A DNA stretch of 64,000 nucleotides from Nautilus pompilius. Taxonomy: Eukaryota > Mollusca > Cephalopoda > Nautilida > Nautilidae. The notes under the pieces were generated by a model. It saw nothing but the letters and a program-made list of their open reading frames with translations. It did no database searches and had not been told where the DNA came from. This document shows, piece after piece, positions 1 to 64,000 of this stretch. Location of the stretch: assembly GCA_018389105.1 (NCBI GenBank), contig JACATO010002140.1, forward strand, positions 273,501 to 337,500, read 5' to 3'. Position 1 is the stretch's first letter, and the number at the start of each line of letters is the position of its first letter. A program made the position numbers and the translations under genes.

Positions 1-3000
1 ATCTATCCTATCAAGGATCCAATAGACAGATGTAAAAAAATATATGGAGAAATCCCCAAATATGGCTAAATATACCCGTCACCTAAAAAGGATCCAGACT
101 CAAAGACAAACAGTCCGAAAAGCTGGAACAAACCCATTAAAATTAGCATGAAAATCGGATCTCGATTTATGGAAAAAGTATAGTAATTACCTCTTATTGG
201 AAATAATACAAGAAAGAAATTAAGATATATTCATTCTACATCCTCAGTTTTGGACAATTTTCTATCTTAAAAGTAAATTAGCCAGTTCTCTTAAAGTTAC
301 ATGAAAATTAAAAAAAAACAATAATTAACAAATATCATTAATCCAACAATAGTTTGGATAATTTACAACACAATGATAGATATTTTAATGCTATCTACGC
401 TGGATTATATTAATTTATTACTTAAACTGTACAATTGTCTTCAGTGTTTTGTTTTCCCTATAGTTATAGCAATTTAGAAGGGCAGAGTTTTCAACATATA
501 CAATCTTCATTTTTGAACTCATCTATTCAATGTATATTTAATTTATTGATCACGTCTTACTGAACAGTTGCATTAAAAGTACTGTTACATTCACCATTCT
601 AATGTTTACTTTAAAAAACAATTACTTTATGCAGCCTACCATAAAGCTAATCAAATTTTATCATACCCTTTATACCATAAGATATTTTAACTAGTTCCTG
701 CCCAGTAATAATTTAAATGTCTCAATTAGATTTTTACGTAGCTTTCGATGTTCAGGAGTAGTATATGCTGTATGTAAGGGCACTCAAGACTATTCCCAAA
801 CCTATTAACACTATATTACACTCATTCTAAATTAGTATTATTTGTAACTAAATATAGACACCAAGCCTTGACTGCAAACTCTAAATGATTCAAACCTAAA
901 AGACGTAAAACACCCAGTTCTTCACCCTAAAACCCAAGGATATAAAGAGTCTGTTTGACATACTTACCACATAAAACTGCCAAAGCGTGTTATATTCTGC
1001 ATCATACCGCAAACTAAATCAGAAATACGGTTTCTGAGATTGAATCGCAGTCTTTTTGGAGGACCATGACGGTACATAGTACTGAACTGAATAGTCCTTC
1101 CCGTGTCTGGTTTATTACCACTATTGTTAAATAAACATATTTCAAGAATTAAAAATATTTTATGTTGAGCATGAACATATCATACGAATGGATTTTCGCT
1201 CCGAAAGGTTAAAGCTCATTTGTCAATTAGCGATCCGTATGGAAATGTTGTAAGGAAATTTGTCTTATCTTTAATGGCCGATGTAAAGAACGGATAGAGT
1301 ATTGTTGCACAGTATTACATGATAACAAATATCAAAATTACTAAACGTCATGTAAAGATTCGTAATTTTAATCCCTTTTCATGTCAGTAAATAAAGATGA
1401 GATTTCGTTTGAAGCTAAGGAATACTGAATATGGCAATTTTTGAGCGAAACATCTACTTCTGAATAACTGTGAGTCATCTTAAATTCCTTTAGAATCTGC
1501 TTATTGTTACAAAAGACGAATAAACTCGAGCACTGCGTTGACCTTTTAAAAAATGTAGCTAATTAAACTTAAAAGTTATGAAAACCTCGCTATACATTTC
1601 TGAACAGGGGAATACACATAACGTACAAAGATGCAGCAGCTAGACTGTCGTAGACTGTGGTTTGGTCTGCTGATCGCCTGCCTTCAATTAGTTTGCCACA
1701 TTCTTTCCTTCGATCTCCATGGTGACATGTGCCTAATATGAGTCTTCCTAATAAAAGAAATACCCCCCAGCAGTAGCCTAATGAGATAACTTGTCCAAGT
1801 TAAAAATTAAACAAATGATATGTTATTGCATATAGTCAACGGTATCTTACTAATATCGGATTATTTCCACCTTGTTTTCCTTTTTTTTCGCTTTTGCCAG
1901 CTAACGATTTCCACGCTGTTGAATTTCAGCATTAAGTTTGATTAGACTTTTTATTATAAAGCGAAAATAATAATGAGAATGGAGATATATATATATTAAA
2001 TGTGACATCATTACACAGAGAATGAGTTACAGAGAGTTAGTGAGAAAGAGAGACAGAGAGAGAGAATAAAGTATGTAAAAAAGATGAAAGCGAAAACAAA
2101 AGATGGGAGAGGGGAAAGAGATGGCCAAGAAAGATGGTGAAAAAAGGGAAATGCGAAAGTCTGAAAACAATTTGGCAGCATTCAATTAAGCTACATTAAA
2201 ATTGCAGCACGTTGTCTGTATCGATAAATAAAACACGAGTAATAGCTGGACAGAAAGCTAAATATCGCAGAAATAAATCTCCGTGCATATTCTTGTGTTT
2301 ACGTGTAGTGTCAGGTGAATCGAAAAACATAATATGATCTGCGTAACACCTGCCTACGATTATTCATCAGGGACTATCATTCGAAATGGGCTCATAAAGA
2401 GATTTTTCTCCTACGTTACAGAAATGGAAGAACAGCTTTCGCAGAAAACCTTTATAGCTGGGAACTAAGCAATCAAGAGCCAGCCACGTCGTTACGGTCC
2501 GGAATTCTTTGGTGATTTCGTGTTCCATTGAAAATAAAAAAATGCCTCGGAAGCTGGCACGATTTAAAACCTTTTTGTACAAACCTCTATTCAGTTTATT
2601 CCTTCATGTTGTACGAATACCGATGAGTAAGATTAACAGTTAATCGTTTTCATGTAGAACAATCTAAAACTCGGCATATTTTTGGCTCGTTGGTTTTCTA
2701 TGTATGATGGCGTGCTGCCTACCGTGAGAACAATACTAAATGATACTTGCATTAGCTTTTTGTTCAGTGGATAGCGAGACTTTTCAGAATGTCGAATAAA
2801 TAAGATTATCTACTTCCTTTTTTCTATACCTATTCAGGGGCGCTCCGATAGCCCAATGTCAAGCAATGTTACATCATTAACAATACCCCTATGAGCCTTT
2901 TTAAAAAATGTTTTTTGCATATTGCAAGTTTATTCGCTGCAAAAGTAAACTTCATTAATCCGGCAGTAACTTGTATGTATTAATAAATCTATCTTTATCG

Positions 3001-4880
3001 ATAACTACTAGTTAATGTCCTTTCGAGTCGGTCTTTAACGGTAAATTATATCCTCGGATATTTTTAACCACAAATGCCAGCAAATATCCATGTAGGTATG
3101 TTTTCAGCTGTAAATTCCAGTAAATGTGATCTAAAGCTGGACCTTTTGATGAACAGGAGGTTTTCCTCATGGCTTGTTCCAAAAGGGTTGTCTGGCAACA
3201 GACTTTCTGGACTGGTTAATTATGCGATCTACGTCAGAGTTGATCGTTCTCTTTTTTCGGAATCCATTTAAAACTTTATCTATTTGAAAAACAAAAGGCT
3301 AATAAACACGAAATGGCTTTAATAAAACCAAGCACATTGTAAGGAGAAAGCAGTTTTTTTATGTTAGATCAGATATTCAACATGAAATCTATTTCTTACT
3401 TATTACTGCACTTAATTGTAAATAATCTTCTATTTGACTTATTAAATGAAACTGTATTGGCTGCCCTGTTCCGATCTTTAATAGAGCTTCGAAATTTATT
3501 GGAACCATTAACTTATAATTACGTAGTTGTCCGTTTACGATTTGTTTACGTTTTTTCTTGCTACTGAAATAAATCACTTCCAGTATTTAATTTAAAACAC
3601 CGGTTTAGCGGAATTATTGCAAACACTACCTTTTCCAAGCACATAATTACAAACCAAGAAGTAAATTACTTTTAGTACGAGATATTTTAGCAGCGTATAG
3701 CAGAGACAATGGAAAACTCTTTCTATTGTAATAGTATCTTTTAAATTTATACAGAATTCTAACACTTATTTTCCCTTTATCAGTATCCTCTGGTCGTTAT
3801 GTATACTGAACACAATAAGCCAGAATGTAGGATACATATTATCAAATTTATTACTAGCGACCGAGAGATAGACTACCATCAGTAGGTTTGAAATCTAACG
3901 TAGAATACACCAGAAGCAAGAGAAGCGGGTGTGATTTAAAAGTCCACGTGTATTCCAATGTGGGCACGATGTAGCCAACTGTAGATGGTATTCCGCAGAT
4001 ACTGTTCGAAGTTGCCTGGTTTCCTTCAAATACGAAAAAGTGAATTATCTGGCGAATTCATGCTGTTTTTTGCTTTGGAACCTGTCTTTCTCAACCGGAA
4101 CCATTTTAATCATGTAATTTACTGGCAGGTGATAACTTTATTGTTTGCAATTACGTTTACTGTCGAACTCGCGATATTTCCAACTACACACTTTGAAATG
4201 TGATACTTTATATTCGTACGCTGACGCCTCCAAGAAAGACAGACAGGATGATTAGCCGTTGTTCCTTATGAAGCTTCATTAACTATACGCCACGTGGGGG
4301 CCGGAACTTCCGACTTTGGCACGAAAAGCCTCGCTGAAACTCTTCAATTTTCAGCGGCTGGTTGGTGTAGAAAAGAAAAATAAACCATGCTGGTGAAGTA
4401 CGCCAAGGAGACTAATGTTTGTGCACTACAACAACTTTATTGGCCTGCACCGGTTCGTTAACTGCCTTCAAATGTAAATGAGCAGTAACCTACCAATGGA
4501 ATAGCCCGCCGCCCTCATTTATTAATGTTAAATGTGTTAACGTTTGTGTATTTACATTGGGGAAGTCGGCAAAACGTGCGAGACTCTGATCTTTGGAAAC
4601 ATTCGAGTGACCGTTTCGTGGAACATTTTTGGATTTTTGGTGTTGTGACTCAGAGACCATCGTCACCACCGCCCCAGAGCTGAGGATTTCGAAGGTTGGC
4701 CCATTATCTTTGGTAACCTACTTCTACACACCAAAGAACAAAGACAGAACTGCTGCGTATTATTTTTCCGGAAGAAAAAGAAAAACAATTTCCAATGCCA
4801 TCATCAGGGTTTTTTACACAGCACCAGGTTCAGGTTTCGTTGGTGTAGTATTGAGCTGCATGTCTGGTTTCCAGAAAGGG
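1..4880. other. AT-rich sequence, no gene seen
   Basis: No reading frame here looks like protein and no RNA gene is recognisable. Frames of 60-75 codons occur, as expected by chance. A short purine (GA) run lies at about 2041-2066. The motif ATCTTTAATGGC at 1267-1278 is one occurrence of a dispersed repeat end described at 47776-47869. Confidence 0.6.
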
Positions 4881-5120
<240 letters not shown>

Positions 5121-8100
5121 GGGAGCGGAGGGAATTCAGGAAACAGGAAATCAGAAAAAGAGAAAACATGGAACCACAATCATATTTGGTAAGCACAACT
5201 TATGGACGATATCTTAGATATCTACCAGGCACTAGAGATACGACTACCACGTGGTGATCTCACTTTTTGACGTGTATCATTGCCGATATACAGGAGTCAG
5301 AAAGCCGGCTAATGAAGTAAGGACTTCTCTTGGGAAATGGGAATCAAAATCCAATTTCGACGTTGCCAGCCTTCATGGAAGTAGAAGGGGCACGAACGAC
5401 AAATTCATCACAGCCAGCAATCAAAATGCGCCACCCGCTGAAGGTGCGCAAGCAGTTCAACAGTCTGCAATAGAACCCTTCAATAATGGGGCCCCAACCT
5501 TTGCCAGCTGTTTCCGTAACTCCTGGGGTGATCCAAAAACCTGCTTGGCAGCTATTGTAACTCTATTGCCATACTCCATGCTTTCTGAAACAAAAAAAAT
5601 CGCCATATTGTAATCTTAATGTGGATGAACCCGCAGACATATGATGCGGGACTGACACATTCCTCTGAATAGAGTCGGCACAGCTCATCATTTTCCACGA
5701 CCTGTCATTGTCCACTTTCCGTCAGTCAACAGGAGACAACGTGAGGTCGGATACAGGCGTTTATTTTCTGTTAGAATTGTGTGAAAGAATTTATTCAGAA
5801 TACTGGGCACTTTTAGATCCACCTACCTGCGTCGTTAATCAGTAGATACATATGTGAGCCATTATTTCATTTGTAAAAAATCTATTTTTAATATTTCTGT
5901 ATTTGAAGTAAGTGTTTGTGTTTATTTTTTTTAATTCAGTACTCCATCTGTGAAAACTCTTTGGAAACTACTGCTGAATTCATCTATGCTAATTGTTACT
6001 CTCGCTTTTAAACGATTAAAAAAATTTTTAACATTTTTTGTTTTGTTAATTAGAGTTAGCTTTTCCTCATTTACCTCTAAAACAGCATTGTATACACATA
6101 TCAGTTATTTTACAAAAACTTATTATACTTGGAAACTATTTAAATGTGAAAGTAGTTTGGTTGTGAAGAAGTATTAGGCAGGCGGCTGAACGGATATGAC
6201 GTCAAACTCCGAGACACTCCATCTGAATTACTCCGAAAATTACAGCGACCTGACAGCTGAGAAAATACGAGATGTGTTTGTTTTTTTTTTCAACTGGATC
6301 AGGTTGAAAAATATAAATAATAACCTGTATAAAATCGAATTTTAATGGTCTAATTTACCAAAATACTGTTGTAGGCAGTCAACATAACGTTGTTAATTAA
6401 ATTGAGAATGACGTGTAATTAATGGATCGAGAAATATCAACAAGTTTTGTCTGTTTGTTCTATTTAATTATGTTTCCAGTTATTTTTATTTCAGTAAAAA
6501 TTGGATGCTTGTTTGAATTTGTTTGGAATTCACAGTTTTCAGCGATGTAGCTAATGGCAACTGAAGCCAGAGAAATTCTTTCGATAAATAACAAGTGCTA
6601 TGTATTTAATTGATCTGTATAAATAAATCAATAGATACTTATTTCTAGGAAATAATTAAGACGTTTTAAAATTGCCTCGTCTTTATAGAACCGCTTTATT
6701 TCTTCCATATAACAGATTACATAATGTATTTGTTTGTAATTGTATACCTTTAGCAATGGTTTATTATAATGTACAATCAGTTATCACGCATATAGTAATA
6801 TGTTAGGTATAGTCATTGTCTCATCTTTAATGGCTCATATATCTTTTGTGACCATGGTAAAATTATCATATATAGGTTTACAGAAACAATTAATTTTTAA
6901 AATCTTTTTACAATTTAAAATTTACTATGTTATCAAAAGAGCACATTTAAAAACAGTAAAAACTAATATACGGAATTTATTTTTTAAATGTCCGCAGTTT
7001 GAAATGGCCAGTTGTTTGTTTATAAGATTTTAAATTATAGTAGTATATTAGGTATGATCCATACCCGATTTCTGGATAAACCATACCTACAAAACTGTAT
7101 TTTTCAACTTTGATATTAAAGTACTGCGCAGTTTTTATGACCGTAATAAAATTATCGTCAGGGTATACGGGTGTTCAGAAGAAAAAAATAATAAATGCTG
7201 TCTTTTGATCGTATAATTTTGTAATTAATTATTTTACAGCAAAACCCCCTTATTTTTTTTTTAGAAATTGGACTGAATTTTATTTTAAACATTATTTCCT
7301 TAATGCATGGGTTCGTTCTATTATTACTGTCATATTAATTTCTTAATGGAACGAGTAATAGTAGAACGGTAAATCCTGTATTTACGTGTTCTAACATCAG
7401 AACAGTCAGGCACGGATGTTGGCATTAAATTCTACTTCACCTTTTGAACTATTAGGAAAAAGATAAGGTATTTAATGTTTTAGTATTTCGTGATGTATTA
7501 ATAGCTTTCGCGATAAGCACGCGGCACATGCACTGAAATTATGATTTTTAACCGATTGTACAAGTATTCTTTAATTTGTATTTCTGTCATCTGCAGTAGA
7601 ATTATAGGAAAACAGAGATTCGACTAGAATCTGAATCTGGAAGTCAGATTGAGTTTGCCTAGTAACGGTCCGTGTTACTTTTGACTCAGCTCGTATCGGA
7701 ACTATACGCATCGCGTGTAGACTAAGTGATCTGAAAGTCATCGTAAAACATCAAAACGATTTGGCATTTTCCCAAGTTTTGCCAAATTAGCGAGTTAAAA
7801 AAACTACCTTACATTTTTGGCACCACTGGCCTAAAAGATCCTCAGTTATTATTAGTTTCCAATTTTATAAGGCTATCATCTAAAAGCAATATTTAAAATA
7901 CAGCGTGGGGTGGGTGACACGTCTTTATCTGAGCAAACGCTTTTCACTTTCAGAACAGGATTTCGATATATCTCCTTAATTCCTCGGGTTTTCGAAACTT
8001 GTTCCTTTCTGTAATCCGGCGTGTGAAATTCTACAAATGAGAATAGATTTTTTAAAGGTCGTCTTGTGTTTGCTGCAACTACTTCTTAAGTCGTCACGCA

Positions 8101-9440
8101 TCCGTTTCTTAACATCTTGAATTCTTGTTCACGCTTCTGAAGTTTTTTTATTTTAAAAAAGGAATAATTTATTTTACTTATTTGGAGAAAAAAGAGTTTC
8201 ATTTATTTTCTCTGATATTGTCTACGCTATTTCCGCGTGACTCTTGAAATTCTTTCTCGTGTAAAAAATTATATAATCGAAACTAAATTAAAATAATTAT
8301 GAACTAAATATGACTTGCAATTAGTTTGTGCTCGACTGCTGATCATATAAGAAATATGTGGTGGTTCATCCAGGAAAACAACTAAAAATTGTAAATAATT
8401 TGTAAGAAATTTACATATGAATATTCCATTTAGTTCGTGGTTAAAATGTAAATCAGGACAGCTTAAGGTAATGAAAATAATATTTCTGATACATAGTGCA
8501 AGAGAGCCAACTCAAAGTTTAAAAAACGAATACACGAAATAAAACTACTGTATAAAAAATCCAATGTTTACGATTATCTCTGGATAAAACCTAATCCCTA
8601 CTTCATAATTAATGAATGATATTAATAACCAGGTGTCCATATTTACATGGTATTTACGTAACAATAAATGTGAAGTCTGGTATATGTTATATAAATGCAA
8701 TGCACAAATAGGCTTCCAGATTGTTAGGCCAATCATTGAAGATCAATTTTTGTCTTGTTTTCTACTGAATTACAGATGAAATAATCACATTTAAACATAG
8801 TTTGCACGTCATTATGGGTAACTCAGAATTAACTGGGCAGATTTTTAGCTATAAATTCTCGGATAAAACCCATATAGACGCGCCGAGTTTGTCTTTTTTT
8901 GGTCAACATAAGATTAAGAAGATCCATGGATGTAGTTTATTGTACTGTCTACACATACCTAGCGAAAGGATTCAATCAGAATTTAGAAAGGTTCAAACCC
9001 TGCATTAGAATTCATGCGACAGCCTACATTTTTCGGCTAATCCTTTGATTTCAAGAACAAGGATTCGCTGAACAAATAATTTCTGATCGGCTTCGCTGGG
9101 AACGTTTATTTTCATAATCGATAGCAGTTTTTAAAGCTTTTCGCTTTCCGCTGTGCGCATTCTACACAATATTCGAGTCCTGTACACCAGCAACGTCGAT
9201 AAAGGGTACACTCCAGTACTGAAAGGATGTGTGGGCTCGGGGTGAAATAAATCAGGTGCCTTTCTTTGTGTTTTTGAAATAAATTACTTTAGAAAGAGGA
9301 GCATTCGAAATCTTATAGATGGTGGTCACTGGGTAAAATTAAAAGCTGAAGACGACTGGGTATAGTTGCTATAAAAGTAAGTTTTTAATAGTGCCATTTC
9401 CTAGTTAAAAGCACAGATTAACTATTCAAAGTGCAAAAAG
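5121..9440. other. AT-rich sequence, no supported gene
   Basis: The stretch is mostly AT-rich with frequent stops. The one longer frame (5251-5613, plus strand, about 120 codons) has no recognisable motif and lacks a convincing start or splice signal. An inverted repeat lies at 7314-7368. The dispersed motif CATCTTTAATGGCT is at 6822-6835. Confidence 0.5.
7314..7368. repeat. imperfect inverted repeat (hairpin)
   Basis: The 14-base arms at 7314-7327 and 7355-7368 pair at 13 of 14 positions around a 27-base loop. No target duplication or transposon end is evident, so this may be a chance hairpin or a small repeat remnant. Confidence 0.45.
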
Positions 9441-9443
9441 CAT

Positions 9444-9568
9444 CACGTTGATTATAGCCCATCTATACGTTTAACTAATAATTACTCGCTCTGTAACAGT
9501 ATAGATGAGCTATAATTCACGTCATTTTAAGATCAAAGAATATCACGTCGATTATAGTTCATCTATAC
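9444..9568. repeat. three-copy direct/inverted repeat, 100 bp spacing
   Basis: A unit of about 25 bases ending in CATCTATAC occurs at 9444-9468 and again at 9544-9568 in the same orientation, exactly 100 bases apart. A third copy, inverted, sits between them at 9499-9522. The copies share the core ATTATAG-C/T-CATCTATAC with two or three differences. The layout can form two alternative hairpins. It resembles nested ends of a small foldback or MITE-type element, but no transposase or target duplication is seen. Confidence 0.75.
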
Positions 9569-9569
9569 G

Positions 9570-10981
9570 ATTAATTACTACTAATGGTTATCTAACAACT
9601 TATTCCAGTAGCAACAACTAGTCCCGGTTGTGCTGAAGGATACCTTAAATTTGAAAGTAATGGCGGCTACCAAAAAATAAAATAACGTAATCCCTCTTGA
9701 ATTTAACAAACCGGTAATTATTAGGTTTGCAGATATAAGATGTGCAATGTTGCACTAACATAAAATAAAATCTGTAACATACGTTACTGTAAGCAATAGC
9801 AGAATTTTAAACTAATAGCGAGGTTTTCACCCTTCGCGTTAGTATAAAATCGACGCTGGTTTCACCTCTACTAAAATGGCTGCCTATTTTAGATCGATTT
9901 ATTAGGGAGGGCAGATTAGCGTGGCGCGTAGCGTCTAATCTCGTCGGTGCGGCTGCGGTACGATAGCAGGATTGTTGCCGGCTTTGACTGGCGTTCATCC
10001 ATCGATGTGGCTGGCATCTTTCCCCCTTCAGAAAACAGTCTGTCTGCTTTCGCATACTCCAGTTTTCAGTCGTTAATCATAAGAACGGTCTCGCAGACTT
10101 CGGTCCTCTTTCAGGTTAAAAAGAACAGAGAAGTTATTGGGGTCGTGCTACTTACGCAAAGTAGACACTTACATCGGCCGACGCCGCGGTGGAGAAGTAT
10201 GTTAAAGCGTTGCATCCCCGCAATAAAAACAGTAGTAAATCTTTAGTGAATCGGTGTGGCCGGTCTGCTGGGGCTTGGAGTCAAACTTCAACATTTCTTG
10301 CGAATCAACTCGGTTTGGTAAATCCCACCGTAGCGCGTTTTCTTTCCAGTCACTCGATGTTTTTTAAAAATTTCTCCGGGAACTTTGGTTTTCTTCTATA
10401 GCTAAACAGAAGGTTAAAGACGGAAGTGCCCAAGACCTACAGAAATGGTAGCGCTAGTTAACAGTAACCATGGTACTGAACTTATCTCTGATCTTCCAGT
10501 TAGTAGAGATTTGATATTTAGGTTACTCAAGTTACTTCGTATTTCATGTGATACCAATCCATTAAAAAATATCAGTCAAGCTTTTTCGTTTTGTTTTGCT
10601 TTTCTTAAAAAGATTTTAGTTGCATATGGCAGATCAAATATGGTATCTCAGAATAATTAAAGGTTGGTCAGCGTTCAGTGGACAACCAGTTATCTTATCT
10701 CTCTTGAACAGCTGTTGTAACGAACTAAAATGTCATCTTTATTTATCTACTTATGTATTTATTATATTTGCATCACATTAAATATTAAAGATTATAAATA
10801 CATGCAAATGTCAATTAGAGATGGTCTTTCGGCTCTTCAAGTTAATCATAAAAGTGACGTATATGAAAAATCAACTTTGACATTAATTATATTCATTTAT
10901 AACCCAGGCGGGAAGTCTCTGGTATTATCTTAAGTCACCGTCCTCTCAGAGTACCTGTCCAGCACTTTTACATATCTCCAC
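9570..10981. other. no supported gene; GC-raised patch at 9.9-10.3 kb
   Basis: The patch at about 9900-10300 has higher GC and overlapping frames on both strands of 70-100 codons. None carries a recognisable domain, and overlap on both strands is what raised GC alone produces. The rest is AT-rich. Confidence 0.4.
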
Positions 10982-11210
10982 TAGGGTGGCTTTATTTTTT
11001 GACTTTTGATTTTTCTTCCTCGCAACCCATGAATTTGTTTGAATATATGTAAATCTGCGACACATACAATATGAAAGGGTTTTAAGAAAGTTTAGAGGTA
11101 GCTCAATGTACTTAAATCATTTTCTTTTTTAAGTGCAATTTTCACCACGAGTTAGGCCCCGTCCGTGATTGCATCACTTTTATTGCAAACATGTGTTTTC
11201 AATATGAGTA

Positions 11211-11300
11211 ATTTGCATGACGTAAGCTCTCATAATATTGCGTCCCGTTTGATCGCAAGCCTATAAAAGGGGAAAGCAGGGAGTACATGTTTCAGTTGTT
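11211..11300 (+). promoter_or_regulatory. core promoter of the transposon
   Basis: An octamer (ATTTGCAT, 11211-11218) abuts a CRE-like TGACGTAA (11218-11225). A TATA box (TATAAAAGG, 11262-11270) follows, with an initiator-like TTTCAGTTG about 30 bases downstream. The order and spacing fit an RNA polymerase II promoter driving the transposase below. Confidence 0.55.
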
Positions 11301-11339
11301 AAGTCTGAACTCGTTCAGTGCACATCTTAAAAATAAGGT

Positions 11340-11471
11340 GTAAGTACTTTACCTATTTTGTATCAATGTTCATCATTAGTTTTTGTGATAAATTATTTTT
11401 TCATCTATTTTTTTTTTTAATCTACATAATTTCTAATTCTATTATATTTAATCCTACTTGTTTCATTTCAG
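11340..11471 (+). other. predicted 5' intron of the transposase transcript
   Basis: A consensus donor GTAAGT begins at 11340. A pyrimidine-rich tract ends in TTTCATTTCAG at 11471, eight bases before the first in-frame ATG (11479). A leader exon of about 50 bases from the TATA-directed start followed by this 132-base intron is a coherent gene start. Splicing has not been demonstrated. Confidence 0.5.
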
Positions 11472-11478
11472 GAAATGG

Positions 11479-13690
11479 ATGGCTCCAAGTATAGTACCAA
11501 ATACGCGTCCTCAAACAAGTGTTTATCTGCTTGGAAGTGAAATTACGGGATCCAAGTTACCATCAATCAGACAAACTCATGGTCTTTTTCTTTATCGCCA
11601 CCACAATGTACTAGAAGAAGCCAGACGAGATGGATCAACCTATGTAATTCAGAAAATTCTGCTATTCTGGGAGAAAGGTAGAATATCGACAAAGGAAGTA
11701 CACCATTGCAAGAAGACGCTCGAGAGATCGTTCGAAAAGTGGAGGCTGCTCAAAAAGAACAACGGTCGAACATCAGTTACTCAAAAGTCTAAAGAAGAGG
11801 AGTCTATTCGTGTGGTCGATGATCTTTTTGGCATTGCGCATGCAGATGCCTTAAAAAGAATTTCTATCCCCGAAGATCGTGAATTTTCGATAGCACAACG
11901 ACAAAATGGGCGAGTCGGTTGTATGACTGGGGTTGATGCCGTTCTACACAAGAAAGAACAGAGATCTGTTTGGAGAAAAATGGACGCGCATCAATGACGC
12001 ACATGTGAAACTTCAAGGGTTAAAGTAATGATGTTTATTCAAGGAGTGAATCAGATCCCAAAGACAAATCTGATGAGTCCCAGAGTACTGCTGATTCAGC
12101 ACCTACCACAAGCGATCAGGGCCGTCGGCGTGGTGGAAAACGAGTCATTGCTTCTAACATATCTGCTGTTCTCGACCGTACTAGACTCTGACAGAAAGGC
12201 GACAATGGTAATACTTGGAACAGCTAAGGCCCTGGGTCATGATGTCACAGAATTGTCACTCAACCGGCAGACAATACAAAGTCCTCGTCAGAAATATAGA
12301 GACAACGTTTCATCTTATCAAAGAAAATTTTCAGGTAGAATTTCCTCTTAGTGCACTGGGACGGGAAAATTCTGCCAGTATTACTGGAAAACAATATTCT
12401 GAGCGTCTACCAATTCTCGTCTCAGGAAGCGGTATTTCTCAATTACTAACAGTAGCGAAACTACCTTCTCCAACTGGAGAAGCTCAATCTACTGCAGTCT
12501 GTAATGCACACAGAAAGTGGGAAATTGAAGAAAGGGTTCAAGGTATGAGTTTCGACACAACTAGTTCGAACACAGGAAGAACCAACAGGACTTGTTCCTT
12601 GAATGAACACAACCTCGGGCACAACCTTCTTTACTTTGCCTGCCGTCATCATATTTATGAGCTTGAAATATCAGCGGTTTTCAAACATTGCAAGGGAGAG
12701 TCGTGTGGACCAGAAATGCCCCTCTTCAAACGATTTGCATCTAAGTGGCATTGTCTTGACAAACAGAATTTCCAGGACGGTTTCACTGATCCCGTCATAT
12801 GCCAATTTATATCACAGAAGAAAGAGGAGATTATGCTATTCATCGATTCACAGTTTTCTGAAGCTCAACCGAGAGACGATTACTGAGAACTACTGGAGCT
12901 GGCAAGCATCTTCCTATTAGTTCCAGCAGCAGAAGGCGTCCATTTTATGACTCCAGGGGCCGTGCACCATGCCCGTTGGATGTCAAAAATAATTTACACT
13001 CTGAAAATATGCCTATTTTGTGGCCAGTTTCACATTTCTTCTCGCGAGGAGAAGGATCTCAGAGATATCTGACCTTTTGCAGTATGTCTCTTCATTAAAG
13101 CCTGGATCACTTGTCCTAGCGCACCCTGTGCTCCTGCAGATGACCTTCAATTCCTCATAGATTTGCTGGGTTACTCGTCAATACATCCAGGTATTGCACA
13201 AGTCGCCTCAGCCGAATTGTCTAACCATCTATGGTATCTTTCAGATGAATTGGTTGCGCTGGCCTTTTTGATGACAACACCTCTGCCTCGACTAAGATTC
13301 AGATGATTCACGCGCTGAATGCAAAAAGGTGTACGGAGAATGACAAAATGGCTCCTAAAAGAGTTAAAGTTGATCTAAAAATGTTTGAGTATAAGACACT
13401 ACAAAATTTCGTCACAAGAAGTTCACGCACTTTGTTTACAAATGTTAATCTATCTCAGGACTTTCCCAAGGAAAATCCAACGACCTGGAGTGAATTGGAG
13501 GATTATAAGCGAGCGGAAGAGAAGGTGAAAACCATCAACGTTGTTAACGACTCTGCCGAGAGAGCGGTTGCTCTCATTCAAGAATACAACACAACAAACA
13601 TCTTACAAAGAATGAAGAGCAGTTTCAGTTTCTTATACAAGTTGTCAACGAACACCGCCGTCGTTTCCCAAATACCTTGAGAATAATCTT
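11479..13690 (+). pseudogene. transposase-derived pseudogene, hAT-like
   Basis: At least six frameshifts or stops split one ancestral protein that can be followed through the forward frames. The N-terminal part (11479-11994) opens with TSVYLLGSEITGSKLP and runs through a charged region. Next come VLDRT..SDRKATMVILGTA (about 12160-12220), VHWDGKILP (12351-12377), ERLPILVSGSG, FDTTSSNTGR (about 12551-12580) and a CRHH motif in ACRHHIYEL (about 12639-12665). The C-terminal block contains VNDSAERAVALIQEYN (about 13540-13587). The Asp in WDGK, the Asp in DTT and the following CxxH are placed as in RNase H-fold cut-and-paste transposases, where hAT and related groups carry C/DxxH after the second acidic residue. 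I recognise the family as a widespread invertebrate transposase-like group without a settled name. The last frameshift is visible because the frame after LIQEYN continues as LTKNEEQFQFLIQVVNEHRR one base over. It is no longer translatable as one protein. Confidence 0.8.
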
Positions 13691-13700
13691 TCTGCAGCTG

Positions 13701-13706
13701 AATAAA
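13701..13706 (+). promoter_or_regulatory. polyadenylation signal AATAAA
   Basis: AATAAA lies about 20 bases after the end of the transposase reading frame and inside the right inverted end of the element, as expected for the transposon's own transcript. Confidence 0.5.
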
Positions 13707-13913
13707 TTTAGTTTTTCATGTGTATTCATTTTAGGTATATAATATACAAAATGTTAAAACTTCATGTTGCTTGAGCTACCTAAAAATATTGGAATAAATG
13801 GTTCAAAATTTATATGCAATGTGTTTTTTTTTTCACCAATTAAAACTATTTTGAGGGTTGTGATCACAAAGATGTTTCGAATAATTTTTCTGCCCTATAT
13901 CAGGGCCACCCTA

Positions 13914-16900
13914 ATATACTGAAAGTAGAAGTACATTCCTTCCTCTATTATTAAAATACGCTTACGAACTAAGGTTTTATAAAAGATTGTAATCTCCCCT
14001 GTTGTTTGAGAGCACGTGAGAGCAATAAAGTTCAGAATAACTAACTATTTTCTTTTTCTTCAAATTATTCATGTAAAACGTCCGTGTATTCTCTCCGAAC
14101 TATCCTCACTCTTAGTAAGGAATGGGCACCAAGCGTGGACGATGCACGTCGGTGCTTTAAACAAGGGAACAGTCATCTCTGGCTTCCTCAAGCGGAACAG
14201 TTCTGTTCAGTCACCTGGGATTCCGTCACCTACCTACCGTCTCACTACGCCGCCTATCCACTTAGAGTTCTATTGCATAGTCGTGCCGAGATGTTCCCCT
14301 TCTCAACCATATGTTAATAAGCCACGCTGCAGGTAGTGGCATGATCATCGCGACCTGTATGGATACATTAAGGTGTGCTGCACCAAAACTGCAGGCCACA
14401 TAAGATGTTTCGGCAGTGTACCGCACCATCCGGTCCAACAAACTTTAAATCGATGCGAATATGCAGGAAGGAAACATTTTAGATTAAATTTCCCATCAGC
14501 TAGCTCGCGTAAATGGAGATCGGCGCTGGGACAGATGACACCAGAGCCGTTCTAATGAGGCCAGTCTGGAATAGAATAAAACTTCGTGATCGTGTCCATC
14601 CGGGAACTCCATAATAAATAACATCCCAAATAAAACTGAATCAGGGGAAAGTAAAAGGGTTCTTTTGGTAGGAGATTACGTACAGGTTTATATCAGGTAA
14701 GGAAATACACAAAAATATTCCTCCCATAATTAAAATTTTGTTCACCTAAAGACTGACACAAATTCCTCTGCATGTAGCAACTTATTAAAATTCTAATAAA
14801 TATTCAAATCAGAAATCGATTTGTGGAGTGTAGAGGAAAACAAGTGGGCCCAGAGAGAGAGAGAAGACGTAATTCTAGCATAAAGGATTAAACAGAAACT
14901 AATTAGAGGCAGTCAGCAGACGGTGCGGTCCCGCCTGGCGCCAATGCACGATGTTTATGACCTCCTGTTTATATTGGCTGTTCAATGGAATACGGACCAT
15001 GAGTAATCTTACATAGACCCGTTTTTAATGCAGCCTCCTGCGTATGGCTGAGGCTGATGCCAGTCTTCTTGTGGCCGGGGAGACATCAGAAGCAAGCTGG
15101 ATCGGTGCTGACGTTCTGTTTTTCCGAGCCGAAAGTGACACAGCGATTGTCTTCCGGAGTTGTAGGCCGTGTTCCACTCAGAACTGTTGTCTAGACAGTA
15201 TCTCCACGTCCAGTCGAAATATTCACCGTAGCCGAGAAACCACACTTCTTTTCGTATTTTCTATTCCGTCGCCCGTGACCGTCCAGCCTCTATCCTACCA
15301 GCAGTCCTCCACCTTAGAGAAACTTCCGGTTACATGTCTGCGATACTGCCCTTCAAAACGAACATTCTAACAAAGCCAGAACTGATATAAAAAAAAAAAA
15401 ACAGGACAGTTTATTTATATTCTATCAGTTTAGAAATTTAAACCCTCTCCGCTTTGTTGCCCTTTTATATCATATGCAATAATTTTCTCTTTTTGTTTTG
15501 TCGTATCTATTGTTTTATTTTACTTTATATATTATTCTTTCGTTTGGTCATTTTTCTTTCAGTGCCCCCTCCCACTCTCTGCCGACCAACATCGAACTTG
15601 GTAAAACTAAATATATTTCATCTTCACGTAACATTATACAGAAATTTGAAAATAAAGCTGTATTTTATGTAGTTTTTATTGACGCTCCTTTTATTTGACA
15701 TTTACTAGTATTTATTCATGAAGAAGAACGATACAGGGTGATAATTAACTTTGCAAATAGAAACAGAGTTCATCGGATGTAGAAAGAAATTATTTGATAT
15801 TTGTTTTGCGATGACGAATTTCTTCGATGCATTAAAAAGTTGAAACTGGAGTGGTGATGGTTCTCGCTCTTGCTTCTGCCAAGTTCTTAATCCCTTTTGA
15901 AACTTCCATTTGTTAGAGTCCGTTTTTTCAGCTTGTAAGGATAATATCGGCTTACCAGATCGATTGATATTTAGGCACTGAAATTGTAACGAGATTTGGC
16001 GTACTCTGGATTAACCCTCGCAGAACAGACAGGTTCAGAGGATCGCCGGGGTCGGCGCAGAACTACCGAGCCAGGAACCGATCAATGGCCAAAACCTTAA
16101 CGAGCAAGCGCACTACATCAATAGAAATGCGAAAATAACAGATTAACAGCGACCTGACAAATTTCTCTTCCGATACAGGTAATCCAATATGTTACATATG
16201 CCGAAATGGTTAGTTAGAAAAATAATGAAAAATTCTAACTTTCGAAAACTTTTCCTTACCAGCTTCATTCGGGTTGAGTTTTCACTAAAGGTTTGCATTA
16301 AGTGTTTCTATCCTTTAGTTTGTTTCAGTGATTTCAGTTGATCTTTAATCCGATAAGATTTTATTCTGTTTTTGCATCATCGCTTTACCTTACTGTGCCA
16401 GATAAACTTCCCAATCTGATATTACCTTTTTTGTGGATGGTTAAAGTTTCGTATCAGATACCATAGGTATCTATGGTAGATTTCTTACATTTTCTTTAAA
16501 TAGCTGCGCTGCTCATGATTACTGACGGAGCAATCTGTACTACTTGACAGCGATTACATGGCCATACATGGTCCGATGACCTGTGAACTTTTATTCTGCT
16601 CTTTTGTGGGTTTCTGTGCCTTGTCAATGTATGTCCTACCGTAGCCAGAAAAGACGAAGCAAGCTGTATCCACGGCAGACCCCTGGGTCTTGCTTTAGAG
16701 CCAAAACATCAACTGAGTTCTTACTGTTACAATGCTTCGGTGGATCATATAGAAGTACTTAAAGCCTGGGCTTAAGGAATAAAATTGTGGTGGTATTTGG
16801 CTCCGTTCTGATAGCTATTTATTGGCTCATCTCTGCTGTGGTTCTGATAAACTGCGCAAGTTAGCCACTGTCCTCGAAGCCGAAAATCATCTTAGTTCCG

Positions 16901-17451
16901 CACAACTTTCTTTACCATGCTGTTACACGCATTTTTCCGTTTTATTTCGACTTCCAATGGACTTATATATTGTAGAAAGCAACCAATGTGTGCTTCTCCC
17001 TTCTAACACCAGTCAGCAGTTTGACTACAAGAAAGTGGCTATTACGTTTCTTCACCATGGTAAAATGTGACAATTCGGTGAAAGTTCAGATAACTTAGAG
17101 TGATCTCCCCTAACATACGACCAGATAAGGAATGCGTCATCCAGTGGTCATGTCTATGGATTCTTGTTAGTAGATATTATTGCTGGGCCTTATGTGAATA
17201 AATTTTCGATGTTAAGGCTGATTGTGTATCTGAATGTTGGACAGACCAGTTCCTAATATTGTCTAATAAATTATAAGTTTTATGTATGCAGCGCCGCTCT
17301 GTCGAAAAAGAGAAACCAGAACTTTCTAAAGATGTTTTTGGCATAAAACGGTGCGCTGATCCACGGTAACTTATCGTGAGTCTCATTGTATCATTAATCT
17401 TCGTCAGACCTATGCAGGAGGTGGCTTTTTATAGTAATGTGATTCATTTTT
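13914..17451. other. no supported gene
   Basis: Moderate-GC patches at 14.1-14.6 kb and 15.0-15.4 kb give frames of 60-108 codons on both strands. No domain, start context or splice pair stands out. A perfect 8-base inverted repeat with a 4-base loop lies at 16459-16478. Confidence 0.45.
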
Positions 17452-17700
17452 GCGGCGTGGCCTAACGGGTAGCAAGTTAGCTTGTGAACCGGAGGGTTGC
17501 GGGTTCGATCCCCGGTGAAGTCGGAGGTGCGTGCAGCTGCTGCTGAGAGCCAACAGAGCTTTAAAAAGCTGTACAGGATGATGGCATTCACTTACCTCCC
17601 TGCTAACTCGCACTGGGCCAGCGCGGCAGGGTTTGTCCCATTTCTCCTCGTACAATCTGTCCAACAACGGACTTCAACTGGCTGGTGACGTGACGATTCA
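17452..17700 (+). mobile_element. tRNA-derived SINE, plus strand
   Basis: The first 73 bases resemble a tRNA. An A box, TGGCCTAACGG, lies at 17458-17468 and a B box, GGTTCGATCC, at 17502-17511. Their 44-base spacing is that of a tRNA gene and of the split RNA polymerase III promoter. The sequence beyond the tRNA part (to about 17700) is unrelated to tRNA, which is the structure of a tRNA-derived SINE and not of a functional tRNA. The 3' limit is approximate. Cephalopods are known to carry several such SINE families. Confidence 0.75.
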
Positions 17701-17939
17701 TTCTTACCTATTTCATCTTAGGTTTCTTCCAGTCGGTATTGTTGAATCCTTAGACATCATTTTGTAGTTTTTTGATTTTATTTCATTATTACCAATTGGT
17801 TAATTATAACTGCGGCTTCCCCCCGTTGAACCTGGAAGGACTATGGGAGCTCTTATCCCTCTTTACCTGCACATTATGATATTGAAGCTGCAATATTTAC
17901 AGAATAATCCTGGCTTATTAAAGAAATACTCATTCCTGA

Positions 17940-18262
17940 CGTCTTCGCGTCATCCGGTTCTAACTTCGAGATGGAAGACGTGTCGCAGAAATGAGTTAGA
18001 AAGGGAAGGTACCAACTTCAGTGAGTTACCTCGGTGCGGTTGGAAGGATCTCGGCCGTGATCAAGATAAAATCCAGTGGAAATTTGCCGGTGAAACATTT
18101 ACTACAAGCATCCGAAAAATCTCTACTAGAATTATTAAACCAACGTGGGTCGCGTAGTGAAAGAGAGAGAAAGGGAAAGCAAATAAACTGGTCCAGACCA
18201 GGATTCGAACCCAGGCTATCATACCATGCCGACTACTACTGGACTGCCGCGCTGCATAAATA
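17940..18262 (-). mobile_element. tRNA-derived SINE, minus strand
   Basis: Read on the minus strand, a tRNA-like head runs from about 18262 down to 18188. The B box reads GGTTCGAATCC (complement of 18201-18211), and an A-box-like segment lies about 44 bases upstream (about 18235-18248). The body follows leftwards to about 17940, where the limit is uncertain. The head differs from that of the neighbouring plus-strand SINE, so the two are probably different subfamilies. They lie less than 300 bases apart, pointing toward each other. Confidence 0.65.
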
Positions 18263-18265
18263 GTT

Positions 18266-19822
18266 GGCTTAGAAAATCAATTTCGCATTTTTATCAAACT
18301 TAAATCTAAATTACAAATTCTTGCATGGCGAACTGGTGAATAAATTTAGAATATAGTTAAAATTTCGTTCAGAATTTCGATTATACTGATATTCCTATAC
18401 ATTTTCTCCTACAAGATAAAAAGTATTAATAAATCGAAATGGGAGATAACTCTAAAAATATCATTTTACTTTCGGGCCGCAATTCAATTAATTTTTGACA
18501 GTGATTCTCATCTAAGGGAAACCATCATTAAAGTAAGGTAATGTATGGTCCAGTTATATATATATGTACACATGTACACGGTTACCACGTGACAAAATCT
18601 TGAAATGCCGTTATCTCTAGAAAGGAAAACAATTAAGATATCAAAATCAACTTGATAAATAATAGATTACCATGGTTCATGTCCGTGTATTGACACTTTA
18701 TCAGCATGATGAATAAAATAATATTAATTTTTAAAAATATATATAATAATACGTTGACTATACCCACTTTTTAGTATTCGGTTTTTCTATCCAATGAAAG
18801 CCTTGCAAGTGGTGAAAGGGTCTTTCTTGTGGAATCATTTTCACATTTATTAGTGTGCATGTAACCGTAAACAGACAAAGGAAACGAAATTGTATAAAAA
18901 ACAGTTTTAAGCTTTATAAAAATATTCAGCACTTATTTAAAAAAAAACTGCGTGACATTTTAACTAAAAATCAAGCATCTCACAGAAATATTGTTGTCAA
19001 AGCAGATAAATCCTGGTTAATTACCTTCAATTTAAGATGCGTCATTATATCTAATTAGTAATATGCAAAATAAATATCCCCTAACAAAAGGAATTTTTTT
19101 TTTTGCCTTTGGCGACAATCATAAGGAACCAAAACTGCCATCTTGACGTGGCATTTACCTTAGATGATAGGCGAAAGCAAGATAACGTAATGGAAATGTC
19201 GTTTAGAGATGGTTTATCGTAATCGTGGTAAAGGTATCCTAGCTATTTTTAACGACTTTCATTTCGGTTCATGTTCTACACGCGAAACACATGCAGCCTT
19301 CGTAAAGAACGGAAGTGGCGGGGTAGAAAGGCAGGGGGACGGGTGGTAAGTAAAATTTTTAAATGACGTCACGGCGACAATGTTCTCGTGCTTGTTGCTT
19401 TGTTAGGAACCTGCGAAACCAGGTGATATAACTTAGCAGTTGGGAAGGCTCGGCGAACCACTGTTTGGGTTTCGAACAAATAATCAATTTGCCATCGCTG
19501 TTCTATCGATTTTTGCTTATTGTTTCTGAAAAAATGGAGTTGTTTAGAAAACCGGAAGTGCGCTTTTATCGGTTTCCAGTTTATGACTTCCGGGTGAAAT
19601 CAACATTTTAAATGCAATAAAAAAAAAACTTTATTATTATTATTATTATTATTATACAGTCACAGAGATAGGCGAAATATTTGTCATTCAGATCAGCTGC
19701 AGTTTTTATGAAATAACATATTTGTTAAGGGATTTTAAGTATTTAAAGGTAAATATAAATAAATAAATGAAAATATTATCAGATATTTAAAATGTTTCTG
19801 GCATCATATGAAAATACAATAG
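18266..19822. other. AT-rich sequence, no gene seen
   Basis: Contains GGGAGATAACTC at 18441-18452, one occurrence of a motif that recurs in the window, and a short (TTA)n run at 19631-19655. A possible diverged copy of the dispersed repeat lies near 19150-19175. No coding signal is seen. Confidence 0.55.
19631..19655. repeat. (TTA)8 microsatellite
   Basis: About eight uninterrupted TTA units. This is the shortest of the ATT-type arrays in the window. Confidence 0.9.
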
Positions 19823-20898
19823 TATCAGGTCGTTGCAGAAGTTTTGTCAGTTTTTATGTTATGTCAATTTGGGGTTCATTTTTTGCATACTTGTGAAAGT
19901 GTATATAGATAAGTTATATATCGTTTTGTAGCGTGTCCTTTGGTATACGATATTATGCAAAACCTACCTTTTAAAAATAATTAAATGTATATTTGTTTCA
20001 GGGTTCTGAGTGAAGCGTGGATAGAAAAGATTTTCATGCCATTTTGCTTCACGAGTTCCAACTGGGCTAAAAGCGAGAGAGGCAACTCGTGGTGTTAAGC
20101 AGGCATGGGGCCAGGTCACAACAAATGAGCGCACAGTTCCGATCAGATGTGAGCCTCGAAGATGAGGAAGCTAGCGGACGCCCTTCCAGCTGTGAAGAAG
20201 ACCGTCTGAAAGCCTCAGTTGAAGCCGATCCACGAAAAACAGTGCGATAAATCGCTGGAGAGCTCGACGTGAGTGCTGCCACTGTTTCCCAGCATCTTGA
20301 CGCAATCAGCCAGGTAAAAAAGATTGAAAAGTGATTGTCTCATGCATTGGAGATATGCTCTTCTTCACTTTCATAAGAAACCAGCCTCCACCCAAAGAAG
20401 GTCATGGTCACCGTCTGGTAGACTGCAACTGGTGGCATCTACTATAACTTCTTGCAACCTGGCGAAATCATCGCAGCTGAAAGGTACTGTCGTGATTTAA
20501 ACGTTGTACATCAGAAACTCTCCCACCGACAGCCGGCCGCCACCGGTCAGTCGAAGAAGAGGCCCCATCCCGCCCCTCGACAATGATCGACCTCATGCAG
20601 CCTCCTATTCCCAGACCTTTCTCCCACAGACCACCACCTCTTCAAACACCTCGACAGCTTCCTCCGTATGAAATCCTCCTCCAACCGAGCAGCAACTGAA
20701 ACTTCCTTCCATCAGTTTATCGACTCCAGAAATCCAGATGTTTTCCAAAATGGTATAAATGCCCCTGTAACTCGTTGGCAGAAGTCTATGGATTGCAAGG
20801 GAGCTTACTCTGGTTAGCAAACTTCACCTTTCGGCAACGACATGAAGTTTCATTTTTTGCGGTAAAAAAACCGACAAAACCTTTGTAACAACCTGATA
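19823..20898 (+). mobile_element. mariner element, decayed, with intact inverted ends
   Basis: The left end starts TATCAGGTCGTTGCAGAAG at 19823, and the reverse complement of the right end (ending 20898) reads TATCAGGTTGTTACAAAGG. The match continues through GTTTTGTC(A/G)GTTTTT, giving inverted ends of roughly 30 bases with few differences. Both ends have the TA dinucleotide expected of a Tc1/mariner target duplication. A mariner-type transposase relic fills the right two thirds. The total of 1,076 bases is shorter than a typical 1.3 kb mariner, in line with internal deletions. Confidence 0.88.
20010..20850 (+). pseudogene. mariner (SETMAR-type) transposase pseudogene
   Basis: The helix-turn-helix part is readable as SGRPSSCEEDRLKASVEADP followed by RKTV.IAGELDVSAATVSQHL (about 20172-20298). 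It then jumps to LHPKKVMVTVW (20386-20418), NFLQPGEIIAAERYC, LDNDRPHAA with the second catalytic Asp at 20579-20581, and DLSPTDHHLFKHLDSFL with the third Asp at 20629-20631. FIDSRNPDVFQNGIN follows. The segment with the first catalytic Asp is missing between about 20335 and 20386. The second-to-third Asp interval is 50 bases, not the usual 34 codons. With the stops and frameshifts it cannot be active. Confidence 0.85.
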
Positions 20899-21023
20899 CA
20901 ATGTAAAGAGAAAATATACACGTTATGTATTAAATATAATAACGATTAATAAAATGTATGGTTTCAAATGTGATTTACATAAAATATAGACTTGATTACT
21001 AATTTGTCCTTACTTAAATTAGC

Positions 21024-21074
<51 letters not shown>

Positions 21075-21103
21075 TATAATAATAATAATAAATAATAATA
21101 ATA

Positions 21104-21170
<67 letters not shown>
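21024..21170. repeat. (AAT)n microsatellite
   Basis: About 147 bases of AAT/ATA trinucleotide repeat with three single-base interruptions, followed by a short GTT run. Confidence 0.97.
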
Positions 21171-21171
<1 letters not shown>

Positions 21172-21184
21172 GTTGTTGTTGTCA

Positions 21185-22504
21185 CATGTGTAATGTCACT
21201 ACAAGTCAAAAAAGTGGCTCTCTTCAGACACTGATATGTTCGCTTTAAGCCGACACAAAATTCACAATAATCGTATTTAAAGAACGCCAATCACATACAT
21301 CGAGCGAGTTTGGATGACTTTTGTGATACAAAGCCTAGTTGTTCAACATTCTATTTCCATTGGCCTTGGAGTCATCCAGAGGATTCTGGGACAACTGTGA
21401 CGTCCATCTATTGTTCCGACGCCAGAATATTGCTTTTCGAGTTGTGACAATAATGCACACCACTTTTCTAGTGGTCCGGAATTAATTAATTGATTTCAAA
21501 CTTTCTTCCTGATAGTTTCTGTCTTATTGATTCTCGCTTTCGATCTATTACATTAGCTTGCGGTATCTTATTATGAACTCGTCCGTTCTATTTACGGTAT
21601 CAGGCCCGCGATAGAATCTGCTTGGTTTACATTGTGATTGGCTGCTCTCGATACCATTCTCAATTCTAAATTCAGTATTGCCAGTAAACGTAGCGGGACT
21701 TCGAACTCGACCTTAGTTAATTGACAACGATAGAAACGGTGACGCGAAACGAAAGTCGGTTTCTCTGATTTGAAATTGGCGTGGGCCGTTATACCCTAAC
21801 CCTGCCGCCATTGGTCGGGTGGCACAGTCACCTTACAGTGTCACGATAGGCCAGCCCATGGCTTCACCCGCCGGCTACTCAGGCTTCATTCTGCATCTAT
21901 AATTGTAGATCTCTAGTCAGGTTTTCCGGATAGTCGCTGTCGAGATTCTGCTATTAAGTCTCGACTCTTTTGCTCTTTGACCATCGCATGTAAGACCCCG
22001 ACGGCGCCTAGGTGACTCGTTTGGTCACCAGGGCGGATGTCTCACGCCTCCTTCTTCCAGTACATTGCTGGGAGATGCCCTTAAGCCTAAGAAACTCGGG
22101 TCCGCGTTCGCCAAGAAAAAGAACCGGTTTAAAGGTTTCATAGCATCCAACTGTTCTTCAAATGAAGCTGTACCTTCAGACACGCGATCACATAGTGTGC
22201 CGGGTCTTCTTTTCATAAGCAAAAAAACGTCTCTATCTTATCTGTTTTCGATACTAATTAAAAGTTGACTTATTTATAACAAACAATTTTATTTCTGTTT
22301 CACCTTCCTTTGCCTACCGTTTTGTACTGTCTTCAGGATAACTTTGAGCTCTGCACGACACAGAGGCGATTCTCTTATGCCCGCACTCTCCACTCGCTAG
22401 GCATTCGAAAAGATCCGACTGTTTAATCCTGCTCGCTTATATCTTTCTTTTGCCAGCCAGTATCCTCGTTTGGCTTCTGATGTATCCTTGACATTCTTCT
22501 GTAA
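21185..22504. other. no supported gene; GC-balanced unique sequence at 21.6-22.2 kb
   Basis: The part from 21.6 to 22.2 kb has more balanced base composition. It contains opposite-strand frames of about 65 codons (22025-22268) without recognisable motifs. It could be an old retroelement fragment, but no reverse transcriptase, integrase or LTR signature was found. Confidence 0.4.
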
Positions 22505-22526
22505 ACCTCTCTCTCTCTCTCCTCTC

Positions 22527-22570
<44 letters not shown>

Positions 22571-22910
22571 CTCTCTCTCTCTCTCTGTCTATTCTCTCTC
22601 TCTGTCTATTCTCTCTCTCTCTGTCTATTCTCTCTCTCTATCTATCTCTCTCTCTCTCTGTCTATTCTCTCTCTCTGTCTATTCTCTCTCTCTGTGTGTG
22701 TCTATTCTCTCTCTCTCTCTCTCTGTCTACTCTCGCTGTCTATTCTCTCTCTCTTCTCTCTCTCTCTATCTATCTCTCTCTCTTCTCTCTCTCTCTTTCT
22801 GTTTACTGACGGCATTTCTCTCTCTCTTCAGTGACGTCATCTCTCTGTACTGACGTCATCTTCTCTCACTTTGTATACTGACGTCATTCTCTCTCTCCTA
22901 CTCCTCCACT
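22505..22910. repeat. (CT)n-rich compound microsatellite
   Basis: Long CT runs are interspersed with CTAT and CTGTCTATT units, giving an approximate higher-order period of about 18-20 bases. Frames reading Ser/Leu through it are artefacts. Confidence 0.95.
22807..22886. promoter_or_regulatory. cluster of CRE palindromes (TGACGTCA x3 plus one variant)
   Basis: Perfect TGACGTCA octamers occur at 22832-22839, 22851-22858 and 22879-22886, with a one-base variant TGACGGCA at 22807-22814. Most are preceded by TAC and all are followed by T, so the unit is really TACTGACGTCAT set in CT repeat. It probably spread by tandem duplication. TGACGTCA is the CREB/ATF site; regulatory use here is inference only. 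Confidence 0.5.
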
Positions 22911-24000
22911 TCTTCTTTATATTCTGAAAGTTTCTTCTTCCTCTCCAATCTCACATTATTGATATTTGTGATCGTGTTGCATCTCAAGCATTTGTTATGA
23001 ATTTGGAAACTATTCTCTACTCTTCCGGCAGCTAATGGTACTTTTACTTCCTTCGTTTTATTTACTTCCCTGCTCCCGCCTTTCCCTTCTCTTCACGTCG
23101 ACGATTCTGCTCTGCCTTCTCCTCTCAATATCGTCTCAAACATTTGATCCCGCATTCCTCACCTTTTCGATAGCCCTTATCCCACCCCCATTCTTAATAC
23201 AATTTCTATTCAATCTGTCTCAACACTTTTCCTATCACCTTCCTCACAGTGAATCTGAAATTCGTGCCAATAATGTCGCTTCTTATCTTCTCAAACTTCT
23301 GCGCTCCAGTGGTTTCACCTGTGAATTATATATATATAAGCACTTTTTTCCTTTTGTGTTTCTGACATGACCCTTATTTACCTCATGTTTTCTTTAGCGT
23401 CTTTTGTCGTTTGCCGTTTTTATCCCTACTTCCCTGAACCTAACCGTCATTACACTGATTCTCCCAATGAGGACCCCCCCCCTTTTCGTCCAGCACTTCT
23501 CGACCGTTTACATTTGTTTCTCAATGCTGCGGTGTCCTCTTCCCATTATGACCCTTATTCTTTACACCTATTTCGAGATATTTCCGCCTGCGCACGTTTT
23601 TTAAACTTTATCGTCTTTAATTCTATTTTCTTCTTGATTATCTTTCCGATTCTTTTTTCCAATACTCTATGTATCCGACAGAGTCGCCCTCTTTCCACGA
23701 GCTCTCCCTTTGATAGATTACAATTTGGATCCCTTTTCTACGTTATATTCGTATTTCTCTATATCAGGGGTTTCTTCCCACTTGGCGAGTCTTCATTTCT
23801 GTTTCTGACTTCAGCGTTTTCTTTCGCGATTGCGAAGATGTCCCATTAAATAGAGACAGTACTTACATCAGCAGTCTTTACGTGAGACGAAACGGTGTAC
23901 GCTAGGCCGGCCACCAAGCAACAGTGATATAGCGGCCACGTCATCGCATCCTGTCGTTCACGCGTTGCGCACTGATGGCGCTAGTGATCAAGTAAACAAC
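22911..24000. other. pyrimidine-rich sequence, no supported gene
   Basis: Plus-strand frames at 23035-23370 and 23367-23849 (111 and 160 codons) are rich in Phe, Leu and Ser because the strand is T/C-rich. No signal peptide plus domain pattern, splice pair or recognisable family supports a gene. Confidence 0.5.
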
Positions 24001-24645
24001 ATGGCCGAGGAGTTGTCAGTGTGCAAGAGGAAAGAAAAAGTTGGCGATTCGTTTTTCGTGGGCCGAAGGTGTTTCGCCGACTAAAGTCCACAGAGAACTA
24101 TATGATAAACTGGAGAAAAAAAAGCATTTGAGTAGATGGACATGGTTTAGAATGACCGAACATCAGTATTAGGTAATAAAGGTCACGCTGCGGAAGGGAC
24201 AAATTTTCAAACGCGTCCATCCTTTGGTAAGGGCATGTTGCTCTTTTTTGAAGCTCCAGGAACCTATCCTTGCCCATTTAATGGGGCGTAAAGTCACAAT
24301 TATCGGTGCAGCAAACCGCGACGTGCAATGACGACAACCACTCGTAAGAGACTAGCTGTTTTATTGCAGCATGCGGATGGGAGAACACACAGCGCTCTCC
24401 GGCGACCATCGACCCTTTGAAAAGACTGCTCTCTGAACCTTTAAGACATCTCTCCTACAGTCTACATTATTTGCTCCTCCTAATTTCTTTACCGTTTTGA
24501 ACCCCTTAAAGATTCTCTCTGAGGTCGAAGGCCAGTGATCGCAGGACCCCAAAAGACGTGCATCTGTGGTTTATACAGGTTGGTAATCAAGAAACTCGAG
24601 AGTCGTTGGGATGCATTTGTTGAAAAACAGGAAGTGGAACAGTGA
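24001..24645 (+). pseudogene. second mariner-like transposase relic
   Basis: The sequence starts with MAEELSVCKRKE at 24001. After a frameshift it reads IRFSWAEGVSPTKVHREL and then HLSRWTWFRMTEH, the N-terminal helix-turn-helix of mariner transposases. Much of the centre is missing. LLQHADGRTHSAL (24361-24399) corresponds to the family motif around the second catalytic residue, usually QHDNARPH, with the Asp changed. A tail reading HLSYSLHYL and later VHLWFIQ aligns with the PYSPDL to C-terminal part. It differs from the mariner at 19823-20898 in its N-terminal sequence, so it is a separate lineage. No inverted ends were found. Confidence 0.65.
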
Positions 24646-25271
<626 letters not shown>

Positions 25272-25280
25272 ACAAAATAA

Positions 25281-25322
25281 TCTCTCTCTCTCTCCTCTCT
25301 CTCTCTCTTCTCTCTCTCTCTC
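25281..25322. repeat. (CT)n microsatellite
   Basis: About 42 bases of CT repeat begin ten bases after the ATT array and form a compound locus with it. Confidence 0.95.
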
Positions 25323-28300
25323 ATTGCCTGTCGTCTTTTCATGCAAAATTAAAATTAGCCAGTGTTTTACCTCTTAGATATCGTTTATTGACACGTGTTT
25401 TCTTTCCATTTAATCCTTTTATTTACTCTCACTGTATAACAGAAAGGTGCTCATCTTTCTCCAATGTTCTTCTGAACATTCAAAAACCTTTTCACATTGT
25501 CAATAATTAACTTACTATCCTTTCATGTATTACAACTTCCTGCATATTCATAAAAGTCCTCTCTTTCGTTTGTTTATAGCGCCAACTTTATAAACGGAAT
25601 TTAAGATTCCTCTAAATTACCATCTTTGGACCTGTACTATCTCTTGTGCTTGATACAATATAAATTCCACGCAATGGTGGTTATCTTATAGTTCTTTATG
25701 ACAGTAATTTACCCGCAGATAAGATCACTGTTTATTTCAGTATAAGCGCCAAATTGTATGCTGAATATGTGCTTTAGATCAAAGAATTTCATCGCTTAGA
25801 ATATGGTATCCAACTTTAATAAAAGGAACCCTTTAAAACCGGTTACTTGATAAGATAAGAATATATATATCTTTATCAATTGTGCTCCAAATGAGTGTAC
25901 TGGTCAACACGAAAAGTACTCAGTTGCTGCTGTATCAAATGATGCGGAGATCGTCACATCCGGCATTTTAATCGGATTCAAATTCTGATCTGATACCCAT
26001 ACTCAGAGGTACCGAAATTATCAGCACAACGCCGTCACAAAAATTCTAGGCTATCTTTAAAATTAATACGATTTCGGCTAAATGACGCCATCTTGATATT
26101 TTGATTACTGGGCTGATTTTATTCTTCTCGAACGGCAGCATTACCGAGAGGCCTTGCGCGGTTATGTCCCGATTGAAGCCAGGATGCCAAGATGCAGAGA
26201 CACACACAAACTCTTTGTCTCGGAGCAGGCCACTTCTGAGTAGTAGGAAGTCTATTTTTTGTTTGTTTGTTGTTGTTTTTTGTATATTTCCGTACAAAAG
26301 CGAACCGTTTGTTTGGGAATACTCCCATATTGGAGCAAGAAACTGCAGCTTATTAACGTTTTTTTTCTTTACTTTCTCCTGAAAGAATGATATGCTGCAT
26401 CTTTACGTTTTTCTTTACATCTCCAGCACTAACTTCTGAGATGCAATACTTTACTTTTCCAGAAAAGACATGAGAATGTTTTTCTTGATCAAATCATATA
26501 AGATGTTTAATATAAAAAAATGATAATTTCACTGAAATACCATTTATACGGGCTGCCTGTAGAGAACACTAGAGCTTGGACAGAACTATTAGTTTTAAAC
26601 TTTATGCTATAAGCTCTTAGTTACCCTGCGTAACCATAAATAGAATTTACAATTTAGTTTGTATATCATGATTAATTTCTTTATCAACTTCGTTCTCCTT
26701 AAAATCTATTTTATTTCTCCTTTCCCCTCTTTCTTGTGTCTGTGCCCAATTTTTCCTTCTTTGTCTGATTTATAATTAACTCCACTTATTAAAAGGCCAT
26801 ATGCGAAATCTATGGTGTCCCAATTCTTATGAAAGGGATCTATACAGTTTAAAATAGGAACATTTCAAACTGTTTCTATTCTTTATGGATTTAGCTTTAA
26901 AAAAATTTCAAATGACTCATTATTTTTTTAATTCAAAAATCACATAGAATTTATAAAAATCATTCTAATTAACTTACGTACAATTCTCATTTACATGGAA
27001 AATAGTTTTTGATTGTCGTGACTCTACTGCCTTCTAGTTCTTATTATTATTACTGAAGTTCAAAATCATAGTGAGCAGTGTATGAAAGTGCAAATAAATC
27101 TAAAATGAGTTATCGCCTTCATTAATAGAGTTCGACAATCGTATTTAAATTTTAGAAAAATTCCAGAATAATGGCGATAATATAAACAATTTTTTTCAGA
27201 ATCAAAACGTAAGTGCTGATCCGAGACAACTGTTAAATATGCATGTGAGAAAACAAATTTAAAAATTAATTAAACTGTAAGCCTTTACGTTTCCATTCGT
27301 TGATTAAAAACAAAAGAATAATGATCAGTTGGTTTATTTTAAAATCTGAACCGACCAGCGCTTAGTCGCGTTATAATGAGAATTCTGTATGGAGATTTAT
27401 TTAAAATAATTCGCAATTTTGAGTTGTCTTCCCTTAGTGACGTTCTTCGTTTTTCAGCTATTGCGCAGTCACTAGGCTATCACGTGATATCACGCACTTA
27501 AAAACCACACACATATACATATACACAAATTCTCGTTATTCATTCGTTTTAAACAAATCTGTCTTATATATTTATTCAATTTCCCAGGATGTGGGGAATT
27601 CTCCCTCAGTAAACATGTAATAGCTTGACATTAGTTTTTATTTGCTCGTTCGGACGAGACAGTTCGGGATCGAGGAGGCACGAAATACGATCCGGAAGAA
27701 GTCTGAGGTTTAAGACCGCGTGGCGACTGCGCGCGTCCCGGTGGAGGTTGAGGGGGGCGTCTTCAGAACCGAGCAAACCCCAAGTACTTCCCGGCACAGC
27801 CCGTATCGCCTCCATGATCCGGCTTTCCCGCCGATGGTTATCCGTCGTTGTTCGCGGTTAATGAGTCCTTTCGGTGTTCTCTCGTGATCCCGGACAAGAA
27901 GGGTGCTCGGTCGGGGATTCAAGATCTGACGCAATCACCGCTCCCTTCTTTAGTATAAATGGGCGGGGTGCGAAGACAATAGCGACGGCGCCAGGCTTAA
28001 ATAGGAGGGTAGGAGGAAAACGGGGTTGTGAAACGTACACCATGATCCGAGGTTTTCATGAATACTACACGCTGTTTCCCTACTCCCTCCTCCCCCATTT
28101 ACTAAGCTGCCAGGAAAATGAGTTGAACAAAAACCAAATCTATCATCACCGACTCTGCAAATATAATTGTAGCTCATCTTCCTCTGACAGTTTGTATTAG
28201 CTCACAAAATGAGTTTTATAAGCCATTTATTGACACTGAAATGCTTACTTTCTCCACTGTACATATATTCGGTCTGTTATTAACTGACACACAAGAGTGT

Positions 28301-28629
28301 TTTTGTCAAACGTTCAGCCGGATTTTACATGGTATTTATTAACATGTAAAAGGTGCGGTTCATCCACTGTAAAAATCACCTGACCTTATTTAGACACGTG
28401 ACCACATTTTTGTCGTCCAGTTTTAAAATGGAGGTTACAAATGCTTTTATGGACACTGACGGATAAGTATGAATAACTCCATTTGTAGACGAACAAAATT
28501 AATTTCGGCAAGACAGAAATTAACCAAAAATTGAAAGCATAAAAGTTAGTTTGATGATTGGAGTCGCTTTTTACTTTTTTTTTTAAAATTTATTGAAAAC
28601 ATTTTCTAAAACAAATGGTTCCTTAGAGT

Positions 28630-28647
28630 AACCCTAACCCTAACCCT
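28630..28647 (-). repeat. short telomere-like run (CCCTAA)3
   Basis: AACCCTAACCCTAACCCT is three units of the animal telomere repeat in an internal position. Confidence 0.85.
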
Positions 28648-31600
28648 TTCAACCTTTCTTTCATAGACATCTATTTCAAAATAATTTATCCCCAAAACCA
28701 GGAAATCTGACGGTAAGCAGCAGTTGCCATCACGTGATATTTTCACGGCATCAGTAGAACAAAAGTCCCCTCTTTAAGAGTTTGTCGCCCTGATTTCTTT
28801 CTCTGCAGGCCGAGCGATCAACGTACCTCACTTCCGACCCTTTGCTTCACGAAGGCACTTCCCCTTCTTGAGTGAGACGGTGCACGAATGTTGTCTAATG
28901 ATGGAGAGTATCGTGCATTAGAAAACGTTCTGTAGTGAACATCGTCAGGGAAGTGCCATTCTGAACTTACACGCGCCAAAGTAAATAAAATTAAATTGAA
29001 CCTGTTCATTGCAGAGTTAGCTAAAGCGAAAACCTCGATGTTTAATGTACGTGCCCAGAACCTCCTCGTTAATGGTTATTTAATAGGAGCCTTCAATTAT
29101 CAAACAACCGTATCAAACGGTGCCCAGAAATGCCAATTCGGAAACCACCTTAAAAGAATCAATTTATTGAACCATAAACTCTGTTTTATATATCATTATG
29201 TATCCACTGGACATATATGTGGGCAGATAACTAGAGCGCACTATCGTCTGACTGAATTATTATGGGATGCACCATATTTCTCCGTTTACCCAGGTCCTGT
29301 TATAGGCTGGTCAGCGCGTGGTCAGAGCCATCGACAGGTTGCCAATAATCATCTAGACATTTTTCCATAGATCCGTGGCCGGTATTGTCTTGGTCTTCAC
29401 CCAGCGAATATCTCTGCTGAAGCAAAGCGGATTCCAAAATCATTCAAAAGCGACCTCGTGAAAAGAACGGTGTTCGTGGCCACGTTTTCGCTTATCGCCA
29501 AGATTCTCTTGCTCTCATAGCTCAGGAAAACGTTTAACGCTATCCCCACCGGCTTGCCTACAAAGGATGTGCAGCGCATAAGAAACCTCTTGTGTCCAAC
29601 AGGAAACGTTCTTTTCATTAAAGATGCCATGTTGCGTCTTTCCACCTTTTCTTTGGTAATTTCGGATGGAAAGGAGTTAATTACTTCGAGTTACGAACCG
29701 ACACTGCAAAGGCCAGTAAAACCAAGCTGGGAGTTGTCCCCCTTTTAGAGGCTCTCAGTGAGAGAAGAGCTAATCAGTGGCTGCTCATAGCAGAAGACAA
29801 GCACGCCTCAGTTATATACGGTCCAGTTACCGCGTCAGATGTTTACTTGGCAACTCATACCTGGTACGTCTTCCGCTGTCCTGCGCTGGAGACAAGGAAC
29901 GACGAACAATGCCAGACCACGACACGTGAGTCTCGGATCTTGCGGTAAAATATCTCAGCGCACTTTTGTTTCGCTGCATAGAAAAAAAAATTGATTCTAA
30001 CTGTCGAAGCTCTGTAATCTCAATTTTGTGTAGCGGGAAAGCAGTTCACTGGAATTTAAAAAATTATCATTGTAGCAGAACAGACTGGAATTGGTAGACG
30101 AGTGGAAGTGAGGACTCTCTCTTACTTTATAGCCTACGTGAACAATTCTCCAGCTACCTTTGCTTAGTTTGTAATTAGTTGATTACATATGCTGCAAATA
30201 CAAGGAAGCTGTCATTTGGAAAATTGAAACGTTTAAGAGCACGATGCCAGTTGAGAAAGGAGGGGGTGATAAGCAATCGCTACGCCATGGAGCTCGATGG
30301 GTACGCATGCAGGTGGCGCTTCGATTATTTGAAATAAATGATGGTTGCAAGAATTAAAATTTCCGTGCAATCATTAAGAACGCATTGCACATTATAAAAG
30401 CGCTTGTGTGTTATATACAGCTAATAAAGAGCGAGTCTGAGATAAGATCAGAATAAAATGAAAACCATCAATCTGGTGTCAAATTAAATAGCTCCAGAAA
30501 TGTAACGCTCAAATCAGATGGGTTTTTTTTTCCTAAATATTCTGCCAAGGGGATAACTATCGACCCTCTTTCGTCAGGCGAAGAGATCGGCAGGAAATCA
30601 ACCTGAAAGCAGAAATAAGCCGATTATGATCGATCGTCTATCGGGTTACGAAGAACCAAAGGTAAATAACCGATGCGCCACGACTGGTGCATACACTCGC
30701 TCATTATGTGTATGGGAGGATGAATCAGAGCAACAAGACGGAGAGATGAGAAAACAACAATGTAAAAATAATAAAAATAAATTCTGGTTTTTTTTTTTAT
30801 GAAATCGAGAACAAAAAAAAACCGTAGGGTGAGTATTTTTGTATCTAACAGACTACAGAAAATATTCAACGTAACTTTAAAGTGAACATTACCGTTAGCA
30901 ACAGTAGTTCGGCCTTCACGAGACAGAAAAACAAATATGATGTACATTGTTAAAATTATGCATGGTTTTAATTACATTTAAAAAAAAAATTAGTCAAGGG
31001 AATTCCTTAGCATGATTACCAGTGGGCGAAATTTTAGAAATTGCAATTATGTGGCTACCGCCTCTTTCCACTTTTCAGTAATCCTTCAGTAAATAGTTTT
31101 CAACACCACTGTATCTTATATGCAAATATATATATATATACGCGTATACGTCAATATAGTTTTATTTATATTGCATGCATTTTATGCTTGGTAATTATAG
31201 ATGTAAACTTAACTATTACATTAAAAATTCCACGTGTCGGACCTGACAGCCCTCCAGATTTACCCTAATCCAGGCTATCACGTGTCTGGGCGCGTTACTT
31301 AACAGTGAAAAAAGAAGACATGGCGTCACAAGCTGGTACCCTACCGAGATCTCTGTCGATTCTCCTCCCCGTATCATTACAAAGCAACAAAAAAAAATCC
31401 AAAGATAACAAATCAATCTTCAGCGTTGTAGGTGTACAAAACTGTTTAAAGAAACCGATCGGGTTCAGACGCCTGATGGGAAAATTCGTCGTCGGCGTCG
31501 CAAGCTGATTCCCAGCGCCAGGTGGCAGATGGCGCCGATCATCAAACAAATTACTGCTCCTCCAGTTGTTGGTTGTACAAACAAAAGGGATGAGAATCGG

Positions 31601-32127
31601 TTTGCTTCATCCACACGGAAATGGCATTCGGGTTATGCAAGCTTCGCCGACCTACGCTCGAACACCAATGCGAGGTAATAACTTATTAAATCATCCAGTG
31701 AACCGTCGTCCATCCTGTCTTCCTTCTTTCGCAGTTCCCCTTGTCTGGTATTAGAACGAGAGCCACGTTTTTGTATTACTGCTCTGAAAAGAAACTCGTC
31801 GAGGTGGATGTCCTTCCACCAGCGCCCACCTAGGCAGACAGCTTGGACTACGAAGATACCTTATTCCATCATTTTTTCTTTTATATCCAGTTTCCCTCCA
31901 CGCGCCTAATTCATTCAGGAAATTTTGTGTTAATTAAACGTTTATCAGATTATCTTTTTTTAATAAATTTGTAAAAATCAAGATTTTATGGTTCAACAGT
32001 TTCAAACGCTTAAAGACATGGAAGTCATCTGCAGCATCTGTGCGTTAGCCCTTTAATTCGGAGCTCGCCAGGCGCTGTAAATCTGGTGCTATGCAATGGG
32101 CGAAATGTCTTCCTCACTCTTTCTCTG

Positions 32128-32191
32128 ATGACTGACAAAGGAAGATAAAACCATCTCGTTTACCTGGTATTTAGACGGCATTAAAGATGAG
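32128..32191 (+). repeat. dispersed short repeat, copy ending ATTAAAGATGAG
   Basis: Begins ATGACTGAC and ends GGCATTAAAGATGAG. It matches the copies at 38968-39036 and 47799-47869 at both ends and partly inside. Confidence 0.55.
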
Positions 32192-32585
32192 TATTTTTTT
32201 TTTTTTTAAAGGGAGAATTCAACACGAAAAGGTGAAAACAACTTTCCGTTTAGAAACCGTCGGTGGACAGAGAAAGTAAATTCAGGTAAATGCCGAGTAC
32301 AGGTAAGCTTTTGGTCTGTTGTCAGTCGATAAAGATAAAATAAACATGAAGTTTCTTCACTCGCAGGATCTACATAATTAGAAAACCCAGGTCTCGCTAA
32401 TCTTTTTCTAACCGCGACTTCGCGTGTCTTTCTGGACGGAATGGTCCGTCTTTTAAAATGGATGCACTGCGCAGCGATGCATAAGAAATGGTCTGTTAGC
32501 CAACGGCACCAGCTAGGGACCGTGAACTCGTTCTCAGCGCCAGGTATTCTAATTTCTCAAACTCCTTCTTTCCATCTTTTTTGTC

Positions 32586-32690
<105 letters not shown>

Positions 32691-35405
32691 GATTAATTTT
32701 CGACGCTCGGTCATGCTTCTATCGCAGACTTCGATTTCCTCCTTTCTGCCACCGAAATACCGAAGAATTATTCCGTTTACGCAACAACACCTAACCAGAG
32801 ACCTCTGGCTACCAGGGGGCGTGCCACTTAACGGGTTGTTTATCGCGGGGCGGGATAACACACCGTGAATCTCTCGACTCGGAGATCACCGGCTGTTCTA
32901 ACGCGCAATCTCCCTCTCTCCTTCCGCTGCCGGTTGATTACCCGCGATGGCGAGGAAGCAGTAATCTCCATTCTCTATCAACAAAACATCGCCGAGGGTG
33001 AAGTCGTTATTGTGCTAGATTGCCGGAGAATTACAGTTTAAACACGGGTCGCTCTTTGGCTCGCCGGATAATTGGGCTCAAATCAATTTATCCGTAGACC
33101 AATAACTTAGCAGGGATAGCGAAAGCCGAACACCGGCGATTACGTGGGGAATCGGTGTAACGTTGTGAATTTGCTGCCGGCTAAGGGAAAGGTTAGGGTT
33201 ATTAAAAAACTTCGAGACTTCGACTTTCCTAAACTATGTTGGCAGTTAAAGTTTTCGCGAATCAAATTGGACTTCTCTAGCTTTTCGCTGTTTTCTCCCG
33301 CCTGCGCTGAGAGTCGTTTGGGTTTGTTTTTTTTTAGTTTGTTTCCTTTTTCGCTCTCCGTTTATTCCTTTTTTTTTAAATAAATAACCGGGTCCGCTCC
33401 GTCGTTGAGATTAAAACCAAATAATTAGAAAGGGAAGCTCACGTAGAAACGAAGGGAAAGACGATTACAACGGCAAAGGGGGGGGGACGATAATGAAAAA
33501 TGGTCAATAGACTGGCTTAGCTAAACTATGTACTGGCTTCATTTAATAAGTATACTAATAGAATCCTTACTACTACTAATAATAGTGATAATAATTGGAG
33601 ATTCTTATTACAACGGTACTGGAATGGCATTAAAGGTGAACGTTAGTAAGCGCCATCTGAACTCGATGCATAAAGTGAAAGGGATTTTCCGTTGAGAATC
33701 CGTCGCTGGAAATCGAAACAGCCACCGTTTCCTGATATTTACGTGGCGCTGAATACACGCAGTAGCTTTATAGCAGCAGCGGGTACGCGTTAAACAAGAA
33801 GCGACTGTATGGAAGGTAACGGCTGAGACCATCTTCGTGACGTTTATTGTACAATTGCAGTCTTCTAGGCAGGAGAGTGCCCTTTCCGAACGCCTTATTG
33901 CGATCGGCTGTAGCCTTCTGTGATTTCGTACGCGAAATGCATACAAAGCACAAAGTTACCATCGCCGCCTTAAAATACAAGTGAAACGAGTTACTGTTTT
34001 GCAGACTGGCAGCTATGTGTCCCAGATGTTGTATGCAGATTTTAATAAGGGCAAATAGTCAACGTTGCTGCCGTCAGAGTCGACAAAGAAAGACTTGTTC
34101 GGGAGACCGCAGGAGTCCAGGCCGAACTATTGTACATCAATGCAATAGAATTGCTTCAAGAAATTAATAGAAAATCTGTTTAAAACGTTAGTTGTAATTC
34201 CTTTTAGAATTCTAATATTTTAAGAAAAATTCAGCTGAGGTTAAAGTTTTGTTCGACAATATGAATACAGATACTGTGATCTGGTGATATTGGAATTTGA
34301 TATCCTTTACTTTACTTTCACTTGTAAAGGAACAGATGAAGCGATCTGAATTTAAAGGAAACAGTTTGTTTCTCGACTAAATTATCCCGTAGATTTCGCT
34401 GTATGTGAATTAAGAGACTGCTTCACGATCTGCGCAGGCAACTTAAAGAATAGATGATGATGCTCGCTGACACAGTCGGGGTAAAGTGTCGCCTCATCGA
34501 TCCAGGGTGAAGCCGGTACAGCAGTAAGGGAGAAACATCTGCAGTTCGTCTATTTTCCTGCCTCCTTAAAGCTTGAGAGAGATCGGTGTCTCCCCCCCTT
34601 TTTTTTCTTAACCCGATGTTCAACGGAACCGAAAAGGGCGACCTTTCGGTGCGGTCAGAATAGAGAAAGGCGGCTTCGATTCGCTAATTAATATCTCAAG
34701 ATCGTCGCTGTTCTCCCCCGGAACCCAGCTACTACTTTATTCCGAACAAAACGGCTGTGGAGATGACAGGGAACCGACCGATCGGCAGCGGCAAAGATTT
34801 GGCCACAAGGGCCACCAAATATCTCTCGCGAGGCGGTTTAATTTACCTTGGTCGTGAGTGATAACTGGTCGAACAATGAACTCATTTCTAAACCCCTGTT
34901 CGCGAAGCGTCTTTCTCAACGCCGAATTATTAACGTTTGTGAATATCGGCAGTAGGGTTTGCTTCCTGTTTTATCGCACAGATGCGGCTGTGTCCGTATT
35001 GGTGAATGACTCTTCAGCGACGATGAGTAACGGGCTAAGTATATCGTGTGACACAAACTCCAGTTATGTCCCCTGACCCCCCCCCCTCCACAGAATCAAC
35101 ATACACTGGTACTGGCCATCGGGGATGAAAGGTACATACAATCAGTCCTCTAGAAGTGGAAATCTTAAGTTCGTCATCCTTTAATGGTAAAAAAAAAAAC
35201 GTGTATAGTTATATAAAGATCAAACAAACTCGTGTGATTGTATACGCAATAGAACAGGATTTGGATCTACATGTATTACATAGCAACATCAGTAACAAAT
35301 GAACTTGGCATATAACAACAGGACAACATCAAGACTCAGAGGAACATTACAAGAGTCCAACTATCGCTTTCATTTTGTTTTTAGAGAACGTTTTGTAAAA
35401 GTACA
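32691..35405. other. GC-balanced non-coding sequence, no supported gene
   Basis: The segment at about 32800-33140 is more GC-balanced than its surroundings. It contains a near-perfect inverted pair CGGATAATTG (33065-33074) and CAATTTATCCG (33084-33094), which includes homeodomain-type TAATT cores. That could mark a regulatory element, but there is no comparative evidence here. No gene is seen. Confidence 0.35.
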
Positions 35406-36230
35406 ATGCAACTTGACATAATTAAGTGCATAAAGCTGTATTCATCTGACGGCCTTGTCAGATTTGATGTTGTGTCTTTGTGGTTTCCTATCATTCCCAA
35501 TGATGAAACGTCTCTCCTTTTCAGTGAATTTCGTTCTGAAAACAAAATAGGTACAGGCTTAGCTTACCTTTGTCTTTTTTACATTTATAGTTAATTTTTG
35601 AACTGTCCGTTAGACCGCCATGATTTCCCTTCTATTTTCAGTTTTAGACAACTTAATCCCTGGTTTCTTTCAAAATCTCGTTGCTAAACCCAAAATACGG
35701 CTGGGATACGTTGTTGATAAATTTGTTATTTTAAACTATCCGTACATTAGTAAGATACACTTCCGATGCATTTATTTCTCGATACTAAACCAACTTAAAA
35801 TTTCTGATTCTGAAACTTTTCCAACAATAAAAACCAAACGTTTGTCATGTATTGAAGAAAAATCTTCTCTCGGAGACAATTTAAAATGTTTAATAGAAGC
35901 TAATCCAGGTTTTTTTTTCAGTAAAAAAAACTAAATCCTCTGAAATCGAATGCTTCCTTATTTTATTCCATAGATTACTGTTACAATTTTTAGAATTCTC
36001 AATAAACATAAAATAAGCATTTTCTTTTCTTTGAAGGTCCGAAGTTTAAAATCTTCGGTTGCATAATAAAGGCCTTATTGATACCAAACATATTCCTGGT
36101 ATTTATTCTATTCAGTATAATTATGAACAACTCTACACCTGGGGAAACGCTACCTGTTTAGATATTGGGGTCTCTGAAAGCAGAAAGTTGGTTTTTAAGG
36201 GCGATTATCTCAAATCTGTACTTCGTTGAG
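35406..36230 (+). pseudogene. Penelope-like retroelement relic (reverse transcriptase and GIY-YIG endonuclease)
   Basis: The first frame reads SDGLVRFDVVSLWFPIIPND, matching the Penelope-type RT motif usually seen as LVSFDVVSLFTNIP. The catalytic Asp codon is at 35466-35468. After a frameshift, TAMISLLFSVLDNL corresponds to the AMGSPLSPVLANL motif. KPKIRLGYVVDKFVI (about 35680-35727) corresponds to the LRYVDDTFVI active-site box, where one Asp codon has become Val and the other remains at 35716-35718. Further on, IPGIYSIQYNYEQLYTWGN (about 36092-36148) has the spacing of a GIY-YIG nuclease start, with GIY at 36098-36106 and YIG changed to YTWG. RT followed by GIY-YIG is diagnostic of Penelope-like elements. 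The ends are not defined, and stops and frameshifts make it inactive. Confidence 0.78.
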
Positions 36231-37616
36231 AGCTGGCAAGTTTTACTCGATTCGCTTATAAAACCAAATAACCAATATTAATTAGTCAGATGTCTACATT
36301 ATGGCTTAATACGATCACAGTAATAGTATTCTAAATGCAAGCTAGAACCAAATAGCATTTTTCGTGTTTTCATTGATTAAAGAAGCTAGACGGGGCGATG
36401 AATTTGACGGAAGTTTCAGGGGAAGGGAGATAACTCGGTCGTTAGCAGCTTTATAGCAGACTGCAGTTTTAATTAGTAAACGGTCATTATTTAGTCAACG
36501 TAAAAGGTTTACCACCTAACCCTTGTCTATAATTTTACGCGAATTTATAGAAAATGTAAATTTTATATACTTTTCAAATGCTTAGGGTGGGTGTCAAAAC
36601 AAAAATCGCAACCAACATCGCGTGTCATATGTAGAATTATGTTAGCAGCGTCATAATTGTGCAAGATAATGTGTTACCCGGCCGTTATTAATGACTTCCA
36701 TGTCACTGCCTTTCCTACTCCCATCAAAAATTCAATTATTTCTTTCATTTATTAAGGAATTCTGATCAATAATTTTGGCAATGAATTTTAATCATAATTA
36801 TTATTAATGCATGTTTGAAATTTGAACTTTCACGTTTTCTTACCAGCTTTGTTTTATTGCATGAAGTTTAAGACAGAAAAGGGTGAATTCTTAAGAAGGT
36901 CATCCAGCTCTGCCAGTTACTAAAAGCTAACTTTTGACTGTAATACAGAGTTTAAACTCACCAAATAAAAAGAAAAAAAATTCTCCACAAATATCTACTT
37001 TTTGTGGCATTGGTTAAAGACAAGCGTTTTTGGCATTCAAATGTAAGGATTTATAGGCTTGGTTTTTTTTTTTATTTCACAGCGCTCTGGCTACACCCGC
37101 GCGAGTTCAAGCCGACAACTCTCTGTGTGTCACCGTAGAACTATCTCCCCTTCCAAACGTCATGGCAGTGCGTTTTCTCTGGTTCATGGGATGTTTCAGA
37201 CAGTGAGGCACTCTTCTGAAACTCCTGAAAATAAGAATATATGGCTAATTATTTACTGCTATAGACACGTTTATCCAAAAGCTGTCACTGCAATTTAAAC
37301 ACAAACTGTTTTTACGGCACCTGGACGATCAGACTCTTGGAGAATTCTCTGAAAATCTTCTTTCAAAGACTGTATGCTAATTAGCTTATCACTACTGTCG
37401 CACATTATACAGAACTGGATCCCTTGACATGGCCCGTTACTAGGCTAATCTGTATACATATTTCTAGGGTCAATTCTGGCATCACCTTAAGATTTCGTAT
37501 TCTTGTATATCTTTATCAATAACCTCAATCATTTTGCGAGTATGCGCCTATATTTTCTTTATTGAAATCATGTGTGAAAGTGGCGTAAAATTATAGATTC
37601 AGGAACTTTTATGTTG
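36231..37616. other. AT-rich sequence, no gene seen
   Basis: Includes AAGGGAGATAACTC at 36423-36436, an exact copy of the motif also found at 54657-54670. A weak B-box-like segment (GAGTTCAAGCC) at about 37105-37115 could be a truncated SINE but lacks an A box. Confidence 0.5.
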
Positions 37617-38092
37617 CAAAATTAGGACCAGGGTCAAGTTTAAGGTCAGGATCAGGGTTAGGGCTAGGGTCAGAGTTAGGGTTAGAGTTAGGGAGAGGAT
37701 AAGGGTTAGGGTCAGGGTGAGGGCTAGGTTCAGGGTCGGAGTTAAGGTTAAAGTTAGGGAGAAGTTAAGGTTAGGGTTAGGATTAGCGTTAGGGTTAGGT
37801 CAGGGTTGGGTTTAGGATCAGGGTCAAGTTTAGGATCAGGGTTAGGTTTAGGGAGAGGATAAGAGTTAGGGTCATAGTGAGGGCTAGGTTCAGGGTCGGA
37901 GTTAAGGTTAAAGTTAGGGAGAAGCTAAGAGTTAGGGTTAAGATTAGCGTTAGGGTTAGGTCAGGGTTAGGTTTAGGATAAGGGTCTGGGTTAGGGTTAG
38001 GGTCGGGGTAGGATTAGAGTTAGGATCAAGGTTAGGGACAGAATAAGGGTTAGGGTCACGGTTATGGTTAGGATTAGGGTTAGGGTCAGATG
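37617..38092 (+). repeat. degenerate TTAGGG-like array with 160 bp higher-order period
   Basis: About 475 bases consist of hexamer-like variants such as TTAGGG, TCAGGG, TTAAGG and GATCAGGG. A block starting GAGAGGATAAG at 37693 recurs at 37853, exactly 160 bases later, with near-identity through GTCGGAGTTAAGG and beyond. A partial third copy begins near 38033. The array is thus a local tandem duplication of an already diverged telomere-like sequence. No subtelomeric position can be inferred from it alone. Confidence 0.9.
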
Positions 38093-38589
38093 CAACCAGT
38101 TAACAGTTAGATATTTAACAGCTTAATCCAACACAGTATTTTAGATTAGAACCTTTTCCATATATCTGCTCTTTAAAAATCATATTAAACTTCTATTGTG
38201 AATGAGACGAGTGCCATATTACGATTGTGTTTTGGAAGTTTTAATTTATATTTCCCAATTCCTGAAATGTCTTAAAAACTCTGGCACTCTATTATATATT
38301 CTTTTTCTTTCGCATTTGTGAATAGGAAACCGTTTTGTATACAGAATTTATTCTTTAAAAATTCTTTGTATTTATTATTACTCAGTCTCTGCTCAGGATT
38401 CCCTTTTTACGCTCAATGTAAGATATTAAAGCGAAAACAAAATTAGAAAAAAATTTTACCAATTAGGGTAATGAATTAGCACTCCATTTACTACGTCAGT
38501 TTTTACCTGACTTATCCCCCCTTGGAGTGCATTTTCATTCCAGTTTAGAATCACTGCTTAGTATCTGTGTTTAACTGGCTGATATTTAG
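38093..38589. other. AT-rich sequence; possible intron end
   Basis: No repeat or gene is seen. If the exon below is real, this is the 3' part of its upstream intron. Confidence 0.4.
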
Positions 38590-38799
38590 TCTCATACGGA
38601 TGTATTGCTAGAAAAAATTATAAGAATGAGAAACGCACGGTATCACGGCCCCTACGCTCAACTTGTGCCGAGTAATGCAGATTTGGAAGATTATGGAGTT
38701 CAGAGAACATCAGGTGAAATACAGAGAGTTAAGATGGATCATAAATTCATTGAACGTTTTGCTAAAGGACAGCTTCACGATTTTCCTCTAAAAGAGTAA
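38590..38799 (+). CDS. possible terminal coding exon, product unrecognised
   Basis: A 69-codon open stretch follows an acceptor-like GATATTTAG (AG at 38588-38589) and ends at TAA (38797-38799). The peptide begins SHTDVLLEKIIRMRNARYHG and ends KGQLHDFPLKE. Its composition is balanced, with charged residues, aromatics and no low-complexity bias, unlike the chance frames elsewhere in the window. No domain is recognised, and there is no signal peptide or membrane segment. The upstream polypyrimidine tract is only moderate. A possible AATAAA lies at 38989-38994, inside a dispersed repeat. It might be the last exon of a host gene whose other exons are outside or undetected, or a fragment of a retrocopy. 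Confidence 0.42.
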   Translation, partial: SHTDVLLEKIIRMRNARYHGPYAQLVPSNADLEDYGVQRTSGEIQRVKMDHKFIERFAKGQLHDFPLKE

Positions 38800-38967
38800 T
38801 CTTAATCACAAAACAAAACTTTGTTTAGTATTAAAAGTAAATTCCACCCACACGTCAAAATATCAAATTAACTGACTTAGTAAAAACACATTTACTATTA
38901 TTTAAATATAGACATTACTTAATATCTCCCCGTGCATTAATGTCGTGTTTTGTTTAGTTATCCTTCT

Positions 38968-39036
38968 ATGACTGACTCAGGAAATCCAAATAAAGCCGAT
39001 CTTTATCAGGCATTTACAGGTAATTTAAAGATGAAG
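38968..39036 (+). repeat. dispersed short repeat copy
   Basis: Starts ATGACTGACTCAGGAAAT and ends TAATTTAAAGATGAAG. It shares both ends and spacing (about 65-70 bases) with the copies at 32128-32191 and 47799-47869. Confidence 0.55.
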
Positions 39037-39620
39037 TTTCCATGATAGTTTTTGAAACATTAAAAGCTTTGGTTCTGTTAACTAGCCTTCCTTAATTAAC
39101 ACTTAGAAAAGCCGAATAAAGTCAATCATTACATTTCATTTTTGAAATATTTCAGATGAAGATTAGTCAATATTTCCGAGTATATTAAAGTCTTATTTTC
39201 GTTCACTGTCATTAACTATTGTTTTCATCAACGTTATTGGCAAAATTACCATTTACTAATTAGGTTTATTTTATCTATCTTAGAAGGAAAGACAACGATT
39301 CCTCAGTCTCCAGATAATTAGAATTTTTTTAATGTTACTTGAAGCGAAATGGAATATTTTAAAAACCGCAGGTTACACAAATTTGTCATTTTGAAAATTA
39401 GGAATTTGCAACTCGGCGCGGTGAGCCCCCGAGCGCTAATCAGGTGATGATGAGCTGCTTCTTGGTATTACTTGAACATTTTCAAAACTTTAATTTCTAA
39501 TGTTTTAAGATATAATTTTTTCGTTTCTGAAAAATGAAAATTTCTTAGCGCTTGCAGCAGATAAAGAGCACGAAGAATACCGGTTGACTAGCGTTAAAGG
39601 TACTTAGGATTTAAGACGCC

Positions 39621-39664
39621 GAGAGAGAAAGAGAGAGAGAGAGAGAGAGTGTGTGTGTGTGTTT
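39621..39664. repeat. (GA)n-(GT)n microsatellite
   Basis: About 30 bases of GA repeat pass into about 14 of GT, the same arrangement as the larger array at 4881-5120. Confidence 0.93.
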
Positions 39665-40173
39665 GTTTTCACGGTAGCTGAAGGGAATAAGAATAACCCG
39701 TAGAGAATTACACATTTATGGCTTTTAAATTCACTAACAAGCTCTGTAACTAACGTAATAATCTACAAAATCTCCCCTTTTTATATATGGCATCCAAATG
39801 CAGTCCAGCAAGCTTCTGCAATTGATAAATTCGCATATTAGCTCAATTTTTAAGTGCTTATGTTAGAGAATATTGATCATGAGGAGGATTTCTTAAATAT
39901 GAAATTATAAAACGTCAATGTATTTTAATATATATATATTTAAAAAAAAATTCCGCAGTCCTAACTGTTTTCATTTTAAACGGATCATCATGATCACGTC
40001 ATTGATGATATTCAAAGCGACCTTCTCAACAAAACAATTGTCGTCATGGAAACGTGACGCTTTTCTTAAAGCGTGTGGCTGAAATATGACACTTGTATAG
40101 GTAATTTCAATAAAATTCAAAATAATGGCTTAAGCACCTTTGTTTTGATTACAATAAAAAGTTATCTCTAACT

Positions 40174-40230
40174 CATCTTTAATAGCTGAGGTAAAAGCCC
40201 CTTTCTCACGTGGCGTTTACTTTGAAGTTA
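40174..40230 (-). repeat. dispersed short repeat copy, inverted
   Basis: CATCTTTAATAGCT at 40174-40187 is the complement of the ATTAAAGATG end. On the minus strand the sequence leading to it (GAGAAAGGGGCTTTTACC) resembles the other copies. Confidence 0.45.
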
Positions 40231-40821
40231 CTGCGCTTCGCGTTTGATGCCAAGTAAATGCCGTGAAAAAGATATTTTGGCCCTTTGCATTAGTTATAGA
40301 GAAGAAACCAAAAAAAAAAAGATTTCTTTCTCGTACATATGGTTGCTGTAAGGAGCTCAAACTTTTATAATCTATGTGGTGTATTTTAGATAATAAATAA
40401 AACAAGATGAAATTTGAAATGACAAGAAAGAAGAAAAATATAGAAGAACGTCATTTGCCAGTTCTGTTGTTTATCGATGTAGCATCTACTGGCACCAATT
40501 GATGAAGACGGATTTTACTTATAAACTCTGTCAGTCGTCGCCAGTGCGTGACTGTTTATAATCTAAGTTGAAACACTGGTGATATCGAGTTGCGCTGACA
40601 GTTTACGTATTGCATTTCAGTAGTCTCAATATAACTTATATATGTATACAGTTTTGCGGAGTTGTATCACCAGTCAAAAGTGACCTTCCATCGGTGGTCT
40701 TTGAAATCTGGTTCTGTCATCGATGGGTCATTTCCATCGGATAATAAAGCTCAAGAATGAGGAGCTGAGCGGGAGATAGCAGCACCAACGTTTCATAAAT
40801 AAATTACAGGTACTTTTACTC

Positions 40822-40925
<104 letters not shown>

Positions 40926-41928
40926 TTAAGTTTCCGTAGCTCTTTAAAAAGTGTTTCCATAACATTCTGGTTATTTCCCTCGCGCTCCTGTTTAATTTAA
41001 ATTATCGCAGATTCATCTTTAGCAAAAAATTCAAACTCATGTGGCTTCACAATAATCATCGCCAAATTGCCTTGATTATTCTGTTTCTCTTGTATTTCCT
41101 GGGCTCTCTCCGCCACAGAACGATCGCCTCTCCCGCTAGCTCGACGCTAGGCCCGGCGCCAAGGAGTCCGCGAGTGTCCTATAAGGAAAACGTGAGGACA
41201 GCCGCCTGGAAGTCGGTGCTACTTCGACGACTGAAGAGAGGCAATGCGCGAAGACAAGACAAGCTGGCTATATTAATCACTATCGCTGTGCGGAGCTCTG
41301 CTGGAGCATCCCAAATGGCATGGCTTATAATCAGGATTGATCCACAGACAAGACAGCGTCAGCGAGACTCGTTTTCTTAAAGCGAAAGTGCCTATTAAAC
41401 TTGTAAAACTAGCGAACACGCCGGCTATCCTGTTCCTTTCTACTTTGTGTCGCTTTCCTTCGGATTATGGCCTTTGTCGTAATGTGACGCATCTTCGGTA
41501 TTCTTCTTAACTGTACTTGCAGATTCACACTTTACTTTCCGCTCTATCCCATTTCCCAGCTGAACTGAAGCAACAAACGTTTGCGTATTTGAACGTTGCA
41601 GAATGTTTCATCCGACTGTTTCAAGAAACAAAGGGAAATAACTCTTTAGAAAGTATTTAAAAGAAATGATTTAATAAAGTTTTTTTTTCCAAGCCACATC
41701 ATTGGTACAACTCAAAGCAACGCTCCCAATTTCGGTGATCGTTCTGCATACTAGACAAAATCTGTTCATTAAATGCAACTTCAATATTTACTAATACAGT
41801 AGACATCTTTATCCATAAATTTCAAATGATGGAGACACTCATTATACGGGAGAGGGAAAAAATGGCCCCTCACCCGTGATCAATTACCTGGAAAATCATC
41901 CATCAGTTCGGATTTGCCACCATAGTTC

Positions 41929-42100
41929 CGGTGTCAGAGTAAAAATTGCCGTCTATTAAAAACTGCACCAATCAATGAAATGTCGTCAACACTTGCTCGT
42001 TTTCGAGGGCGTGGGAAATTGAAGCGAAACGAGCATGTGCTGGCGAGATTATATTGATTGGTGCGTGTTTTGCTAGATCACAGTTTTTACTCTGACACCG
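41929..42100. repeat. 172 bp foldback (MITE-like) element
   Basis: Three pairs of inverted arms share exactly the same centre (42014.5). They are 17 perfect bases at 41929-41945 and 42084-42100, 12 perfect bases at 41965-41976 and 42053-42064, and 9-10 bases at about 41995-42005 and 42025-42034. Between the arms the pairing is interrupted. Complementarity stops sharply outside 41929 and 42100. The ends read CGGTGTCAGAG. No open frame is present. It lies about 110 bases before the first Met codon of the Tigger-type relic, so it may belong to that element or be an independent insertion. Confidence 0.8.
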
Positions 42101-42359
42101 ATAGCCGCCGCTCCACCATGCGGCGCTGCGGTTGGTAGTAGACGCGTTCTGGTTGTTTGCAAGCCACGAGTTAGCCAAGCAGCGCATATTTCTTGATTTC
42201 TTCGTACTGATGGCTTCAAAGCATTCTTATATCCATATTACGGGTGCTATTGATGTGGTAATGACTGTAGCGGCAGTAAGAGTGGCAAAGGACCTTTATC
42301 TACTGAGAGTAGTGAAAGTATTAGAGCCAGGCTGATGCTTTCTGGGATATCAAGTAGTT

Positions 42360-43506
42360 GCGTGAAACGGAAAAGGGGATGTGCCAACAAGCACTGGGCG
42401 AGAAGGTGGAGCTATTGAAAGAACTCGTACGCTCAGCCCAGCGAAGACTGTGACGTTTGGCAGTTGACCATCTATGACTCGAGGAACCAAAAAAGGCAAA
42501 ATCCTTAATGCAAAACGTTAAGTGGTCCACAAGAGTGTCGAGCAGCTTCATTCCCAGGGTGCTCCTGTGTCTGGGAAAATGCTGATGGAACAGGCCAGAG
42601 CATATCACAGTGAAATGGAAACTGAAGGTAACTGTGATTACTCTACTGGGGCGGTTGGTGACATTTAAAAGTTGCTATGGTATCCGTTAAGTCAGAGCAA
42701 GTGGTGCAACGTTGTCAGCTGACTATAACGCTTCCGCCGACACAATATACAACGCTGACAAGACAGCGATATTTTGGCGATGTCTGACATGGAACACTAT
42801 TTTAAAATAGGCGTCACAAGTGCAAAAGGTTGTGTGACCGGTAAACGCTATCGACCTCGTGCCTTCAAGAAAGCTACATTTTTTCCCTGAAATTTACCGG
42901 ACCCGCGAAGTATTTTCCACCTAATTGAACTTCTCTGGTTCGGCATTAAATGCCACTTGCGTGGTTAATTCATACGAAAATTTGTCGATCTTGCTGGATC
43001 TGATGGTTACGAAAGTTTGGCTTGGTGCGGCGTATCTCGTGGGTCGGACGGTTCCGCTGTCTATTCTTGACCTCACAGCGCAATATCTGGTCAAGTACGA
43101 TGTTCTTTGAAGAAGAAGATGATGATGATGATGATGATGATGATGGTACTTGTAGTGATTTCGAAGGATTCAAGATATCAATGGGAAAGTCGGACGCTGC
43201 TAAGCTGATGAGATATGCGAGGGGACTGAGAGACATCGTTCCTGACCTGAATGAAGATAAAGTCGAGAAATGTATTGTGTGTGACTCACTGCTCCGGTTC
43301 ATCAAACTCTGACCGATTAGGAAATTACTCATGCAACTCTGAACCGAAAAACTGTAGAACATGACAACAGTGATGATGGGGATGAGCAAGAGGTTTCACA
43401 AGAAAAAATTACTATGACAGAAGGAATAGCAGACATTACCCGTCTGATTAATTTCCTGAAGCAGAAATCTTTCATTATGCAACAGGAAATTATGCAGATG
43501 TATTAG
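42360..43506 (+). pseudogene. Tigger/Jerky-type (pogo superfamily) transposase relic
   Basis: The CENP-B-like N-terminal helix-turn-helix is readable across frames as CVKRKRG, then ALGEKVELLKELVRSAQ. VHKSVEQLHSQGAPVSGKML follows at 42525-42584, then EQARAYHSEM. DTIYNADKTAIFWR (42739-42780) is the family's second catalytic Asp block, usually IYNADETGLFWR. LNATCVVNSYENLS (about 42946-42987) aligns with the PPNTTS.LQP.DQG block, with Glu at the third acidic position (42976-42978). The gap between these two blocks is about half the normal length, so an internal deletion is likely. A (GAT)n run encodes poly-Asp at 43111-43145. The C-terminal part ends with FLKQKSFIMQQEIMQMY and TAG at 43504-43506. 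Multiple stops and frameshifts are present. Confidence 0.85.
43111..43145 (+). repeat. (GAT)n inside the Tigger-type relic
   Basis: About eleven GAA/GAT codons give an Asp-rich run in the frame that continues as SDFEGFKIS downstream. The microsatellite lies at an acidic linker of the transposase. Confidence 0.9.
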
Positions 43507-47775
<4,269 letters not shown>

Positions 47776-47869
47776 CATCTTTAATGCTTGTGTTTTACAT
47801 GACTGAGAAAGAAAATTGTGTGTAAATGTCAGGAGACTTTCAGTTATTTACTTTAGTCATTAAAGATGG
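47776..47869. repeat. 94 bp MITE-like element with CATCTTTAATG inverted ends
   Basis: The left end CATCTTTAATG (47776-47786) and right end CATTAAAGATG (47858-47868) are exact reverse complements over 11 bases. The inside contains ATGACTGAGAAAG at 47799-47811 and matches the copies at 32128 and 38968. It is the only copy in the window with both ends recognisable. No coding capacity. Confidence 0.65.
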
Positions 47870-48437
<568 letters not shown>

Positions 48438-51400
48438 GCTTTAGCGTTGGAGAAAAATTTTAATTAAAATTTATCCGAGTTCTTGTGTACTGGCGCAAAT
48501 TCTTTTCCCTTCACTTTATGGCAAAGCAAAAATGAAGAGGAGGAATAATCAAACAAATAGATCATCAAATATTGGTTCCTGCTGATATCAACCGCGCCTC
48601 GTTGGTCCGTATTAATTTAGAGAAGTCTTTGCACAACATGTTAGCAGCGCCTCCACAATATTGCCTCTGGGCGCCATCTTCGCTGGTAGGAGAAGGCCCG
48701 CAGCCATACACGTCGGACACGGCTTAACTCCAGTGGCGTGTTTGATTGGCAAAGCCGACAATGACGGACGGTGTCATACAGTGAATAGCTCCTCTCGTCT
48801 TTTGACCAGGGTCTAAAGAATACAGGACATTAAATCAGCCATTAGAACAATGGTGAATAGATTATTAATAAAAATCCGTTTATAGTTTTCTGTTTATAAA
48901 AATGTTAAGTTTTTAAAAAAAAAAAAAAAAATTAAACCAAAATTATAACAGATTAGCGTACACGCGAGAGCACAGACGGGACCAGAGCGTGGAAAAGGTT
49001 CCGGGCGATAACCGGAAAATCGCCATTCTAGAAAGGACGTGAACATGTCGAGGATATTTTTCTTGATTACTTCATATCTGTATAAAAACGTGGAAGATAT
49101 AACGGACTTGTGTCTCCTTACAGAGCCTCCCCCCACCCAAATTAGCTAAATTGCCATATAAACGCTTTAGTTAGCTCGTTGGTAAAATTACTACGCATTC
49201 CTATTCCCTCTTCAATTAACTATTGTTTTACTTCTATACGACGGTAGAATCTATCTATACGGATACGCCAAAAAATGTGTTCTTTGACGACAGCGGCCTC
49301 AGTCGAGCGCGGGCGGGTCACGTGCCCGGTCATCACATGGCCAAGACCAGCCTAGCGATACTAAGTTCGTGCCATCCGTAAATCTTGCAGGCTGTTGCAC
49401 GGCTAAGTATTAACATGCTGTAGATGTTGTCGGTTTTTTTCTGTTGGTTATGCGTTCCCCTTTTTTTCTGTACTTTATCGAAATTCAAAGACGGAATTGA
49501 AAGCTTCCCACCAACGGTTCACGCGCTATCACTTACCATACACCGGCCCGATTGAGGTGATGTTCCAGTGCCTATTACCGAAGACCTGTTCACTTCAGCG
49601 TGACGATTAGCCGGGGAATAGTGCGCACCTAACAGGTGCCCACACAAACCGCTCATGGAGGGAATTGTATGATGCATAATGACAAACAGCCGTTTAAATA
49701 AAAAAGAGTAAAGAACGACTCATTAAGACGCTCTTTTTAAGTATTGAATACCTTATGAGCATTTTTTTTTTCAGGTGAGCTAATTAGGTATTTACATGAC
49801 AAACAGACACGGTGGTTTTAACGTTATTTCGCAGAAACCAAAACCGTTCTGTCTGCGAGTAGATGCCGAAGACGTCAATACTGAAGAACTACGTAAACTA
49901 GCTAATGGTTGTTCTTAATCCAGGCGATGATGAATTCTTTTAGCGAGCCAACATTAAAATAAGAAACTTAATACTAAATACTCCAGCTAGAATTACAGGA
50001 TGAGCTCGCTATTATTATTTTTTGTTGTTGTTGTTGTTCTGACAGGGATAGAAACTTTATTCCTATTTCATTTTAAAGGATATTTAATCCTATCCTAATC
50101 ACGTTTGTTTGTTTTTTTCCTACGATGCGTAAAGCACAGTTTAGGCGTGTCATTGACCCTGATGGTGGGAGGAGATAGCAATTTGTGATATCGTACAACG
50201 TTATGAGCCTGTAGAAATTGTGATCGCAGTCCTTTATTGGCATATAAAGTAATGCGTAAGGTAAGTTATTGTCTGGGGTAAGTTGCGGAGAGTGCATGAA
50301 GGGTCTATACGCCTCGATCTTCGTAACGACCCACCCCTGTCTTCCCTATACACGGTGCCCATTTTTTTGTTGATCTTAGACTTAAAAAGGTGGGGTTCAC
50401 CGCCTCTCCTTTCACGGGAAAGGTTACCGCGTGCAAAAATAAGGGCGCCGACCAGATTCCAAGTCCTTTTAATTAACAGAAATTTCATATTTGATACGGT
50501 GTAGCAGCTCTTGGGAAACTGCTAAACCACTCGATGGCGCATTCAGCTTGCGTCTGTTTTAGTGACACGAGCTGTTAAGAAAGCATCATTTGGGAAACAA
50601 AGACGTTTTACTTCCACTGGATGGTTCATTCTCGTCTGAGGTATCGATTGGTTAGGGTTCAGCGTACATTGTTTTACTGGTCTTTAGCTCCTGGAATACG
50701 CTTAAGGAATGGGAATATTAGCTCCGCCAACTTTGAATCTGAGATTTCTAAGAGGAGGAATTAGAGAGATTTTCAAAATAATCAGATGGTTTTCAGCTAG
50801 GAATCGTAATTATAAATTAGCTAGCATTGAAAAAAAACAAACAAACAAATGGTTAGTTATCGCGAAATGTTTTCAGTAATACAATCATGAGAGGGCCAAC
50901 TGTGATAATATTAATCGGTGTAACGGTCGTGTTTGTCTTCCCGGCTACCCTGACCTAACCTTACCTCTCGAAGTTCTTCCGTTAGCCAACAGGTGGCGAT
51001 TTGCTGCGAATCCAAAGTCTTGTCTCGGAGCGACATCGAAAACCGTGAATCGAGCCTGATGTGTTACGAAAACTATTGGTCAATGTTATTGCATATTGTT
51101 AGTTTATTTCCGTGAAATTTTTTATGTTAGTACTTTATAAAGCTATCTTTTATAGCATGTTTGAATCAACAAGTTTATTAGCTCCTCTCCCCCCACACAC
51201 AATATTTATGTCAGAGTTTCTTTTTTAACTCCATAATTTTCGAAAGAAGTGTACGTGTTCGTCTCGGCTGACGATATAGGTGTCCCTACATCTGCTCAAC
51301 CGGATTTTTATGGGGTTTATGGTACGCAGAAAAGACGCTAACTGTCTTAACTCGTCTCTTACGCGAGCGCCGATTCCGTCTTCCGTCATCCCAGAATACA

Positions 51401-53251
51401 ACACTCACTCACCGACACACCCTTCTCCTGCTTCTACGATAATTCAAAATGTATTCAGCTTGCAAACATCGGTAAATTTCATGATGCAATGCTGGATTTT
51501 ACTATTTGAATGGTACAGGTGGCTGGAGCTAGTCGCCTCACGGCACGATCTGTCCGTTGCTTTGTTTTCAAACAGTTTAATTTTAATCCTGAAAAAGAAA
51601 AGTCTGGAATAGCAAACGATAAAAAGTAGCGGTGGATACTTTGAGAAGACGATTCCATACTCGTTTTCTTTTTGACCAGACAGTTGCAGATGAGGGAAAT
51701 GGTTGAGGGCAGGGAACACTCTGCAAACGAAGGACGGGTCTCATACAAATAATTTCCCACCGCTATTTCGCCGATCCGCAGCCTGCTATTGACGGTACCG
51801 AAATCGCTACTTACAAATTTGCAGCATCATCTTTTCGTTCCAGAAACCTGGCGATATTTCACGTCAATAGATCCACTCCAGAGCATCAATACACCGACAT
51901 ATCGTTGACTTACTTTGTCCGCGACCGACACTACATTTTCCCATATCGATGAAACCGGAGGAAGGCGCCGTGTCTATATTATGGCAAATATAACCATAAT
52001 AGGAATGACTCTCGTACCATATCAGAGTGATACAAAAAAAAAAAGCAGGGTTATCCGAAGAATTTAGCTAGGGCCACTATTTATTTGTTGGTCCTTAATT
52101 TCACCGATAGCTGTCCTCTGTCGCTGATTTCCCGACAGCCAATATCGATCAGAAGAATTTCGGGCTCGCAGACCCGCTCGGAAATTTCAAAGAACAGCAA
52201 AGAAGTGGAGGAAGTTACCAGAGAGGCTTTTGGCACGAGATCTGACAGAGGTCCCGATCTATCTCTGCACACACACACACACACACACACCTATTCAAAT
52301 ATCGCACCGCGCATTCGATGTAGTAGATAAAGGCCTTTCAATCATTACTTCCCAGTTCTTTTGTGCTCGATGCCTCCGAAGAACAGATGTCATCATCCGG
52401 ATGGGGCTTATTTTCAAAAAACAGGCCCCGGAACCATCCCCGGATTAAGCCATTCAGCCGCAAAGAAGGTGGCAAAACGTAAATTCCTTGTCCCAGAATT
52501 AATTCAGTATGAAGTCAGCGGAAACTCTTTCAGCAAACTCGTCTTGCAACTTTTAGTAAAGTTTTAGTTACGCCATTAGTAGTCGTACGCTCTTTAACCA
52601 GCGCGGAAAGAATTAACGCAATTACCTTATTTTTCACTGTATAGTGCGAGCCGACCAAAGATGCTGGTTGACGTTTACTTTGTTGTTGAGCCGACGCTTC
52701 ACGGTGTCTGAAGTCATGATGTTTTCGAGCAGATGGTAGACCAAAACAAAGGACGTGCCAGCCACGTGGAATTAAAAGGCTCCTGGAACGGAATATCTTT
52801 CTGTAACCGAAATATTATCACAAGCCGCGTGGGATAGAAATGGTGCCGATAATAATCGAATATTAGCTAAGTCGATTATTTGCATGTCCGTAGATTCTTG
52901 TGGCTGGCAAGAAGAAAAAAAAAGAGAAATCGATGGACCACGGATCGCACAGAAAAAAAAGAACAAAAGATGACGACCCAAGGATAAAACAAGCAAACAG
53001 TAGTGGGCTACATTAGATTAAAATCCTGATGGGAAACTCGCCCAAGCCGTGATGACTTCCTGCCTTCTTGCAATTACTAAGTTAAACAATTAGAAACTTC
53101 CTAGAATCAATAAGGAGAATCCAAAACCAGGTTCCTTCATTACAAAAAATAATTTTAACGTATGTTGACATCCTGGCCCTTTTCCAAGACTAATTTATAG
53201 CATGTAAACTTTAAATCTCATCTTAAACGATTCCCTATTTCGAATTAACAT
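48438..53251. other. no supported gene
   Basis: Unique sequence of mixed composition. There is a homopolymer A run near 48916-48931 and a short CA repeat at 52267-52290. Frames of 60-110 codons (for example 51280-51612 and 52361-52567) have no recognisable motifs. Confidence 0.45.
52267..52290. repeat. (CA)12 microsatellite
   Basis: Twelve uninterrupted CA units. Confidence 0.95.
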
Positions 53252-53326
<75 letters not shown>

Positions 53327-53327
53327 A

Positions 53328-53354
<27 letters not shown>
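53252..53354. repeat. (ATT)n followed by a poly(T) run
   Basis: About 74 bases of ATT repeat are followed by ACA and then a run of about 28 T. The T run could be the reverse-strand tail of a retroposed copy, but no body is seen beside it. Confidence 0.95.
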
Positions 53355-53359
<5 letters not shown>

Positions 53360-53698
53360 TTATTTTTTCTTTTAAATTTCGGTTGTTTTTTGTTTTGTTA
53401 TATTCGTATTCAGGCGGCATATTTTTCTAAAACAAATGCCATAGACACCAGGAGATTGGCGAAAAATTACGAATGAGTCAGCGGCAAACTTTCAAAAGAA
53501 CCCACATCCTAAAGGTTTCTGCCTGTAGACGTACAGCACAATACAATCAGGGATTTGCAAACGCTTCTCCAATCTGTTGATCGCTTGAAATACACATCGG
53601 AAAGCATTTCGATTTATTAGCTACTCCATTTCTTTTTTTTAAAAAAAGAGCGGTTTCTTTAAAAAATTAGGCCGAAGATAACAAAAAAAAAGCGATTA

Positions 53699-54211
53699 GA
53701 CCAGTGATTCTGTTTTAGACCAGTGATTCTGTATTAGACCAGTGATTCTGTTTTAGACCAGTGATTCTGTATTAGACCAGTGATTCTGTTTTAGACCAGT
53801 GATTCTGTATTAGAATAGTGATTCTGTTTTAGACCAGTGATTCTGTTTTAGACCAGTGATTCTGTTTTAGACCAGTAATTCTGTATTAGACCAGTAATTC
53901 TGTATTAGACCAGTGATTCTGTTTTAGACCAGTGATTCTGTTTTAGACCAGTGATTCTGTTTTAGACCAGTGATTCTGTTTTAGACCAGTAATTCTGTAT
54001 TAGACCAGTAATTCTGTATTAGACCAGTGATTCTGTTTTAGACCAGTGATTCTGTTTTAGACCAGTAATTCTGTATTAGACCAGTGATTCTGTTTTAGAC
54101 CAGTGATTCTGTATTAGAATAGTGATTCTGTATTAGACCAGTTATTCTGTATTAGACCAGTGATTCTGTTTTAGACCAGTGATTCTGTATTAGACCAGTG
54201 ATTCTGTAATT
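53699..54211 (+). repeat. 19 bp minisatellite, about 27 copies
   Basis: The unit GACCAGTGATTCTGTTTTA repeats in strict 19-base register from 53699 to about 54211. Two main variable positions give TTTTA or TATTA at the end and GTGATT or GTAATT inside. A few units have GAATAGTG. Variant order repeats in blocks, so multi-unit duplications took place. Stops occur in the unit, so it is not coding. Confidence 0.97.
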
Positions 54212-56225
54212 GCTTGTCAGCCAGTGTAAGATGTATGCATTCAATAATTGGTTCCTCTTTTTACTGTTTCAGGCAAATTTCGATCGCAAGAGACTTCAGC
54301 AGGACAGAAACAATCATCGATTTTTTAATTATTTCAGTTATACATTTATTTTTAAATGTTGTTCAGTACTTTTAATTTCCGGTAGGATCTAGGTACAAGG
54401 GAAACTGTGTCCCCCACTGAAATGAGGGCCATAATACAACAAATTCACATTTTTGATTAATCAGAGAGTCTTGGAAATGAATTTTTGGGGGATGTTTAAC
54501 AAGCAAAATCTTAATTGTTAATTTTAAACAAAAACAGGAATGGACATTTAAAAATATCTGCATGTGTATCATGTTATCTTTACATTAATGGTTGAAAGGT
54601 GTTCCCTTAGTAATCTGTTGTATGAGACAAGAGTAAAGAAGAAACAAAACAACCAGAAGGGAGATAACTCATTCATTTAAATTCTCCAAATCTGTCTGTT
54701 TTTGTTCTCCTAACCAATCCTTTGCTCTCTTTTAAAGCATTAGATCCTACAACGGTGCATTACAGATATTAAAAAAAATTAAATAGTTTAGATAATTAAC
54801 TAATAAAATAACTTAAAAAGAAATTCATTAAAATTACACAATTGATCTTTTATGAATCCGCGCTCTAGCACTTATCGATTTAACATGAGAAAATCCTTTT
54901 TTGGAAACATAATTCATCTGCCAATCCGCACAGATGAAGAGCAAATTGGAATTTTTGTTATTGTTGTTTTTTGTTGTTGTTATGTATCATGAAAACTTGA
55001 GGTCGACAGTCTTCGTGATCTCTCTCTCTCTCTTTACGAACGAACGTTTTGGTATTAGAGATAATAGTTAAAGGAAAAACAGAATCGCCAGATCGATATC
55101 GGAAACTGAACTGTTATATTCGCCAGTCCATAGGAAATTAACCTGTTTTTAAAATCCTTTTTGCCTTTTCTCAGTTACCTTACACTCTTATTTTAATATT
55201 ATCTGGCGCAGCAATTTTATTATTTAAAAAAAAAATCATCAATTTTTCAGTAAAATACTCGGTAAAATAATTAACATCTATTTTTCATAAGTTTGGATGG
55301 GGTCTCTTTGATGGCCAATTTATAATTACTGTCAGGCGTAATGTGATAAAGACAAATATTATTTTATATGTGCTAAGCGGCCGGTTTCTCTTGATAAGTC
55401 GCTGTTTGTTTTTTATGTGGACAAATGAAGAATTGTTTTAGACTTTGCTTTACGTTGGATTCAAAGACTAACGTTTAAAATTCGAATTCTCAGTTGGTCT
55501 TAAGGTTGGGGTTTAAAATAAACTAAGATTAGAGCATAAGATTAAGGCAAAGTTAAGCTTAGTTTATGATTAGAAATTAGGGATGATTTTAGTGTTTGCT
55601 TTATGCTTGCATTAAAGTTTACAATTTGAGGTTAGGCTTAACTTTAGCTTGGAATAGGTTAGCTCCCTAGGTTAAGATATACTTTAAGCTTACTGTTGGG
55701 TTTAAGTTAGGTTTTAGATGGAAATTATATTAACAGTTACGGAACCGTCGTTGTGGGCCGGTCTTCAGATATCATTGCTCTCTGATAAATGAGTCTCTTC
55801 AAACAATTCCTTTCTGACGACAAACAAAATCTGGACAAGTTTATTATTAGAGTTATACGATGCTCTTACCGAAAGTAATGAACCCTAATTGATTACAGGA
55901 AACCCCATATTTGGAAAGGAAACCCTAGTTTTATTTTTTAATAACATCAAAGTAAGTGATACAAGTTCAAAGAAGTACAATGTCAACTTCACGCAGAGTC
56001 AGTAAATAGAATGGCTAAGTATCAGCCAAAGGATGATGGAAGAGAGTCAAGAAATGCATAACTTATTAAAATTTGAGCACATTAAGAGAGTTTTCGAACA
56101 AACTGAACGTCTTTAAAGCGGTTCTTCTTCTCATATGATGTTGTCTTTGGAAAGATGCATTTTTTAATGTTTACATCTTACAGTGTTTCTGGCCATGCTT
56201 TTTTGTTCCAGACCAAAGCGAATGG
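54212..56225. other. AT-rich sequence, no gene seen
   Basis: Contains AAGGGAGATAACTC at 54657-54670. The stretch at 55495-55735 is enriched in GGTTA, GATTA and TTAGG words, which might be a very old telomere-like array like that at 37617, but the resemblance is weak. Confidence 0.5.
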
Positions 56226-57181
<956 letters not shown>

Positions 57182-57316
57182 ATGGCGCTCGCGTCGGTCA
57201 AAGGCACGCAAACTCTCGGTGGGAAGCCATTAACGATTTTCTCCTCACCATATTTGACTGTAAAGAAGCCGCCGCCGTGGTCGCCAGAACTCGAGTCGCC
57301 GCTATCATACACATCC
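57182..57316 (+). CDS. possible first coding exon, product unrecognised
   Basis: The ATG sits in a near-ideal vertebrate/invertebrate start context (GACCGCCATGG). It opens exactly 45 codons that end at a consensus donor, GTAAGT, at 57317-57322, in phase 0. The peptide begins MALASVKGTQTLGGKPL and continues with a Pro-rich PPPWSPELESPL segment. The local GC content is clearly above its surroundings. No domain is recognised. The same DNA also has open frames in other phases (57067-57585 plus strand, 57151-57426 minus strand), which raised GC permits, so the exon is only a candidate. The next exon could not be located. Confidence 0.3.
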
Positions 57317-60300
57317 GTAAGTTCTACCAATATCCAAACTACCGCGGAACCGGTTCCTTGTCCCCGCCCCCCCCAGTAGATTTTGACCGATTTTCCTGTC
57401 ATTATACGTTTTCTTTGGATGACCACGTGTTAGTTCTCTCGAGATTTCATGGAAACACGTCTCCTTGTTTACACGAGATTTTGTCAGCGTCCGCGTTTGT
57501 CAGGGGAAATTTTCGCCACCATTTTTGCTATGGCATTCGGTCAGACTCCAGCCACCGGAGCAGTAAATGGATAAATCCTATTTAATAATAATTTTTGCAT
57601 ATTGAATTCCATTAAAACGTGGCAGTTCAGGACAATCCGAGCGATTCTGAATAGCTATTGTCTTTCTAAGTAGCCGTTTTGTTTCTTAAAGTTAAGACTC
57701 TTCACTTTTTAAAAAAATATATGACAGGCAGAAGTTGTCTGAGCAGAGCAACAGCTAAAAGATACCTGAATAAGATCGATCTATGGCTATCACCAACGGT
57801 TTTGCGTCACACCAGATAAGAATAGCAAAATCTATCTTAAAACCAACCTAGCATCAAATACACAAACTTAAAGAAATTTTGATCTAACGACCACCGTTTT
57901 GTGTAATCGGTCGTTTTCGTTATTGCCTTTTCAATATTTTCCAGACATAATGAGAAACACCATTGCCCTTCTCTTTAGAAATCAAAGACCGGTCTCCCGT
58001 ACATAATAGAAGGTTGTCACTGTTTTGACTCGCCTTTTCGACGTATCCATTTAATTACGTCAGGCCTGCATCCACTGATTCGCAGTAAGTCATCTCGCAG
58101 TGATGGTATGGACTTTGGTTGTTTATTGATATACCGACCCATCTTACTGATAGTAGCACGGCTTACTTTCGTAAACGGCGCGCCGCGTAAAAATTTAAAT
58201 GGAAAGGAAATTCCAAAAAAAAAAAAAATGATTTAAATAAACCAGATGTAAAGAGACGATTCGTGCATTATCTTTCTCGAATTTTCCTTTTTGCACATAA
58301 TTTTGGGTTCTCTCTAGTTCATATAGCCTAGTGTTAAACACATAAATTATAGAAATTTATCTTCAACATCAGTTTCCCTGTTTGTTTGGTGTTTTTTAAA
58401 TAGTGAAAGTTAGATTAGCATCTTGTACATGCGCAATCCTCATTGATGACGTCACAACGCATTTAGCCAGACAGACGCATGCGTTGGGTAAAATTCATGT
58501 AGAAACGATTTTCAAATAAAACGAAATAAAAGAGAACGAATCCGATTTCTCGTTGCAATGAAACAAAGTTGATAAAGACAACAGAAATATTCTTTCATTT
58601 CGAGAACCCAGCGGTACTTATTTTCAAAGACGGAAGCGGTGTTACCTCAATTTAGTTCCCACTGGTCTGAGAGGAGACTTAGATCTGCACCAATCAGAAA
58701 ACAACGTGCTTTCTTTTTCATATAATCACTCAACTCCATTATTACGTTGAAGGGAAATTCAATAAATGAAAACCATCGATATCCTCCAAACATAATCAGA
58801 GGGGTCACCACCATCACTCCTTTGTTTAAAAAGTCTAGTCACAGACTCTCTGCGAGTGAGTACGTTACATTCGGTTGTGACGTCATTATCTTAAAGCTCT
58901 CTCTTCAAAAGAGACCAGATACCCAAGGTGGCCATTTTCAATGTATCCACATGAGAAGATTTAGTTATATCGATCGTCAGTGGGACTAAACTATCAATAG
59001 CGGTGGTGGTATGAGTTAACTCCGAGAACTCCGGTCTTCTTTAACTCATTTAATGGCTAATTTATTTTACTCATAACCGCCCGATTACTTTCACAAAAGC
59101 CAGGTTCGTCAAAAAATAAAATAAGAGGGAAGGGCACGAAGCACACGGAATGTAGATAATTGTTCTGAGGTGTTTATCTTTTTCTGATCATAAATTTTAA
59201 ACGTTTATCTAGAAATAATTTAATATCGATTAATTTGAGAGCAATTAATACGTAATTTCCTATCAAGAGAGTGTGCGATTCTGAGAGATATTTACCGATT
59301 TACGAGTTGTTTTCCTTCATGGTGCTGATATTAATTAAATTTTCTTTGAAAATTACCAATCGGATAACATTACATTATTAAATAAAAGTACATAAAACAA
59401 TGTTAGTAATGAACTGAATGACGCCATCGTTCGTAACTATCTATTCTGTTTAATTGCAGAATAGATAGATGGCCGTATTTACTCAACGCCGATATATTTC
59501 TTCTTTCTCTCTATGCACAACAATAAGCATAAAAAACAACAAAGATATTGCATTCCTATTAAATAGACTTTAGTTCGCTGATATCTTGATAACCCTGTTC
59601 AGGCTTGGATGCTTTTCTGAAGAAAACAAAAAGAACAATGAGCAGAGTTCAACGTAGGTTAATTTAGCGTAATATCCCCCATTATTGAAACATTTATAAA
59701 GTGTCGGGTGATTGGCTATCATTTGAAGACACCCGACAAGGGTAACTGTTATACAAGAGTTCTTAGATTTTCCATTATATAAAAATGTACTCTTCGCTTT
59801 AAAACCATTGTTCCTTTTACCTGGAATGTTCAATCTGCTGGATTGCCTACTTCGAAAATACCCTTTTTGGAGGGAGGTTTGCTGTACACCGTTTAATTTT
59901 ATTAATATGTTTTTCCTTCCTTTAAAGCCAAAAGAGCTCCACACAGTTGTGACGTATACCACCGTCGTTTATCATCTGGTTTCAGCGCTTAAATTGCTAG
60001 AAAATAGTTATCAGACATTCCCATGTGTTTCTTCCTTGTCTTTTTGCAGTGAAAATGGAAACTAACTGACTTCTGAGTACCACGCAGACGTCATTGCATT
60101 ATGCACAACTATGAAGGGAAACCGGAGGAGTAGCAGTATCATCATGCATCGCTAGGTCGCTCAACAAATGAGCAATGGATTCATGATCCATACGTGTCCA
60201 GAAAGTATCGTATTTATCACTGACTGGCGTTTGCTTTAGTTCAATAGAGGAAATAGAACTTACTGCATAATTTCAATCAGTTTTGATTTTTTGAGTCTTC

Positions 60301-61039
60301 AATGCTTCTTTGATTTTGCTTTCCTTTTTTTTTATAAATGTAATTAAAACATTATAAATATAAGTAAATTTTGGAAAACTCCACTAACTTGTAATGTTAA
60401 TACAAAAAAACAATAATAATACGGGAATAGTTCTTATCCACAAAATAATCCTACATTGAGTTAGTAGGAGGACTTACGAACTTTTTCCACGATAGCGCGC
60501 AGACTGCTGGAATCTTACAAAGCCGAAGTCTTCCAAGAAGTTTCTTTCACCAGTGATGGAAAGTAAAGAAACAATGAGCCGTGAAAGAAATTTCATTCTC
60601 GAAAAATGCCTCTTGATTTATCGAAGAGGTTCAGCAACTTTGCAGAACTGGATAATTGAATCTACACCAGAGTACTGACGAATGGTAAAAATGAATAAAG
60701 AAAAAACAGACCTGAAATGTGTTAATGGATCTCTCAACTTTTATCAGTGAATTTTTAGGACATGTAATTATCTACCCTTGTTGAACGACTGATTCCATTA
60801 CGTCTTTTATGCACCAATATGCTCACCCAGTAGATCTGAAACATTTCTGGCAAAAAATGTGGACATAATACTTATTTTAAAATTTGTTTATAGGAGACAC
60901 CAAATTACGGCTCTCGGCCCTTTAAGCGGCGATATTTCTTCACCTTTCACCGTGAAAGTCGCGGCCATCGACTGGCGGCAAAAAAAGGCAAAAGTTCGAA
61001 AGAGAAGCGTCGGAGTTTTAAAAAGGAATGAGCAAGTGA
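57317..61039. other. no supported gene
   Basis: Mixed AT-rich sequence. A frame on the minus strand at 59570-59962 (130 codons) overlaps one on the plus strand and shows no family motifs. TGACGTCA occurs at about 58447. No RNA gene is recognised. Confidence 0.45.
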
Positions 61040-64000
61040 CTACTTTTGCATTCCGTCTGATAATGAAATCGTGCATCATAGCTTCAGTTCTGCTACGGCC
61101 ATGTTAAAAGAATACAATATTCTGCTACGGCCATGTTCAAAAAATACAATATTCTGCTACGGCCATGTTCAAAGAATACAATATTCTGCTACGGCCATGT
61201 TAAAAGAATACAATATTCTGCTACGGCCATGTTAAAAGAATACAATATTCTGCTACGGCCATGTTCAAAGAATACAATATTCTGCTACGGCCATGTTCAA
61301 AGAATGCAATATTATGCTACGGCCATGTTAAAAGAATACGATATTCTGCTACGGCCATGTTCAAAGAATACAATATTCTGCTACGGCCATGTTCAAAGAA
61401 TGCAATATTATGCTACGGCCATGTTAAAAGAATACGATATTCTGCTACGGCCATGTTCAAAGAATACAATATTCTGCTACGGCCATGTTCAAAGAATACA
61501 ATATTCTGCTACGGCCATGTTAAAAGAATACAATATTCTGCTACGGCCATGTTAAAAGAATACCATATTCAGCTACGGCCATGTTAAAAGAATACAATAT
61601 TCTGCTACGGCCATGTTAAAAGAATACAATATTCTGCTACGGCCATGTTAAAAGAATACAATATTCTGCTACGGCCATGTTCAAAGTATACAATATTCTG
61701 CTACGTCCATGTTCAAAGAATGCAATATTATGCTACGGCCATGTTAAAAGAATACGATATTCTGCTACGGCCATGTTCAAAGAATACGATAATCTGCTAC
61801 GGCCATGTTCAAAGAATAAAAATATTCTGCTACGGCCATGTTAAAAGAATACAATATTCTGCTACGGCCATGTTCAAAGAATGCAATATTATGCTACGGC
61901 CATGTTAAAAGAATACGATATTCTGCTACGGCCATGTTCAAAGAATACAATATTCTGCTACGGCCATGTTCAAAGAATACAATATTCTGCTACGGCCATG
62001 TTAAAAGAATACAATATTCTGCTACGGCCATGTTAAAAGAATACAATATTCAGCTACGGCCATGTTAAAAGAATACAATATTCTGCTACGGCCATGTTCA
62101 AAGAATACAATATTCTGCTACGGCCATGTTAAAAGAATACAATATTCTGCTACGGCCATGTTAAAAGAATACAATATTCTGCTACGGCCATGTTAAAAGA
62201 ATACAATATTCAGCTACGGCCATGTTAAAAGAATACAATATTCTGCTACGGCCATGTTCAAAGAATACAATATTCTGCTACGTCCATGTTCAAAGAATGC
62301 AATATTATGCTACGGCCATGTTAAAAGAATGCAATATTCTGCTACGGCCATGTTCAAAGAATACAATATTCTGCTACGGCCATGTTCAAAGAATACAATA
62401 TTCAGCTACGGCCATGTTCAAAGAATACAATATTCTGCTACGGCCATGTTAAAAGAATACAATATTCTGCTACGGCCATGTTAAAAGAATACAATATTCA
62501 GCTACGGCCATGTTAAAAGAATACAATATTCAGCTACGGCCATGTTAAAAGAATACAATATTCTGCTACGGCCATGTTCATAGAATACAATATTCGCCTG
62601 CGTTACAAAACTAATCATAAGATGCTCGATTCACTTGCTGAACTTACAGGAAAACTTTACGAAGAGAAGGTGGGGGCTGATCGAAGAAATCACTGACTCA
62701 ACAACAGAATATACTTACGAAATTTAAATCCCCAAAATGGAAGCTGCGGTCGGAGACGAGGTAGCTCGTATAATCATTCAAAGTGGAAAACCGTTTGCAT
62801 CGAAGTCATTGATAATACAATGCATGCTGGAAACAGCAGCCGAAGTCCGTCTGCAAAAAGTGCGGGCTTTAGGCAAGGTAAGTTTATCGGCAAGCAGAGC
62901 GACAAGAAGAGTCGGGAATATAAACTCTGTCTTCTGCTCTCAACTACGTGGAAAAGCTAGAAACTTCCAGAATTTCCCCCCTATGAGTTTGTATGAGAGC
63001 GCGGACGTTGGCGATGCTGGTTGAGTTGCTCGCGTTTGCCCGAGAAATTGGTAAGCGTTTCACTGCTAATAAAGAACTGGCCGAGCTATGACACTTTGAA
63101 GGTACGGATATTGGTCAGGGTATCTTCTCGAATCTCAAATAATTAAGAATTCCAATTCAAAATGGGAACAGTTTGGCGATGTGACAGCAGATGGTGCAAA
63201 AAAGGATGCTTGGAAGAATAAATACCGGAATGCGGTTCAAGCAGCTTGATGAACCATGGGCCGTATATCCACTGCCTGATTCACCACCAATTTCTCTGCG
63301 AAAATACCCTGATCTCGAAATGGTAAAGGAAGCTGCGGCCAAGAACTCGGTCACAGGCAATGCAAAGATTTCTTCATCAATTTTAGAAACTTAATATGGC
63401 TGCGTGCTTTATCGTACAGGTGTTAGGTGGCTCCTTGAGGGCAGGGTACTGAGAAAATTACTTTTAAATCTGAGTTAAGGAAATTACAACATTTATGAAA
63501 AAAAAACAACAAAAGACAGAATAAAGCTAGCATTTCTCGCTGATCTTATGCAGCTCCTCGACAATTTACACCTCAAACTGGAAGATAAGGGCAGACTTGG
63601 TTTGTGATGTATACGGTGCAGTTAAGTCTTTCCCGAGGAAATTGCCATTTTAACTAAAAGACAGGAACTTTGTCCACGCTAGAGCTTATAAGGAAGAGAC
63701 TAATGTTTAAAAAAAACACGTGTGAGCGGGGGACTTTCCACGTGCATTTGTTTTAGATTATAGTGAGAAACCGCAGAAATAGGTTGAGCTCAGATTTAAC
63801 GATTTTGAAAGGAATTCTACGTAAATTGGCCTTCTCGAAAAGCTCTTCAAAATGGAGGTAGACTGTGCATCTGAATTATTTCATAAGAAATTAACCGGGA
63901 TCCACCCATCAGACATTTGAAAGATAAATTCAACAAATCTGATTAATTTTTTTTTTAAATCCTCACCAGAGGAACAGTTTCCAGAATAAAGAAAATTTTA
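61040..64000 (+). pseudogene. hAT-type transposase relic (GTF2IRD2/SCAND3/ZBED-like) with an expanded BED-finger segment; runs off the window
   Basis: After the tandem array the frame reads AMFIEYNIRLRYKTNHKM and then LDSLAELTGKLYEEK (about 62573-62671). This matches the second half of a BED finger, familiar in this family as (A/V)FKEYNIRRHYETKH. LTQQQNILTKFKSPK follows. The main body starts near 62737 with IIIQSGKPF (62773-62799), then LSASRATRRV and LRGKARNFQNFPPMSLYES, where the usual LDEST Asp is lost. Next come ELAEL and HFEGTDIGQGIFSNLK (63093-63140) and DVTADGAKK (about 63177-63203), corresponding to VTTDGAPS. LAFLADLMQLLDNLHLKLED (63527-63586) and VYGAVKSFPRKL precede the edge. At least five stops or frameshifts interrupt it. 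Sequence before the array (about 61040-61091) may hold the finger's first half, but this part is uncertain. Confidence 0.82.
61092..62596 (+). repeat. 32 bp tandem array, about 47 copies, derived from a BED-finger coding segment
   Basis: The unit runs GCTACGGCCATGTT(A/C)AAAG followed by AATACAATATTCT. Forty-six starts fall in 32-base register from 61092, with one 33-base unit at 61796-61828. Recurrent variants include ACGATATTCT, TGCAATATTAT, ATATTCAGC and GTCCATG. The block at 61380-61571 (six units) reappears at 61861-62052, and a three-unit block is tandemly doubled at 61252-61443. Translated in the frame of GCCATG, a unit gives SATAM(F/L)KEYNI. Because 32 is not a multiple of three and the unit has no stop in any forward frame, every forward frame is open across several units. 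The final unit (from 62565) runs without a break into the rest of the finger. Confidence 0.97.

Follow-up and report, generated by a model that had tools for sequence, protein, structure and literature searches.

Background

Tandem repeats that began inside transposons are a well known phenomenon and many have been reviewed (PMC9659126, PMC6947457, PMC12628747). The closest described system is CficCl-61-40, a satellite of Chenopodium (PMC7320549). It goes back to a CACTA-like element, Jozin, in whose tnp2 transposase a coding piece of ~40 bp served as the start monomer; the array is attached to an incomplete transposase fragment, one array holds 94.4 monomers and the satellite makes up 3.80% of one genome. 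Minisatellites are also known to derive from transposons such as the human Alu (PMC3389668, PMC9659126, PMC6947457). In those cases an internal piece of the transposon is amplified in tandem, and short flanking direct repeats are the proposed initiator. Tandem repeats inside DNA transposons can seed satellites as well, as in the Helitron DINE-TR1 (PMC6947457) and the arrays internal to MITEs (PMC12628747), where the array lies within the transposon body.

The locus described here shares something with each of these systems and is identical to none of them. It lies in a 64-kb stretch of Nautilus pompilius DNA, which we call the window. The Chenopodium satellite comes from a plant CACTA element, has the start-monomer fragment attached and lies on several contigs, whereas here the source is hAT-type, both halves of a zinc finger remain and one locus was found. 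The named examples of transposon-derived minisatellites, as far as the accessible parts of those papers go, are mostly Alu, B1 and LTR elements, whereas here the source is the coding sequence of a DNA transposon. The DINE-TR1 and MITE arrays, as those sources describe them, are central or internal repeats of a Helitron or a MITE, but this one sits in one dead hAT-type copy, within its transposase gene. Among the titles and abstract openings listed from the open-licence literature, none described an array that had arisen in a hAT finger. Transposon-born, even transposase-born, arrays are already known; the coding sequence of a hAT-type finger is an added source. The general view of transposons as a source of minisatellites is unchanged. 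What the locus offers is a snapshot of the birth of a tandem repeat, with the parent gene, the exact edges, the one-copy relatives and the finished array all in one genome.

The minisatellite

The term minisatellite usually stands for tandem units some ten to a hundred bp long that are present in tens of copies, and the array is one by that definition. There is no consensus on the term (PMC6947457). The array and its one irregular unit are as follows.

61088 to 62592, plus strand: minisatellite of 47 units of 32 bases each (unit 23 has 33), consensus TTCTGCTACGGCCATGTT(A/C)AAAGAATACAATA; from Tandem Repeats Finder, a pattern match and a unit script
61792 to 61824, plus strand: unit 23, the sole 33-base unit; with it the array exceeds a single unit by 1473 bases (3 x 491)

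Run on the 64-kb window, Tandem Repeats Finder reports a period of 32 with 47.1 copies and 94% matches at 61088-62595. When 61088-62592 is divided by script into 47 head-to-tail units, 45 of the 46 spacings are 32 and one is 33. An earlier reading of this DNA made from the letters alone (the sequence-only reading) had proposed a 47-copy, 32-base minisatellite at 61092..62671. The size and copy number hold apart from the one longer unit; the end coordinate takes in 79 bases of the right flank. Mean identity among the units is 94.7% (to stay in register, the 33-base unit was compared without one of its bases). Variation is confined to 11 of the 32 columns, and the main split is at column 19, which is A or C (25 vs 22 units). 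There are 14 unit types, 8 of which are present only once. With at most 3 mismatches allowed, a unit pattern has 46 matches in the window vs 0 in 100 shuffles; it misses unit 23, which is too diverged.

Tandem arrays are often mis-sized in assemblies, and the copy number given here comes from a single assembly. The array could then be real while its length is an artefact, either collapsed or over-extended. We consider this quite unlikely. The window has no N bases, and simple over-extension would presumably tend to copy the unit types that are each seen once.

Both halves of one finger

What stands on either side of the array bears on where it came from.

60981 to 61087, plus strand: left flank, holding the N-terminal half of the finger region of the transposase; it shares its frame with unit 1 and has one stop; from tblastn, translation, alignment with relatives and blastn
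62561 to 62684, plus strand: unit 47, His half of the finger and linker (SATAMFIEYNIRLRYKTNHKMLDSLAELTGKLYEEKVGADR); tblastn match to L048 residues 51-80, protein match to L024 at E 8.9e-5
62685 to 63998, plus strand: decayed transposase body, broken by stops and frame changes; it is homologous up to the window end, with N beyond

Unit 47 continues directly as AMFIEYNIRLRYKTNHKM, which is the His half of the finger, and then into the linker and the hAT body, just as the sequence-only reading had it. That reading gave the right side of the finger correctly but did not recognize the left flank as its other half. With the frame of unit 1 carried leftward, translation of the left flank gives KKGKSSKEKRRSFKKE*ASDYFCIPSDNEIVHHSF, followed by the unit; in the same frame it can also be written RRSFKKE*ASDYFCIPSDNEIVHHSFSSATAMLKEYNI. 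The corresponding fingers of two relatives in the same genome read TNDYF*FQSNNKIMCLVCNSDIAIFREC (L021) and TNDYYCIQSNDTLMCLIYNSSIAIFKEYNI (L011). In an ungapped alignment with the relatives the two expected zinc cysteines of the left flank have become His and Phe. We also considered a one-base deletion in this flank and rejected it, because the ungapped alignment, with both cysteines replaced, fits better.

The relative L048, which has an open frame of 612 aa, matches both sides of the array in order. By tblastn its residues 15-60 fall at 60981-61121 (E 0.023 for this left piece alone), 51-80 at 62565-62684, 114-198 at 62758-63015, 201-414 at 63023-63598 and 411-546 at 63588-63998; the four right-hand pieces have a joint E of 4e-22 in an alignment that holds stops. 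Both sides of the array have a match to residues 51-60, and these residues are the unit. The same search gave one chance-like reverse match (E 0.62). The finger pieces are recovered only in this narrower and more sensitive search; default tblastn over the whole window at E 0.01 keeps just residues 201-414 (E 5e-6). Support for the left flank that is independent of tblastn comes from its DNA matches in nine relatives (blastn).

Relatives and the rest of the assembly

The right flank (62593-63400) matches 13 further rows in the genome (65-83% identity), and L024 comes from a protein search; with L021 and L022 counted as one place, this makes 13 distinct places. All 11 relatives that can be aligned across the finger carry one unit at the homologous position. 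The other two (L019 and L020) have no left-flank match and do not reach the finger, so they were left out. For three of the 11 (L014, L016 and L018) the position over the unit depends mainly on the multiple alignment; L014 aligns weakly (18/32 unit bases), and L017 is without 3 unit bases. In five relatives (L011, L013, L015, L017 and L024) the matches to the two flanks both reach into the unit and overlap by 27-32 bases, which fits the prediction of a single unit. L024 differs at 4 of 32 bases from unit variant B, the form of the unit that we picked as likely older. These one-unit relatives, together with L048 matching on both sides, support the proposal of the sequence-only reading that the array originated inside a hAT-type transposase finger.

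The finger family is wider than these places. Of 895 candidates 150 were scored, and 22 of these have an open frame around them of 300 aa or more. Those newly read from the scored matches are L047, L048 and L049, of which L047 and L048 have open frames. In the piece shown, covering six query loci, L036 and L037, which share contig C95, agree to 87% over some 2 kb while the other printed pairs are 63-80% alike; this suggests a later duplication.

The array itself was found at one locus. Across the 727.6 Mb searched, the unit pattern (at most 3 mismatches) has 46 matches, all 46 of them in the array, vs 0 for a reversed-pattern control. A 70-base query from the array has 20 matches, again all at the array. 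These counts apply to an assembly that may be incomplete and whose DNA searches skip very common words, and the real genome may hold more. The array is a locus-restricted minisatellite and not long multi-locus satellite DNA. The genome-wide search that the sequence-only reading had proposed thus turned up no second array in the assembly, and the suggestion that the array might seed a wider satellite spread found no support. The two observations that the same reading had named as counter-evidence, relatives lacking a unit-like sequence at the finger and solitary arrays at many loci, are both absent from this assembly.

The same evidence bears on the idea that the satellite existed first and that a hAT element inserted beside it or captured it. 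There is precedent for considering this. Capture of tandem repeats by an ancestral MITE is discussed in one paper (PMC12628747), and for the Chenopodium satellite capture is named as a less likely alternative (PMC7320549). Here, however, the array is flanked by both halves of one finger and its unit is the middle of that very finger. The aligned relatives hold the unit once at the same place, and no further array was found in the assembly. We regard a pre-existing array as very unlikely.

Coding status

The sequence-only reading held that each unit encodes AM(F/L)KEYNI. This is exactly so for 31 of the 47 units when each is read in its own frame, but the other 16 are variants, one of them with a stop, and the frame is not constant. 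It shifts by two bases per unit, so that 16, 15 and 16 units fall in the three frames, and across the array the three forward frames hold 9, 11 and 8 stops. Since 32 is not a multiple of 3, the frames rotate, and stops occur in all three, the array encodes no repeated peptide; as a coding repeat it is ruled out. It is scarcely credible that the array was amplified while the gene still coded, as a functional expansion of a protein with repeated AM(F/L)KEYNI: the net extra length of 1473 bases is divisible by 3 and the left flank and unit 47 share one frame, but a multiple of 3 is expected by chance in one of three cases, a 32-base unit rotates the frame, the stops leave no continuous open frame now, and both zinc cysteines on the left are replaced.

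Family of the transposase

By homology along the transposase, the parent gene appears to belong to the hAT-type transposases with a Spin-doc-like zinc finger. Pfam calls the finger of L047 and L048 zf-C2H2_12, the Spin-doc zinc-finger (PF18658), above its cut-off; in the three shorter fingers of L011, L013 and L021 the same family scores below the cut-off. The sequence-only reading had called this a BED finger. Pfam does not support that name: zf-BED is not matched at E up to 0.1 for L047 and L048 or at E up to 1 for the three shorter fingers. We take the likeness of the transposase to GTF2IRD2, SCAND3 and ZBED proteins as an assumption. The hAT C-terminal dimerisation region (PF05699) scores 28.5 bits in L048 vs a cut-off of 21.4, and is unreported for L047; the part of the window's copy that corresponds to it lies mostly past the readable end. 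Pfam assigns no family to the window's right finger piece alone (the finger there is interrupted by the array) or to three pieces of the window's transposase copy. For two body pieces taken from relatives the outcome was no family, or a single weak and unrelated match. A search of solved structures with L048 gave 0 matches at E up to 1.

hAT transposons have terminal inverted repeats and an 8-bp target duplication. On the left, homology ends near 60981-61003, and the relatives share further leftward sequence among themselves. The right end of the element falls in sequence reading N. A hAT end motif has 4 matches in the window, which is not above chance (10 of 100 shuffles have as many).

How the array arose

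We believe that local amplification within the finger very probably gave rise to the array. For the first step, the sequence of events and the way the array grew we propose the following. A copy of an old hAT-type transposase gene with a Spin-doc-like N-terminal zinc finger died in this genome. A 32-bp piece of the finger (codons for ..SATAM-F/L-KEYNI) would have been duplicated a single time; the likeliest route is replication slippage or end joining between the tiny direct repeats that border it. From two copies, more slippage or unequal exchange would have taken the array to 47 units, in part several units at a time. With a unit length that 3 does not divide and many stops in the copy, the array is free of coding constraint and has no encoded product.

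Whether the process began with slippage between the edge repeats is, in our view, about an even chance. The unit has TTC at both of its edges (GTTC on the left, ATTC on the right). Among the 11 relatives a full 4-bp match is present in 3, as ATTC/ATTC in L021 and L024 and ATTT/ATTT in L010; L011 and L013 have ATTC/ATTT and the remaining six have other pairs. As a control, 4-bp direct repeats 20-60 bp apart number 20-72 per relative. Repeats of this kind are so common that we reject the microhomology as proof of the mechanism; it is compatible with the model and not diagnostic of the site. In the model of Haber and Louis minisatellites start from short flanking repeats; it is cited with repeats of 5-10 bp (PMC6947457, PMC3389668), but the edge repeat in the window is just 3 bp.

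The order of unit types gives some information about growth in blocks. Repeated four-unit words number 4 vs 0.46 in shuffled unit order, and 0.6% of shuffles reach as many. For the smallest lag distance the family-wise p is 0.024. Repeated words extend to at most 5 units, a length that 6% of shuffles also reach, so the evidence for growth in blocks is modest. There is no higher-order repeat of fixed size in the array; units at lags of 10, 13, 15, 28 and 29 are just mildly closer to one another.

The age of the amplification can be approached by comparing the unit with its flanks. Variant B is 76.5% identical to the 11 relatives, vs 65.6% and 63.4% for the two flanks. Among the relatives themselves, excluding the pair L010/L011, the unit is 74.6% identical and the flanks 71.0% and 70.8%. 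The commoner variant A gives 74.2% against the relatives, so the contrast with the flanks is weaker, yet it remains. One possible reading is that the array may be a fossil bed, though we think this less likely than not, as the comparison covers 32 columns, uses related sequences and depends on which variant is chosen: amplification would have come early in the decay of the gene, and turnover among the units would have kept old finger sequence while the flanks decayed. If this is true and general, tandem amplification preserves readable pieces of dead genes.

Other repeats in the window

A second minisatellite lies at 53696-54207 (19 bp x 26.9 copies of TTAGACCAGTGATTCTGTT, 93% matches by Tandem Repeats Finder). 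Its pattern has 25 matches genome-wide, all 25 in its own array. It contains CAGTGATTCTGT, which is reminiscent of hAT-type terminal repeats and which we take only as a lead. At 37636-38086 there is a degenerate telomere-like AGGGTT stretch with nested periods of 66, 160 and 41 bases. Long microsatellites of the ATT/TTA type occur at 21024-21170, 25104-25272, 32586-32688, 44991-45142, 48207-48338 and 56226-56358.
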